DNA of 64,000 nt from Solimonas soli DSM 21787 (GTDB taxonomy: Bacteria; Pseudomonadota; Gammaproteobacteria; Nevskiales; Nevskiaceae), in the NCBI RefSeq assembly GCF_000474945.1, contig NZ_AXDW01000010.1, forward strand, positions 1-64,000, written 5' to 3'. Position 1 is the stretch's first letter. The number at the start of each line of letters is the position of its first letter. Made by a program: the position numbers and the translations under genes. The notes beneath the pieces were generated by a model, which ran no database searches, was not told where the DNA came from, and saw nothing but the letters and a program-made list of their open reading frames with translations. Shown here one piece after another: positions 1-64,000 of the stretch.

Positions 1-1194
<1,194 letters not shown>

Positions 1195-1218
1195 CACCTT
1201 TTCGCTTTACTTTTGGCT

Positions 1219-1250
1219 GGGGCGCGAATAAAATTCGCGCCCCTTTTGTT
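1219..1250 (+). terminator. Intrinsic terminator between tuf and rpsJ
   Basis: An 11-bp perfect stem (GGGGCGCGAAT at 1219-1229, ATTCGCGCCCC at 1233-1243) with a 3-nt loop is followed directly by TTTTGTT. It should end most tuf transcripts. The S10 cluster would then need its own promoter, or read-through of this hairpin. No convincing promoter was found in the roughly 30 nt left before rpsJ. Confidence 0.85.
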
Positions 1251-1278
1251 CCCTGCTCTTTAAACCGGAAACCAAAGC

Positions 1279-1596
1279 ATGGCCGCGACCAGCCAATCTA
1301 TTCGCATCCGGCTCAAGGCGTTCGACCATCGTCTGATTGACAAATCGGCGAAGGAGATCGTTGAGACCGCGAAGCGCACCGGTGCCGTCGTGCGTGGGCC
1401 GATTCCTCTGCCCACCCGTAAGGAACGCTTCACCATCCTCGTTTCGCCGCACGCCGACAAGGACGCGCGCGATCAATACGAGATCCGCACGCACAAGCGG
1501 CTCATGCAGATCGTCGACCCGACGGAAAAGACCGTCGACGCGTTGTCGAAGCTCGACCTGCCGGCCGGCGTCGAAGTCCAGATCTCGCTGAGCTAA
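1279..1596 (+). CDS. rpsJ: 30S ribosomal protein S10
   Basis: S10 sits in the 30S head and is also NusE, the NusB partner in antitermination. The 105-residue protein shows the family core ([14 protein letters not shown], then [19 protein letters not shown] and the loop [11 protein letters not shown]). It is the first gene of the S10 cluster. The ATG lies behind an A-rich stretch (GGAAACCAAAGC) with only a weak Shine-Dalgarno. The alternative ATG in another frame at 1337 is a shadow. Confidence 0.97.
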
Positions 1597-1608
1597 GGAG
1601 AAACGGAC

Positions 1609-2247
1609 ATGTCGATCGCAATCGTAGGCCGCAAGGCAGGCATGACGCGCATCTTCACCGAAGATGGTGCGTCGATTCCGGTGACCGTCATCGAGTGCAC
1701 GCCGAACCGCGTCGCTCAGGTCAAGACCGTGGAAACCGATGGCTACCGTGCTGTGCAGGTGGCCGTGGGTGAAGAGAAGCCGGGCCGCGTCAACAAGGCG
1801 CAGGCCGGTCATCACAAGAAGGCTGGCGTCGCCGTCGGCCGCGGTCTGTGGGAAATCCGTCTCGCCGAGGGCGAGGGTGCGGATCTCGCTGCGGGTTCCG
1901 AGATCAAGGTGGGTCAGTTCGATGGCGTGAAGGCCGTCGACGTCACCGGCGTCTCGAAGGGCAAGGGTTTCGCCGGCGTGCAGAAGCGCTGGAACTTCGG
2001 CGGTGGCCGTGCGACGCACGGTAACTCGCTGTCGCACCGCTCTCCGGGCTCGATCGGCCAGCGCCAGGCGCCGGGCCGCGTGTTCAAGGGCAAGAAGATG
2101 GCAGGTCACATGGGTTCGGATCGCGTTACCGCGCTGAACCTGGACCTGGTCAAGATTGATGTGGACCGCAACCTTCTGCTGGTGAAGGGTGCGGTGCCGG
2201 GTGCCACGAATGGCGATGTCATCGTGCGCCCCACGGTGAAGGCCTGA
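1609..2247 (+). CDS. rplC: 50S ribosomal protein L3
   Basis: L3 is an early assembly protein of the 50S subunit that reaches towards the peptidyl transferase centre. The 212-residue product begins [16 protein letters not shown]. It carries the long central extension with the glutamine motif [16 protein letters not shown], the region methylated by PrmB in relatives. The start follows AAGGAG 12 nt after rpsJ. Confidence 0.97.
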
Positions 2248-2282
2248 GTCGTCGGGTCTGGGTTCACTGAGGAAAAACGGCC

Positions 2283-2888
2283 ATGGATATTCAACTCTAT
2301 AACAGCTCGAACAAGCTGAACGTTTCGGATGCCGTGTTCGGCGCCGAATACAACGAACCGCTGATCCACCAGGTGGTCACCGCCTACATGGCGGCTGGCC
2401 GTGCCGGTACCAAGGCGCAGCTCGCCAAGGGCGAAGTGCGCGGCGGCGGCAAGAAGCCGTGGAAGCAGAAGGGTACGGGCCGCGCCCGCGCCGGTTCGAT
2501 CCGCTCGCCCCTGTGGCGCGGCGGCGGCGCGACGTTCGCCGCCAGCCCGCGCGATCACTCGCAGAAGGTCAACCGCAAGATGTACCGCGGCGCCATCCGC
2601 TCGATCGTTGCCGAACTCGCCCGCCAGAACCACCTGATCGTCGCCGAGGCCTTCACGGTCGCTGCCGCCAAGACCAAGGGTCTCGTCGAGCAGCTCGCGA
2701 AGCTCGGCTCGGACGACGTGCTGATCGTCACCGGCGAGCTCGACCAGAACCTGTTCCTTTCGGCCCGCAACCTGCCGCATGTGGCGGTTTGCGATGTCGA
2801 GGCCCTCAATCCGGTCACGCTGCTGCGCCACGAGAAGGTGGTCATCACGGCGGACGCGGTCAAGAAGCTGGAGGCGTGGCTGCAATGA
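2283..2888 (+). CDS. rplD: 50S ribosomal protein L4
   Basis: L4 lines the peptide exit tunnel and in E. coli represses its own S10 operon. The 201-residue protein has the basic tunnel loop [19 protein letters not shown] around residues 60-78. The start ATG follows GAGGAAAAACGGCC. Its TGA overlaps the rplW ATG by 3 bases, so the two are probably translationally coupled. Confidence 0.97.
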
Positions 2889-3205
2889 GCACCAAGTTCA
2901 AAACCGCGGCCGATCGCCTGCACCAGATCATCATCGCGCCGGTCGTCTCGGAGAAGAGCACGCGCGTCGCCGAGAAGAACAACCAGGCTGTCTTCAAGGT
3001 CGCTCGCGACGCGCAGAAGCCGGAAATCAAGGAAGCGGTCGAGAAGCTCTTCAACGTCAAGGTCGACGGCGTTCGCACGCTGACCGTGAAGGGCAAGAGC
3101 AAGCGTTTCGGCCGTTTCGAAGGCAAGCGCTCCGACTGGAAGAAGGCGTACGTCACGCTCGCGCAGGGCCAGGAAATCGATTTCCTCGGCGGCGCCTCGG
3201 CCTAA
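2885..3205 (+). CDS. rplW: 50S ribosomal protein L23
   Basis: L23 is at the tunnel exit and docks trigger factor and SRP. The 106-residue product has the family elements [12 protein letters not shown] and [12 protein letters not shown]. The ATG lies inside the rplD stop (AATGAG). A longer reading of this frame from 2459 is antisense-free shadow of rplD and is not part of the gene; L23 homologues start at the residue chosen here. Confidence 0.97.
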
Positions 3206-3217
3206 GGACACGACACC

Positions 3218-4051
3218 ATGCCACTGATCCAAATCAAGCCGACGTCGCCGGGCGCGCGTCACCAGGTCAAGGTCGTCACGCCGGGCCTGTGGAAGGGCGA
3301 AGCCCACGCGCCGCTGCTCGAGAAGCAGAAGAGCACGGGCGGCCGCAACAACAACGGCCACATCACCACGCGCCACAAGGGCGGCGGCCAGAAGCAGCAC
3401 TACCGCCTGGTCGATTTCAAGCGCAACAAGGACGGCATTCCGGCCGTCGTCGAGCGCGTCGAATACGATCCGAACCGTTCGGCGCACATCGCGCTGCTGT
3501 GCTACGCCGACGGCGAGCGCCGCTACATCATCGCGCCGCGCGGCGTCGCCGCCGGCGACAAGCTGCAGTCCGGCACCGATGCACCGATCAAGGCGGGCAA
3601 CACGCTGCCGCTGCGCAACATCCCGATCGGTTCGACCGTGCACTGCGTCGAGCTGCGCCCGGGCAAGGGTGCGCAGATCGCGCGCTCGGCCGGCGCCGCC
3701 ATCCAGCTGGTCGCCCGCGAAGGCGAGTACGCGACGATTCGTCTGCGTTCCGGCGAAATGCGCAAGGTGCTCTCCGAGTGCCGCGCCACGATCGGCGAAG
3801 TCGGCAACAACGAGCACAACCTGCGTCAGTACGGCAAGGCCGGCGCCAAGCGCCACAAGGGCATCCGTCCGACGGTTCGCGGTGTGGTCATGAACCCGGT
3901 CGATCACCCGCACGGCGGCGGCGAAGGCCGTTCCGGCCAGGGCAACCCGCATCCGGTGACGCCGTGGGGCCAGCAGACCAAGGGCCTCAAGACCCGCAGC
4001 AACAAGCGCACGCAGAAGTTCATCGTGCGCAGCCGCCATTCGAAGAAGTAA
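3218..4051 (+). CDS. rplB: 50S ribosomal protein L2
   Basis: L2 binds 23S rRNA domain IV and is needed for subunit association and peptidyl transfer. The 277-residue protein contains the conserved [20 protein letters not shown] near the N terminus. The catalytic-region loop [15 protein letters not shown] with its invariant histidine is near residue 230. Length is typical. It lies between rplW and rpsS in the standard order. Confidence 0.98.
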
Positions 4052-4075
4052 CAGGAACACTTTAGGACTTAGGCC

Positions 4076-4354
4076 ATGCCACGTTCCGTCAAGAAGGGCC
4101 CGTTCGTCGACCACCATCTCGCGAAGAAGGTGGAAGCGGCTGCCGGCCAGCGCGTGAAGAAGCCGATCAAGACCTGGTCGCGCCGTTCGATGATCACTCC
4201 GGACTTCGTGGGCCTGACGCTTCAGGTTCACAACGGCAAGACGCACCTGCCGGTCTTCATCACCGACAACATGGTCGGCCATAAGCTCGGCGAGTTCTCG
4301 CCGACGCGGACCTTCAAGGGTCATGGCGACAAGAAAGTCGAAGCCAAGAAGTAA
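4076..4354 (+). CDS. rpsS: 30S ribosomal protein S19
   Basis: S19 forms a complex with S13 in the 30S head near the A-site tRNA. The 92-residue product begins [15 protein letters not shown] and has the conserved stretch [19 protein letters not shown] and then [12 protein letters not shown]. Spacing to rplV is 5 nt. Confidence 0.98.
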
Positions 4355-4359
4355 TCGCC

Positions 4360-4695
4360 ATGCAGACGCAAGCCATCCTGAAGTTCGTCCGCCTGTCGCC
4401 GAAGAAGGCGCGCGCGATCGCCGATCTCGTGCGCGGCAAGCCGGTCGACGAGGCGCGCAACATCCTCAAGTACTCCACCCGCAAGCCGGCTCGCATCCTG
4501 TTCAAGGTGCTGGAGTCCGCGATCGCCAACGCCGAAAACAATCACGGCGCCGACGTCGACGAGCTGAAGGTGAAGGAGATCTACGTGGACGCCGGCCCGG
4601 TGCTCAAGCGCATCATGCCGCGTGCCAAGGGCCGTGCTGATCGCATCGTGAAGCCGACCAGCCACATCACGATCAAGGTCTCGGACGGCCAGTAA
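4360..4695 (+). CDS. rplV: 50S ribosomal protein L22
   Basis: L22 has a globular surface domain and a beta-hairpin that reaches into the exit tunnel, where macrolide-resistance changes occur in relatives. The 111-residue product shows [17 protein letters not shown] at the N terminus and the hairpin region [18 protein letters not shown] near residues 78-95. Both ends match family length. Confidence 0.97.
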
Positions 4696-4726
4696 GGCCG
4701 CCTGCGTCGGACGAGAGAGAATATTC

Positions 4727-5413
4727 ATGGGTCATAAAGTCAATCCGAACGGCTTCCGCCTCGGCATCACGACGTCCTGGACGTCGAACTGGTACGCGGA
4801 GCGCAAGGCTTACGGCGAAAACCTGCTGAAGGACATCCAGGTCCGCAGCTTCCTGCGCAAGAAGCTTGCGCAGGCGTCGGTGTCGCGCATCCAGATCGAC
4901 CGCCCGGCGAAGTCGGCGCGCGTGACGATCCACACGGCGCGTCCGGGCATCGTCATCGGCAAGAAGGGCGAGGACATCGAGAAGCTGAAGGCCGAAGTCG
5001 CCAAGCGCATGGGCCTGAAGCCGGATTCCGTGCACATCTCGGTCGAGGAAATCCGCAAGCCGGAACTCGACGCGCAGCTGGTCGCCGACAGCATCGCCCA
5101 GCAGCTCGAGCGCCGCATCATGTTCCGCCGCGCGATGAAGCGCTCGGTGCAGAACGCCATGCGCCTCGGCGCCGGCGGCATCAAGATCCAGGTCGGCGGC
5201 CGTCTGAACGGCGCCGAGATCGCCCGCACCGAGTGGTACCGCGAAGGCCGCGTGCCGCTCCACACGCTGCGCGCCAACGTCGACTACGCCGTCGGTGAAG
5301 CCCGTACCACGTACGGCATCATCGGCGTGAAGGTCTGGGTGTTCACCGGCGAAGTGTTCGAAGCCGATCGCCGCCAGGACAAGAACGAAACCACCGAGGC
5401 CCGTACGGCCTAA
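4727..5413 (+). CDS. rpsC: 30S ribosomal protein S3
   Basis: S3 is at the mRNA entry channel and takes part in the helicase activity of the 30S subunit. The 228-residue protein begins [14 protein letters not shown]. It contains a type II KH domain with the [10 protein letters not shown] loop near residue 82, followed by the C-terminal domain ([23 protein letters not shown], residues about 160-180). Its start lies 31 nt after rplV. Confidence 0.97.
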
Positions 5414-5430
5414 GGTCGGGAGACAAAGCC

Positions 5431-5844
5431 ATGATGCAGCCGAAGCGAACCAAGTTTCGCAAGCAACGCAAGGGTTCCAACACCGGTATGGCCTTGGTCG
5501 GTAACAAGGTCAGCTTCGGTGAGTGGGGCCTCAAGGCGACCGAACCGGGTCGCGTCACCGCCCGCCAGATCGAAGCGGCACGCCGCGTCATCACGCGCTA
5601 CATCAAGCGCGGCGGCAAGGTGTGGATCCGCCTGTTCCCGGACGTGCCGGTGACCAAGAAGCCGCTGGAAGTCCGCATGGGCTCCGGCAAGGGCAACGTC
5701 GAGTACTGGGTCTGCAAGGTGCAGCCCGGCAAGGTGCTCTACGAAATGGAAGGCGTCGATGAAGTGACCGCGCGCGAGGCGTTCCGCCTGGCCGCAGCGA
5801 AGCTGCCGGTGAAGACCAGCTTCGTCAACCGGACGATCATGTGA
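5431..5844 (+). CDS. rplP: 50S ribosomal protein L16
   Basis: L16 organises the A-site region of the 50S subunit. The 137-residue product starts [15 protein letters not shown]; the first ATG is taken because the family begins M-(L/M)-QPKRTK. The loop [13 protein letters not shown] with the arginine hydroxylated in E. coli is present near residue 50. Its stop overlaps the rpmC start (TGATG). Confidence 0.97.
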
Positions 5845-6044
5845 TGAAGACCTCCGAATATGTGAAGTCGCTGCGCGGCAAGGACATGAAGGCGCTCGCC
5901 GAGGAACTCGCCGCGCTGCGTCGCGAACAGTTCAACCTGCGCATGCAGCATGCCACCGGCCAGCCGGCCAAGCCGCATCTCGTGCGCGAGGCGCGCAAGA
6001 AGATCGCGCGGGTCAAGACCATTGCGCGCAGCCAGGTGAAGTAA
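5844..6044 (+). CDS. rpmC: 50S ribosomal protein L29
   Basis: L29 is a small helical-hairpin protein near the tunnel exit. The 66-residue product has the family pattern L-x(2)[16 protein letters not shown] and a basic tail. The ATG at 5844 shares one base with the rplP stop and gives the usual MKxxE start. A GTG one codon earlier (5841) is also in frame but adds nothing conserved. Confidence 0.95.
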
Positions 6045-6047
6045 GCC

Positions 6048-6320
6048 ATGAGCACCGAACAGACCGAAAAGAAGGGCAACCGCGTCGTGGGCCGTGTCGT
6101 CAGCGACAAGGGTGACAAGACCATCACCGTGCTCGTCGAGCGCGTCGAGCGTCATCCGCTCTACGGCAAGACGCTGCGCCGCTCGACCAAGCTGCGCGCG
6201 CACGACGAGAACAACCAGGCGAAGGCAGGCGACACCGTGGCGATCGTCGAGACGCGCCCGCTGTCGGCCACCAAGCGCTTCCGCCTCGTCGAAGTGCTGA
6301 AGTCCGGCGCCGCCGGCTGA
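6048..6320 (+). CDS. rpsQ: 30S ribosomal protein S17
   Basis: S17 is an OB-fold primary binder of 16S rRNA in the 30S body. The 90-residue product carries [19 protein letters not shown] and [19 protein letters not shown], then the [20 protein letters not shown] strand pair. It begins 3 nt after the rpmC stop. Confidence 0.97.
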
Positions 6321-6335
6321 CCAGGGAGCCAGACC

Positions 6336-6701
6336 ATGATTCAACAGGAAAGCTTTCTGGTGGTCGCCGACAACAGCGGCGCCCGTGAAGTGCAGGTGAT
6401 CCAGGTCAAGGGTTCGACGTACCGCCGCTATGCGGCCGTCGGCGACCTGATCAAGGTCACCGTCAAGGACGCGATTCCGCGCGGCAAGGTCAAGAAGGGC
6501 GAAGTGCACGACGCGGTCGTCGTCCGCACCAAGTTCCCGATCAAGCGCGCCGACGGTTCGGTCATCCGTTTCGACAGCAATGCCGCCGTGCTGCTGACGA
6601 ACAAGCTGGAGCCGCTGGGCACTCGTATCTTCGGGCCGGTGACGCGCGAACTGCGCGACCGTTTCATGAAGATCGTGTCGCTGGCGCCCGAAGTGATCTA
6701 A
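6336..6701 (+). CDS. rplN: 50S ribosomal protein L14
   Basis: L14 lies on the 50S interface and is the contact site for the silencing factor RsfS. The 121-residue protein has the diagnostic [15 protein letters not shown] and [20 protein letters not shown], and ends [12 protein letters not shown]. It usually marks the start of the spc section of the cluster, but no new promoter is evident between rpsQ and this gene (15-nt gap). Confidence 0.97.
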
Positions 6702-6714
6702 GGCAGGACCGAGC

Positions 6715-7041
6715 ATGAGCAAGATCAAGAAGGGCGACGAAGTCGTCGTCATCACGGGCAAGGACAAGGGCCGCCGCGGCAAGGTCGCGCAGGTTCTGGT
6801 CGCCGCCGGCAAGGTGGTCGTCGAAGGCGTCAACGTCGCCAAGAAGCACCAGCGCGGCAACCCGAACGCCGGCGTGGCCGGTGGCATCGTCGAGAAGGAA
6901 ATGCCGATCGACGTGTCGAACGTGGCCATCTGGAACGCGAAGACCGGCAAGGCCGATCGCGTCGGCTTCAAGTTCGAGGGCGAAGGCGAAAAGCGCCGCA
7001 AGGTGCGCGTGTTCAAGTCCAACAGCGAACTGGTGGACTAA
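6715..7041 (+). CDS. rplX: 50S ribosomal protein L24
   Basis: L24 is an assembly initiator of the 50S subunit. The 108-residue product starts [19 protein letters not shown], a KOW motif, and continues [14 protein letters not shown]. Length and position between rplN and rplE are standard. Confidence 0.97.
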
Positions 7042-7052
7042 GGTAGAAAGCC

Positions 7053-7589
7053 ATGGCGAATCTGCAAACTCTTTACCGCGAGAAGCTCGCGTCCGAGCTC
7101 CAGAAGAAGCTCGGCGTCGGCGCGATGGAAGTCCCGCGCATCGAAAAGATCACCCTGAACATGGGCGTCGGTGAAGCGACGACCGACCGCAAGGTGATCG
7201 AGAAGGCGGTCGAGGACATGACGGCGATCGCCGGCCAGAAGCCGGTCGTCACCAAGACCCGTATCGCCATCGCGGCGTTCAAGGTCCGCGAGAACTATCC
7301 GGTCGGCGTCAAGGTGACGTTGCGCCGCGAGAAGATGTACGAGTTCCTGGAGCGCCTGATCGTCGTCGCCCTGCCGCGCATCCGCGACTTCCGCGGCATC
7401 TCGGCGCGCGGCTTCGACGGCGCCGGCAATTTCAATTTCGGTGTCACGGAACAGATCATCTTTCCGGAAATCGAGTACGAAAAGGTCGACGCGGTGCGCG
7501 GCATGAACATCACCATCACCACGACGGCGAAGAACGACGAACAGGGCCGCGCCCTGCTCGACGCCTTCAACTTCCCGTTCCGCAAGTAA
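7053..7589 (+). CDS. rplE: 50S ribosomal protein L5
   Basis: L5 binds 5S rRNA in the central protuberance and contacts P-site tRNA. The 178-residue product contains [13 protein letters not shown], the [10 protein letters not shown] loop and the C-terminal [20 protein letters not shown]. In E. coli, S8 regulates the spc mRNA around rplE; no matching site was identified by eye here. Confidence 0.97.
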
Positions 7590-7605
7590 AGCGCAGGCGA
7601 TACCC

Positions 7606-7911
7606 ATGGCCAAGACCAACATGATCGAGCGCGAGAAGAAGCGCGCCGCCCTTGCCGCGAAGTACGCCAAGAAGCGCGCGACGCTGAAGGCGACCATCGT
7701 CAGCGAAGCCGCTTCGGACGAAGACAAGGCTGCTGCCGTCGTGGCGCTGCAGAAGCTGCCGCGCGACTCGGCGAAGACCCGCCAGCGCAACCGCTGCCAG
7801 CTCACCGGCCGCTCGCGCGGCGTCTACAAGAAGTTCGGCCTTGCGCGCCACAAGCTGCGCGAAGCCGCCAACCGCGGCGAAGTGCCGGGCCTGAAGAAGG
7901 CGAGCTGGTAA
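7606..7911 (+). CDS. rpsN: 30S ribosomal protein S14 (zinc-free form)
   Basis: S14 is a 30S head protein. The 101-residue product is the long C-minus type. It lacks the CxxC zinc ribbon (its only cysteine is in [12 protein letters not shown]) and has the insertion [13 protein letters not shown]. The C terminus ends GLKKASW as usual. Confidence 0.97.
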
Positions 7912-7923
7912 GAGGATTTCCAT

Positions 7924-8319
7924 ATGAGCATGACCGATCCTATCGCCGACTTTCTGACGCGCATCCGCAACGCCCAGGCGGCGCGCAAGAAGCAGGTGTC
8001 GTCGCCGTCCTCGAAGATCAAGGAAGCGATCGCCGCCGTTCTCAAGGACGAGGGCTACATCGCCGACTACGCCGTGGTCGCCGACGGCGCCAAGAAGACC
8101 ATCACCCTGGCCCTGAAGTACTTCGAGGGCAAGCCGGTGATCGAGCGCCTCGAACGCATCTCGAAGCCGGCCCTGCGCGTCTACAAGGGCAAGGACGAGC
8201 TGCCGAAGGTTCTCGGCGGTCTCGGCGTCGCCATCGTCTCCACGCCCAAGGGCGTGGTCAGCGACCGCAAGGCGCGCGCTGCCGGTCTCGGCGGCGAAGT
8301 GCTCTGCATCGTCGCCTAA
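7924..8319 (+). CDS. rpsH: 30S ribosomal protein S8
   Basis: S8 is a central primary binder of 16S rRNA and the spc-operon repressor in E. coli. The 131-residue product begins [18 protein letters not shown]. It has the C-terminal RNA-binding loop [26 protein letters not shown] lies 5-9 nt upstream of the ATG. Confidence 0.97.
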
Positions 8320-8329
8320 GGAGAGCACC

Positions 8330-8857
8330 ATGTCCCGCGTCGCAAAAATGCCGGTGAAGCTGCCGGCCGGTGTGCAGGTCGCCAACGCGAACGGCCAGCT
8401 GACCGTCAAGGGCAAGACCAGCCTGACGATCAACGTGCCGGCGAAGGTGCAGATCGAGGTGCAGGGCGATACCGTCACGGTCGCCGCCGCCTCGATCACC
8501 GCCGACAAGATGCAGGCCGGCACGTTCCGCGCGCTGCTCAACAATGCCGTGGTCGGCGTGTCGAAGGGCTACGAGAAGAAGCTGCAGCTGGTCGGCGTCG
8601 GCTACCGCGCCGCGACCGCCGGCAAGAAGCTGAACCTCTCGCTCGGCTTCTCGCACCCGATCGAATACCCGATCCCGGAAGGCATCACGGTGGAAACGCC
8701 GTCGCAGACCGAGATCATCGTCAAGGGCGCCGACAAGAAGATGGTCGGTCAGGTCGCCGCCGACATCCGCGGTTTCCGTCCGCCCGAGCCATACAAGGGC
8801 AAGGGCGTGCGTTACTCCACCGAGAAGGTGGAACTCAAGGAAGCGAAGAAGAAGTAA
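8330..8857 (+). CDS. rplF: 50S ribosomal protein L6
   Basis: L6 is at the factor-binding side of the 50S subunit. The 175-residue protein starts [15 protein letters not shown]. It has two L6 folds, with [19 protein letters not shown] in the middle and [19 protein letters not shown] near the C terminus. It is followed by an unusually long gap before rplR. Confidence 0.97.
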
Positions 8858-8970
8858 AGGGTTCGCGTGGGGCCGTCCTCCTTCGGAAGGCCTTGCGCAC
8901 ATGGACCGGACTTCGATCTCGCGAACATTTTGGCATCGACCAAAAAGTTGCCAGGAAGAACTGGATTTAT
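8858..8970 (+). other. Structured 113-nt spacer between rplF and rplR
   Basis: Neighbouring r-protein genes here are 3-36 nt apart, but this gap is 113 nt. It holds nested inverted repeats. GTTCGCG (8861-8867) pairs with CGCGAAC (8920-8926), enclosing a small hairpin around CCTTCGGAAGG (8880-8890). TTTTGG (8928-8933) pairs with CCAAAA (8940-8945). The rplR Shine-Dalgarno (AGGAAG) follows shortly after. There is no T-tract typical of a terminator. It may be an RNA control element or a processing site; that is inference. Confidence 0.55.
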
Positions 8971-9327
8971 ATGAAGGACAAGAAACAGACCCGTCTGCGC
9001 CGCGCCCGCCGCACGCGCGCCCACATCCGCGAACTCGGCGTGCATCGTCTCGCCGTGCACCGCACGCCGCAGCACATCTACGCGCAGATCATCGCGCCGG
9101 ACGCCTCGGTGACCGTCGTCGCCGCGTCGACGGTCGAGAAGTCGGTGGCCGACGGCCTCGACGCGACCGGCAATGTCGAGGCCGCCAAGAAGGTCGGCAC
9201 GACGATCGCCGAGCGCGCCAAGGAGAAGGGCATCACCAAGGTGGCCTTCGACCGCGCGGGTTTCCAATACCACGGCCGCATCAAGGCCCTGGCCGACGCC
9301 GCGCGTGAAGCCGGCCTGGAGTTCTAA
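8971..9327 (+). CDS. rplR: 50S ribosomal protein L18
   Basis: L18 binds 5S rRNA in the central protuberance. The 118-residue product starts [18 protein letters not shown], a basic tail typical of the family, and contains [19 protein letters not shown] and [21 protein letters not shown]. The ATG at 8971 was chosen on homology. The open frame runs back to 8893 through the structured spacer, but those residues do not resemble L18. Confidence 0.96.
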
Positions 9328-9330
9328 GAC

Positions 9331-9843
9331 ATGGCGACCCAGCACAACTACGAAGAGCAGAGCGGCGGCGAGTTCAAGGAAAAGCTCATCACCGTCAATC
9401 GCGTGTCGAAGACGGTCAAGGGCGGCAAGCAGTTCGCCTTCACCGCGCTGACGGTCGTCGGCGACGGCGCCGGCCGCGTCGGTTTCGGCTACGGCAAGGC
9501 GCGCGAAGTGCCGCAGGCCATTTCCAAGGCGATGGACCAGGCGCGCAAGAACATGGTCACGGTGCCGCTCAAGGGCCTGACCGTGCAGCACGAGATCTGG
9601 GGCCAGCACGGCGCCGCGAAGGTGTTCCTGCGTCCGGCTTCGGACGGTACCGGCGTGATCGCCGGTGGCGCGATGCGCGCGGTGTTCGAAGTCGCCGGCG
9701 TGCAGAACATCCTCGCCAAGGCGCTCGGCTCGCGTAATCCGATCAACCTGGTGCGCGCGACGATGAACGCGCTGACCAAGATGAACCTGCCGTCGGAAAT
9801 GGCCGCCAAGCGCGGCAAGACCGTCGAAGAAATCCTCGGCTAA
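9331..9843 (+). CDS. rpsE: 30S ribosomal protein S5
   Basis: S5 shapes the mRNA entry site and affects decoding fidelity. The 170-residue product has the dsRBD-like N-terminal domain ([39 protein letters not shown]) and the C-terminal domain ([18 protein letters not shown]). It starts 3 nt after rplR. Confidence 0.97.
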
Positions 9844-9857
9844 GGGTTGCAAAGATC

Positions 9858-10049
9858 ATGACCGCCACCAAGCAGATCAAGCTCACGCTGATCCGTAGCC
9901 TCGCCAAGCGCCTGCCGAAGCATCAGGCCTGCGTGCGCGGCCTGGGTCTCACCCGCATGCATCAGTCGCGCATCGTTGCCGCCACGCCCGAGAACATGGG
10001 CATGGTCAACAAGGTGTCGTACATGCTGCGCATCGAAGAAGTCGCCTAA
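9858..10049 (+). CDS. rpmD: 50S ribosomal protein L30
   Basis: L30 is a small 50S protein of ferredoxin-like fold. The 63-residue product has [25 protein letters not shown] and ends [11 protein letters not shown]. This matches family length (about 60) and position between rpsE and rplO. Confidence 0.96.
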
Positions 10050-10075
10050 GACTGCTCCGACAGGATCTACAGAAC

Positions 10076-10510
10076 ATGAAACTCAACAGCATCAAGCCGG
10101 CCAAGGGCGCCAAGACCAAGAAGGTCCGCGTGGCCCGTGGTATCGGTTCGGGCATCGGCAAGACCGCCGGCCGCGGCCACAAGGGTCAGCACGCGCGCAA
10201 GGGCGGCTACCACAAGCTCGGCTTCGAGGGCGGCCAGATGCCGATCCAGCGTCGCCTGCCGAAGCGCGGCTTCAACTCGCCGCTCAAGGGCCTGACGGCG
10301 GAAGTGCGCCTGTCGGAGCTCGAGAAGATGAAAGCCGTCGAGATCGACCTCGCCACGCTGAAGGCGGAGAACGTGATCTCGGCGAATGCCGAGACCGCCA
10401 AGGTCATCAAGTCCGGCGCGCTGAGCCGCAAGGTCGCGCTCAAGGGTGTGCTCGTCACCAAGGGTGCTCGCGAAGCCATCACGGCCGCGGGCGGCAGCAT
10501 CGCCGAGTAA
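10076..10510 (+). CDS. rplO: 50S ribosomal protein L15
   Basis: L15 is a late-assembly 50S protein with a long glycine-rich N-terminal extension. The 144-residue product begins [18 protein letters not shown]. It has [22 protein letters not shown] and the core [17 protein letters not shown]. It is followed by secY after 14 nt. Confidence 0.97.
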
Positions 10511-10524
10511 GGTCGGGAACGCTC

Positions 10525-11877
10525 ATGGCGAAGTCTCCGGGTGCCGCAGGCGGCTCGATGGTGCCGGATCTGAGCAAGATCGGTGAGGTGCGCAATCGCC
10601 TCCTGTTCCTGCTCGGGGCGATCATCGTTTACCGCATCGGCAGCTTCATCCCGGTGCCGGGGATCGATCCGGTGCAGCTGGCGGCGCTGTTCAACCAGAG
10701 CCACGGCACGATCCTGGACATGTTCAACATGTTCTCGGGCGGCGCCCTGCATCGCCTGTCGATCTTCGCGCTCGGCGTGATGCCATACATTTCGGCGAGC
10801 ATCATCGTGCAGCTGATGGCGACGGTCGTGCCGCAGCTCAAGGATCTGAAGAAGGAAGGCGAGTCGGGCCGCCGCCAGATCACCAAGTACACCCGTTACG
10901 GCACCCTGGCGCTGGCGCTGTTCCAGTCGTTCGGCGCGGCGCTGGCGCTGCAGAAATCGGGCGTGGCGATTAACGCCGGCTTCGGCTTCCTGTTCGTGGC
11001 GACGGTCAGCCTGGTCACCGGCACGATGTTCCTGATGTGGCTCGGCGAGCAGATCACCGAGCGCGGCATCGGCAACGGCATCTCGATGATCATCTTCTCC
11101 GGCATCGTCGCGGGCTTTCCACGCGCGCTCGGTGCGACGGCGCAGCTGGTCAGCGAAGGCTCGATCAACGGCTTCACGGTGATCGTCGTGCTGGCGCTGA
11201 TCGCGGTGGTGACCTGGGGCGTGGTGTTCTTCGAGCGCGCCCAGCGCCGCATCCCGATCCACCACGCGCGCCGCCAGCAGGGCCGCAAGATCTTCGCCGC
11301 GCAGACCCAGCACCTGCCGCTGAAGCTGAACATGTCGGGCGTGATCCCGCCGATCTTCGCGTCGTCGATCATCCTGTTCCCGGCGTCGCTGGTGCAGTTC
11401 TTCGGCGGTGATACCACCTCGACGGCGGGCAGCTTCCTGCAGAAGCTGGCCAATGCGCTGTCGCCGGGCCAGCCGCTGTACACGCTGCTCTACGGCCTGC
11501 TGATCATTTTCTTCTGCTTCTTCTACACGGCCCTGGTCTTCGACTCGCGCGAGACGGCCGACAACCTGAAGAAGTCGGGGGCCTTCATCCCGGGCGTGCG
11601 TCCGGGCGCGATGACGGCGAAGTACATCGACACGGTGCTGACGCGCCTGACGGTGGTGGGCTCGCTCTACATCCTGGTGATCTGCCTCGTGCCGGAGATC
11701 CTGCGCTCGTTCGTCACCAGCATTCCGTTCTATTTCGGCGGCACGTCGTTGCTGATCACGGTGGTGGTGGTGATGGACTTCATGGCGCAGCTGCAGGCGC
11801 ACCTGATGTCGCACCAGTACGAAGGCCTGCTGAAGAAGGCCAATCTGAAGTCGCTGGGCCCGGCGCAAGGCCGCTGA
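10525..11877 (+). CDS. secY: Preprotein translocase channel subunit SecY
   Basis: SecY forms the inner-membrane protein-conducting channel with SecE and SecG. The 450-residue protein has ten hydrophobic segments and the plug region around residues 60-75 ([20 protein letters not shown]). It also has the conserved cytoplasmic loop with the RRIPI motif and a GRK stretch near residues 240-255. The start follows GGTCGGGAACGCTC. Its place after rplO is conserved in bacteria. Confidence 0.97.
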
Positions 11878-11904
11878 GTCCGATTACCTAGTTCGAGGTG
11901 AGTC

Positions 11905-12018
11905 ATGAAAGTCCGTGCATCGGTCAAGAAAATCTGCCGGAACTGCAAGGTCGTCCGTCGCAATGGCGTCGTTCGCATCCTCTGCACCGACCCGCGCCAC
12001 AAGCAGCGCCAGGGCTGA
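11905..12018 (+). CDS. rpmJ: 50S ribosomal protein L36 (zinc-binding form)
   Basis: This 37-residue r-protein completes the spc section. It begins [20 protein letters not shown] and ends [10 protein letters not shown]. The zinc ribbon is intact (C11, C14, C27, H32). GAGGTGAGTC precedes the ATG. The gene is short and is easily missed by ORF length filters. Confidence 0.95.
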
Positions 12019-12030
12019 ATGCCCGCGCGT

Positions 12031-12059
12031 TTGATTAATAGCCGTTTGGTCAATATAAT
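12031..12059 (+). promoter_or_regulatory. Sigma70 promoter for the alpha operon
   Basis: TTGATT (12031-12036) and a perfect TATAAT (12054-12059) are separated by exactly 17 bp, in the rpmJ-rpsM gap. Transcription would start near 12066 and give a leader of about 35 nt containing a GC-rich inverted repeat (GCGCG...CGCGC). It would drive rpsM-rpsK-rpsD-rpoA-rplQ on its own. Confidence 0.85.
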
Positions 12060-12101
12060 GCGCGGCTTTTCGCGCGTTAGGCATCAGTCGAGGTAGTCAC
12101 A

Positions 12102-12473
12102 ATGGCACGTATCGCGGGCGTCAACATCCCGGATCGCAAACACACCGTCATCGCCCTGCGGGCGATCTACGGCATCGGCAAGACCCGCGCCAAGCTGATC
12201 TGCGCGGCGGCGGGCATCGACCCGACCGTGCAGATTCGCACGCTGACAGAGGGCGAGCTCGAGAAGCTGCGCACCGAAGTCGGCAAGTTCGTGGTCGAGG
12301 GCGACCTGCGCCGCGAAGTGTCGATGAGCATCAAGCGCCTGATCGATCTCGGCTCGTACCGCGGCCTGCGCCACCGTCGTGGCCTGCCGGTTCGCGGCCA
12401 GCGCACCCGTACCAATGCCCGCACCCGCAAGGGTCCGCGCCGCGGCACGGTCGCGACCAACAAGAAAACCTGA
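12102..12473 (+). CDS. rpsM: 30S ribosomal protein S13
   Basis: S13 forms intersubunit bridges from the 30S head. The 123-residue product starts [19 protein letters not shown]. It has [17 protein letters not shown] and the basic C-terminal [21 protein letters not shown]. It is the first gene after the internal promoter. Confidence 0.97.
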
Positions 12474-12492
12474 TTTCTAGCCGGACACGCAT

Positions 12493-12894
12493 ATGGCGAC
12501 CCAGACCCAGACCGCTGCCGCGGCGAAGCGCAAGAAAGTCAAGAAGAACGTCACCGATGGTGTGGCGCACATTCATGCTTCCTTCAACAATACGATCATC
12601 CTGATCACCGACCGCCAGGGCAACACGCTGTCGTGGAGCACGGCGGGCGCCGCCGGCTTCAAGGGCTCGCGCAAGTCGACGCCGTTCGCCGCGCAGGTCG
12701 CCGCCGACAAGGCCGGCCAGGCCGCCGCCGAGCATGGCGTGAAGAACCTCGAGGTTCGCGTCAAGGGCCCCGGCCCGGGCCGTGAATCGGCCGTCCGTGC
12801 GCTGAACGCCGCCGGCTTCAAAATCACCAACATCACCGACGTCACGCCGATTCCGCATAACGGCTGCCGCCCGGCCAAGCGCCGCCGCGTGTAA
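12493..12894 (+). CDS. rpsK: 30S ribosomal protein S11
   Basis: S11 is part of the 30S platform near the E site. The 133-residue product has a Lys-rich start (KRKKVKKNV) and the conserved [19 protein letters not shown]. It ends with [18 protein letters not shown]. Confidence 0.97.
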
Positions 12895-12905
12895 GGAGAG
12901 AATTC

Positions 12906-13526
12906 ATGGCTCGTTACATTGGCCCGAAGTGCAAGCTGTCCCGCCGCGCCGGCACCGACCTGCTGCTCAAATCGCGCGCCCGCGCCATCGACAGCAAGTG
13001 CAACATGGAGACCCGCCCGGGTCAGCACGGTGCCGTCAAGCCGCGCCTGTCCGACTACGCCCTGCAGCTGCGCGAGAAGCAGAAGCTCAAGCAGATGTAC
13101 GGCGTGCTCGAGAAGCAGTTCCGCAACTATTACCTGAAGGCGTCGTCGAAGAAGGGCTCGACCGGCCTGCTGCTGCTGCAGCTGCTGGAAACGCGCCTCG
13201 ACAACGTCGTCTACCGCATGGGTTTTTCGCGCACCCGCGCCGAAGCCCGCCAGCTGGTGTCGCACAAGTCGGTCGTCGTCAACGGCAAGATCGTCAACAT
13301 CCCCTCGTACCAGGTCAAGGCCGGTGACGTGGTGGAAATCCGCGAGGCTTCGCGCGCGCAGTCGCGCATCGCCGAAGCGCTGTCGATCGCCACGCAGGCC
13401 GGTCTGGCCGATTGGGTCGACGTCGACGAGAAGGGCCTGAAGGGCACCTTCAAGGCCGTGCCGACGCGCGATCAGATCCTGCCGGACATCAACGAGGCGC
13501 TGGTCGTCGAGTTGTACTCGAAGTAA
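12906..13526 (+). CDS. rpsD: 30S ribosomal protein S4
   Basis: S4 is a 16S assembly initiator and in E. coli represses the alpha operon. The 206-residue protein begins [19 protein letters not shown] and contains the S4 RNA-binding domain ([18 protein letters not shown]) near residues 110-130. The Shine-Dalgarno is AAGGAG. Any S4 binding site would lie in the short rpsM leader; this was not resolved. Confidence 0.97.
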
Positions 13527-13589
13527 CGCCCGTCGTTACTTGGCGAGTCGCCGCCGACAGTCCCGTCCATACAGATTCAGAGGTACACC

Positions 13590-14570
13590 ATGCAGAACGT
13601 CGTCGCAGACCTGCTCAAGCCGCGTCAGATCGAAGTGGAGACCGTGTCTCCGAGCCACGCTCGCGTCGCGCTGGAGCCGATGGAACGCGGCTTCGGCCAC
13701 ACGCTGGGCAATGCCCTGCGCCGCATCCTGCTGTCGTCGATCCCGGGCGCCGCGATCACCGAAGTGCAGATCGACGGCGTCGTGCACGAATACAGCGCGA
13801 TCGAAGGCGTGCAGGAAGACGTCCTCGACATCCTGCTGAACATCAAGAACATCGCGATCCGCATGCATGCGCGCGATGAAGCGACCCTGCGTCTCGAGAA
13901 GTCGGGCAAGGGTCCGGTCACCGCCGGCGATATCAAGCTCGACCACGACGTCGAGATCGTCAACCCGGAACTGGTGCTCGCCAACCTCACCGGCGGCAAG
14001 CTCAACGTGACGCTGAAGGTCACGCGCGGGCGCGGCTACGTGCCGGCCGCCAGCGCGGTGCGCGAGGAAGATGCCCGCGGCGTCGGCGTGCTGAAGCTCG
14101 ATGCGAGCTACAGCCCGGTGCGTCGCGTCAGCTACGCGGTCGAGCGCGCGCGCGTCGCGCAGCGCACCGACCTCGACAAGCTGATCCTCGACGTCGACAC
14201 CAACGGCGGTATCGATCCGGCGGAAGCCGTGCGCCTGGCCGCGCGCATCCTGCGTGACCAGCTGTCGGTGTTCGTCGATCTCGAGGCCGAGGCGGCGCAG
14301 GCTGCCGCGGTGCCGGGCAAGAAGGAACTGTCGCCGATCCTGTTCCGTCCGATCGACGATCTGGAGCTCACGGTCCGTTCGGCGAACTGCCTCAAGGCCG
14401 AGAACATCTACTACATCGGCGATCTCGTGCAGCGCACGGAGATGGAGCTGATGAAGACGCCGAACCTCGGCAAGAAGTCGCTCAACGAGATCAAGGAAGC
14501 GCTGCGTTCGCACGAGCTCGATCTCGGCATGCGCCTCGAGAACTGGTCGTCGCCGAAGGTGCCGGCTTAA
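13590..14570 (+). CDS. rpoA: RNA polymerase alpha subunit
   Basis: Alpha dimerises to nucleate RNA polymerase, and its C-terminal domain binds UP elements and activators. The 326-residue protein has the N-terminal dimerisation domain ([20 protein letters not shown] near residues 31-50). The C-terminal domain contains the DNA-contact stretch [14 protein letters not shown] near residues 257-270. Length is normal for proteobacteria. Confidence 0.97.
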
Positions 14571-14604
14571 GGCCCTCGGAAGAAAGATTTAGGAAGATAA
14601 AGCC

Positions 14605-14991
14605 ATGCGCCACAAGATGTCGGGCCGTACCTTCGGCCGCACCAGCAGCCACCGCAAGGCGACGATGCAGGCCATCGCCGTCGCGCTCTTCGAGCACGAG
14701 CTGATCAAGACCACGCTGCCGAAGGCCAAGGAGCTGCGCCGCCTCGCCGAGCCGCTGATCACGCGCGCCAAGGAAGACTCGCTGCACAATCGCCGCATCG
14801 CCTTCTCGCGCCTGCGCGACCGTGACGCCGTGCAGAAGCTGTTCAACGAGATCGGCCCGCGCTACAAGCAGCGTCCGGGCGGCTATCTGCGCATCCTCAA
14901 GTGCGGCTTCCGCGCCGGCGACGACGCGCCGATGGCCTACGTCGAACTGGTCGACCGCCCGGCGAAGAGCGCCGCCGTCGCCGCCGGGTAA
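14605..14991 (+). CDS. rplQ: 50S ribosomal protein L17
   Basis: L17 lies at the tunnel exit. The 128-residue product begins [19 protein letters not shown] and contains [19 protein letters not shown] and [19 protein letters not shown]. It ends the superoperon and is followed by a strong terminator. Confidence 0.97.
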
Positions 14992-15010
14992 GCGGGAATC
15001 CGTGGACCGA

Positions 15011-15040
15011 ACGGGCGCCGCGAGGCGCCCGTTTTCGTTT
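15011..15040 (+). terminator. Intrinsic terminator after rplQ
   Basis: ACGGGCGCC (15011-15019) pairs with GGCGCCCGT (15024-15032) around a GCGA loop, followed by TTTCGTTT. It marks the end of the alpha operon. The next gene is on the opposite strand and converges on it. Confidence 0.9.
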
Positions 15041-15057
15041 GCGTCCGCGGATCGTCC

Positions 15058-15981
15058 TCAGCGCGCCAGCATCACGCCGAGACCGACGCGCGTGACGCTG
15101 CGGTTATAGTCGATCAGGCTGTCGCCATAGCCGTTGAACACGTAGACGTTCCAGTAGAGGTAGTCGCCGAACGGCACGCTGTAGCTCAGTTCGAGCGCGC
15201 CCTTGCCGGTGTTCGGATTGCCGCGCAGCATCAGCGCGGCGAGATGATCGGCATGGAACAGGCGCTGCTGCAGGCGCAGCTCGCCGTAGCCGTAGTAGTG
15301 GGCGATGTCTGGGTTGTCGTCGCCCTTCGGATCGTCCGGCGTCTTCTTGCGGTCCTCGGGGATGCGGTACCAGAGCTTGAGATCGACGAGCGTCCGCCGC
15401 CATTCGCTGAAGACGTTCACGTAAAGGCGATTCCAGGAACGTGATTGCGGCACGTCGCGGCCATTCGATTCATGCTCGCCGCCGAAATCGAAACCGCAGC
15501 GGGGGCAGAGCGCGAGACGCGGTTTCCAGCGGTAGAACAGTTCCGGGTTGTAGTTCGTCTCGCGGAACGGCCGCGACTCGCTGGCGTTGTAGATCTGCCA
15601 GAACGACTTCTGTGTATAGGCGAAAAACACGTCGCTGTTGAAAAGGTTCAGCTTGAGGCTGATCTGGTAGACGAACTCGCTCTCGTCGCCGCTGTAGCGG
15701 TCGCTGTACGTCGCCGGCATCAGATACATCGGCTTGTGGAACGACAGGCAGGGCTGCATGCCGACCAGCATGAAAGGTTCGGTTTCGTGCTCCAGGCAGC
15801 GCGCCAGCGAGCGCGGCACGCTGACACGGACTTTTTCCTCCGCCGGGTCGCTCTCGCCTGCGGCGGCCGGCGTGGCGACGTCGCCGGCGCCGGATTGTGC
15901 CTGCGCGCGTACCGACGCGGTGGCGATCAGCAGGACGAGGGCGAGCAGCGCCAGGGGCCAGCGGCAGGGGAACGACGACAT
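15058..15981 (-). CDS. pldA: Outer membrane phospholipase A (OMPLA family)
   Basis: This calcium-dependent outer-membrane enzyme hydrolyses phospholipids that reach the outer leaflet. The 307-residue precursor has a signal peptide (about 1-26, ending SVRAQA) and the catalytic signature H170-E-S172-N-G with SRSWNR (N184). That corresponds to the His/Ser/Asn triad of E. coli PldA. An added CPRCG pair of cysteines (C159, C162) sits just before the active site, with further cysteines at 62 and 78. The ATG immediately follows the stop of the upstream AbiEi-like gene, with GGAG about 9 nt upstream, so the two form a bicistron. Confidence 0.9.
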   Translation of the reverse strand: MSSFPCRWPLALLALVLLIATASVRAQAQSGAGDVATPAAAGESDPAEEKVRVSVPRSLARCLEHETEPFMLVGMQPCLSFHKPMYLMPATYSDRYSGDESEFVYQISLKLNLFNSDVFFAYTQKSFWQIYNASESRPFRETNYNPELFYRWKPRLALCPRCGFDFGGEHESNGRDVPQSRSWNRLYVNVFSEWRRTLVDLKLWYRIPEDRKKTPDDPKGDDNPDIAHYYGYGELRLQQRLFHADHLAALMLRGNPNTGKGALELSYSVPFGDYLYWNVYVFNGYGDSLIDYNRSVTRVGLGVMLAR

Positions 15982-16608
15982 CTAGGAGACTCCACGGTGC
16001 AGGGCATCGACATAGGGTTTCATCACACGCTCGACGCGGCACAGCTGTGCGTAGTGCTGTAGCGTCAGCATATCGACCTGGCGCTTCGCCAGCGCGGCGC
16101 GCAGCGCGTCGACGGCGATATGCGGGCCGATCTTGTTGCGGAACTTGAACAGATCGGCGAGCGTTTTTTCGAGTGTGTAGACGGCGACATCGACGTGCTC
16201 GATGCGATGATGCGCGACGCCCCCGCTGAACGCTTCGCCGCCGAGGCGGGCGATGCGCAAGGCGGGGAAGTCGAGGCGCGGCTTGGCGGCGCGGCGCTCG
16301 ATCGCCACCGAGATCTCGCGCGCGTTGGCCTCGCCCAGCCCATGGAACGCCAGCGCCGACTGCAGGCAGACGACGCCGTTCGGCACGGCGCGCGCCACCA
16401 GGGCGAGCGACAACTCGAAGGACGGCTTGCGCTCGGCCAGCACATAGCTGCCGCGACCGAGCTTCTTCAGCTGCCCGCGATCGCAGAGGCGGCGCAGATA
16501 CTCGGCCTGGATGTGGTGCGGACCGAGATCCTTCGGACGCAGAACGCCGAGCTCTTGGACCAAGGCTAAGATGCGTTCGGACTTGCTCTGCTCGTCGGCG
16601 CTGTGCAA
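15982..16608 (-). CDS. AbiEi-like antitoxin/transcriptional regulator
   Basis: AbiEi is the DNA-binding antitoxin of type IV AbiE systems. The 208-residue protein has an N-terminal winged-helix-like region (LGPHHIQAEYLRRLCDRGQLKKLGRGSYVL, about residues 31-58, given here in part). A C-terminal domain follows with the family's CLQSALAFHGL and VYTLEKTLADLFKFRNKIG. No AbiEii nucleotidyltransferase toxin lies nearby; the next gene in the same direction is pldA. No ATG is available, and the start is taken as TTG at 16608, so the N terminus is uncertain. The promoter region carries a perfect palindrome. Confidence 0.75.
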   Translation of the reverse strand: MHSADEQSKSERILALVQELGVLRPKDLGPHHIQAEYLRRLCDRGQLKKLGRGSYVLAERKPSFELSLALVARAVPNGVVCLQSALAFHGLGEANAREISVAIERRAAKPRLDFPALRIARLGGEAFSGGVAHHRIEHVDVAVYTLEKTLADLFKFRNKIGPHIAVDALRAALAKRQVDMLTLQHYAQLCRVERVMKPYVDALHRGVS

Positions 16609-16637
16609 ATCGGGAAGAGTCGAAAATATCTGTATAT

Positions 16638-16666
16638 ATTTAAAAACACAGTGCTTTCGAAAGCAA
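16638..16666 (-). promoter_or_regulatory. Promoter and palindromic operator for the abiEi-like gene
   Basis: On the minus strand TTGCTT (16666-16661) and TTAAAT (16643-16638) are 17 bp apart. The 14-bp perfect palindrome TGCTTTCGAAAGCA (16652-16665) overlaps the -35 hexamer, as expected for an autoregulated unit. The surrounding 134-bp divergent gap is much more AT-rich than the rest of the window. Confidence 0.6.
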
Positions 16667-16683
16667 GGACGAACTTCATTATC

Positions 16684-16714
16684 TTGATATTCGGAAGCTT
16701 CGTTAAGCTAATAA
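16684..16714 (+). promoter_or_regulatory. Possible promoter for the Kef-type antiporter gene
   Basis: TTGATA (16684-16689) and TAATAA (16709-16714) are 19 bp apart, with an AGCTT-CGTT-AAGCT inverted repeat (16696-16709) in the spacer. The spacing is long, so the call is tentative. Confidence 0.35.
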
Positions 16715-16742
16715 AAAAGCAAGGGAATTCTGAAGGTGCTTC

Positions 16743-18536
16743 GTGCTGAGTGACATTGCCTGCTTCCTGGCGGCCGCCGTGCTCTTCGTGCCGCTGTTCC
16801 GCAGGCTCGGGCTCGGAGCGGTGCTCGGCTACCTCGGCGCCGGCATCGCCATCGGTCCGGCGGGTCTCGGGCTCATCGACGAGCCGGAGCGCGTGCTGCA
16901 CTTCGGCGAATACGGTGTCGTGCTGCTGCTGTTCATCATCGGCCTCGAACTGCAGCCCAGCCGCCTGTGGGCGATGCGCCGCACCGTGTTCGGCATCGGT
17001 GGCGCGCAGGTCGCGCTCAGCTGGCTGGTCCTGACGCTCATCGCCGTGGCGCTCGGCCTCGATCATCGCTCGGCGCTGGTCGCCGGTTTCGGCCTCGCCA
17101 TGTCGTCGACGGCGATGGTGCTGCAGATGCTCGCCGAACGCCGCGAACTGAATGCGCGCCACGGCCGCGTGGCGTTCTCCATCCTGCTGTTCCAGGATCT
17201 CAGCGTGATTCCGTTCCTGGCGCTGATTCCGCTGCTCGCCGGCAGCGGCGGCGACGTGCACGGCGGCAGCTGGACCCTGCACTGGCAGGCCGCGGTGAAG
17301 ACCCTGGCGATGTTCTTCGTCGTCGTGCTCGGCGGTCGCTACGCGGTGCGGCCGGTCATGAAGCGCGTCGCTGCCGCGGAAACGCCGGAACTGTTCACGG
17401 CCGCGGCCCTGCTGATCGTCGTCGGCACCGCGCTGGCGATGTCGGCGGTCGGCCTGTCGATGTCGCTCGGCGCCTTCCTCGCCGGCGTGCTGCTGTCGGA
17501 GTCCGAGTTCCGCCATGAACTCGAGGCCGACATCGAGCCCTTCAAGGGCCTGCTGCTCGGCCTGTTCTTCATCGCCGTCGGCATGTCCGCCGATCTGTCC
17601 CTGCTCGTGGCGCGGCCGATGCAGATCGTCGGGCTGGTCGTCACCCTGCTGGCGGTCAAGGCCTTCGTGCTGTGGGCGATCGCGCGGCTCGACGGCCTGA
17701 GCGGCGACAGCGCCGGCGCGCTCGCCGCCTCCCTGGCGCAGGGCGGCGAATTCGCCTTCGTGCTGTTCTCGGCGGCGGTCGCCGCCAGCGTGATGAGCGC
17801 CGAGCTGTCGGCGCTGCTGGTGCTGGTGGTGACGATCTCGATGATCGCCACGCCGCCCTTGTTCTCGCTGCAGATGCGCATGCGCAAGCGCAAGGAAGCG
17901 CGGCCCTACGACGACATCCAGACCGACGAGCACGAAGTGCTGATCGCCGGCTTCGGCCCCTTCGGCCAGATCGTCGCGCGCATCCTGCGCGTCAAGCGCA
18001 TCCGCTTCACGGTGCTCGACAAGGATTTCGAGCACGTCGACTTCGTGCGCCAGTTCGGCAATCGCATCTTCTACGGCGACGCCAGCCGCCTCGACCTGCT
18101 GCGCGCCGCGCACGCCGACAAGGCGCGGCTGTTCGTGCTGGCGATTCCCGACATCGAGGCGTCGCTGCGCACCGCCGAAACCGTGCGCCGGCATTTTCCG
18201 CAGCTGCGCATCTTCGCCGCCGCGGTCAATCGCCAGCACGCGCTTCGCCTCATGGACATCGGCATCGCGCCGGGCGACGTCGTGCGCCGCAGCTATTTCT
18301 CCTCGCTGGAGATGACGCGCCGCGTGTTGCTGGGCATGGGCGACAGCGACGATGCGGCGCGGCGCGCCGTCGATCGGTTCCGCGATCACGACGAGCAGGT
18401 GCTGCTGCGCCAGTTGCAGGTGCCGCGCGACGACCTGCAGAAGATGCGCCAGACCACGGCCGACGCGGCCGCCGAACTCGAACAGCTGTTCGCCGAAGAC
18501 CCGTCGCCGACGGCGGCGCAGGGCGACCCGACTTGA
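16743..18536 (+). CDS. Kef-type monovalent cation:proton antiporter (CPA2)
   Basis: CPA2 proteins of this type exchange K+ (or Na+) for H+ across the inner membrane. The 597-residue protein has about 12 hydrophobic segments over residues 1-375, with the FLGAG-type motif near residue 30 (YLGAGIAIGP) and SMSLGAFLAGVLLSES near residue 240. A cytoplasmic RCK/TrkA-N domain follows from about residue 395 (LIAGFGPFGQIVARILR). The start is a GTG behind GAAGG. Its TGA overlaps an in-frame TTG of the cyclase gene downstream. Glutathione gating as in KefB/KefC is possible but not shown. Confidence 0.9.
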   Translation: MLSDIACFLAAAVLFVPLFRRLGLGAVLGYLGAGIAIGPAGLGLIDEPERVLHFGEYGVVLLLFIIGLELQPSRLWAMRRTVFGIGGAQVALSWLVLTLIAVALGLDHRSALVAGFGLAMSSTAMVLQMLAERRELNARHGRVAFSILLFQDLSVIPFLALIPLLAGSGGDVHGGSWTLHWQAAVKTLAMFFVVVLGGRYAVRPVMKRVAAAETPELFTAAALLIVVGTALAMSAVGLSMSLGAFLAGVLLSESEFRHELEADIEPFKGLLLGLFFIAVGMSADLSLLVARPMQIVGLVVTLLAVKAFVLWAIARLDGLSGDSAGALAASLAQGGEFAFVLFSAAVAASVMSAELSALLVLVVTISMIATPPLFSLQMRMRKRKEARPYDDIQTDEHEVLIAGFGPFGQIVARILRVKRIRFTVLDKDFEHVDFVRQFGNRIFYGDASRLDLLRAAHADKARLFVLAIPDIEASLRTAETVRRHFPQLRIFAAAVNRQHALRLMDIGIAPGDVVRRSYFSSLEMTRRVLLGMGDSDDAARRAVDRFRDHDEQVLLRQLQVPRDDLQKMRQTTADAAAELEQLFAEDPSPTAAQGDPT

Positions 18537-18550
18537 GCGATCACGGCAGC

Positions 18551-19843
18551 ATGATTGCGCACACCGTCGTCGCGCTCGTCGCGCTCGGCATGGGTCTCGC
18601 GTTCGTGTCGGCCGACCGCCGTTCGCCGACGTCGCGCGCGCTGGCGGCGACGTATGCCTACATCGGCATTTCCATCTACCTCAACATCGTCTGGACCGGC
18701 GAGTGGACGACCGCGGACGGTGCGCTGCCGCGCTGGGCAGGCTGGTTCGCGTTGCCGGAAGCGGCGGCGACGGTGACGATGCTCGAGTGGATCATCCGCG
18801 TGCGGCGCACGGTGCCGGTCAATCTCGATCTCGACACGCGCTTCGGCGATCGCGTGCTGCGCAGCGGCCAGCTCGCCGGCGTGATCTACGGCCTCGTCTC
18901 GCTGTTCTGGCCGGACGTGCGCCTCACGCATTTCCTGCGCGCCAGCGCCAATCCGGCGCTGTTCCTCAGCGGCGGTTTCTGGCTGTTCGCGGCGCCGCTG
19001 CTGTACGCGGTCGCCGCCGGCTTCGTCGGCATCCTGCTGCTGCTGAACCGCCGGCCCGATCGCGCCGAGACGACGCGCGTGCTCGCCATGGCGATCGCCG
19101 TGCCGTTCCTGGTCACCGCCTTCGTGCTGCCGGTCGACGCGGCGGCGGTGTCGGTGATCCTCGGCGAGATCATCTTCTTCATCGGCTCGACGCATTACCA
19201 CGTGCTGCAGGGCCAGCGCGGGCAATTCATGTCGCGCTTCCTGTCGCCGCAGCTCGCCAAGCTGGTCGGCGAGCAGGGCCTGGCGCGCGCCATGCAGGAA
19301 TCGCAGCGCGAGATTTCGGTGGTCTGCTGCGATCTGCGCGGCTTCACGCCCTACGCGGCCGCCACGCCCTCGTCGCGCGTGCTGCAGGTGCTGCGCGAGT
19401 ATTACGACGCGGTCGGCGCGGTGGTCTCCGAGTACGAGGCGACGATCAAGGATTTCGCCGGCGACGGCATCCTGATCCTGGTCGGCGCGCCGCTGCCGAT
19501 TCCATATCACGCGACGCGCGCGCTGGAGATGGCACAGCGCATCCGCGATCTCGGCCTGGCGCTGACCGAGCGCTGGAGCACGCCGCAGCACCGGCTCGGC
19601 ATCGGTCTCGGCGTCGCCACCGGCATGGTCACGGTCGGCGTCATCGGTTCGGCTTCGCGTCTCGAATACACGGCGGTCGGCTCGGCGGTGAACCTCGCCT
19701 CGCGGCTCTGCGAGCAGGCGGCGAGCGGCGAGATTCTCGTCGACGTGCGCACCGCCGATCTCGCCGGCAGCGAACTGCTGCAGGCCCGCGAGGCGATCGT
19801 CGTGAAGGGCTTCGGCGAGCCGGTGCCGCGCTACGCCCTGTAG
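18551..19843 (+). CDS. Membrane-anchored class III adenylate/guanylate cyclase
   Basis: The product likely makes a cyclic nucleotide second messenger. The 430-residue protein has about six hydrophobic segments (1-215) and a class III catalytic domain (about 250-425). Both metal-binding aspartates are visible (VVCCDLRGFT and KDFAGDGILI), as is the YTAVGSAVNLASRL segment carrying the transition-state Asn and Arg. The ATG at 18551 is used. An in-frame TTG at 18533 overlaps the antiporter stop codon and could be the true, coupled start. ATP versus GTP specificity cannot be decided by eye. Confidence 0.88.
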   Translation: MIAHTVVALVALGMGLAFVSADRRSPTSRALAATYAYIGISIYLNIVWTGEWTTADGALPRWAGWFALPEAAATVTMLEWIIRVRRTVPVNLDLDTRFGDRVLRSGQLAGVIYGLVSLFWPDVRLTHFLRASANPALFLSGGFWLFAAPLLYAVAAGFVGILLLLNRRPDRAETTRVLAMAIAVPFLVTAFVLPVDAAAVSVILGEIIFFIGSTHYHVLQGQRGQFMSRFLSPQLAKLVGEQGLARAMQESQREISVVCCDLRGFTPYAAATPSSRVLQVLREYYDAVGAVVSEYEATIKDFAGDGILILVGAPLPIPYHATRALEMAQRIRDLGLALTERWSTPQHRLGIGLGVATGMVTVGVIGSASRLEYTAVGSAVNLASRLCEQAASGEILVDVRTADLAGSELLQAREAIVVKGFGEPVPRYAL

Positions 19844-19847
19844 CGGC

Positions 19848-20801
19848 CTAGGTTTCGCCGACCGCGACGCCGATCCGGCCGTCCTCGGCGACCCAGGCGC
19901 GGAACATCGCGCTCGAATTGAACGGCAAGGCGATGTGGCCGGCGTGGTCGATGGCAATGCAGCCGCCGCGTCCGCCGTAGTGCGCGACGCGGCCGAGCGC
20001 GTGCGCGCCGGCCTCGGCGAGCGAGGCGTGCGCATAGCGCAGGCGCGCGTCGACTTCGAAGCCGAAGCCGGCGCGGATGAACGCCTCGCCGGTGCCGGTG
20101 CAGGAAATCGCCGCGCTGCGGTTGTCGGCGAACGTGCCGGCGCCGATCACCGGCGTGTCGCCGATGCGGCCCGGATGCTTGTTGGTGAGGCCGCCGGTGC
20201 TGGTCGCGGCGGCGAGATCGCCGCGCGCGTCGCGCGCCACGGCGCCGACGGTGCCGAAGGCTCCGTCGGCGTCCGTGCGCGGCGAATCATGCGTTGCCGC
20301 CGATTCGGCGTAAGCCGAATCGTGATCGAGTACGATGACGTTCTGCGTCTGCGCCTTGCGCAGCTGGCGGCGCCGCAGCTCGGTGATGAAGTACGCGGGT
20401 TCGACGACTTCGAGGCCGAGCTCGGCGTTCAGCGCGTCGGCGCCGGCGCCCATGAACATCACGTGCGGCGAGCGTTCCATCACCGCGCGTGCCAGGCGCA
20501 CCGGGCTCTTCGAGCGCTGCACGCCGGCGACCGCGCCGCAGGCGCGATCGCGGCCGTCCATGATCGCCGCGTCGAGCTCGGGCAGGCCGTCGCGGTTCAG
20601 CACGCCGCCGATGCCGGCATTGAACAGCGGGCATTCCTCGAGGCGGATCACCATGCGCTCCACGGCATCGAGGCTGGTCGCGCCCTGGCGCAGCATTTGC
20701 AGGCCTTCCTCGGCGATGCGCTGCAGGGCGGCGCGTTGCTCGCGCGTGTCGACGCCGGCATCGAGTTCGCCGGCGCCGCCGTGGATGGCGAGACGGATCA
20801 T
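19848..20801 (-). CDS. iaaA: Isoaspartyl peptidase / plant-type L-asparaginase
   Basis: This Ntn-hydrolase removes beta-aspartyl residues from peptides and can hydrolyse asparagine. The 317-residue proenzyme begins MIRLAIHGGAGELDAG. It has the autocleavage site before the nucleophile threonine in GTVGAVARDARGDLAAATSTGG (partial motif TVGAVARD). A longer open frame runs upstream to 20891, but homologues start at the ATG used here. The gene converges on the cyclase with a 4-nt gap. Confidence 0.9.
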   Translation of the reverse strand: MIRLAIHGGAGELDAGVDTREQRAALQRIAEEGLQMLRQGATSLDAVERMVIRLEECPLFNAGIGGVLNRDGLPELDAAIMDGRDRACGAVAGVQRSKSPVRLARAVMERSPHVMFMGAGADALNAELGLEVVEPAYFITELRRRQLRKAQTQNVIVLDHDSAYAESAATHDSPRTDADGAFGTVGAVARDARGDLAAATSTGGLTNKHPGRIGDTPVIGAGTFADNRSAAISCTGTGEAFIRAGFGFEVDARLRYAHASLAEAGAHALGRVAHYGGRGGCIAIDHAGHIALPFNSSAMFRAWVAEDGRIGVAVGET

Positions 20802-20904
20802 GGTGCGTTCCGGAGCAGGAAGGGCGCTGAGCCTAGCGCTAGTCAGCGCCGCGAGGAAGCCGGAAGATCGCCCATCCGAACGGACGCACACTTGGGGGGA
20901 AGCG

Positions 20905-22308
20905 GTGAACGGAGTGCTGGCGGCGGTCCTCGTCTATATCGCCTTGCAGGTGCTGGTGTCGTTCGCCGCCTCGCGGCGTGTCGCCAGCGAATCGGACTAT
21001 CTGCTCGCCGGCCGCAGGCTCGGCCCCTGGCTCGCCACCTTCGGGGTGTTCGCGACCTGGTTCGGCGCCGAGACCTGCATCGGCGCCGCCGGCGAGGCGT
21101 ATCGCGGCGGCTTGCGCGCGGTGGCCGCCGATCCTTTCGGTTACACGCTGGGTCTCGCCGCCGCCGGCCTGTTTTTCGCGGCGACGCTGTGGCGGCGCAA
21201 TCTGACCACGCTCGCCGATCTGTTCCGCCAGCGCTACGGCAGCGGCGTCGAGCGCTTCACCGCCGTGGTGATGATCCCCGGCTCGCTGCTGTGGGCGGCG
21301 GCGCAGGTGCGCGCCTTCGGCCAGGTGCTGGCCTCGACCGGCGATCTCGGCGTGGTCGCGGCGACCACGCTTGCCGCCGCGGTCGTCGTCGCCTACACGG
21401 CGATCGGCGGCATGTGGGCGGATTCCTGGACCGATCTCGTGCAGGGCATCGTGCTGATCGCCGGCGTCGCCGCGATCGGTGTGGTCTTCGCCGTCGACGG
21501 CGGTTTGGCGCAGCTCTCGATCGGCGGTATCGGTGCCGCCGCCGATGAAGCGCCGCGGCCGCTGATCGAGGCGCTGGCTGTGCCGATTTTCGGCACGATC
21601 GCCGCGCAGGAACTGGTCGCGCGCTTTCTGGCGATGCGCAGTCCGCGCCTGGCGCGCGGCGCGACGATCGCCGGCGCATTGCTCTATCTCGCGGTCGGCT
21701 CGGTGCCGGTGCTCATCGGCCTCGGCGCGGCGGCGACGCTGGGCGAGCCGTTCGAGCCGGAACAGCTGCTGTCGAAGATCGCCCAGGCGCAGCTGCCGCT
21801 GCCGCTCTACGTGCTGTTCCTCGGCGCGCTGGTTTCGGCGATCCTGTCGACGCTGTCGGGCACGCTGCTGGTCGCCGGTTCGCTGGCCGCGCACAACCTC
21901 GCGGCGCCGCTGCTCGCGCGGCATCGCGGCGCGCCGCTGTCCGAGCGCCAGCGCCTGCGCTTCAACCGCGTCGCGGTGGTGGCGTTCGGCGTGCTGTCGT
22001 ACCTCATCGCACTCGGCTCGGACAGCATGTACGAGCTGGTCGAGGAAGCGTCCGGTCTCGGTTCGTCCGGCGTGTTCGTGATGATGCTGGCGGCGCTGTG
22101 GCTGCCGCGCTTCGGCGGCGCCGCGAGTGCGGTCGCCGCACTCGTCGTCAGCGTCGCCGTCTACCTGCTCGGCGAGCACCTGCTGGCCTGGGATTACCCG
22201 TACCTGGCGTCGCTCGGCGCGGCTTTTCTCGCCTACGCGGTATGCGCGCCGCTGCGCGCTCGGCGCGGCGACGCCGGCGGCGCTCAGTATTTGATCGAGC
22301 AGCCGTAG
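20905..22308 (+). CDS. Sodium:solute symporter (SSS family)
   Basis: SSS proteins import organic solutes with Na+. The 467-residue protein has about 13 hydrophobic segments and the family features SDYLLAGRRLGPW near residue 30, FATWFGAETCIGAAGEAY near residue 50 and YTAIGGMWADSWTD near residue 165. The GTG start follows GGGGGGA and gives a normal N terminus; the frame is open far upstream on the opposite strand of iaaA. The substrate is unknown. The 3' end overlaps the convergent thioredoxin-like gene by 25 bp. Confidence 0.88.
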   Translation: MNGVLAAVLVYIALQVLVSFAASRRVASESDYLLAGRRLGPWLATFGVFATWFGAETCIGAAGEAYRGGLRAVAADPFGYTLGLAAAGLFFAATLWRRNLTTLADLFRQRYGSGVERFTAVVMIPGSLLWAAAQVRAFGQVLASTGDLGVVAATTLAAAVVVAYTAIGGMWADSWTDLVQGIVLIAGVAAIGVVFAVDGGLAQLSIGGIGAAADEAPRPLIEALAVPIFGTIAAQELVARFLAMRSPRLARGATIAGALLYLAVGSVPVLIGLGAAATLGEPFEPEQLLSKIAQAQLPLPLYVLFLGALVSAILSTLSGTLLVAGSLAAHNLAAPLLARHRGAPLSERQRLRFNRVAVVAFGVLSYLIALGSDSMYELVEEASGLGSSGVFVMMLAALWLPRFGGAASAVAALVVSVAVYLLGEHLLAWDYPYLASLGAAFLAYAVCAPLRARRGDAGGAQYLIEQP

Positions 22309-22877
22309 GGTCTGGTGACCGGCGAACGGACCGGCTTGCCGGCCATCGCTTCGGCGAGCGCGGTCTTCACGTAGGGCTTGGCCCTGGCGATGTCGTCGAC
22401 GTCGGTGCTGGCAATGCTGTCGATGCCGCCGGCGTAGAGCAGCGTGCCATGCCGATCGACGATGAACAGCTGCGGCGTGGTCCTGGCGTCGTACAGATGG
22501 CCAAGGGTGCCCGAAGGATCGAGCAGCACCGCGCTCGGTGCCGCGCCGCGCTTGAGCGTCAGCGCATCGGCCTCGGCGCCGCTGACGTGGCCCTGCTTGC
22601 CGGGCGCCGACGAAATCACGCTCAGCCACACGGCACCCTGCGCGGTCGCCTCTTTCTGCAGCGACTGCATGTTGCCCCGGTAATGCTTCTGCACGAACGG
22701 GCAGCCGTCGTTGGTCCATTCGAGCACGACGAACTTGCCGCGGTAATCGGACAGTCTGATGGTCTGGCCCTTGCTGTCGGTCGCCGCGAAATCCGGTGCC
22801 GGGGCGCCGACTTTCGGCGCGGCGAAGACGGCGCTGCTGATCAGCAGCGCGGCGGAAGCGAGAGCGGCGATGCGCAT
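22284..22877 (-). CDS. Periplasmic thioredoxin-fold/redoxin protein
   Basis: This is a secreted AhpC/TSA-type protein of 197 residues. It has a signal peptide (MRIAALASAALLISSAVFA), a GAPAPDFAATDSKGQTIRLSDY start and the redox segment EWTNDGCPFVQKHYRGNM. The motif is CPFV with a single active-site cysteine, not CxxC, which points to a peroxiredoxin-like or one-cysteine mechanism. A CSIKY tail adds a second cysteine at the very C terminus. The ATG at 22877 follows AAGGAG. An upstream in-frame ATG at 22910 overlaps the dsbD stop. The gene is likely cotranscribed with dsbD, which may reduce it. Confidence 0.85.
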   Translation of the reverse strand: MRIAALASAALLISSAVFAAPKVGAPAPDFAATDSKGQTIRLSDYRGKFVVLEWTNDGCPFVQKHYRGNMQSLQKEATAQGAVWLSVISSAPGKQGHVSGAEADALTLKRGAAPSAVLLDPSGTLGHLYDARTTPQLFIVDRHGTLLYAGGIDSIASTDVDDIARAKPYVKTALAEAMAGKPVRSPVTRPYGCSIKY

Positions 22878-22906
22878 GGCATGACTCCTTGGGGCGGGAC
22901 CGGCGT

Positions 22907-25009
22907 TCATTCGAGCGCGCCGGCGACCAGATCCGGCGTCAGCAGCTGCGGCAGGATCTTCGGCTCGCCGCCGCGCGCGTAGACCAGATACAGCGGCACC
23001 CCGTTGCGCCCGAAGCGCGCCAGCTCGGCGGTGATGGCCGGATCGGCATTGGTCCAGTCGGCGACCAGCACGGCGACATTGGCGTCTCGGAAGCGCTGCT
23101 CGACGCGCTCCGAACGCAGCGCGACACGCTCGTTGACCTTGCAGCTGAGGCACCAGTCGGCGGTGAAGTCGACGAAGATCGTGCGCCCTTCGCCGCGCAG
23201 CTCGGCGACGCGCTGCGCCGACCACGGTTCGGACGCGTATGCGCCGATGCCGGCGGCGGCGGCCTTGCTCTCGCCCTGTTGCGGCAATGTCAGCAGCAGC
23301 GCCGCGGCGAGCGCCGCGGCGGCGAGCTTGGCGAGCGCCGCGACGAGTCCGTGCGCCGTCCACAGCCACAGCACGAAGGCGATCAGCACGAGGCCGACCA
23401 TGAGCTGCGCGGCGGCGCCGACGTCGAGCTGACGCGCCAGCACCCAGACCAGCCAGACCACCGACAGATACAGCGGAAAGGCCATCAGCTGCTTGAAGCG
23501 CTCCATCCAGGCGCCCGGTTTCGGCAGCAGGCGCGCCGCCGCCGGCACGAAGCCGATGACGAGAAAGGGCAGGGCCAGGCCGAGCCCGAGCGCCGCGAAC
23601 ACGGCGAGGGTGATGGCCGCCGGCTGCAGCACCGCGTAGCCGATCGCCGCGCCCATGAAGGGGCCCGTGCAGGGACTGGCGACGACCACGGCGAGCACGC
23701 CGGTGAAGAAGGCGCCGGCGAGACCCGGCTTCTCGGTGAGCGACTGGCCGAGATTCATCAGGCGTGCGCCGAAGCTGGCGACGCCGGACAGCGACAGGCC
23801 GAGCGCGAACAGCAGATACGCGAGGGCGCCGACCACCAGCGGCGATTGCAGCTGGAAGCCCCAGCCGGCGACCTTGCCGAGCCTCTGCAGCACGAGGATC
23901 GCCACGGCGATCGCCACGCAGGACAGCACCACGCCGGCGCCGTAGGCGAGCGCCTGCGCGCGCTGACCGGCGTGGCCGGCGCGCGCCAGTGACAGCGCCT
24001 TCAACGACAGCACCGGGAACACGCAGGGCATCAGGTTGAGGATCAGGCCGCCGAGCAGGGCGAAGCCGAGCGCGGCGAGCAGGCCCAGCGGTGCGCTGCC
24101 GGTGTCGCGCGCGGCGGTCGGCGACGCCCTCAGCGCGGCGCCGGCCTCGTCGTCCTGCGCGGCCGGCGCGCGCGCGGCGACCGCTGCCACCGCGCCGGGC
24201 TGCGCCTTGATCTCGTAGGCCTGCGTGCGGCCGTCGCGGGTGACGACGACGACGCCCTCGACGGTCTTCGGCGCCTCGACGAAATAGGCGCTCGCCGCCT
24301 GGCTGAGGCGCAGGGTGTCGCCGTCGCCGGCGATGCGCTGCGGCGCCGCGTGATTGACCAGGTCGCTGGCGTAGGGGAAGAAGGCGATGCGCGCGGCACC
24401 GGCCAATGCCGCGTCGCGCAGCTGCAGCGACACGGTGTCGTCGGCGACGCTGAACTGCGCCGGCCAGGCCACGGCCCGCGGCACGGCGGCGCGCGCCCGC
24501 GCGAAGGCAGCCTGCCAGCGACCATCGTCCGGCGCGGACTTCGCGTCGGCGGCGACCGGCAGGCGCAGCGTCAGCGCGGCGCTGCCCGGAATGCAGATGT
24601 CCTTGCACACCAGCCATTTCGCGGTCGCCGCGAGCGTCTGCTCGCCGTGCGTGCCGGCGGCGACTTCGAGCGGCACGAGATGCAGCACCTCCTCGCCGTA
24701 ACCGTAGTTGACCAGATCGCCGAGGCGTTCGGTCGAGGGATACGGCCAGACGATGTCGCCGGCCGTGATGCCCTTCGGCAGCTGCCACTCGAGCTTGGTC
24801 GGGATGCCGGAATCGCCGGGATTGCGCCAGTAGACGTGCCAGCCGGCAACCGGCTTGATGCGCAGCGCCACCCAGTTGGTCCGGCCGGCGCTCAGCGCGG
24901 TGTGCTCGGCGACCAGCTCGGCCTCCAGCTGATCGGTGCGCACGGTTTCGGCCGCCGCTCCGAGCGGCGCGGCGATCAGCAGGCACAGCAGCAGGCGGCG
25001 GATATTCAT
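22907..25009 (-). CDS. DsbD/ScsB-family thiol:disulfide interchange protein
   Basis: The protein passes electrons from cytoplasmic thioredoxin across the inner membrane to periplasmic thiol proteins. The 700-residue product has a signal peptide and an N-terminal periplasmic domain of the ScsB type (NPGDSGIPTKLEW, CKDICIPGSA). A membrane domain of eight or so segments follows (about 330-570, with PCVFPVLSLKAL and SPCTGPFMGAA cysteines). The C-terminal thioredoxin domain carries DFTADWCLSCKV. The start ATG at 25009 gives the signal peptide MNIRRLLLCLLIAAPLGAAA. Confidence 0.9.
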   Translation of the reverse strand: MNIRRLLLCLLIAAPLGAAAETVRTDQLEAELVAEHTALSAGRTNWVALRIKPVAGWHVYWRNPGDSGIPTKLEWQLPKGITAGDIVWPYPSTERLGDLVNYGYGEEVLHLVPLEVAAGTHGEQTLAATAKWLVCKDICIPGSAALTLRLPVAADAKSAPDDGRWQAAFARARAAVPRAVAWPAQFSVADDTVSLQLRDAALAGAARIAFFPYASDLVNHAAPQRIAGDGDTLRLSQAASAYFVEAPKTVEGVVVVTRDGRTQAYEIKAQPGAVAAVAARAPAAQDDEAGAALRASPTAARDTGSAPLGLLAALGFALLGGLILNLMPCVFPVLSLKALSLARAGHAGQRAQALAYGAGVVLSCVAIAVAILVLQRLGKVAGWGFQLQSPLVVGALAYLLFALGLSLSGVASFGARLMNLGQSLTEKPGLAGAFFTGVLAVVVASPCTGPFMGAAIGYAVLQPAAITLAVFAALGLGLALPFLVIGFVPAAARLLPKPGAWMERFKQLMAFPLYLSVVWLVWVLARQLDVGAAAQLMVGLVLIAFVLWLWTAHGLVAALAKLAAAALAAALLLTLPQQGESKAAAAGIGAYASEPWSAQRVAELRGEGRTIFVDFTADWCLSCKVNERVALRSERVEQRFRDANVAVLVADWTNADPAITAELARFGRNGVPLYLVYARGGEPKILPQLLTPDLVAGALE

Positions 25010-25078
25010 GGAGAAGTCGGCGGCAAAGCGTTCTAATGACCGGCGGGCTGCGGTCGAGTTCAGGGCGAAGAATATCGA

Positions 25079-25690
25079 ATGAGGCACTTCATCATCGGCT
25101 TGCTGCGGATCGGCGCCCTGCTCGCCGGTCTGTGCCTGTGGGCGGCACCGGCGCAGGCGATCGATACCGTGCGCTGCGGCTCGCGGCTGGTCAGCATCGA
25201 CATGACGGCGGCGGAGGTGCTCGGCGCCTGCGGCGAGCCGAGCTACCGCGACGTCTGGGCGCAGCCCGGCTACGGCCCGAACTACCTCGGCGCCATCGAG
25301 GAATGGACGTACAACCTCGGTTCCAGCCAGCTCCTGCGCGTGCTGCGCTTCCGCAACGGCCGGCTGCAGCGCATCGACGTCGACGGCTACGGCTTCGCGG
25401 ACGACGGGCCGGGGGACTGCACGCAGAGCGGCATCGTCCGCGGCATGAGCAAGTACCGGCTGGTCGCGCAGTGCGGCGAGCCGGCCACCAAGAGCGTCGA
25501 CGTCGTGCAGGTGCCCGTCGACCGCCGCGATCGCGTCTACGATCCGCGTGCCTCGTACAACAGCTGGGAGACGGTGCTGCGCGAGGAATGGGTCTACAAC
25601 TTCGGCGCCAGCCGCTTCCTGCGCATCGTGCAGATCGACAACGGCCGCGTGACCGACGTTGAATTCGGCGGGCGCGGCTACGATCGCTGA
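25079..25690 (+). CDS. DUF2845 secreted protein
   Basis: This 203-residue protein of unknown function has a signal peptide (to about residue 27, APAQA). Two copies of a SmpA/OmlA-like repeat follow, each with a GEPxY/T-type turn and an EEWxYNxGxSxxLRxxxxxNGRxxxI/V pattern (about residues 65-105 and 150-200). Cysteines at the repeat starts (CGSR, CGEP, CTQS, CGEP) suggest disulfides. It diverges from dsbD across a 69-bp gap, so dsbD may act on it; that is inference. Confidence 0.8.
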   Translation: MRHFIIGLLRIGALLAGLCLWAAPAQAIDTVRCGSRLVSIDMTAAEVLGACGEPSYRDVWAQPGYGPNYLGAIEEWTYNLGSSQLLRVLRFRNGRLQRIDVDGYGFADDGPGDCTQSGIVRGMSKYRLVAQCGEPATKSVDVVQVPVDRRDRVYDPRASYNSWETVLREEWVYNFGASRFLRIVQIDNGRVTDVEFGGRGYDR

Positions 25691-25782
25691 AGCGCGCTAT
25701 CGCGCGCCGCACGCGGCCCGTAAGATCGCCGCACGACGTCATTGTCCGAAAAGAACACGTCCGAAAAGTTGGGGGAGTGCTC

Positions 25783-26955
25783 ATGGCGAAGGGCCGCAGG
25801 TACGACATCGTGCTGTTCGGGGCGACGGGCTTCACCGGCCGGCTGACGGCCGAGTATCTCGCCCGCAACGGCGGCGACACGCTGCGCTGGGCGCTCGCCG
25901 GGCGCTCGCCGGACAAGCTCGGGGAGGTGCGCGCGCGCCTCGTCGATCTCAACGCCGGCTGCCGCGGCATCGATTTGCTGCAGGCCGACGTCGACGACCC
26001 CGCCTCGCTGCAGGCGCTGGCCGAAAGCGCGCGCGTGGTCGTCACTACGGTCGGCCCGTACATCGTGCACGGCGAGCCGCTGGTGGCGGCCTGCGCGGCG
26101 GCCGGCACCGACTACGTCGACCTGACCGGCGAACCCGAATTCGTCGACCGCATGTGGCTGAAGTACCACGATACGGCGCGCACCAACGGCGCCCGCATCG
26201 TGCACTGCTGCGGCTTCGACAGCCTGCCTGCCGATCTCGGCTGCTGGTTCACCATGCAGCAGATGCCGGAGGACGTGCCGCTGCGCGTGCAGGCTTTCGT
26301 GCGCGTCGGCGGCACCTTCTCCGGCGGCACCCTGCATTCGGCGGTGCTGGCGCTGTCGCGGCTCGGCCTGTCGGGCAAGGTCAAGCGCGCGCGCCGCGCG
26401 CGCGAGGGCTGGCCGGTCGACCGCCGCGTCGGTGGCCTGCATCACGGCCTGCGCTATGTGCGTGAGATCGGCGGCTGGGCGGTGCCGGCGCCGGTCATCG
26501 ATCCGCAGATCGTGCAGCGCAGCGCCGCCGCGCTCGATCGCTACGGCCCGGATTTCCGCTACGGCCACTACCTGCAGCTGAAGAAGGCGAGCTCGGTCGC
26601 GCAGCTGCTCGGCGGCACCGCCGCCGTGCTGATCGCCGCGCAGTTCAAGCCGACGCGCGAGCGCCTGCTGAAGATCCGCGGCCCCGGCGACGGACCGAGC
26701 GAGGCGCAGCGCGCCAAGGGCTGGTTCAAGGTGCACTTCATCGCCGAGGGTGGCGGCAAGACGCTGCGCTGCGAAGTCGCCGGCGGTGATCCCGGCTACG
26801 GCGAGACCGCGAAGATGCTCGCCGAGTCGGCACTGTCGCTGGCGTTCGACAAGCTGCCGCGCACGGCCGGCTGCGTGACGCCGGTGCAGGCCATGGGCAA
26901 CGCGCTGATCGAGCGCCTGCAGCGCCGCGGCATCCGTTTCCGCGTCCTGGAATGA
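25783..26955 (+). CDS. Saccharopine dehydrogenase-like / trans-acting enoyl reductase family
   Basis: The family includes mycobacterial trans-acting enoyl reductases and saccharopine-dehydrogenase-like oxidoreductases. The 390-residue product starts MAKGRRYDIVLFGATGFTGR, a Rossmann dinucleotide motif. It has TTVGPYIVHGEPLVAACAAAGTDY (partial) and HCCGFDSLPADLGCW, both typical of the group. Shine-Dalgarno GGGGGAG precedes the ATG. The natural substrate is unknown; a lipid substrate is plausible. Confidence 0.8.
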   Translation: MAKGRRYDIVLFGATGFTGRLTAEYLARNGGDTLRWALAGRSPDKLGEVRARLVDLNAGCRGIDLLQADVDDPASLQALAESARVVVTTVGPYIVHGEPLVAACAAAGTDYVDLTGEPEFVDRMWLKYHDTARTNGARIVHCCGFDSLPADLGCWFTMQQMPEDVPLRVQAFVRVGGTFSGGTLHSAVLALSRLGLSGKVKRARRAREGWPVDRRVGGLHHGLRYVREIGGWAVPAPVIDPQIVQRSAAALDRYGPDFRYGHYLQLKKASSVAQLLGGTAAVLIAAQFKPTRERLLKIRGPGDGPSEAQRAKGWFKVHFIAEGGGKTLRCEVAGGDPGYGETAKMLAESALSLAFDKLPRTAGCVTPVQAMGNALIERLQRRGIRFRVLE

Positions 26956-26971
26956 GCACGAGGCCCGACCC

Positions 26972-27340
26972 ATGAGACTCTGGCTGTCGATCGGTGCGCT
27001 GTACGGTTTTCTCGGCGTCGCCTTCGGTGCGTTCGGCGCGCATGCGCTGCGCGCGCGGCTGTCGCCGGATCTGCTCGCGGTGTGGAAAACCGCCGTCGAG
27101 TACCAGTTCTATCACGCCGGCGCCCTGCTGCTGATCGGCCTGTGGCTACGCGCGCAGCAGAGCCCCGCGCTGCAGGTGGCTGGCGTCTGCTTCGCGCTCG
27201 GCGTGCTGCTGTTCTCGGGCAGCCTCTATGCGCTGGCCCTGAGCGGCGTGCGCGGCCTCGGCGCGGTCACGCCGCTCGGCGGGCTGCTGTTTCTCGTCGG
27301 CTGGCTGGCGCTGTTCGTTGCCGCGCTGCGCTCCGCGTAG
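26972..27340 (+). CDS. DUF423 small membrane protein
   Basis: The 122-residue protein has four predicted hydrophobic helices. It has the family signature GVAFGAFGAHALRARL near the N terminus, TAVEYQFYHAGALLLIG, and GVRGLGAVTPLGGLLFLVGW near the C terminus. Its role is not established. It lies 16 nt after the oxidoreductase gene and may be cotranscribed. Confidence 0.88.
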   Translation: MRLWLSIGALYGFLGVAFGAFGAHALRARLSPDLLAVWKTAVEYQFYHAGALLLIGLWLRAQQSPALQVAGVCFALGVLLFSGSLYALALSGVRGLGAVTPLGGLLFLVGWLALFVAALRSA

Positions 27341-27344
27341 CGCT

Positions 27345-28031
27345 TCAGCGCCGCATGGCGCTGCGCAGCGCGTCCGACACCTGGCCGAGCACGCGTTCGA
27401 TCGCTTCATCGAAATCGCGCGACAGCTGACCGCGCAGTGCCACCAGTTCGCGATCGATCTTCTGCTCGAGCGCCTCGACGCGCGCCTCGAGTGCGGCCAG
27501 CTGCGCCTGCGCGGCGGGCGGCAGCTTCTGCTGCAGCTCGCGGATGCTGTCCTGCAGGGCGACGAGCTCGGCGGCGGCCGGCGCCGTCACGGCGGACTCG
27601 GCGGCCGGCGGTTCTTCATCGAGTCCGGCGGCGGCGAGACTCTTCTCGATCTCCTGTGCGCTGTTCTGCTGCTCGACCGATTCGAGCACGCGCAACAGAT
27701 GCGCGGGCGTCGGCGGCTTCGGCAGCACGTCGACGGCACCCTGTTCGCGCGCTTCGGCGACGAAGGCGTCGCCCTCGTTCGAGGAGCAGATGATGACCGG
27801 GATCGTCGCCGTCTCCGGGTCAAGCTTGAGCTGGCGCAGCGCCTCGAAGCCGTCGACGTCCGGCATGATGTGATCGAGGAAGATCAGATCGGGACGCTGC
27901 TGCTTGAGCGCCAGATACGCCTGCTGGGCGCTGTCGGCGGTATCGACCTTGAACGAGCGGCTCTCGAGATAGCGGCGCAAGGCGAAACGCGCCGACTTGG
28001 AATCGTCGACGACCAGTGCGGTTCTCTGCAT
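27345..28031 (-). CDS. Single-domain response regulator with coiled-coil tail
   Basis: The 228-residue protein has a CheY-like receiver domain (MQRTALVVDDSKSARFAL; phosphoacceptor D in LIFLDHIMPDVDG near residue 52; K in VLPKPPTP near 103). An Ala/Glu/Gln-rich helical tail (about 120-228) ends in a likely coiled coil (LAALEARVEALEQKIDREL). No DNA-binding or enzymatic output domain is visible, so the tail probably mediates protein contacts. The ATG follows GGGGGGA. Its partner kinase is not adjacent. Confidence 0.85.
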   Translation of the reverse strand: MQRTALVVDDSKSARFALRRYLESRSFKVDTADSAQQAYLALKQQRPDLIFLDHIMPDVDGFEALRQLKLDPETATIPVIICSSNEGDAFVAEAREQGAVDVLPKPPTPAHLLRVLESVEQQNSAQEIEKSLAAAGLDEEPPAAESAVTAPAAAELVALQDSIRELQQKLPPAAQAQLAALEARVEALEQKIDRELVALRGQLSRDFDEAIERVLGQVSDALRSAMRR

Positions 28032-28163
28032 GCATCCCCCCGGAGGCTCAAGACGGTGAACGGTCGCGAATCTAGCATCGCGCTTCGCCGGCGTGCACGA
28101 CGCCGCGTGCCGATGTCGGCCGGACGGGCATTGCGTGGGGACGAGTGGTGCGCGCCGCCGACT

Positions 28164-28213
28164 TTTGCGCTGCGCAAATGCGAACGGCGACGCGGTGAGG
28201 CGTCGCCGTTCGC
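28164..28213. repeat. Two inverted repeats between the response regulator and the micro-ORF unit
   Basis: TTTGCGC-T-GCGCAAA (28164-28178) is a short operator-like palindrome. Just beyond, GCGAACGGCGACGC (28180-28193) pairs with GCGTCGCCGTTCGC (28200-28213) around a 6-nt loop. They lie upstream of the response regulator gene and could be an operator plus a second transcription stop. Confidence 0.6.
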
Positions 28214-28225
28214 AGTGCGCCCCAG

Positions 28226-28260
28226 ACAAAATGAGCGCGGAGCCTTGCGGCGCCGCGCTC
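28226..28260 (-). terminator. Intrinsic terminator of the micro-ORF unit
   Basis: On the minus strand GAGCGCGG (28260-28253) pairs with CCGCGCTC (28240-28233) and is followed by ATTTTGT. It lies 19 nt after the stop codon of the 18-residue peptide, so the peptide has its own transcript end. Confidence 0.75.
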
Positions 28261-28278
28261 AAGTTGCGGGCCTTGAAC

Positions 28279-28335
28279 TTACTTTTTCTTCGCTTTTTTT
28301 GGAGCAGCTTTCTTCGCTTTCTTGGCAGCAGCCAT
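28279..28335 (-). CDS. 18-residue Lys/Ala-rich peptide (micro-ORF)
   Basis: The frame encodes MAAAKKAKKAAPKKAKKK, with 9 Lys and 7 Ala, one Pro and no acidic residue. It has a strong Shine-Dalgarno (GAAAGGAG, 7 nt before the ATG), a TAA stop and its own downstream terminator. The sequence resembles the Ala/Lys/Pro tails of histone H1-like proteins such as AlgP or HctB, so binding to DNA, RNA or ribosomes is a reasonable guess. It is not an edge of a longer ORF. A possible -35 (TTGACC) lies upstream near 28400, but the -10 is poor. It is not recognised as a named family. Confidence 0.65.
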   Translation of the reverse strand: MAAAKKAKKAAPKKAKKK

Positions 28336-28474
28336 GGCACATCTCCTTTCAAGCCAGAAATATGGCGACCCCGTGTGCCCCCAGGCGCACAGTCGGTCAA
28401 CCACGACTGATCGTGGCACTGCCACATTCCCAACACAATAGGTAGTGGTTGATGATCCGACGAACGGTCATTTT

Positions 28475-29758
28475 ATGTCCGCCCCCGGAGGCCTCGTGAG
28501 CGAGCCTTCCCGCACCGCGGGCCTGCGGCCGGCGCACTGGCGCGCGGCACTCGCCGTGCTGCATGCGGTATGGCACGAGCAGCGCGTCGCCGACGCCACG
28601 CTGCAGGCCTGGTTTCGCGAGCATCGCGAGATGGGCGGCCGCGATCGCGCGCAGCTGAGCGGCCTGCTGTACGGCGTGCTGCGCGACGCGATGCGGCTCG
28701 CGCGCATGTGCGGCAGCGCCGCCGATGCAGGGCTGCTGCTCGCCGCTCATGTGCTCGATCGCGGCATCAGCGGCGTCGACGCATTGCGCGCGCTCGCCGG
28801 CGCGACGGCCGATGAAGCGCAGCAGTGCCTCGCCGCTTGCGACGCGACGCGTCTGTCCGACGCCGAGCGCCTCAACGTGCCGGCGCCCGTTTGGGCGGCA
28901 TGGCTCGCGCAGTACGGCGAAGCCGAGGCCGCCGCGCTGGCGCTGGCCTTGAATCGCGAAGCCCCGGTCGATCTGCGCGTCAACACGCTGAAGGCGACGC
29001 GCGACGACGCCATCGCGGCACTGGCCGCGGAGGGCATCGCGGCGGCGCCGACGCCGCACGCGACGACCGGCCTGCGCCTCGCACGGCGCGTCGCGCTGCA
29101 GAACACGCGCGCCTGGAAAGATGGCTGGATCGAGCCGCAGGACGAAGGCAGCCAGCTGCTCGCGGCGCTGGTCGCCGCGCGGGCCGGCGAATGCGTGGTC
29201 GACTACTGCGCCGGCGCCGGCGGCAAGACCCTGGCGCTCGGCGCGGCGATGCGCAATGCCGGCGAACTCTGGGCTCTCGACGTGGCGCCGGCGCGCCTGG
29301 CGCGCCTCGATCCGCGCGCGCGCCGCGCCGGCCTGCGCGAGATCCGAACGCAGGCCCTGCCGGCCACTGACTGGCACGCGCGATACCGCGAACGCTGCGA
29401 CGCGGTGCTGGTCGACGCGCCATGTTCCGGCACCGGCACCTGGCGCCGCAATCCGGAGCTGCGCCTGCGGCCGCTCGATCTCGACACGCTGGCGGCGCAG
29501 CAGCGCCGCATCCTCGAGGCGGCTGCGCCGCTCGTGAAGCCTGGCGGACGTCTCCTGTATTCGACCTGCAGCGTGCTGGCGGCGGAGAACGAGGCGGTGG
29601 TGGAAGCCTTCCTGCGCGAGCACCCGCACTTCGAACCGCAGCCGGCCGGCGAACGCCTGGCGCTGCCGGCGCTCGCATGCGGCGAACCCTGGCTGCGTCT
29701 GCTGCCGCAGCGGCATGGCACCGACGGTTTCTTCGCGGCCTGCCTGCGGCGGCGCTGA
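28475..29758 (+). CDS. RsmB/NOP2-type RNA m5C methyltransferase
   Basis: This SAM-dependent enzyme probably methylates cytosine 967-equivalent of 16S rRNA. The 427-residue product has an N-terminal NusB-like domain (about 15-150) and a Rossmann methyltransferase domain with DYCAGAGGKTLAL. The two family cysteines are present in DAPCSGTG and YSTCSV. The ATG at 28475 is used; a GTG ten codons upstream is also in frame. Usual partners fmt/def are not next to it, so the RsmB assignment within the NOP2 family is probable, not certain. Confidence 0.85.
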   Translation: MSAPGGLVSEPSRTAGLRPAHWRAALAVLHAVWHEQRVADATLQAWFREHREMGGRDRAQLSGLLYGVLRDAMRLARMCGSAADAGLLLAAHVLDRGISGVDALRALAGATADEAQQCLAACDATRLSDAERLNVPAPVWAAWLAQYGEAEAAALALALNREAPVDLRVNTLKATRDDAIAALAAEGIAAAPTPHATTGLRLARRVALQNTRAWKDGWIEPQDEGSQLLAALVAARAGECVVDYCAGAGGKTLALGAAMRNAGELWALDVAPARLARLDPRARRAGLREIRTQALPATDWHARYRERCDAVLVDAPCSGTGTWRRNPELRLRPLDLDTLAAQQRRILEAAAPLVKPGGRLLYSTCSVLAAENEAVVEAFLREHPHFEPQPAGERLALPALACGEPWLRLLPQRHGTDGFFAACLRRR

Positions 29759-29835
29759 GGCCTTGCTGACAGAAGGCTGACGTATAAACGACTTACCTGC
29801 GCCAAGGGGGTTCTCTCGTAACGCTTCATCAAATT

Positions 29836-29850
29836 TTGAATCTGATTCAA
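29836..29850. promoter_or_regulatory. Palindromic operator upstream of tetR-efflux operon
   Basis: TTGAATC-T-GATTCAA is a perfect 15-bp palindrome lying 30 bp before the TetR start codon. It is a natural binding site for the dimeric TetR-type repressor encoded next, which would make the operon autoregulated. Confidence 0.6.
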
Positions 29851-29879
29851 TATGCGCACCTTGTTCATCGCGGTGCAGC

Positions 29880-30602
29880 ATGGGGATTCGGGAAAGACGG
29901 CAAAGGGAGGTCGCCGGGCGCGAACAGCGTTTCCTGGGGGCGGCGCGCGATCTGATTCGCCAGGACGGCCTGCTCAATCTGCAGATGAGCAAGGTCGCCG
30001 AGAAATGCGATTACGCAGTCGGCACCCTGTATCAGCATTTCGTCTCGAAGGAAGATCTGCTGGTGGCGCTGGCGACCGACGAGGCGCAGGAACGTGTCGA
30101 CATGTTCCAGCGCGTCCACGACTGGCGGGCGAGCACGCGCGAGCGCATGATTGGCTTCGCGGTCGCCGACATGCTGTACGCGCGCCGCAATCCCGGGCAT
30201 TTCCGGCTGTTCCAGTTCGCACTCACCGAAGTCGTGTGGGGCGCGGCGCCGGCGTCGCGGCGCCAGGCCTGTCTCGATGCGAACGCGCCGCTGCGCCAGC
30301 TCACGCTGGCACTGATCGACGAGGCGGTGCGCAAGGGCGATCTCGATCTGCGCGGCCTGCGGCCGGACGAGGTGTGCCTGGCGCCGTGGGCGATGGCGTT
30401 TGGCATGCACTCGATCATGCACACCGAGGGATTGCTGGAGCACCACGAGGTCCGCGAGCCGTATCACCTGATGCTGCGGCATCTCAGCGAGCTGTTGAAC
30501 GGCCTGGGCTGGAAGCCGCTGGCCGATCCCATGAACCACGCCGCCTTCGATGCACTGGCGGAACGCATTTGCAAAGAGGTCCTGCATGAATACGTCTGTT
30601 AA
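29880..30602 (+). CDS. TetR/AcrR-family repressor of the efflux operon
   Basis: The 240-residue regulator has an N-terminal helix-turn-helix (about residues 20-65: ARDLIRQDGL, MSKVAEKCDYAVGTLYQHFVSKEDLL in part) and a helical ligand-binding domain. It is the first gene of an operon with the three parts of an RND pump and overlaps the next gene by 17 bp. By family rule it represses the operon and is released by a pump substrate. Confidence 0.88.
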   Translation: MGIRERRQREVAGREQRFLGAARDLIRQDGLLNLQMSKVAEKCDYAVGTLYQHFVSKEDLLVALATDEAQERVDMFQRVHDWRASTRERMIGFAVADMLYARRNPGHFRLFQFALTEVVWGAAPASRRQACLDANAPLRQLTLALIDEAVRKGDLDLRGLRPDEVCLAPWAMAFGMHSIMHTEGLLEHHEVREPYHLMLRHLSELLNGLGWKPLADPMNHAAFDALAERICKEVLHEYVC

Positions 30603-32091
30603 GGGGTTTGCCAGGAATCGCCCGGCCCTTGCCATCGCCGCGACCGTGCTGGCGACGGGTTGCGCCGTCGGGCCCGACTTCAAGACACCAGAGGCGACGA
30701 AGACCGATCGCTACACCGCCGAAGCGCTGCCGCAACAGACGGTGAGCACCGACGTCGCCGGCGGCGAGGCGCAGACGCTGCGCAGCGGCGCGACGATTCC
30801 GGCGCAGTGGTGGCAGCTCTACGGTTCCGAGTTGATCTCGCAGCGCATCGATCAGGCGTTCACGCACAGCCCGACGGTCAGCGCCGCGCAGGCGGCACTG
30901 CGTCAGGCGCAGGAAAACTTCAAGGCGGCGAGCGGCAGCTACTTCCCGCGCGTCGACGGCAATGCCTCGGTGACGCGGCAGAAGATCAATTCGGCGACGC
31001 TGGCGCCGGGTTCCAGCGGCGGCTATCTCTACAACGTCTACGGCGCGTCGGTCGACGTGTCGTACACGCTCGATCTGTTCGGCGGTGTGCGCCGCTCGGT
31101 CGAAGCGCAGGCCGCGCAGGCCGAGTACCAGCAGTACCAGCTCGAAGGCACATACCTGACGCTGGCATCGAACGTCGTCACCGCGACCGTGCAGGAAGCC
31201 TCGCTGCAGGCGCAGGTCACGGCAACCGAGGACATCATCAAGGCGCTCGAAGAGCAGCAGCGCATCACCGAGAAGCAGTACGAACTCGGCGGCGTGGCGC
31301 TGACCGACGTGCTGGCGGCGCGCACGCAGCTCGAAGCGATCCGCGCGACGATTCCGGCGCTGCGCCAGCAGCTCGCGCAGACGCGCAACCAGCTGGCGAT
31401 CTATCTCGGCCGCCTGCCGTCCGAGCAGGAAGCGGTGACGCTCGATCTGGCGCAGATCACGCTGCCGCAGGACGTGCCGCTGTCACTGCCGTCGCAACTC
31501 GCGCGGCAGCGCCCGGACATCCGCGCCGCCGAAGCGCAGCTGCACGCGGCGTCGGCCAACGTCGGCGTGGCCACGGCGAACCTGTATCCGAGCCTGACGA
31601 TCAGTGGCAGCTATGGCTCGCAGGCCGGCCGTGACGCCGATCTGTTCAAGTCGGCGAGCGAGGTCTGGTCGGTCGCCGCCGGCCTGGCGGCGCCGATCCT
31701 CCACGGCGGCGAACTGCGCGCGCGCAAGCGCGCCGCGGTCGCGGCATACGACGAGGCGCTCGCCAATTACCAGCAGACGGTGCTACAGGCCTTCGCCAAC
31801 GTGGCCGACAGCCTGCATGCGCTGAGCAACGATGCCGACGCGCTGCACTCCCGCCACGCGGCGCTGACCAGCGCCGAGAAGAACCTCGATCTCGTGCAGC
31901 GCTCGTATCGCGCCGGCGCGGTCGGCTATCTGAACGTGCTCGACGCGCAGCAGCAGCACCAGCAGGCCAAGATCAATTTCATCAACGCGCAGGCCGCGCG
32001 CTACAGCGACACCGCCGCGCTGCTGCAGGCGCTCGGCGGCGGCTGGTGGAACCGCGACGCGCAGAGCACGACGGCTTCGGCGCAGCCGTAA
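30586..32091 (+). CDS. Outer-membrane efflux lipoprotein (NodT/OprM-like)
   Basis: This is the TolC-like exit duct of the tripartite pump. The 501-residue precursor has a lipoprotein signal with lipobox LATGC (cysteine near residue 26). It is followed by GPDFKTPE, QWWQLYGSELISQRIDQAF and two outer-membrane-factor repeats with long helices (about 90-260 and 300-480). The ATG lies within the end of tetR and has GAGG upstream, so translation is probably coupled. Confidence 0.9.
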   Translation: MNTSVKGFARNRPALAIAATVLATGCAVGPDFKTPEATKTDRYTAEALPQQTVSTDVAGGEAQTLRSGATIPAQWWQLYGSELISQRIDQAFTHSPTVSAAQAALRQAQENFKAASGSYFPRVDGNASVTRQKINSATLAPGSSGGYLYNVYGASVDVSYTLDLFGGVRRSVEAQAAQAEYQQYQLEGTYLTLASNVVTATVQEASLQAQVTATEDIIKALEEQQRITEKQYELGGVALTDVLAARTQLEAIRATIPALRQQLAQTRNQLAIYLGRLPSEQEAVTLDLAQITLPQDVPLSLPSQLARQRPDIRAAEAQLHAASANVGVATANLYPSLTISGSYGSQAGRDADLFKSASEVWSVAAGLAAPILHGGELRARKRAAVAAYDEALANYQQTVLQAFANVADSLHALSNDADALHSRHAALTSAEKNLDLVQRSYRAGAVGYLNVLDAQQQHQQAKINFINAQAARYSDTAALLQALGGGWWNRDAQSTTASAQP

Positions 32092-32141
32092 GCGCCGCGC
32101 GGATTTCCGTTCATCACCTTCAACAAGGTTTGGGGATACAC

Positions 32142-33380
32142 ATGAAGCGCTGGGGCATCCTTGCACTCATCGTCATCGTCCTGGTCGTCGTCATTGGCGG
32201 ACTCAAGGCTTTCGGCATCTACCAGATGATCCAGGGCTTCAAGGCCCAGGGCGAGCCGAAGTTCACGGTCTCGACCGAGCGCATCGAATCTACCGAATGG
32301 CAGCCAACGCTGAGCGCGGTCGGCAGTCTGCGCGCGGTGCGCGGCGTGATGCTGACGACCGAAGTGTCGGGCCTGGTCGACAAGATCCGGTTCCGGTCGG
32401 GTGACGAGGTCAAGGCCGGCGATGTGTTGCTGCAGCTGGTCGACGATTCCGATATCGCCGCTGCCGACGCCTTGCGTGCGACGCGCGATCTGGCACGCAC
32501 GGTCTATGCGCGCAGTGTCAAGCAGTTTGACGCGCAGGCGATCTCGCAGGCGCAGCTCGACAGCGACAAGGCAACGCTGGCCGGCGCCGAAGCGCAGCTC
32601 GCGCAGCAGGAAGCGCTGGTCGCCAAGAAAACCATCCGCGCGCCGTTCGCCGGACGGCTCGGCATCAGCACCGTCAATCCCGGCCAGTATCTGAATCCCG
32701 GCGATGCGGTGGTACCGCTGCAGCAGCTCGATCCGATCTATGTCGATTTCAGCCTGCCTCAGCAGGCGCTGGCCTCGCTGAAAGTTGGCGCGCCGCTGCG
32801 CATCGCCGTCGACGCGTTTGCGGGCGAGTCCTTCGAAGGCAGTATCAGCGCTGTCGATCCGATCGTCGATGCCGATACCCGCAACATCAGGGTGCAGGCC
32901 ACCGTGCGCAACCCGCAGCGGCAACTATTGCCGGGCATGTTCGCGACAGTCGCGCTGGAGTCGGGCTCGCCGCAGCAGTATCTGACGCTGCCGCAGACAG
33001 CGATCACCTACAACCCGTATGGCGAGACGGTGTTCGTGGTGATCAAGCGTGGCGACGCCGGCAAGTTGGCCGACAACAAGCCGGCGGACCTGCGTGAGCA
33101 CGAGGCGATCGATGCCGCCAACGCCAAGCTCAACGCCAAGGCCGAAGCTTCGAAAGCGGCCGACGCGCCGCCGGGCGACGCTGATGTGCTGGTTGCGCAC
33201 CAGGTGTTCGTCAAGGTCGGCGCGACGCGCGGCGGCCAGATCGCCATCCTCGACGGCCTCAAGGCCGGCGACGAAGTCGTCACCAGCGGCCAGCTGAAGT
33301 TGAAGAACGGCGCTGCCGTGGTCATCAACAACACGGTACAGCCGCCTTCCGACCCGGCCCCGCAGCCGGTCGATCAGTGA
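32142..33380 (+). CDS. RND efflux periplasmic adaptor (MFP)
   Basis: The adaptor links the pump to the outer-membrane duct. The 412-residue protein has an N-terminal membrane anchor (residues 4-25). A lipoyl-like half (GLVDKIRFRSGDEVKAGDVLLQL), a short helical hairpin and the second lipoyl half (KKTIRAPFAGRLGISTVNPGQYL) follow, then beta-barrel and membrane-proximal domains. A Lys/Ala/Asp-rich insertion of about 35 residues (near 310-345) in the C-terminal part is unusual. Confidence 0.9.
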   Translation: MKRWGILALIVIVLVVVIGGLKAFGIYQMIQGFKAQGEPKFTVSTERIESTEWQPTLSAVGSLRAVRGVMLTTEVSGLVDKIRFRSGDEVKAGDVLLQLVDDSDIAAADALRATRDLARTVYARSVKQFDAQAISQAQLDSDKATLAGAEAQLAQQEALVAKKTIRAPFAGRLGISTVNPGQYLNPGDAVVPLQQLDPIYVDFSLPQQALASLKVGAPLRIAVDAFAGESFEGSISAVDPIVDADTRNIRVQATVRNPQRQLLPGMFATVALESGSPQQYLTLPQTAITYNPYGETVFVVIKRGDAGKLADNKPADLREHEAIDAANAKLNAKAEASKAADAPPGDADVLVAHQVFVKVGATRGGQIAILDGLKAGDEVVTSGQLKLKNGAAVVINNTVQPPSDPAPQPVDQ

Positions 33381-33405
33381 GCACGCTCCCGCGGAGCCCA
33401 TCGCG

Positions 33406-36400
33406 ATGAATTTCACCGATCTCTTCATCCGCAAGCCGGTGCTGGCGAGTGTCGTCAGCTTGGCGATCCTGGTGCTCGGCCTGCGCGCGCTGTTCGGCCT
33501 GCCGGTACGCGAGTATCCGGAGACGCAGACCGCGACAGTCACCGTCAGCACGCTGTATTACGGTGCCAGCCCCGACGTCGTCGCTGGTTTCATCACCACG
33601 CCGCTCGAAGCCGCGGTGGCGCAGGCGCAGGGCATCGACTACATGACCTCGTCGAGCACCAGCGGCGTGTCGACGATCACCGCGCGCCTGCGGCTCGACT
33701 ACGACGGGAATCAGGCGCTCGCCGAGATCAATACCAAGGTCAATTCGGTGCTCAACCAGCTGCCGGCGCAAGCCCAGCAGCCGGCGCTGAGCCTGTCGAC
33801 TGGCGAAACCACGGCGTCGATGTACATGGCGTTCACCAGCGACACGCTGGCCGGCAATCAGATCACCGACTATCTGATCCGCGTCGTGCAGCCCAAGCTG
33901 CAGACGGTGCCCGGGGTGCAGAAGGCCGATCTGATCGGCGGCCGGCAGTTTGCGCTGCGCGCCTGGCTCGATCCGGTGCGACTGGCGGCGACGGGTGTTA
34001 CCGCCACCGATGTCTATTCCGCACTGGCGGCCAACAATTATCTGTCGGCGATCGGCAAGACGCGCGGCGAGATGATCAGCGTCAACATGACCGCCGGCAC
34101 TGATCTGCATTCGCTCGACGAGTTCCGCAATCTGGCGATCAAGCAGGGCAACGGCGCGATCGTGCGGCTGCAGGACGTCGCCAACGTCACGCTCGGCGCC
34201 CAGGATTACGACAGTACCGTTGCCTACAATGGCAAGACCGCGGTCTACATCGCGATCGACGTCGCGCCGGACGCCAACGTGCTGACGGTGATGAAAGGGG
34301 TGCGCGAGCTGTGGCCGGAGATCGAGCGCAGCCTGCCGGCGGCGCTGAAGGGCAAGATCGGCTACGACGCCAGCGAGTATGTGCAGAGTGCCATCGACGA
34401 GGTGGTCAAGACGCTGATCGAAGCGCTGCTGATCGTCACCGTGGTGATCTTCCTGTTCCTCGGCAGCCTGCGCTCGGTGCTGATCCCGGTGATCGCGATG
34501 CCCTTGTCGCTGATCGGCGGCTTCTTCGTGATGCTGGTGCTCGGCTACTCGATCAACCTGCTGACCTTGCTGGCGCTGGTATTGGCGATCGGCCTGGTGG
34601 TCGACGACGCCATCATCATCGTCGAGAACGTCGACCGGCACATGAAGGAAGGCAAGAGCGCGACGCGGGCCGCGCTGCTGGCGGCGCGTGAACTGGCCGG
34701 CCCGATCGTCGCCATCTCGGTGGTGCTGATCGCGGTCTACGTGCCGATCGGCTTCCAGGGCGGACTGACCGGCAAGCTGTTCTCGGAGTTCGCGTTCACG
34801 CTGGCCGGTGCCGTCGCAGTGTCGGCGGTGGTCGCACTGACGCTGTCGCCGATGCTGTGCGCGCGCTTCCTGCGCATCGGCGATCACGACAGCCGCTTCG
34901 TCAAGCTGATCGATCGCAACATGGAGCGCGTGACACGCCTGTATCGGCGCCTGCTGTGTGCGATGCTCGAAGCCTGGAAGCCGGTGGTGGTGTTCGGCTT
35001 CATCGTCATTGTGCTGATCATGCTGATGCTGAAGCTGACCCAGCAGGAGCTGGCGCCGGCGGAGGACCAGAACGTCGTGATGGCGCTGACCACGGCGGCA
35101 CCGGATGCCAGCGTCGATCAGATGGATCTGTACTCCCGGCAGGTCCATGAGATTGCCGCCAAGCGTCCGGATTTCCAGCAACTGGTGCAGATCAACGGCG
35201 TACCGGAGCTCAATCAGGGCCTCACGCTGTTTCTGTCCAAGCCCTGGAGCGAACGCAGCGCCAGCACCACGCAGATGCAGGCGGAGCTGCAGCAGGAATA
35301 CAGCAAGATTGCGGGCGCCAACATCTTCGCATTCCTGCCGCCGTCGCTGCCGGGTTCGGACGGCGGCTTGCCCGTGCAATTCGTGATCACCACCACGCAG
35401 CCGTTCGAGAACCTCCATCAGGTTTCCGACGCGGTGATGCAAAAGGCGCAGGCGACCGGCAAGTTCTGGGTGCTCGACAACAGCCTCAAGTTCGATGCAC
35501 CGCAGACCGTGGTCAGCGTCGATCGCGACAAGGTTGCGCTGATGGGCCTGAGCATGCAGGACGTTGGCCAGGCGCTGGGGGCGATGCTCGGCGGTGGCTA
35601 CGTCAATTACTTCAGCATTGCGGGGCGTTCGTATCGCGTGATTCCTCAGGTCGAGCAGAAGCACCGACTCAACGTCGATCAACTCAAGGACTACTACATC
35701 CGTGCCGGCAACGGCACCGTGGTGCCGGCGTCGACGGTGATCACCCTGAAGACCGCGACCGTGCCGCAGTCGATTCCGCACTTCCAGCAGCTCAATGCCG
35801 CGACCATCCAGGGCGTCTTCAACGGCACGCAGGGCGAGGCGCTGCAGGCCCTGCGCGAGATCGCCAGCGAAACCCTGCCGGAAGGCTACAACATCGACTA
35901 TGCGGGCGAATCGCGGCAGTACATCCAGGAGTCCGGCGCGTTCCTGGTCACCATGGCGTTCGCGCTGATCATCATCTATCTGGCGCTGGCCGCGCAGTTC
36001 GAAAGTTTCATCGATCCACTGATCGTCATCATGTCGGTGCCAATGGCGATCTTCGGTGCGATGATCTTCGTGTTCCTCGGCGTGCTGCATGCGACGCTGA
36101 ATATTTACACGCAAGTCGGTCTGGTGACGCTGATCGGGCTGATCGCCAAGCACGGAATCCTGATCGTCGAGTTCGCCAATGAACTGCAGATGCAGGGTCG
36201 CAGCAAACTGCAGGCGATCGAAGAAGCCGCTGCGATCCGCCTGCGCCCGATCCTGATGACCACCGCGGCGATGGCGCTGGGCGTGGTGCCGCTAGTGATC
36301 GCCTCCGGTGCCGGTGCCGTCGGTCGCAATCACATGGGGCTGGTGATTTTCAGCGGGATCCTGATCGGCACGCTGTTCACCCTGTTCGTGGTGCCGGCGA

Positions 36401-36492
36401 TGTACAGGTGGCTGGCCGCCGAGCATCGCAAGGCAGAAATCGCGGACGATGAGAACATCGACCTCGTCCGCCCGGCCGCCGGCGTTCCCTAA
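33406..36492 (+). CDS. RND efflux pump inner-membrane permease (HAE-1 type)
   Basis: This is the proton-driven pump subunit. The 1028-residue protein has 12 membrane segments and two large periplasmic loops. It has the TM4 proton-relay aspartate pair in LAIGLVVDDAIIIVENVDRH near residue 405, and HGILIVEFANELQ in the second half. It begins MNFTDLFIRKPVLASVV, typical of this group. Drugs, solvents or fatty-acid-like compounds are possible substrates; the sequence does not decide. Confidence 0.93.
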   Translation: MNFTDLFIRKPVLASVVSLAILVLGLRALFGLPVREYPETQTATVTVSTLYYGASPDVVAGFITTPLEAAVAQAQGIDYMTSSSTSGVSTITARLRLDYDGNQALAEINTKVNSVLNQLPAQAQQPALSLSTGETTASMYMAFTSDTLAGNQITDYLIRVVQPKLQTVPGVQKADLIGGRQFALRAWLDPVRLAATGVTATDVYSALAANNYLSAIGKTRGEMISVNMTAGTDLHSLDEFRNLAIKQGNGAIVRLQDVANVTLGAQDYDSTVAYNGKTAVYIAIDVAPDANVLTVMKGVRELWPEIERSLPAALKGKIGYDASEYVQSAIDEVVKTLIEALLIVTVVIFLFLGSLRSVLIPVIAMPLSLIGGFFVMLVLGYSINLLTLLALVLAIGLVVDDAIIIVENVDRHMKEGKSATRAALLAARELAGPIVAISVVLIAVYVPIGFQGGLTGKLFSEFAFTLAGAVAVSAVVALTLSPMLCARFLRIGDHDSRFVKLIDRNMERVTRLYRRLLCAMLEAWKPVVVFGFIVIVLIMLMLKLTQQELAPAEDQNVVMALTTAAPDASVDQMDLYSRQVHEIAAKRPDFQQLVQINGVPELNQGLTLFLSKPWSERSASTTQMQAELQQEYSKIAGANIFAFLPPSLPGSDGGLPVQFVITTTQPFENLHQVSDAVMQKAQATGKFWVLDNSLKFDAPQTVVSVDRDKVALMGLSMQDVGQALGAMLGGGYVNYFSIAGRSYRVIPQVEQKHRLNVDQLKDYYIRAGNGTVVPASTVITLKTATVPQSIPHFQQLNAATIQGVFNGTQGEALQALREIASETLPEGYNIDYAGESRQYIQESGAFLVTMAFALIIIYLALAAQFESFIDPLIVIMSVPMAIFGAMIFVFLGVLHATLNIYTQVGLVTLIGLIAKHGILIVEFANELQMQGRSKLQAIEEAAAIRLRPILMTTAAMALGVVPLVIASGAGAVGRNHMGLVIFSGILIGTLFTLFVVPAMYRWLAAEHRKAEIADDENIDLVRPAAGVP

Positions 36493-36514
36493 GCATCGGG
36501 CGCGGGTTGGGTGA

Positions 36515-36544
36515 CCCCGCGCTCCGCCGCGGGGTTTTCGTTTT
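36515..36544 (+). terminator. Intrinsic terminator after the efflux operon
   Basis: CCCCGCG (36515-36521) pairs with CGCGGGG (36528-36534), followed by TTTTCGTTTT. A TAAAAT (36561-36566) about 50 bp before fabH could be the -10 of a separate promoter, but no good -35 is seen. Confidence 0.85.
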
Positions 36545-36617
36545 GGCCGTTCCGCCGCGCTAAAATGTCAGCCCGGCCGCAATGCACGGCCGCCGCAATA
36601 CCCCCAGCGAGAACGCA

Positions 36618-37577
36618 ATGGCTTATTCCCGTATCGTCGGCACCGGCAGCTATCTGCCTGCCCAGGCCCTGAGCAATCAGGAACTGGAAGCGCGGATCGA
36701 AACCAGCGACGAGTGGATCTTCTCGCGCACCGGCATCCGCAGCCGCCACGTCGCGGCGCCCGACGAGAAGACCTCCGACCTTGCGCTGCACGCCTCGCGT
36801 CGCGCGATGGAAATGGCCGGCATCGAGGCCAGCGACATCGACCTGATCGTCGTCGCCACGACCACGCCGGACATGATGTTCCCGTCGACCGCCGCGCTGC
36901 TGCAGCACAAGCTCGGCATCAAGGGCTGTGCGGCGATGGACGTGCAGGCCGTCTGCACCGGCTTCGTCTACGCGCTCGCCGTTGCCGACAAGTTCGTCGC
37001 CAGCGGCCAGAGCAAGTGCGCGCTCGTGGTCGGCGCCGAAGTGTTCTCCCGTCTCCTCGACTGGAGCGATCGCCGTACCTGCGTACTGTTCGGCGACGGC
37101 GCCGGCGCCGTCGTGCTCAAACACAGCGAAACGCCGGGCATCCTGTCGACGCATCTGCACGCCGACGGCAGCCAGAGCGGCATCCTCAACGTCGACGGCG
37201 CGGTCCACAACGGCGAGATCACCGGCCGCGCCTTCGTGCACATGGACGGCGGCGCGGTGTTCAAGTTCGCCGTGCGCGTGCTCGACGAGGTCTGCCGCGA
37301 GACGCTGGCCGCCCACAACATGAGCGGCGCCGACATCGATTGGCTGGTGCCGCACCAGGCCAACATCCGCATCATCATGGCCACCGCCGACAAGCTCGGC
37401 CTGCCGCGCGAGCGCATCGTCACGACGGTCGAGCGGCAGGGCAACACCTCGGCCGCGTCGGTGCCGCTGGCGCTCGATACCGCGGTGCGTGACGGGCGCA
37501 TCGGGGCCGGGCACAAGGTGCTGCTCGAAGCGGTCGGCGGCGGCATGACCTGGGGCTCTGCGCTGCTGGTGTTCTGA
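36618..37577 (+). CDS. fabH: Beta-ketoacyl-ACP synthase III
   Basis: KAS III condenses acetyl-CoA (or another acyl-CoA) with malonyl-ACP to start fatty acid synthesis. The 319-residue protein has the complete catalytic triad: C113 (VQAVCTGF), H246 (VPHQANIRI) and N276 ([13 protein letters not shown]). The C terminus [13 protein letters not shown] is intact. It stands alone here, away from plsX-fabD-fabG, so it could be a second KAS III with its own primer choice. Its neighbours give no more. Confidence 0.92.
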
Positions 37578-37804
37578 GAGCGCGAATTCGTCTGCTGCAC
37601 GAGATAGGCCCTGCTTGCAGCGGCGACTTCTTCGCGCGGCGAGTGGGTGCGCCTTCTCCAGGCCGCCGCAGGGCGAAAGCAAAGGCCGACCGAGAAGTAC
37701 AGTGTTTAGACGATGCGGCGCGCCCGCAGCGCCCGGCTGGCCGCTCATGCCATGACGACGGCGCGGTTCGATCGAATGTTCCGCTGAGCGGAAAAGTCGG
37801 CGTC
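37578..37804. other. Intergenic gap between convergent fabH and prpR
   Basis: No gene is recognised in these 227 bp. A perfect TTCCGCT-G-AGCGGAA palindrome (37779-37793) lies next to the prpR stop and could be a weak terminator for either strand. The rest has no clear coding or repeat signal. Confidence 0.5.
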
Positions 37805-39424
<1,620 letters not shown>

Positions 39425-39449
39425 TATGTTTCAAATCGTCGTTTCGAGT

Positions 39450-39461
39450 GTTTCACGAAAC
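39450..39461. promoter_or_regulatory. Candidate PrpR-binding palindrome
   Basis: GTTTC-AC-GAAAC is a perfect inverted repeat in the prpR-prpB gap. Further GTTTC half-sites lie nearby (39428, 39441 and 39462 regions). It lies about 110 bp upstream of the sigma54-like promoter, a usual distance for an enhancer-binding protein. Confidence 0.55.
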
Positions 39462-39569
39462 GTTTCGATGCCGCGCCAGGACGCCGCGATGCAACAAGCG
39501 ATGATCGTCGCCGGCGAATTAGCTAATTAAAATCAATAATATAAGGACGACCCCGCCCTCTGGCCGAGT

Positions 39570-39585
39570 TGGCACAAGCCTTGAC
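39570..39585 (+). promoter_or_regulatory. Sigma54-like promoter of prpBC-acnD-prpF
   Basis: TGGCACAAGCCTTGAC matches the sigma54 consensus TGGCAC-N5-TTGC except for A in place of the conserved C of the -12 element. It lies 64 bp before the prpB ATG, downstream of the divergent sigma54 activator gene prpR. Confidence 0.6.
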
Positions 39586-39648
39586 TGCGAAAGGCGCCTG
39601 TCCCATACCGCGCCGGCGCGATGCGCCGCCGCCCCAGAGGAGTCGCTC

Positions 39649-40533
39649 ATGACGTCTTCCGCCGGTGCGCGCTTTCGCGCCGCCCTTGCCGCCGAAAAGC
39701 CCTTGCAGGTGATCGGCGCGATCAACGCCAACCATGCCCTGCTCGCCAAGCGCGCCGGCTTCAAGGCGATCTATCTGTCGGGTGGTGGTGTTGCGGCCGG
39801 TTCGCTGGGCCTGCCGGATCTCGGCATCAACACCATGGACGATGTGCTGACCGACACGCGGCGCATCACCGACGTCTGCGACCTGCCGCTGCTGGTCGAC
39901 ATCGACACCGGCTTCGGGCCCTCCGCGTTCAACATCGAGCGCACCATCAAGTCGCTGATCAAGGCCGGCGCCGCCGCCTGCCACATCGAGGACCAGGTCG
40001 GCGCCAAGCGCTGTGGCCATCGGCCGGGCAAGGAAATCGTCACGCAGGGCGAGATGGTCGACCGCGTGAAGGCCGCCGCCGATGCCAAGACCGATCCGGA
40101 CTTCTTCCTGATCGCGCGCACCGACGCGATCCAGGCCGAAGGCGTCGATGCCGCGATCGAACGCGCGATCGCCTGCGTCGAGGCCGGCGCCGACGCGATC
40201 TTCGCCGAGGCCGCCTACGATCTGCCGACGTACAAGAAGTTTGTCGACGCGCTGAAAGTGCCGGTGCTCGCCAACATCACCGAGTTCGGCGCGACGCCGC
40301 TGTTCACGCGCGAGGAGCTGGCCTCGGTCGGCGTCGGCATCCAGCTCTATCCGCTGTCCGCGTTCCGCGCGGCGAACAAGGCCGCCGAAGCCGTCTACAC
40401 CTCGATCCGCACCAACGGGCACCAGAAGGACGTGCTCGAGCTGATGCAGACGCGCGCCGAACTGTACGACCGCATCGGTTATCACGCCTTCGAGAACAAG
40501 CTCGACGCGCTGTTCGCGTCGAAGAAGAAGTAA
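39649..40533 (+). CDS. prpB: 2-methylisocitrate lyase
   Basis: PrpB cleaves 2-methylisocitrate into pyruvate and succinate, the last step of the methylcitrate cycle. The 294-residue protein has the isocitrate-lyase superfamily active-site loop [12 protein letters not shown] (catalytic Cys), the metal-binding DIDTGFG, and [12 protein letters not shown] precedes the ATG. It is the first gene of the operon. Confidence 0.95.
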
Positions 40534-40576
40534 GTCCACGCCATACGCCTACGTCGACGATTCCCAGGAGAAGCAG

Positions 40577-41740
40577 ATGAGCGAAACCACCGCGGCGCCG
40601 GCCGGCGCCTTCAAGCCCAAGAAATCCGTCGCGCTGTCCGGCACTGCCGCCGGCAACACCGCGCTGTGCACGGTCGGCCGTTCCGGCAACGACCTGCATT
40701 ACCGCGGCTACGACATCCTCGACGTCGCCGCGCAGTGCGAGTTCGAGGAAATCGCCCATCTGCTCGTGCACGGCAAGCTGCCGACGATCGCCGAGCTGGC
40801 GGCGTACAAGGCCAAGCTGAAGTCGCTGCGCGGCTTGCCGGCCGCCGTGAAGACGGCGCTCGAACAGCTGCCGCCGTCCTCGCATCCGATGGACGTCATG
40901 CGCACCGGCGTCTCGGTGCTCGGCTGCGTGAAGCCGGAGAAGGACGACCACAACCATCCGGGCGCGCGCGACATCGCCGACAAGCTGATGGCCTCGCTCG
41001 GCTCGATGCTGCTGTACTGGTACCACTTCGCCTACAACGGCAAGCGCATCGAGGTCGAGACCGATGACGACTCGATCGGCGGCCACTTCCTGCACCTGCT
41101 GCATGGCAAGAAGCCGAGCGAGTCCTGGGTCAAGGCCATGCACACCTCGCTGGTGCTGTACGCCGAGCACGAATTCAACGCCTCGACCTTCACCTGCCGC
41201 GTCATCGCCGGCACCGGCTCGGACATGTACTCGGCGATCGCCGGCGGCATCGGCGCGCTGCGTGGCCCGAAGCACGGCGGCGCCAACGAAGTCGCCTTCG
41301 AGATCCAGAAGCGCTACGACACGCCGGACGAAGCGGAAGCCGACATCAAGGCGCGCGTCGAGAAGAAGGAAGTGGTGATCGGTTTCGGCCACCCGGTCTA
41401 CACCATCGCCGATCCGCGCAACAAGGTCATCAAGGAAGTTGCGCGCAAGCTGTCGAAGGAAGCCGGCTCGATGAAGATGTTCGACATCGCCGAGCGTCTC
41501 GAAACGGTGATGTGGGACATCAAGAAGATGTTCCCGAACCTCGACTGGTTCAGCGCGGTCAGCTACCACGTGATGGGCGTGCCGACCGACATGTTCACGC
41601 CGCTGTTCGTCATCGCCCGCACTTCGGGCTGGAGCGCGCACATCATCGAGCAGCGCATCGACGGCAAGATCATCCGTCCTTCGGCGAATTACGTCGGCCC
41701 GGAAGATCTCAAGTTCGTTCCGCTCAAGGACCGCAAGTAA
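40577..41740 (+). CDS. prpC: 2-methylcitrate synthase
   Basis: PrpC condenses propionyl-CoA with oxaloacetate. The 387-residue protein is a citrate-synthase fold with histidine regions GGAN ([12 protein letters not shown]) and [13 protein letters not shown]. The catalytic aspartate segment is [20 protein letters not shown] (partial). Length of about 390 fits the short methylcitrate synthases. AGGAG precedes the ATG. Confidence 0.95.
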
Positions 41741-41760
41741 AAGCCCGAGCAAAGGCAATC

Positions 41761-41835
41761 AACCACGGATTTCGCAGATGACACAGAAAAGATCTCTATC
41801 TTTTTGATCTGTGTAGATCTGTGGAATCTGTGGTT
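41761..41835. repeat. 75-bp imperfect hairpin repeat between prpC and acnD
   Basis: The left arm (AACCACGGATTTCGCAGATG, then ACACAG) is the reverse complement, with few mismatches, of the right arm ending GTAGATCTGTGGAATCTGTG then GTT. The base composition is far more AT-rich than the genes around it. Similar ACCACGGATT...AATCCGTGGT elements are scattered in many proteobacterial genomes, so this is probably a mobile palindromic repeat. In the mRNA it would form a stable stem before acnD. Confidence 0.7.
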
Positions 41836-41855
41836 CATCTTTTTGAAGAGCCGTC

Positions 41856-44468
<2,613 letters not shown>

Positions 44469-44561
44469 TCGAGGCCGGAATCCGGCCACTGGACCTCGTC
44501 CATGCGCGGCTTCTCGCGCAGGGCGCCCTCAAACTGCAAACCAGACGCTGCACCGATCCCC

Positions 44562-45761
44562 ATGACCCACGTACCGCAGATCAAAGTCCCGGCCACCTAC
44601 ATGCGCGGCGGCACGTCGAAAGGCGTGTTCTTCAAGCTCGACGACCTGCCGGAGCGCTGCCGTGAGCCGGGCGAGGCGCGCGACAGGTTCCTGCTGCGCG
44701 TGATCGGCTCGCCCGATCCATACGGCGCGCAGATCGACGGCATGGGCGGCGCCACGTCGAGCACGTCGAAGACGGTGATCCTGTCGAAGAGCGCGAAGCC
44801 GGATCACGACGTCGACTACCGCTTCGGCCAGGTGTCGATCGACAAGGCTTTCGTCGACTGGTCCGGCAACTGCGGCAATCTTACCGCCGCGGTCGGCTCG
44901 TTCGCCATCAACAACGGCCTCGTCGACGCGTCGCGCATCCCCCAGAACGGCCACTGTGTCGTGCGCATCTGGCAGACGCAGATCAACAAGACCATCATCG
45001 CGCACGTGCCGATCAGCAATGGCCAGGTGCAGGAAACGGGCGACTTCGAACTCGACGGCGTGACCTTCCCGGCCGCCGAAGTGCAGATCGAATTCCTCGA
45101 TCCGGCCGAGGAAGGCGATGAGGGCGGTTCGATGTTTCCGACCGGCAAGCTCGTCGACGATCTCGAAGTGCCGGGCGTCGGTCGGCTTCAGGCAACGATG
45201 ATCAATGCCGGCATTCCGACGATCTTCGTCAATGCCGACGAGATCGGCTACACCGGCACCGAGCTGCGCGAGGCGATCAACAGCGATCCGAAAGCGCTCG
45301 AGAAGTTCGAGACGATCCGCGCCTACGGCGCCTTGCGCATGGGCCTGATCAAGGACGTCGCGGAAGCGGCCAAGCGCCAGCACACGCCGAAAGTCGCGTT
45401 CGTCGCGCCGCCGAAGGACTACGTGTCGTCGAGCGGCAAGCAGATCAAGGCCGGCGACATCGACCTCAACGTGCGCGCGCTGTCGATGGGCAAGCTGCAC
45501 CACGCGATGATGGGCACCGCGGCCGTCGCCATCGGCACCGCCGCGGCGATTCCCGGCACGCTGGTCAATCTCGCGGCCGGCGGCGGCGAGCGCGAAGCGG
45601 TGCGTTTCGGCCACCCGTCCGGCACCTTGCGCGTCGGCGCGGCGGCGGCCTTCGAGCCATCGCCCAATGGGGGCCAGTGGGTCGTCAAGAAGGCGATGAT
45701 GTCGCGCAGCGCGCGCGTGCTGATGGAAGGCTGGGTGCGCGTGCCGGGCGATTCGTTCTGA
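44562..45761 (+). CDS. prpF: 2-methylaconitate cis-trans isomerase PrpF
   Basis: PrpF isomerises the trans-2-methylaconitate-type product of AcnD so that aconitase can hydrate it. The 399-residue protein has two diaminopimelate-epimerase-like halves, with MRGGTSKGVFF at the N terminus, DWSGNCGNLTAAVG and GHPSGTLRVGA. It ends the operon and is followed by a strong terminator. Confidence 0.94.
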   Translation: MTHVPQIKVPATYMRGGTSKGVFFKLDDLPERCREPGEARDRFLLRVIGSPDPYGAQIDGMGGATSSTSKTVILSKSAKPDHDVDYRFGQVSIDKAFVDWSGNCGNLTAAVGSFAINNGLVDASRIPQNGHCVVRIWQTQINKTIIAHVPISNGQVQETGDFELDGVTFPAAEVQIEFLDPAEEGDEGGSMFPTGKLVDDLEVPGVGRLQATMINAGIPTIFVNADEIGYTGTELREAINSDPKALEKFETIRAYGALRMGLIKDVAEAAKRQHTPKVAFVAPPKDYVSSSGKQIKAGDIDLNVRALSMGKLHHAMMGTAAVAIGTAAAIPGTLVNLAAGGGEREAVRFGHPSGTLRVGAAAAFEPSPNGGQWVVKKAMMSRSARVLMEGWVRVPGDSF

Positions 45762-45791
45762 AGCGGCGCCGGCCCGCGATTGCGCGGTCAA

Positions 45792-45832
45792 GACGAAGCC
45801 CGGACGGCGTGAGCCGTCCGGGCTTCGTCGTT
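45792..45832 (+). terminator. Strong terminator after prpF
   Basis: A 17-bp perfect stem (GACGAAGCCCGGACGGC at 45792-45808, its complement at 45813-45829) with a GTGA loop is followed by GTT. The T-tract is short, but the stem is the longest in the window. The 160 bp from here to the next start contain nothing else recognised. Confidence 0.8.
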
Positions 45833-45996
45833 GCGCGGGGAGGCTCAGAGCCGCGCCGCGCAGTCGAAACGGCGGTGCCGGCGGCGTGTCGTGGCCGGGC
45901 TTCGATGTTCCGTCCGGATTGCATCATCGCCGCGCCGGCGTGGACGGCGGCCGCGGTTCTGGCAAGCTGCGCGCATCGAGCCAGCCGGGATGCGCC

Positions 45997-47402
45997 GTGA
46001 CGGAAAGCGGGAATTCGAAGAAGACGAAAATCGAAGGGGCGCGTCGGCGCCTGCTCGGCCTGCGGCCGGTGTCGGTGGTGTCGTGGCGCGATGCGGTCGC
46101 CACGCTGCTGCCGATCCTGCTGCTCAGCGCCGCGGCGATCTACGCGACGCTGCACTTCGTGCGGCCGGCGCCGCCGCGGCATCTGGTGATGGCGGGCGGG
46201 CCGGACGGCAGCAACTTCCGCAACATCGCCGAGCGCTACCGGCAGATTCTCGCGCGCAACGGCATCGAGCTGAGCATCGTGGCGACGCACGGCTCGGCCG
46301 AGAATCTCGATCTGCTGGCCGAAAACCGGGTCGACATCGCGCTCGTGCAGTCCGGCGTGACGCGCAAGGACGGCACCGACGAGATCGTCTCGCTGGGCAC
46401 CATGTTCCGCCAGCCGGTGACCATCTTCTACCGCACGCCGAAGCCGATCACGCGCCTGTCCGAGCTCGACGGCCTGCGCATCGCCGTCGGCCACGAGGGC
46501 AGCGGCACGCGCGTGCTGGCGATCACCCTGCTCGACGGCAACGGCATCGAACCCGGCGGCAGGACGCAGTTCCTCGATCTGGAAGGCGGCGAGGCGGCGC
46601 AGGCCCTGCTCGACCGCCGCATCGACGCCGCCTTCCTGTCCGGCGATTCGGCGAATCTCGGCGCCGTGCGCCGGCTCCTGCACGCCGACGGCATCCGCCT
46701 GTTCGACTTCGTGCAGGGCGAGGCCTACGAGCGGCGCTACCGCTACCTCAACCGCTTCGAGCTGCCGGCCGGCGCCTTCGATCTCGGCGCCAACCTGCCC
46801 GACCATCGCATCACCATGCTGGCGCCGACCGTCGAGCTGCTCGCGCACGCCGATCTGCATCCGGCGCTGTCCGATCTGCTCGTCGAGGCCGGCCAGGAAG
46901 TGCATGGCCGCGGTTCGCTGATGCAGAACCCCGGCGAGTTCCCGCACGCCATCGAGCACGACTATCCGATGAGCGAGGACGCCGCGCGCTACTACAAGTC
47001 CGGCAAGAGCCTCGCATACCGCTATCTGCCGTTCTGGCTGGCCAGCCTCGTCAACCGCGTCGCGCTGGTGCTGGTGCCGATCATCGTCGTGCTGATTCCG
47101 GCCTGCGCTTCGCGCCCGACCTCTACGGCTGGCGCATTCGCCGTCGCCTCTACCGGCACTACGGCGAGCTGATGGCGCTCGAACGCGCCATGGCCGAACC
47201 GACCACGCCGGAACAGCGCACGGCGATGATCGAACAGCTCGATCGCATCGAGAAGGCGGTGGTCGGCACCAAGATGCCCGGCGCCTTCGCCGACCAGGCC
47301 TACATCCTGCGCCGCCACATCCGCTTCGTGCGCGACAGCCTCGCGCCGGGCGCGGCGAAGCCGGCGGACGACGAGACCGCGATCTTCGGCGCCCGGCGCT
47401 GA
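45997..47402 (+). pseudogene. TAXI-family TRAP solute-binding protein, frameshifted
   Basis: The first frame (GTG 45997 to TGA 47172) has an N-terminal membrane anchor (about 25-50) and a TAXI periplasmic binding domain (MAGGPDGSNFRNIAERYRQIL, FVQGEAYERRY). A second membrane segment near residue 355-370 follows. After VVLIP the frame turns to low-complexity residues, while the +2 frame continues as LRFAPDLYGWRIRRRLYRHYGEL (partial) to 47402. That is the normal family C terminus. One missing base near 47099-47104 (GGCCTGCGC instead of GGCnCTGCGC) would explain it. It is either a real mutation or a base-calling error. No TRAP membrane subunits are adjacent. Confidence 0.75.
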
Positions 47403-47407
47403 AAGCG

Positions 47408-47440
47408 GTGCCGCGAGCGCGGCGCCTGATGCGTTTTTAC
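47408..47440 (+). terminator. Possible terminator after the TAXI gene
   Basis: GGTGCCGCG/CGCGGCGCC (47408-47427) forms a short-loop stem; TGATGCG and TTTTTA follow. The T-tract is displaced by 7 nt, so termination may be weak. Confidence 0.45.
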
Positions 47441-47522
47441 CATCGGCGCGCGCGCCGCTTGTCATGGTGCCGACAAGCAGCGCATCTATGGTCCTCCGTC
47501 TTTTCGACGAGGAATCGCGGCA

Positions 47523-48935
47523 ATGGGCAACAATGGCAACGATGGCGGCAAGCCGGTTGATCTGACGCGGCGCCGTGTGCTGGCGGGCATCGCCGCCTCG
47601 GCCGGTGCCGCCGGACTGGCGGCCTGCGGCGGTTCCGACTCCGGTGACGACGCGGCTTCGCAGCCCTTGCCCGATCCCGAAGCGTCCGGCATCGATCACA
47701 TCGTCGTGGTGATGATGGAGAACCGCTCCTTCGATCACTACTTCAGCTGGGTGCCGGGCGCGACGACAGTCGACACGTCCAGGCTCAAGCTGCTCGACAG
47801 CGACGGCAATGCGGTCGCGGCGCGGCATCTGACCGACTACCAGAACTGCCAGCTCGCCGATCCCGATCACGGCTACGACGCCGGCCGCACGCATCTCAAC
47901 GGCGGCAAGATGGACGGCTTCCTGCTGACGCAGCCGGTCGGCGACGATTTCCCGATCGGCTTCTACACGGCCGACGACCTGCCGTTCTACAAGGGCGTTG
48001 TCGAGAACTTCACGCTCTGCGACCGCTACTTCACCGGCATCCTCGGCCCCACGCAGCCGAACCGCTACTACATGCACGCCGGCCAGACCGACAAGAAGAA
48101 CAACGACATCACCTTCTTCTCGCAGCCGACGGTGTGGGACGCGCTGAAGAGCGTCGGCCGCAGCGGCCGCTACTACTACGGCGACCTCGCCGGCTGGGCG
48201 CTGGTCAGCTTCGAATTCGCCGGCCACAACCCGGGCGTCGCCAACATCCGTCCGTATGCTCAGTTCCTCAAGGACGCGGCCAGCGGCGATCTCGCCGACG
48301 TCACCTACATCGATCCGTCGATGCTCGGTGAGGGCGCCGGCACCTCGAACGACGATCATCCGCTCGCCGACATTCGCAAGGGCCAGGTCCTGCTCAACGC
48401 GATCTACGACGCGCTGCGCACGAGCCCAGCCTGGGAGAAGACACTGCTGATCATCAACTACGACGAGTGGGGCGGCTTCTACGACCACGTCGAGCCGCCG
48501 TTCGCGCCGGTGACTTACGAGGAATACCAGGCCACCGGCAACGACGGCCGTCTCGGCTTCCGCGTGCCGTGCATGGCGATCGGCCCGCGCGTCAAGCGCG
48601 GCCACATCGCCAAGCAGCAGCTCGATCCGAACTCGATCCTCAACATGATCGCCTGGCGCTTCGGTTTCGCGCCGCTCGGCGCGCGCGGTGCGACGTCGAT
48701 GAACTTTGCACGCATCCTCGACTTCTCATCGGCACCGAAACTGGACGCGCCGGTCTTCGGCGTGCCGGACGACGCTTCGTTCGGGCAGGCCTGCTCGGCG
48801 CAGCTGTCGAACGCCAAGAGCACGATGACGCCGGAGCGCTACGCGGACGTCATGAACCGTCACGCCGAGCACGTCGAGGAATGGCAGTCGCTGGTGCAGG
48901 CGGCGCTGGCCGCCGGTCTGAGACCGCCGGCCTGA
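47523..48935 (+). CDS. Tat-exported phospholipase C-type phosphoesterase (PF04185)
   Basis: The 470-residue protein has a twin-arginine signal (LTRRRVLAGIAASAGAAGLAACGG, partial; the last part is also a lipobox). It has the PLC/acid phosphatase motif VVVMMENRSFDHYFSW near residue 65. Further family motifs are YTADDLPFYKGVVENFTLCD (partial), GPTQPNRYYMHAG and NYDEWGGFYDHVEPP. Such enzymes cleave phosphodiesters or phosphomonoesters outside the cytoplasm. It resembles non-haemolytic PLC but is shorter (usual length about 700) and lacks the C-terminal repeats. Confidence 0.88.
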   Translation: MGNNGNDGGKPVDLTRRRVLAGIAASAGAAGLAACGGSDSGDDAASQPLPDPEASGIDHIVVVMMENRSFDHYFSWVPGATTVDTSRLKLLDSDGNAVAARHLTDYQNCQLADPDHGYDAGRTHLNGGKMDGFLLTQPVGDDFPIGFYTADDLPFYKGVVENFTLCDRYFTGILGPTQPNRYYMHAGQTDKKNNDITFFSQPTVWDALKSVGRSGRYYYGDLAGWALVSFEFAGHNPGVANIRPYAQFLKDAASGDLADVTYIDPSMLGEGAGTSNDDHPLADIRKGQVLLNAIYDALRTSPAWEKTLLIINYDEWGGFYDHVEPPFAPVTYEEYQATGNDGRLGFRVPCMAIGPRVKRGHIAKQQLDPNSILNMIAWRFGFAPLGARGATSMNFARILDFSSAPKLDAPVFGVPDDASFGQACSAQLSNAKSTMTPERYADVMNRHAEHVEEWQSLVQAALAAGLRPPA

Positions 48936-48939
48936 GGCA

Positions 48940-48969
48940 ACGGCGCCGCGGGCCGGCAGGCGGCGCCGT
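48940..48969. repeat. GC-rich inverted repeat after the phosphoesterase gene
   Basis: ACGGCGCCGC (48940-48949) and GCGGCGCCGT (48960-48969) flank a 10-nt loop, 5 nt after the stop codon. There is no real T-tract, so it may only stabilise the mRNA end. Confidence 0.5.
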
Positions 48970-49110
48970 CGTTCGCCTATTCGTGAGATGGCGGCACGGA
49001 TCGCCGGCGAATTTTCCCGCGCACATCGGTTCGGCACGCGCACAGCCCACGTTCAGGCAACCTCGTCCATGGTCGACGGGCTTGCATGTGGAAGCGACGC
49101 GGAGAACCGA

Positions 49111-50592
49111 ATGACCATGACGCTGATCTCCACCGGAATCGACGGACTCGATCACGTCCTCGGCGGCGGACTCACGCCCAATCGTCTGTATCTCGTCGAA
49201 GGCGTGCCCGGCTCCGGCAAGACCACGCTGGCCCTGCAGTTCCTGCTCGCCGGCGTGAAGCTGAACGAGCCGACGCTGTACGTGACGCTGTCGGAGTCGA
49301 TCGCCGAACTCGGCGCGGTCGGCGCCTCGCACGGCTGGTCGTTCGACGGCATCGCCATCCGCGAACTGGCCGCTTCCGAGGAGGCGCTGCGGCCCGACGA
49401 CCAGTACACCATGTTCCATCCGTCCGAGGTGGAGCTCGGCGAGACCACGCGCACCATCCTCGAGGACGTCGAGCGCATCCAGCCGAAGCGCGTGGTGTTC
49501 GATTCCCTGTCCGAGCTGCGCCTGCTGGCCGGCAACTCGCTGCGCTACCGCCGCCAGATCCTCGCGCTCAAGCAGTTCTTCAGCGGCCGCAACTGCACGG
49601 TGATGCTGCTCGACGACATGACCAGCACCGATCACGATCTGCAGGTGCAGAGCATCGCGCACGGCGTGATCTCGCTGGAGCAGCTCAATCCCGACTACGG
49701 CACCGAACGCCGCCGCCTGCGCATCGTGAAGTACCGCGGCATGCGCTTTCGCGGCGGCTACCACGACTACATCATCGAGCGCGGCGGTCTCAAGGTGTTC
49801 GCGCGGCTGGTCGCCAGCGAGGCGCGCAAGGCGGTCGAGATGACGCGCTACGCCAGCGGCATCGCGGCGCTGGACGCCTTGATCGGCGGCGGCCTCGAAC
49901 GCGGCACGAGCACGCTGATCGCCGGCGCCGCCGGCACCGGCAAGTCGTCGCTGGCCGCGCAGTTCGTGCACGCCGCCGCGCTGCGCGGCGAGAAGGCGCT
50001 GATGCTGCTGTTCGACGAAAGCCTCAGCACGCTGGTCAAGCGCACCGGCGAGCTCAACATCGGTCTGCAGCCACATATCGATTCCGGCCAGGTGACGATC
50101 AAGCAGGTCGATCCCGCGGAGCTTTCGCCGGGCGAGTTGACCAACGCCATCCGCGCCGCGGTCGAGCGCGACGGCGTGTCGGTGGTGGTGATCGACAGCC
50201 TCAACGGCTATCTCAACGCCATGCCGGGCGAGCGGTTCCTCATCATCCAGCTGCACGAACTTTTGAGTTTCCTCGGCCAGCTCGGCGTGGCGACGCTGAT
50301 GGTCAGCGCGCATCACGGCCTGATCGGCAACAACATGACCACGCCGGTCGACGTCAGCTATCTGGCCGACACGGTGATCCTGATGCGCTACTTCGAAGCG
50401 CGCGGCGAGGTGCGGCAGGCGATCTCGGTGGTCAAGAAGCGCGGCGGCGCCCACGAGCGCAGCATCCGCGAGTTCAAGATGGCCGGCGGCCTGATCCAGA
50501 TCGGCCAGCCGCTGCGGGATTTCCACGGCGTGCTGACCGGCGTGCCGGTATTCCAGGGCGAGCAGGACGGCCTGATGGAGTCGCAGTCCTGA
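49111..50592 (+). CDS. KaiC-like double RecA-domain ATPase
   Basis: The 493-residue protein has two RecA/KaiC domains: Walker A GVPGSGKT (31-38) in the first and GAAGTGKS (about 272-279) in the second, with Walker B VVVIDSLNG. It has neither KaiA nor KaiB beside it, so a clock role is not implied. In proteobacteria such KaiC homologues often pair with a sensor kinase, as here: the hybrid kinase starts 36 nt after its stop. The ATG at 49111 follows GGAG. The 175-nt gap upstream (48936-49110) holds only the inverted repeat noted. Confidence 0.88.
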   Translation: MTMTLISTGIDGLDHVLGGGLTPNRLYLVEGVPGSGKTTLALQFLLAGVKLNEPTLYVTLSESIAELGAVGASHGWSFDGIAIRELAASEEALRPDDQYTMFHPSEVELGETTRTILEDVERIQPKRVVFDSLSELRLLAGNSLRYRRQILALKQFFSGRNCTVMLLDDMTSTDHDLQVQSIAHGVISLEQLNPDYGTERRRLRIVKYRGMRFRGGYHDYIIERGGLKVFARLVASEARKAVEMTRYASGIAALDALIGGGLERGTSTLIAGAAGTGKSSLAAQFVHAAALRGEKALMLLFDESLSTLVKRTGELNIGLQPHIDSGQVTIKQVDPAELSPGELTNAIRAAVERDGVSVVVIDSLNGYLNAMPGERFLIIQLHELLSFLGQLGVATLMVSAHHGLIGNNMTTPVDVSYLADTVILMRYFEARGEVRQAISVVKKRGGAHERSIREFKMAGGLIQIGQPLRDFHGVLTGVPVFQGEQDGLMESQS

Positions 50593-50627
50593 ACACGGTC
50601 CCGGCCGCGGCCAGCGTTGCGAGCGAC

Positions 50628-52169
50628 ATGCGCGTGCTGTTGCTGGCGCCGACGGTCAAGGATGCCGCGCTCACCTGCCAGGCCTTCGCGCCGCACGGCG
50701 TCAGCGTGGTGGCCTGCGCGGACATCGAGGACCTGCGCGCCGAGCTCGATGCCGGCGCCGGCGCGCTGCTGCTCGCCGAGGAGGCGCTGCCGCGGCAGCA
50801 GCCGCTGGCGCAGTGGCTCGATCGGCAGCCGGCCTGGTCCGACCTGCCGGTGCTGGTGCTGGCGCGGCCCAATACCGATTCGACCGCGCTGGCGCGCGCC
50901 ACGCAGCGGCTCGGCAACGTCACCATTCTCGTGCGTCCGACGCGCGTCGCGGCGCTCGTCAGCGCCGTGCAGGCGGCGCTGCGCGCGCGCGGCCGCCAGT
51001 ACCAGATCCGCCAGCACCTCGTCGAGCGCGCCGAGGTCGAGGAGCGCCTGCGTCTCAACGATCAGCGCAAGGACGAGTTCGTCGCGATCCTCGCGCACGA
51101 GCTGCGCAACCCGCTGGCGCCGATCAGCAATGCCCTGCACATCCTCAAGCCCTGGCTGGCGCGCGACGAGAAGATGGCGAGGTTCGGGCAGATGATGCTG
51201 CGCCAGCTCGGCAATCTCACGCGGCTGGTCAACGACCTGCTCGAAGTCTCGCGCGTGACGCGCGGCGAACTCGACCTGCACCGCCAGCGCATCGACGTGG
51301 CGACCGTGGTGCGCACCGCCGTCGAGTCGAGCCAGCCGCTGATCGATGCGCAGCGCCACCAGCTGAGCGTCACGCTGCCCTCGTCGCCGGTCTACCTGGA
51401 CGCCGATCCCATGCGCCTGGCGCAGGTGCTCTCCAACCTGCTCAACAATGCCGCCAAGTACACGCTCGGCAACGGCCACATCGCGCTGGCCGTGCGCGTC
51501 GAAGGCGCGCAGGTGGCGATCGAGGTGCAGGACGACGGCATGGGCATTCCGCCCGAGGACCAGGCGCGCATCTTCGAGCTGTTCATGCAGGTGCCGCAGA
51601 ACCGCACGCGCGCGCAGGGCGGGCTCGGCATCGGCCTGACATTGGTGAAGCGCCTGACCGAGCTGCACGGCGGCTCGGTGGAAGTGGCCAGCGCCGGCCG
51701 CGACCAGGGCAGCCGCTTCACCGTGCGCCTGCCGCTCGCGCCGGCGCCGGACGCCGCCGCCGCCGACGACGACCGCGCCGCCGAGCCCGACCTGTCCTTC
51801 CTGCGGGCGCTGATCGCCGACGACAATCGCGACGCCGCCGACTCGCTGGGCCTGCTGCTGCAGCGCTTCGGCGCGTCGGTGGACATCGCCTACAGCGGCG
51901 CGCAGGCGCTCGGCGCCGCTGATCCGCGGCGCATCAACGTCGCGATTCTCGACGTCGGCATGCCGGACATCAGCGGTCTGGAAGTGGCACGGCGCATCCG
52001 CGCCCAGGCCGAAGGCCAGGCGCTGCGGCTGATCGCGCTGACCGGCTGGGGCCAGAGGCACGACATTCTCGATACGCGCGCGGCCGGTTTCGATCATCAC
52101 CTGACCAAGCCGGTCGACATCGCGGCCCTGGTCGAACTGCTGAGCCGCGTCCGCCCGCCCGCGGCCTGA
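50628..52169 (+). CDS. Hybrid histidine kinase/response regulator
   Basis: The 513-residue protein has a degenerate receiver-like N-terminal domain (about 1-115, MRVLLLAPTVKDAAL, with no clear acidic pocket). It is followed by a short coiled coil, HisKA (FVAILAHELRNPLAP, His near 157), a HATPase domain (N-box LSNLLNNAAKY near 268; GLGIGLTLVKRL) and a C-terminal receiver (phosphoacceptor D near 442 in VAILDVGMPDISG). No membrane segment is seen, so it senses inside the cell, perhaps through the KaiC-like ATPase. The start is the ATG at 50628; the frame is open back into the previous gene. Confidence 0.87.
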   Translation: MRVLLLAPTVKDAALTCQAFAPHGVSVVACADIEDLRAELDAGAGALLLAEEALPRQQPLAQWLDRQPAWSDLPVLVLARPNTDSTALARATQRLGNVTILVRPTRVAALVSAVQAALRARGRQYQIRQHLVERAEVEERLRLNDQRKDEFVAILAHELRNPLAPISNALHILKPWLARDEKMARFGQMMLRQLGNLTRLVNDLLEVSRVTRGELDLHRQRIDVATVVRTAVESSQPLIDAQRHQLSVTLPSSPVYLDADPMRLAQVLSNLLNNAAKYTLGNGHIALAVRVEGAQVAIEVQDDGMGIPPEDQARIFELFMQVPQNRTRAQGGLGIGLTLVKRLTELHGGSVEVASAGRDQGSRFTVRLPLAPAPDAAAADDDRAAEPDLSFLRALIADDNRDAADSLGLLLQRFGASVDIAYSGAQALGAADPRRINVAILDVGMPDISGLEVARRIRAQAEGQALRLIALTGWGQRHDILDTRAAGFDHHLTKPVDIAALVELLSRVRPPAA

Positions 52170-52316
52170 ACCGGCGCGGTGCCGGCCTGGCGCGCCCTGT
52201 CAAATCGCCGACACGGCGCTCCGCTACACTCCCGCGCTCGGGGGCCGGGTGCCGCAACGCGGGCATCGGCTGCGTCAGGGCGGTCCTGACGGCATCGCAT
52301 CTTGGGGAGCGGGTCC
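52170..52316. other. Intergenic gap before the second phosphoesterase
   Basis: A TACACT (52225-52230) could be a -10, but no good -35 at proper distance is seen. GTCAGGGCGG-TCCTGAC near 52275 is a small inverted repeat just before the Shine-Dalgarno GGGGAG. Confidence 0.35.
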
Positions 52317-53561
52317 ATGCACAAGTCGTTTCTCGTCCGCCTGCGCGCGACACTCGCCGCTTCGGCCCTCGCCCTGCTCGGCGCCTGCAGCAGCAGCGAC
52401 AGCGGCGGCCCGGTGAAGAGCGGCGACGCCGTCGGCCACGTCTTCATCATCGTGCTGGAGAACAAGAACTACGACCGCAGCTTCGGTCCGGACACCGAGG
52501 CGCCGTATCTCGGCCGGGAATTGCCTAAGAAAGGCGCGCTGCTGGAGAACTACTACGGCACCGGCCACGCGAGCCTCGACAACTACATCTCGATGATCAG
52601 CGGCCAGGGCCCGAACTCGCTGACGCAGGCCGACTGCGCGCTGGGCCTGCCCGACTTCATCCTGCCGGTGATCATCGACGGCCAGGTTCGCGGCGTCGGC
52701 TGCATCTATCCGAAGAGCGTGCGCTCGCTCGCCGACGAGTTCCGCGACGCCGGCATCAGCTGGAAGGGCTACATGCAGGACATGGGCAAGGACCCGAGCC
52801 GCTACGATCCGGCGCTCGCCGCCTCCGACGCGCGTCCGCAAGGCCCGCGCACCTGCGGGCACGGCACGATCGGCGGCGTCGACGGCACGCAGTCGGCAAC
52901 CGCCGACGACCAGTACGCGGCGCGCCACAATCCCTTCGTCTATTTCCACAGCGTGATCGACGACCTGCCGTACTGCGACGAGCACGTCGTCAATCTCGAC
53001 GATGCCCTGCTCGACGATCTGAAGCGCATCGATACCACGCCGGCCTACAGCTTCATCACGCCGGATCTCTGCGCCGACGGCCACGACAGCAACTGCGCCG
53101 ACGGCACGGTCGGCGGGCTGGCCGGCATCGACAAGTTCCTGCAGCAGTGGGTGCCGGTCATCCTCGACTCGCCGGCCTTCAAGAAGGACGGCCTGCTGAT
53201 CATCACCTACGACGAATCGAACGGCCCGGGCGACGACAGCACGGCCTGCTGCGGCGAGAAGGGCACGGCCGCGCAGCTGTTCCTGCAGCCGGGCATTCTC
53301 GGCCCCGGCGGCGGCCGCGTCGGCGCGGTGCTGATCTCGCCGTTCATCAAGCCGGGCACGGTGTCGACACAGCCGTACAACCATTACTCGCTGCTGCGCA
53401 GCGTCGCCGACATCTTCGGCGTGGCCTATCTCGGCCATGCCGCCGACGGCGACACCGCCGACGGCAGCGCCTGCGACAACAGCAAGCAGCCGTGCAGCTT
53501 CGGCAGCGACGTCTACAGCAAGGTGATGCCGACCTTCCCGGCGCGGCCGGCGGCGAACTGA
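52317..53561 (+). CDS. Lipoprotein acid phosphatase/phosphoesterase (PF04185)
   Basis: The 414-residue precursor has a lipoprotein signal (lipobox LLGAC near residue 26). It has the phosphoesterase motif VFIIVLENKNYDRSFG near residue 45, TGHASLDNYISMISGQGP, LIITYDESNG and NHYSLLRSVADIFG. It belongs to the same superfamily as the gene at 47523 but to the acid-phosphatase branch. Many cysteines suggest disulfides. The dihaem gene follows after 8 nt, so they are probably one operon. Confidence 0.85.
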   Translation: MHKSFLVRLRATLAASALALLGACSSSDSGGPVKSGDAVGHVFIIVLENKNYDRSFGPDTEAPYLGRELPKKGALLENYYGTGHASLDNYISMISGQGPNSLTQADCALGLPDFILPVIIDGQVRGVGCIYPKSVRSLADEFRDAGISWKGYMQDMGKDPSRYDPALAASDARPQGPRTCGHGTIGGVDGTQSATADDQYAARHNPFVYFHSVIDDLPYCDEHVVNLDDALLDDLKRIDTTPAYSFITPDLCADGHDSNCADGTVGGLAGIDKFLQQWVPVILDSPAFKKDGLLIITYDESNGPGDDSTACCGEKGTAAQLFLQPGILGPGGGRVGAVLISPFIKPGTVSTQPYNHYSLLRSVADIFGVAYLGHAADGDTADGSACDNSKQPCSFGSDVYSKVMPTFPARPAAN

Positions 53562-53569
53562 GCGGCGCC

Positions 53570-55180
53570 TTGGCCGCGTCGCTGCGCGCGATCGGCGCGG
53601 CGCTGGCCGCGGCGCTCGCGCTCGCGGCCTGCGCGCCGGCCTACGATCCCACGGCCGCCGCCGCCGCCGAGAAGGCGCGCGGCCGCATCGACAATGTGCT
53701 CGCGCACATTCCGCCGCAGTGCTACACGAAGACCGACGGCGCCGCCAATCCCTGCTGGGTCTGCCACACGGCGAAGAACCAGCTCAATGCCGCCGACGAC
53801 TGGCAGCTGCAGGCGCAGTACCAGCTCAATCCGCTCGGCCGCGTCAATCACTGGAGCAATCTCTACGTCGACCGCCGCGCGGCGATCGCCGCGCAGGCCG
53901 ACGCCGACATCCTGCGCTACGTGCGCGAGGACAATTACGCGCCGCTGCGCACGGCGCTCGGCCGCCTGCCGGCGGCGAAGCGGCCGCGCTGGATGCCGGA
54001 TCTCGACCTGGCGCGCGGCTTCGCCGACGACGGCTTCGCGCGCGACGGCAGCGGCTGGCGCGCGTTCCGCTACAAGCCCTTCCCGGGCACCTTCTGGCCG
54101 ACCAACGGCGCGGCCGACGACGTGATGATCCGCCTGCCGGCCGCGTTCCGCGAGGACGCGCGCGGCGCGGCCTCGCTCGCCGTCTATCGCATCAATCTGG
54201 CGATCGTCGAAGCGGCGGTCGCGCTGCCCGACACGCGCGGCGACGGCGAGCTCGATCTGCCGACCGAAGCGCTCGACGAGCGCGTCGCCGGCTTCGATCT
54301 CGACGGCGACGGGCGTGTCGCCGAGGCGACGCGCATCGCCGCGCTGCCCGCGCATTACGCCGGCGCGGCGGCGGCCATCGCCGTCAAGCGCTACGCCTAT
54401 CCGCCCGGCACCGAGTTCATGCACGGCGTCTACTACCTCGATCCGGATGCGCCGGACCAGCGCGCGCGCCGCCTCAAGGAACTGCGCTATGCGCGCAAGA
54501 TCTTCCAGCTCGACGACGCCCATCTGGCGCTGAAGTACGAGGAGGACGCCCGCGAACTGCAGAACGGCGGCTGGCCGTACTTCGGCGGCGACGCCTTCAG
54601 CGGCATCTTCAGCGAGTACGGCTGGCAGCTGCAGGCCTACATCGAACAGGCCGACGGCAGGCTGCGCCTGCAGACGCGCGAGGAGCAGATGTTCTGCATG
54701 GGCTGCCACAGCGGCATCGGCGTCACCGTTGACGGCTCCTTCAGCCTGCCGCGCAAGGTGCCGGGCGCGCCCGGCTGGGGCTACGCCAGCCTCGCCGCGC
54801 TCACCGACTGGCCGCAGGCCGGCAGCGACGAGCCCGAGTACCTGCGCTACCTGCGCCGCGCGCGCGGCGGCGACGAATACCGCGCCAACGCGGAAATGCT
54901 CGCGCGCTTCTTCCCCGACGGCAGGCTCGACGAAGCGCGCGTGCGCGCGGCATCGGTCGCCGCGCTGATCCTGCCCTCGCGCGAGCGCGCGCTGGCGCTC
55001 GACAAGGCCTATCGCGCGCTGGTGCGGGAGCAGCGCTTCACGCTCGGCCGCGACGCGCTGCCGACGCCGGCCGTCAACGTGCATCGCCGCATCGACGGCG
55101 CCGAGACCGGCCTGCGCGAGGCCGACGGCCACGTCTACCAGGACGGCCGCCTGTGGCTCGACGCCTCCGCCGCGCGCTGA
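53570..55180 (+). CDS. Dihaem c-type cytochrome-like lipoprotein with EF-hand-like loops
   Basis: The family is not recognised. The 536-residue product starts at TTG (53570) and has an N-terminal lipoprotein-like signal (LALAAC, cysteine near 23). It has two haem c motifs, CWVCH (62-66) and CMGCH (376-380), over 300 residues apart. Between them are two Asp/Gly loops resembling EF-hands ([11 protein letters not shown] and [11 protein letters not shown], near 220 and 242). This fits an exported electron-transfer or peroxidase-like protein. It begins 8 nt after the phosphoesterase stop. No ATG exists near the signal peptide, so the exact start is uncertain. Confidence 0.7.
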
Positions 55181-55190
55181 GCCGAGCGAT

Positions 55191-55590
55191 TCCGCTCGGC
55201 CCGCTTGCGGGGGTGAGGGGCCAGGTGGGGCGCGCGCCGCGGCCCGCATCCGGCGCTGCGCCTCCTCACCCAAGCCTCTCCTCCCCAGGAGGAGAGGGCT
55301 CAAGCGCGATTCCCCTCTGCCCGCTCGCGGGGGGAGGGGCCAGGGGAGGTGGGCGCGCGCGGCGCGCGCCGCGGCCCGCATCCGGCGTCGCGCCTCCTCA
55401 CCCAAGCCTCTCCTCCACGGGAGGAGAGGGCTCAAGCGCGATTCCCCTCCGCCCGTTTGGGGGGGAGGGGCCAGGGGAGGTGGGCGCGCGCGGCGCGCGC
55501 CGCGGCCCGCATCCGGCGTCGCGCCTCCTCACCCAAGCCTCTCCTCCAGAGGAGGAGAGGGCTCAAGCGCGTTCCCCTCCGCCAGTCCGC
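55191..55590. repeat. Three copies of a ~131-bp GC-rich repeat
   Basis: This 452-bp gap between the dihaem gene and endonuclease V holds three near-identical units starting GGCCCGCATCCGGCG at 55241, 55373 and 55504 (periods 132 and 131). Each contains the hairpin AGCCTCTCCTCC-N4-GGAGGAGAGGGCT and the tail CAAGCGCG(A)TTCCCCTC. A partial extra unit lies at the left edge (from 55191). Differences cluster in the hairpin loop (CCCA, ACGG, AGAG). It is non-coding; a related CCCTCTCCC hairpin recurs at 63812. Confidence 0.85.
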
Positions 55591-55632
55591 GTCGCCCCTT
55601 GCACATCGCGCCCCGCATGCGACGATGCGGCG

Positions 55633-56343
55633 ATGGACGCGAAGATCTATCCCGTCGATCCCGATGCGTTCGCCGGCTGGGACGGCACCATCGCCGGTGC
55701 GCGCCGGCTGCAGCGTGAACTCGCCGCGCGGGTGCGGCTGGTCGATGACTTCGCGCCGCCGCGGCTGATCGCCGGCGTCGATGTCGGTTTCGAAGAGCAG
55801 GGCACGATCACGCGCGCCGCCGCCGTGCTGCTCGATGCGCAGCGTCTGGTGCCGCAGGCCGAGGTGCTGGTGCGCAGGCCGACGACGATGCCCTACGTGC
55901 CGGGCCTGCTCTCGTTCCGCGAGCTGCCGGCGCTGCTCGAGGCGCTGCGCGCGCTGCCGGAAGTGCCGCAGCTGGTTTACGTCGACGGCCATGGCATCGC
56001 CCATCCGCGCCGGCTGGGCATCGCCGCGCATCTCGGCGTCGCCAGCGGCCTGCCGACGATCGGCGTCGCCAAGACCATCCTGGTCGGCACGCATGCGCCG
56101 CTCGGCGAGTCGCGCGGCGCGCGGACGCCGCTGCTCGACGGCGGGACGCCGATCGGCACGCTGCTGCGCAGCAAGGACCGCGTCGCGCCGCTGATCGTGT
56201 CGCCGGGACATCGCGTCAGCCTGGCCACGGCGCCGGAACTCGTGCTGCGCGCGCTGACGCGCTACCGGCTGCCGGAGCCGACGCGTCTCGCCGATCGCCT
56301 CGCCTCGCAGCGCGAGGCGAAGGCCGCCGCGCGCCGGCGCTGA
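55633..56343 (+). CDS. nfi: Endonuclease V
   Basis: Endonuclease V nicks DNA next to hypoxanthine (deaminated adenine). The 236-residue protein has the family active-site elements: D50 (IAGVDVGF), the PYVPG wedge (86-90) with E96 (SFRELP), and D117-G-H119 ([12 protein letters not shown]). GVAKTILVG is also conserved. The start ATG follows the repeat array. An open frame upstream runs through the repeats and is not coding. Confidence 0.93.
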
Positions 56344-56548
56344 GCCGCGCGCACGACGACGGCGCCGCGACGGGCCTGCGTGACGCTGTTGTCAGCGATG
56401 CGTCAGCGGTCGACACTATGCCCTCGGCTACAGTCACGGACTCGCGCCATGCGCCAGCGCCTGCTCATGCATCCGCAGCGGCGCGCCGCCGCGCGCCGGC
56501 GCCCGCGGCGCTGACCGTCACCGCAGCCTGCAACGAGAATCCGCACAG
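56344..56548. promoter_or_regulatory. Control region of the two-component operon
   Basis: The direct repeat GTCAGCG occurs at 56391-56397 and 56402-56408 (11-bp period), preceded by TGACGCTG (56381-56388). TTGTCA (56389-56394) and CACTAT (56414-56419), 19 bp apart, could be a promoter overlapped by the repeats, as expected for autoregulation by an OmpR-type regulator. Confidence 0.4.
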
Positions 56549-57238
56549 ATGAAGATCCTCATCGTCGAAGACGAAACCAAGACCGCCGACTATCTGCAGC
56601 GCGGCCTCACCGAACAGGGTTACGTCGTCGAGGTCGCGCACAACGGGCCGGACGGCCAGCACTACGCGCTGCAGTACGACTACGACCTGATCATCCTCGA
56701 CGTCATGCTGCCCGGCGCCGACGGCTTCGCCGTATTGCGCGCGATCCGCGCCGTGAAGCAGACGCCGGTGATCATGCTGACCGCGCGCGACCGCGTCGAC
56801 GACCGCGTCAAGGGCCTGCGCGACGGCGCCGACGACTACCTCGTCAAGCCGTTCTCCTTCCTCGAGCTGGTCGCCCGCATCCAGGCCATCGCGCGCCGCG
56901 GCCGCGGCCAGGACCCGATGCAGATCACGGTCGGCGATCTGCAGATCGATCTGCTCAGCCGCCGCGCCTGGCGCGACGGCAAGCGGCTCGATCTCACCGC
57001 CAAGGAGTTCGCGCTGCTCGCCGCGCTGGCGCGCCGCCAGGGCGAGATCATCAGCAAGACGGTGATCGCCGAGCAGGTCTGGGACATCAATTTCGAATCG
57101 AGCGCCAACGTCGTCGAAGTGGCGATCAAGCGCCTGCGCGCGAAGATCGACAACCCGTTCAAGCACAAGCTGCTGCACACCATTCGCGGCATGGGCTATG
57201 TGCTCGAATCGCGCGACGGCGAGGACGAAGCCGATTGA
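56549..57238 (+). CDS. OmpR-family response regulator (CusR/CopR-like)
   Basis: The 229-residue protein has a receiver domain ([20 protein letters not shown]; phosphoacceptor D near 51 in [18 protein letters not shown]) and a winged-helix effector domain (about 130-225, ending [11 protein letters not shown]). The sequence is closest in feel to heavy-metal regulators, with which it shares the [10 protein letters not shown] start. Its stop overlaps the kinase start. Confidence 0.92.
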
Positions 57239-58617
57239 GCGGACTGGCGGCGATGCGCGGCAGCTCGATCGCGCGGCGGCTGTCGCTGATGTTCGCGGCG
57301 GTCGCCGTGCTCATCTTCACGCTGGTCGGCGTGGCGCTCGATCGGGTGCTGCGCACGGAGCTGGAGCGCCAGCAGCTCAATGAGCTGATCACCAAGTTCC
57401 ATCTCGGCGAGCAGCTGATCGAGCACTGCGAGAACGCCTCGAAGTGGGACTTCGTGCAGGCGCGCCTCGCCGGTCTCACGCCCGGCGACGAAAGCACGCA
57501 GTTCTGGGCGCTCAGCGCCGATCCGCGCTTCCGCTTCGGCGACGTCGAGGAGTTCGCCGCGCTCCATCCGGACGTGCCGGACGGGTTCAGCCAGCTCGAA
57601 TCGGACGCGCACCGCGAACCGCTGCGCAGCTTCGCGCGCACCATTGCCGCCGCCGGCGAGCGTCCGGACGTGCGCTTCATCGTCGCCATCGACGTCTCGC
57701 CCTACCTGCGCACGCAGCGCACTTTCGCGGTCGCGCTGGCGCTGATCTCGGCGCTCGGCGTGGCGCTCGCGGCGATGCTCGGGCACTGGGTCGCGCGCCT
57801 CGGCCTGGCGCCGCTCGACCGCCTGTCGCGCGAGGCGCAGAGCCTGTCGCCGCAGAACCTCGCGCAGCGCCTCGAGCTCGTGCCGCTGCCGCGCGAGCTG
57901 TCGGAGCTGGCGGCCTCGTTCAACGGCGCGCTGGACCGCCTCGAACGTGCCTACGTGCACCTGCAGGCGTTCAGCGCCGACGTCGCGCACGAGCTGCGCA
58001 CGCCGCTGACCAATCTGATCGGCCAGACCGAGGTGGCGCTCGCCAAGCGGCGCACGCCGCAGGAACTCGAGGACGTGCTGCAGTCCAACCTCGAGGAACT
58101 CGATCGCCTGCGCGCGATCATCAACGACATGCTGTTCCTGGCCCGCGCCGATCAGGGCGCGCAGGCCGAGACGCGCGCGCAGGTGTCGCTCGCCGAGGAA
58201 GTCGGCAAGGCGGTCGAATTCATGGACGTGGTGCTCGACGAGGCCGGCATGCAGGTGCACGTCGAGGGCGACGTGCGCGCCAGCATCGAAACCTCGCTGT
58301 TCCGCCGCGCCATCACCAATCTGCTGCAGAACGCCGTGCAGTATTCGCAGCGCGGCGCCGAGATTCGCGTGCGCATCGCGCCGCAGGGCGACGGCGTGCG
58401 GATCGCCGTGGCGAACCCGGGCGCGCCGATCGCGCCGGAGTACGTCGGGCGCATCTTCGAGCGCTTCTTCCGCGTCGATCCTTCGCGCGGCAGCGGCGGC
58501 GCCAACCACGGCCTGGGTCTCGCCATCGTCAAGGCCGTGGCGACGATGCACGGCGGCACGGTGTTCGCCGAGAGCCGCGACGGCATCAACACGATCGGTT
58601 TCACCGTCGCCGCCTGA
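57235..58617 (+). CDS. Membrane histidine kinase (heavy-metal sensor type)
   Basis: The 460-residue protein has two membrane segments (about 18-40 and 160-185), a periplasmic sensor loop, HAMP and HisKA ([21 protein letters not shown], partial). The HATPase domain contains NLLQNAVQY and [16 protein letters not shown]. It starts at a TTG that overlaps the regulator's stop; an ATG six codons later (57253) is the alternative. The pair resembles CusRS/IrlRS, but no metal efflux genes are adjacent. Confidence 0.9.
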
Positions 58618-58713
58618 GGCGTCCGGAAACGAGAACGCTTTCGTCATTGCCGCGCCGGACGCGGCATCATCGCCTGCCGTTCCCCCTCTACGTCCCGATC
58701 AAGGAGACGAGAC

Positions 58714-59040
58714 ATGAAGTCCATCGACCGCCGTGATTTCCTGAAGACCGCCGCCACCTCGCTCGCCGCCGTCGCCGCCTGCGGTTTCATCGCCGCGCCG
58801 GCCAACGCGCAGGAGAAGCTGTCCGTCAACGATCCGACCGCCAAGGCCCTGAACTACACCGAGGACGCCTCGAAGGTCGACGCGGCCAAGGCGCCGACCT
58901 ACAAGAAGGGCAGCCACTGCGCGACCTGCGCGCTATATCAGGCCGCCGCCGCCAAGGGCGATTACGCGCCCTGCGGCGCCTTCGGCGGCAAGCTGGTCGC
59001 CGCCAAGGGCTGGTGCGCGGCATACGCGCCGAAGGCCTGA
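58714..59040 (+). CDS. High-potential iron-sulfur protein (HiPIP)
   Basis: HiPIPs are small periplasmic [4Fe-4S] electron carriers. The 108-residue precursor has a Tat signal (MKSIDRRDFLKTAATSLAA...) cleaved near PANAQ. Its four cluster cysteines are C69, C72, C87 and C101 in the family spacing (CATC, APCGAFGGKL, GWCAAYAP). AAGGAG precedes the ATG. In relatives HiPIPs donate electrons to reaction centres or oxidases; the partner is not in the window. Confidence 0.93.
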   Translation: MKSIDRRDFLKTAATSLAAVAACGFIAAPANAQEKLSVNDPTAKALNYTEDASKVDAAKAPTYKKGSHCATCALYQAAAAKGDYAPCGAFGGKLVAAKGWCAAYAPKA

Positions 59041-59117
59041 GCGGCCTGGCGTGACGGCCCGCGCGTCGCTGGCGCGCGGGCCGCTGGACCGCTGCGGCAC
59101 GCCGGCATAATGCCGGC

Positions 59118-60140
59118 ATGAACGCACCGTCCCGCGCGGCGCATGGCCGCATCATCCGCAGCGAATTCCGCCCTCATCCCTGGCTGCGCGGCCCGCACGC
59201 GCAGACCTTGCTGCCGACGCTGCTGCGACCATCGCCGAAAATCGATTTCGCGATTGAAACGCTGGAATTGCCGGACGGCGATTTCGTGCGCATCGGCTGG
59301 GCCGGCGTCGAAAAGCCCGGCGGTCGCGTCGCCGTGCTCGTGCATGGCCTGAGCGGCGGTCTGTTCTCCAAGTACCTGCGCGGCCTTGGCCGCCTGCTCG
59401 TCGACGCCAGCTGGCGCGTCGCCGCGCTCGAACTGCGCGGCGGCGCCGATCAACCGAACCGCCTCGCGCGCAGCTATCACCACGGCGATACCGCCGATCT
59501 GCGTTATCTGCTGCGTCTGCTGAAAGAACGCGATCCGCAGGCGCGGCTCGCGGTCGTCGGCTGGTCGCTCGGCGCCAACGTGACGATCAAGGCATTGGGC
59601 GAGGAGGGCGATGCCGCGCCGGTCGAAGCCGCTGCCGCCGCCAGCGCGCCGTTTCTGCTCGAACCGTGCGCCGACAAGCTGCGCACCGGGTTCGCGCGGC
59701 TGTACCAGAAGCACATGATCCGCGAGCTGCAGACCATGATCGGGCGCAAGCACGAGCTGCTCGCTTCCGCCGGCATCGACCCTGCCGGCATTCGCCGCGT
59801 GCGCGATTTCTTCGAGTTCGACGACGTCTACACCGCCCCGCTGAACGGCTTCGCCGACGCGCGCGACTATTACGCACGCTGTTCCTGCGGCCAGTTTCTC
59901 AAGTCGATCGCGCGGCCGACGCTCGTCATCAACGCCGCCGACGATCCGTTCATGGTGCGCAGCATCCTGCCCAGGGCCGAAGCCCTCGCACCGCCGGTCA
60001 CCCTGGAAATCGCCAAGCGCGGCGGCCACGTCGGCTTCATTGCCGCCGACGCGCGCGGCCGCTGGTCGTGGTGGCTCGAAGAGCGCATCGCCGGATGGCT
60101 GGAGCAGGCGATGCCGGCGCGATCGCGATTCGACGAATGA
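59118..60140 (+). CDS. YheT-type alpha/beta hydrolase
   Basis: This 340-residue esterase-like protein has the family start FRPHPWLRGPHAQTLLPTLLR. It has the oxyanion region VAVLVHGLSGG, the nucleophile elbow VVGWSLGANV, and late Asp and His in NAADDPFM and GGHVGFIA. YheT relatives most often have GNSLGGN; here the elbow is GWSLGAN. The substrate is unknown. Confidence 0.88.
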   Translation: MNAPSRAAHGRIIRSEFRPHPWLRGPHAQTLLPTLLRPSPKIDFAIETLELPDGDFVRIGWAGVEKPGGRVAVLVHGLSGGLFSKYLRGLGRLLVDASWRVAALELRGGADQPNRLARSYHHGDTADLRYLLRLLKERDPQARLAVVGWSLGANVTIKALGEEGDAAPVEAAAAASAPFLLEPCADKLRTGFARLYQKHMIRELQTMIGRKHELLASAGIDPAGIRRVRDFFEFDDVYTAPLNGFADARDYYARCSCGQFLKSIARPTLVINAADDPFMVRSILPRAEALAPPVTLEIAKRGGHVGFIAADARGRWSWWLEERIAGWLEQAMPARSRFDE

Positions 60141-60260
60141 CCCCTGCACGCTGATCGGCCGTGCAGGGAGAGGCGAAGAGCCCTGCAAATGCAGCATGAA
60201 TCGCCAGGGTGGTCGTCGCCATACTGCGTTGAAACCTGAGGCCGTTGTGGAGTGCCTGCG

Positions 60261-61301
60261 ATGCCTGACGATCAGATCGAAACCGGCCGTTCGGCGCCGG
60301 ACCTTGCGCAGTTGCTGGAGTCGCGGACGCTGGAGCGCTGCCCGTTCCCGATTCCGAGCAGCTGGTTCTTCGTCGATTTCTCCGAGAACCTGAAGCCGGG
60401 CGAGCTGCGCAACGTGCAGCTCTTCGATCAGGAGTGGGTCTTGTTCCGCGGCCAGAACGGCAAGGTCGGCATGGCCGATCCGTACTGTCCGCACCTCGGC
60501 GCGCACATGGGTCACGGCGGCTCGGTCTGCGGCGACGATCTGCGCTGCCCGTTCCATCACTGGCAGTACAACGTCGACGGCCTGTGCACGGCCGTGCCGT
60601 ATGCGAAGGTCGTGCCGCCGATCGCGCGCAAGCAGCCGATCCTGCGCACCTTGCCGACGCGGGAGCGCTACGGCCAGATCTGGGCCTGGTTCCACCCGCG
60701 CGCCGAACCGCCGGGCTGGGAGCTGCCGCATATCCCGTGCATGGAAGACGAGGGCTGGGTCGGCGAGCAGCGCGGCAACTGGAAAGCGAGCACGGCGATC
60801 CAGGAGATCGTCGAGAACAGCGTCGACGTCGCGCACCTGAAGTTCCTGCACGGCGCCGCCGGCATTCCGCCGATCCACGTCGAATACGAACAGCACATGC
60901 AGCGCTTCGACATCGGCGGCGGCTACATCGTCGGCCAGACCTGGGGCGCCGGCGCGGTCGGCACGGTGACGTTCACGCAGGAAGGCGTCAGCGCCACGCT
61001 GTTCTCGTATACGCAGCCGATCACGCGCGAGCTGACGAAGATGAACATGAGCTTCCGCCACAAGGCCTATCCGGAAGGCTCGCGCGAGCTGCACATCGCC
61101 CGCAAGCTGATCGAGCACATGGTGCACGAGGCCGAAGGCGAAACCAGCGCCGGCTTCGAAAGCGTCGACATGATCATCTGGAACAACAAGAAGTACCGCC
61201 ACAAGCCGCTGCTCTGCGACGGCGACGGCCCGGTGCTGCAGTTCCGCAAGTGGTTCCGCCAGTTCTACGTCGCTTCGCCGGAGGTGATGGCGAGGATCTG
61301 A
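60261..61301 (+). CDS. Rieske non-haem iron oxygenase (KshA/cholesterol-desaturase-like)
   Basis: The 346-residue protein has a Rieske [2Fe-2S] site (C76-P-H78 in PYCPHLGAHMG; C96-P-F-H99 in CPFHHWQY). It also has a mononuclear iron site (NSVDVAHLKFLHG; H192, H197). The second half resembles 3-ketosteroid 9-alpha-hydroxylase and the Neverland/DAF-36 group, so a steroid or hydrophobic substrate is plausible. GGAG lies before the ATG. No reductase gene is adjacent. Confidence 0.87.
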   Translation: MPDDQIETGRSAPDLAQLLESRTLERCPFPIPSSWFFVDFSENLKPGELRNVQLFDQEWVLFRGQNGKVGMADPYCPHLGAHMGHGGSVCGDDLRCPFHHWQYNVDGLCTAVPYAKVVPPIARKQPILRTLPTRERYGQIWAWFHPRAEPPGWELPHIPCMEDEGWVGEQRGNWKASTAIQEIVENSVDVAHLKFLHGAAGIPPIHVEYEQHMQRFDIGGGYIVGQTWGAGAVGTVTFTQEGVSATLFSYTQPITRELTKMNMSFRHKAYPEGSRELHIARKLIEHMVHEAEGETSAGFESVDMIIWNNKKYRHKPLLCDGDGPVLQFRKWFRQFYVASPEVMARI

Positions 61302-61326
61302 AGTCGTCGCCAGCCGACTACAAAAT

Positions 61327-61389
61327 GCCCCCCGATCGGGGGGCGGCGGCGCGCCTGCACCGCAGTGCGTCACGGTTGCCACCGTGACG
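61327..61389. repeat. Two perfect palindromes before the prolyl oligopeptidase gene
   Basis: GCCCCCCGATCGGGGGGC (61327-61344) is an 18-bp perfect palindrome with ATTTTG on its minus-strand exit side, so it could terminate minus-strand transcripts. CGTCACGGT-TGCC-ACCGTGACG (61368-61389) has 9-bp arms and looks like an operator or an mRNA hairpin. No convincing promoter hexamers were found here. Confidence 0.6.
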
Positions 61390-61454
61390 TTGCGCATTGC
61401 GGCGCATTTTTGCGTTTAGGATGCGTCTTCGACTGGGATCAATCGGGGGCGGGA

Positions 61455-63650
61455 ATGGACGAGCGGATCGGGCGCTTCTGTGTTCGCGGGCTAGGACTGT
61501 CGATGCTCATCACCGTGGGTGCGGCGGCGGCGCTGGACCCACCGAAGGCAGCGGTGCAGCCGGTCACCGACGATTACTTCGGCGTCCGCATCACGGACTC
61601 TTACCGCTGGCTCGAGGACCAGAAGTCGGCGCAGAGCCAGGCCTGGATGAAGGGCCAGAACGACTACACGCGCACCTTGCTCGACAGCATGCCGGGTCGC
61701 ACCGCGTTCTCCGCCGACATGCAGCGCTACCTCGACGCGGAGCCGTACTCGATCAAGGACGTGAGGCTCGCGGGCGACCGCATCTTCTATCGCAAGCGCG
61801 CCCGGGGCGTGAGCCAGGAAACCCTGTGCGTGCGGCCGGCCGGCGGCGGCGCCGAACGCGCGCTGCTCGATCTCAACACGCTCAGCAAGCCGGGGCGTCA
61901 CGTCAGCATGGACGGCTACGAGCCGAACCAAGACGGCAGCGTGGTGGCCGTGACACTCTCGGAAGGCGGCGAGGAGCTGGGTACGGGGCGCTTCATCGAC
62001 GCCGTCACCGGACGACAACTGCCGGACGCGCTGCCGCGCGTGATGGGCACGGGCGCCTTCGACAGCGACGGCAAGTCCTACTACTACCTGGCGCTGCAGG
62101 ATCTGCCGCCGGACGCCTCGCCGCTCGAAAAATTCCGGCGCCCGCGCGCCCGCCTGCATCGCCTCGGCAGCGACGACGCCAAGGATGCGGTGCTGCTGGC
62201 GCAGGGCTCGACACCGTTGATCGAAGTGCCTGACTACCACTTGCCGTTCGTCTTCTCGGCGCCGGACGCGCCGTATCTCGTCGCCTATGTCCTGCCGGGG
62301 GTCGATCCGGATCTCGCGATCTATCTGGCGCCGAAGAAGGGCGGTGCCAGACCGAAATGGCGGCGCGCCGCCACGCTCGACGACAGGGTCACCGACGCCT
62401 GGCTGCACGGCGATGATCTCTACGTCGTCAGCTTCGCCGGCGCGCCGAACGGCAAGCTGCTGCGGCTCGACGCGCGCGATCCGGACTTCGCGAGGGCGGA
62501 AGTGATCGTGCCGCCGGGCGACCTGGTGCTGACCAGCGGCACCGGGCTGGGCACCGAGGTCCTGCATGGCGGCGCCGACGCGCTGTATCTGCGCGTCGTC
62601 AGCAATGGCGAAGGAGCGGCGCTGCGCGTGGCCTACGGCGCGAAGCCGTCGGTCACGCGCGTGGCGATTCCCGACGGCATGCAGGTCGACACCATCATCG
62701 CCAGCAGCAGCGTGCCCGGCGCCTTGCTGCGTCTCAATTCGTGGATCCGTCCGGGCGATTTTTATCGCTACGACACCGGCAGCGGCAACGTCGTCGCGAC
62801 GGGCCTGATTGAGAAGAACAGCGTCGATCCGCTCGATCATGTCGTCGAGGAAGTGACGGTGGCGGCGAAGGACGGCACGCCGGTTCCGCTCAGCATCATC
62901 CGGCGCAAGGACGCCAGGCTCGACGGCAGCGCGCCGACGGCGATGATCGGCTACGGCGCCTATGGCGATGCGTGGACGCCGAGCTATGCGCGCCGCGTGA
63001 ACGCGTGGATCGAGCGCGGCGGCATTCTCGCGGTCGCGCATGTGCGCGGCGGCGGCGAGAAGGGCGAGGCCTGGCACATGGGCGGCTACAAGCTCTCCAA
63101 GCACAACACCTGGGAGGACTTCATCGCCTGCGCGCACTGGCTCATCGACCATCGCTACACCAGCAGCGCGAAGCTCGGCATCTGGAGCCAGAGTGCCGGC
63201 GGCATCCTGATCGGCCGGACGATCACGACCGAGCCGGGCCTCGTGGCCGCCGCCGTCGATGGCGTGCCGCTGTCCGACTCGCTGCGCTTCGAGACCGGCG
63301 CGAATGGCCCGGCCAACATTCCCGAATTCGGTTCGGTGACGACGCAGCAAGGCTTCGACGCGCTGTATCTCATGGGCGCGTACTACCACGTGCAGCCGGG
63401 CGTGAAGTATCCGTACGTGATGGTCACCGCCGGCGCCAACGATCCGCGCGTCGATGCGTGGCAGGGTGCCAAGATGGCGGCGGCGCTGCAGGCGGCGACC
63501 GGCAGCGGCAAGCCGGTGCTGCTGCGCGTGAACTTCGATGGCGGCCACTTCGCCGACACGTCCGCGCAGGAGAATTCGGACTGGACCGACATCTTCACGT
63601 TCTTCCTGTGGGCCTTCGGCGACCCGCAGTTCAGGCCGACGGCGCACTGA
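61455..63650 (+). CDS. Prolyl oligopeptidase family serine peptidase
   Basis: S9A peptidases cleave short peptides after proline. The 731-residue protein has a probable signal peptide (1-26, ending AAALD). A beta-propeller gate follows (about 80-430). The hydrolase domain has S580 (WSQSAGGIL), D663 (GANDPRVD) and H698 (FDGGHF). YGAYG and VRGGGEKGEAWH are conserved. The nucleophile motif differs from the usual GGSNGG. It starts at the ATG behind GGGCGGGA. Confidence 0.88.
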   Translation: MDERIGRFCVRGLGLSMLITVGAAAALDPPKAAVQPVTDDYFGVRITDSYRWLEDQKSAQSQAWMKGQNDYTRTLLDSMPGRTAFSADMQRYLDAEPYSIKDVRLAGDRIFYRKRARGVSQETLCVRPAGGGAERALLDLNTLSKPGRHVSMDGYEPNQDGSVVAVTLSEGGEELGTGRFIDAVTGRQLPDALPRVMGTGAFDSDGKSYYYLALQDLPPDASPLEKFRRPRARLHRLGSDDAKDAVLLAQGSTPLIEVPDYHLPFVFSAPDAPYLVAYVLPGVDPDLAIYLAPKKGGARPKWRRAATLDDRVTDAWLHGDDLYVVSFAGAPNGKLLRLDARDPDFARAEVIVPPGDLVLTSGTGLGTEVLHGGADALYLRVVSNGEGAALRVAYGAKPSVTRVAIPDGMQVDTIIASSSVPGALLRLNSWIRPGDFYRYDTGSGNVVATGLIEKNSVDPLDHVVEEVTVAAKDGTPVPLSIIRRKDARLDGSAPTAMIGYGAYGDAWTPSYARRVNAWIERGGILAVAHVRGGGEKGEAWHMGGYKLSKHNTWEDFIACAHWLIDHRYTSSAKLGIWSQSAGGILIGRTITTEPGLVAAAVDGVPLSDSLRFETGANGPANIPEFGSVTTQQGFDALYLMGAYYHVQPGVKYPYVMVTAGANDPRVDAWQGAKMAAALQAATGSGKPVLLRVNFDGGHFADTSAQENSDWTDIFTFFLWAFGDPQFRPTAH

Positions 63651-63853
63651 GCGCACATGGCGCCCGCGAGCGCATGGCATCGGGCCGCTCGTGCGGCGCC
63701 GCGCGTCGCGGCGATCCGCGGTGCACGCGCCGTCGGCCGCTGTCGCGGCGCGCGGCGCTGGAGAGCGGGTCAGGGTGAAAGGCGTCCGCCGGACGCCGCC
63801 CGATCCGGCGACCCTCTCCCTTCAACGAGGGGAGAGGGGAATGGGGCGGCCAT
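63651..63853. other. Gap with terminators before the sirtuin-like gene
   Basis: Two hairpins are seen. GGCGTCC-GCC-GGACGCC (63781-63797) has TTTCACC on its minus-strand exit side and probably terminates the leftward gene. CCCTCTCCC...GGGAGAGGG (63812-63838) resembles the 55-kb repeat hairpins. No gene is recognised in the 200 bp. Confidence 0.6.
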
Positions 63854-64000
63854 TCAAGGAGCGAAGCCGTTGACCAGCGCCACGCTCGCCGGCTCGCGCA
63901 GCGTGCGCATGAACAGCTTCGACGCTTCGGTCGCTTCCGGATTGATCTCGACCATCAGCGCGCCCTTGCGCTGCGCCAGCGGGATGAAGCTCGCGGCCGG
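63854..64000 (-). CDS. NAD-dependent deacetylase (Sir2-like), C-terminal fragment
   Basis: The last 48 residues of a leftward gene are present (PAASFIPLAQRKGALMVEIN, then PEATEASKLFMRTLREPASV and so on to NGFAP-stop). The pattern A-x(3)-P-x-A-x(2)-KGA-x(2)-VEINPE matches the C terminus of sirtuin deacetylases/desuccinylases. The catalytic part lies beyond the window, so the call rests on a short segment. Confidence 0.6.
   Translation of the reverse strand, partial: PAASFIPLAQRKGALMVEINPEATEASKLFMRTLREPASVALVNGFAP

Follow-up and report, generated by a model that had tools for sequence, protein, structure and literature searches.

The closest described systems to the gene analysed here are bacterial proteins that resemble histone H1. 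One example is AlgP of Pseudomonas aeruginosa, an H1-like DNA-binding protein that is also found in association with polyphosphate granules (PMC9239181). AlgP is a KPAA-repeat protein and, like the 18-residue peptide considered below, is rich in Lys, Ala and Pro, as is the C-terminus of H1, whose make-up it shares. Another example is provided by the repetitive H1-like proteins of the Chlamydia Hc2 type (here L188, L191, L193, L194 and L068), which carry AAKK/KKAAK repeats and hardly any acidic residues. The window, i.e., the whole 64,000-nt stretch of Solimonas soli DSM 21787 that was analysed, contains a gene for a peptide of this composition that stands alone. Whereas the H1-type tail module is already known, its free-standing micro-gene form appears to be undescribed; no paper on such short Lys/Ala genes was found, which is weak evidence given the thin coverage of subscription journals.

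Organisation of the Lys/Ala peptide unit

Within 28224-28447, the minus strand presents, in order, a pair of promoter-like hexamers separated by a 17-nt spacer, a stem-loop, a Shine-Dalgarno (SD) sequence whose GGAG lies 7 nt from the ATG, the ORF, and a GC-rich hairpin followed by a T-rich tract (Table 1). The 18 codons comprise 9 Lys, 7 Ala, 1 Pro and no Asp or Glu. The earlier note had described this stretch as a self-contained minus-strand unit with a strong SD and an 18-codon ORF, half lysine and free of acidic residues, and direct reading of the sequence shows that description to be accurate; its coordinates, 28226-28440, span the SD, the ORF and the hairpin and extend to the -35-like hexamer. 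The view of the unit as a self-contained gene likewise holds, a promoter-like element, SD, ORF, terminator and conserved genomic place all being present. No Pfam or NCBIfam model matches the 18-mer and the PDB holds no solved relative, as expected at such a short length.

Table 1. Features of the Lys/Ala peptide unit and its flanking genes (coordinates of the window)
Feature	Position	Strand	Basis and remarks
Conserved block ACCGTTCGTCGG upstream of the promoter	28457..28468	-	Orthologue sequences
Palindrome CACAA-N4-TTGTG across the -35	28434..28447	.	Alignment; operator role putative
-35-like hexamer TTGTGT	28433..28438	-	Invariant ATTGTG columns in the alignment of 13 loci
-10-like hexamer CACGAT (CACTAT elsewhere)	28410..28415	-	Nearly invariant alignment columns
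5'-UTR stem-loop	28364..28402	-	Fold; two-sided changes across 13 loci
Shine-Dalgarno AAAGGAGAT	28341..28349	-	Sequence; GGAG/AGGAG retained in orthologues
18-codon ORF MAAAKKAKKAAPKKAKKK + TAA	28279..28335	-	Sequence (direct reading: ATG at 28335, TAA at 28279-28281); all-synonymous variation in orthologues
Intrinsic-terminator-like hairpin + T-rich tract	28224..28260	-	Sequence (hairpin GAGCGCGGCGCCGCAAGGCTCCGCGCTC at 28233-28260, then ATTTTGTCT); hairpin in every orthologue
RsmB/RsmF-like rRNA methyltransferase paralogue, divergent; synteny marker	28475..29758	+	PF01189, PF22458; syntenic in relatives; start codon uncertain (28445 or 28475)
CheY-type response regulator, downstream neighbour outside the unit	27345..28031	-	PF00072

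Across the 13 orthologous loci described below, most columns of the CAC(T/G)AT -10 element are invariant. The palindrome, of which the window's copy has one mismatch, is a possible operator and, together with the conserved upstream block, suggests a putative regulator of the divergent promoters. In the 5'-UTR hairpin, both sides have changed at 7 of the 13 consensus pairs across these loci, with a consensus energy of only -5.5 kcal/mol. A CsrA-type GGA in the loop of this hairpin was set aside, being visible by eye in the second genus only and not in the Solimonas-type loci. The terminator-like element begins 18 nt past the stop codon, and its hairpin occurs in every relative with a different stem sequence each time. 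At the unit, a simple consensus scan picked up no sigma-70 site and no terminator, because the -10-like CACGAT and the T-tract fall under its thresholds; thus, the evidence for both elements is their cross-species conservation. A search for extra copies of the promoter element returned the same locus only, and no Rfam model scored above its gathering score on the RNA of the unit. Past the terminator, a second strong hairpin (GCGAACGGCGACGC...GCGTCGCCGTTCGC) lies at 28180-28213; it has no T-run, and three close relatives keep it.

Conservation among close relatives

The unit's DNA matches other genomes of the same (Solimonas-type) genus, and codon patterns locate the ORF at the rsmB-like locus in 8 of 11 genomes of that genus and in all four of a sister genus. 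A third genus carries, in the same place, a 12-residue form (MAKKKAKKKKKR) that begins with GTG. The total is 13 syntenic orthologous loci in three genera, with carriers that include Solimonas flava, S. terrae, S. fluminis, Fontimonas thermophila and a Solimonas MAG. Conservation of the frame, set beforehand as the test of the earlier note's proposal, was therefore found, and across three genera. In all 13 loci the peptide gene is divergent from the RsmB/F-type methyltransferase paralogue (PF01189), and the genomes concerned carry another RsmB/F homologue elsewhere that is 35-40% identical; about half of the family's genera possess the divergent gene, as a second paralogue. The downstream gene is of the CheY type in most relatives. 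In the window, about 100 residues at the C-terminus of the receiver encoded there form a helical tail.

Among six close orthologues, ten columns of the ORF vary, every one of them at a third position and every one synonymously, and the sole length difference is one whole codon. The naive chance of ten third-position changes is (1/3)^10, or about 2e-5, a value that is approximate owing to shared ancestry. Between the ORFs of genome G005 and Fontimonas, the differences fall at seven third positions and one first position. Variation that is wholly third-position and synonymous indicates that the amino acids are selected, not the RNA alone, and at the level of codon comparison it shows the frame to be under purifying selection. 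In addition, a backward control pattern had no match in any genome searched. The 13 orthologous loci, the all-synonymous variation and the empty control together point to more than chance; on these comparative grounds, the Lys/Ala ORF is judged to be a real, conserved bacterial gene under selection and not a chance reading frame, and one that is probably unannotated.

Three genomes of the genus (G003, G004 and G009) are missing the peptide, which the group can therefore do without. In G003 (L044, ~2745-3000) the promoter block and the terminator are kept, and the ORF between them is instead one of 25 codons, MTADTAATATSGKDKQKEAKSIWLT, unlike the Lys/Ala peptide. This arrangement could be a sign that the RNA matters too.

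Similar micro-genes in other phyla

A wide pattern (SD, ATG-Ala, Lys/Ala/Thr codons and KKK-stop; one genome per species) matched at least 118 loci, and in at least 116 of these the match belongs to a free-standing ORF of 12-22 codons that is in frame; at least 79 distinct peptides are present among the look-alikes listed. The upper bound of 22 codons was imposed by the pattern, and a pile-up at that length suggests that longer forms exist. Among the matches listed, most come from MAGs, and the look-alikes lie at differing loci in about a dozen phyla, their hosts including Acidobacteria, Beta-, Gamma-, Alpha- and Deltaproteobacteria, Chloroflexi/Dormibacterota, Omnitrophota, Elusimicrobia, Planctomycetota, Eisenbacteria, Rokubacteria, Armatimonadetes, Bdellovibrionales, Gemmatimonadetes and others. 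These matches show that a scattered class of similar predicted micro-genes exists in many phyla. Presence is sparse, since in a systematic sample of 369 genomes of the taxonomic class only three hold an in-frame tiny Lys/Ala ORF, and the scatter reflects either repeated origin or relocation, the sequences being too short to separate the two. Viral contigs gave only three matches, of which two are poly-Lys ORFs with a different make-up and the third is a protein of greater length.

A terminator-like hairpin follows within 95 nt downstream in 56 of 111 of the look-alikes listed, against 52 of 2212 random windows from the same loci. Within lineages, the look-alike loci are syntenic; clusters 5, 7, 8, 13 and 19 have zero nonsynonymous codons, and the acidobacterial and betaproteobacterial clusters swap Ala, Thr, Ser and Pro for one another but largely retain Lys. 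The neighbours differ from lineage to lineage: an RsmE-type RNA methyltransferase and a CAAX-type protease in Acidobacteria, RecA-like and IMS-family polymerase genes in Chloroflexi, a nucleotidyl transferase in Muproteobacteria and relatives, an EamA transporter in Rhodospirillales, an alpha/beta hydrolase in Deltaproteobacteria and, upstream, a lysA-type decarboxylase in Betaproteobacteria. The betaproteobacterial genes, of 15-20 residues, lie ~340 nt downstream of the lysA-type gene at 12 loci, which include L070, L073, L079, L082 and L096.

The free-codon positions of the look-alikes listed (n=736) hold 322 Lys, 258 Ala, 57 Thr, 37 Pro and 32 Ser, i.e., 706 of the 736, the remainder being 18 Val, 8 Gly, 3 Arg and 1 Glu; there is no Leu, Ile, Phe or Trp. 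In the 464 positions of these look-alikes at which the pattern permitted Asp, Glu or Asn, such a residue occurs once, and the almost exclusive preference for Lys over Arg is notable given the GC-rich genomes. Lineages vary in length and residue order and hold to high Lys, no acidic residues and Ala/Thr/Pro/Ser. This make-up is that of an H1 tail. In line with this, the likeness to an isolated H1-type tail that had been pointed out for the window's peptide is upheld by its Lys/Ala/Pro make-up and near lack of acidic and hydrophobic residues. The same SD and N-terminus also occur on longer genes; some of these specify H1-like proteins of 82-143 residues, and others HU proteins (PF00216) whose N-terminus is an H1-like tail. 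A 447-residue enzyme-like protein (L187 1513) bears an H1-like tail, MATKKTAKKKTAVKKTAVKKTAAKKKTAEKPK, at its N-terminus. The occurrence of one N-terminus on H1-like, HU and enzyme-like proteins indicates that the tail is a portable module, which here stands alone.

Possible roles and comparison with known systems

The reading that we prefer, with a probability of roughly 0.55, is that of an autonomous gene for a Lys/Ala polycation that acts by bulk charge on a polyanion. The locus would be transcribed as a monocistronic RNA of ~180 nt, and its translation would yield an unfolded 18-residue Lys/Ala polycation working by bulk charge, like the tails of histone H1, tailed HU and AlgP-type proteins. 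Such a peptide could bind and neutralise a polyanion without a folded domain, the candidates being polyphosphate and the nucleic acids, DNA or RNA, of nucleoid or ribosome. We infer binding to nucleic acid or polyphosphate; judged by its composition and its relatives, the target is more likely to be nucleic acid or another polyanion than the membrane. Slightly short of an even chance is the broader proposal that many phyla keep autonomous genes for Arg-poor, acid-free Lys/Ala peptides of 12-22 residues, a polyamine-like counter-ion or mini-H1 that would constitute an overlooked factor of the nucleoid, ribosome or polyphosphate. The class would then have been overlooked because gene finders do not see members so short.

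A special case of polyanion binding would be a ribosome-associated micro-protein, in other words a very small basic component of the ribosome, or of its assembly, that binds rRNA. Such a role agrees with the Lys-rich composition and with the presence of an rRNA methyltransferase gene next to the peptide gene in two lineages that are not related (rsmB-like here, RsmE-type in Acidobacteria). It is nonetheless unlikely, as the neighbours in other lineages are unrelated to ribosomes, presence is patchy inside one genus, a peptide of 12 to 22 residues whose order is free does not resemble a specific ribosomal protein, and the PDB search gave no match. A little less likely again is a dual-function or structural small RNA, in which the structured 180-nt transcript would be active and the ORF secondary: compensatory changes preserve the 5'-UTR hairpin and G003 keeps promoter and terminator around another ORF, but ORF variation is wholly synonymous, the Lys/Ala make-up stays while nucleotides change between genera, and Rfam has no match. 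We regard as improbable a dedicated polyphosphate-granule or condensate factor, in effect the AlgP tail minus AlgP. The recurring neighbours include no gene of polyphosphate metabolism and the AlgP precedent (PMC9239181) concerns a tail of 154 residues, even if that precedent and the near-exclusive use of Lys over Arg in GC-rich genomes speak for it.

The earlier note had also raised a leader peptide with lysine codons that sense supply; read in this way, the peptide would control the downstream gene by attenuation. Attenuation leaders do pair a tiny ORF rich in one residue with a terminator, as does the unit, in which Lys takes up half of the codons and the terminator follows directly, and the betaproteobacterial look-alikes lie near lysA, though downstream of it. 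This alternative is not borne out by synteny: the unit is intact where the response-regulator gene beside it is absent (G010) or where the next gene is different (G027), the neighbours in other lineages are unrelated, and no lineage inspected has a lysine gene downstream. Unlike attenuation leaders, moreover, the unit has no conserved downstream operon, and conservation covers the Ala and Pro codons, not Lys alone. A leader peptide is thus excluded as far as sequence can exclude it, and we give it very little chance. Equally slight is the chance of a secreted or membrane-active peptide, whether antimicrobial or toxin, to which the cationic character of the peptide would lend itself; it has no hydrophobic face and no signal sequence, and no exporter or immunity gene adjoins it. 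Type I toxins are hydrophobic and membrane-spanning, whereas the 18-mer has no hydrophobic stretch.

If these micro-genes are indeed translated, then H1-type tails exist in bacteria as independent gene products, repeatedly and at unrelated loci, at sizes far under the usual annotation limit. They would then offer the smallest natural system for the effects of a bare Lys/Ala tail on the nucleoid, the ribosome or the polyphosphate granule, and would demonstrate that selection can maintain charge composition by itself.

Among known systems, the tailed bacterial HU proteins (L190, L192 and L196) share with the peptide gene the SD and an N-terminus of the MATKKKAKKK type, but in them the tail is joined to a folded HU domain (PF00216), which the 18-mer lacks. 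An origin as a detached HU tail was considered and rejected, a tailed-HU query having given no partner in the window's genome. The Lys/Ala/Pro-rich composition of the AlgP/Hc2 class is found in the window's peptide and in at least 116 look-alikes. The peptide does not have the long repetitive tail by which curated models would recognise that class, for it is 18 residues long and matches no model in Pfam or NCBIfam; the repetitive H1-like proteins are ~5 to 8 times longer than the 18-mer, and no family model joins them to it. AlgP, in turn, consists of a 154-residue tail and an N-terminal region, whereas the 18-mer is the entire protein.
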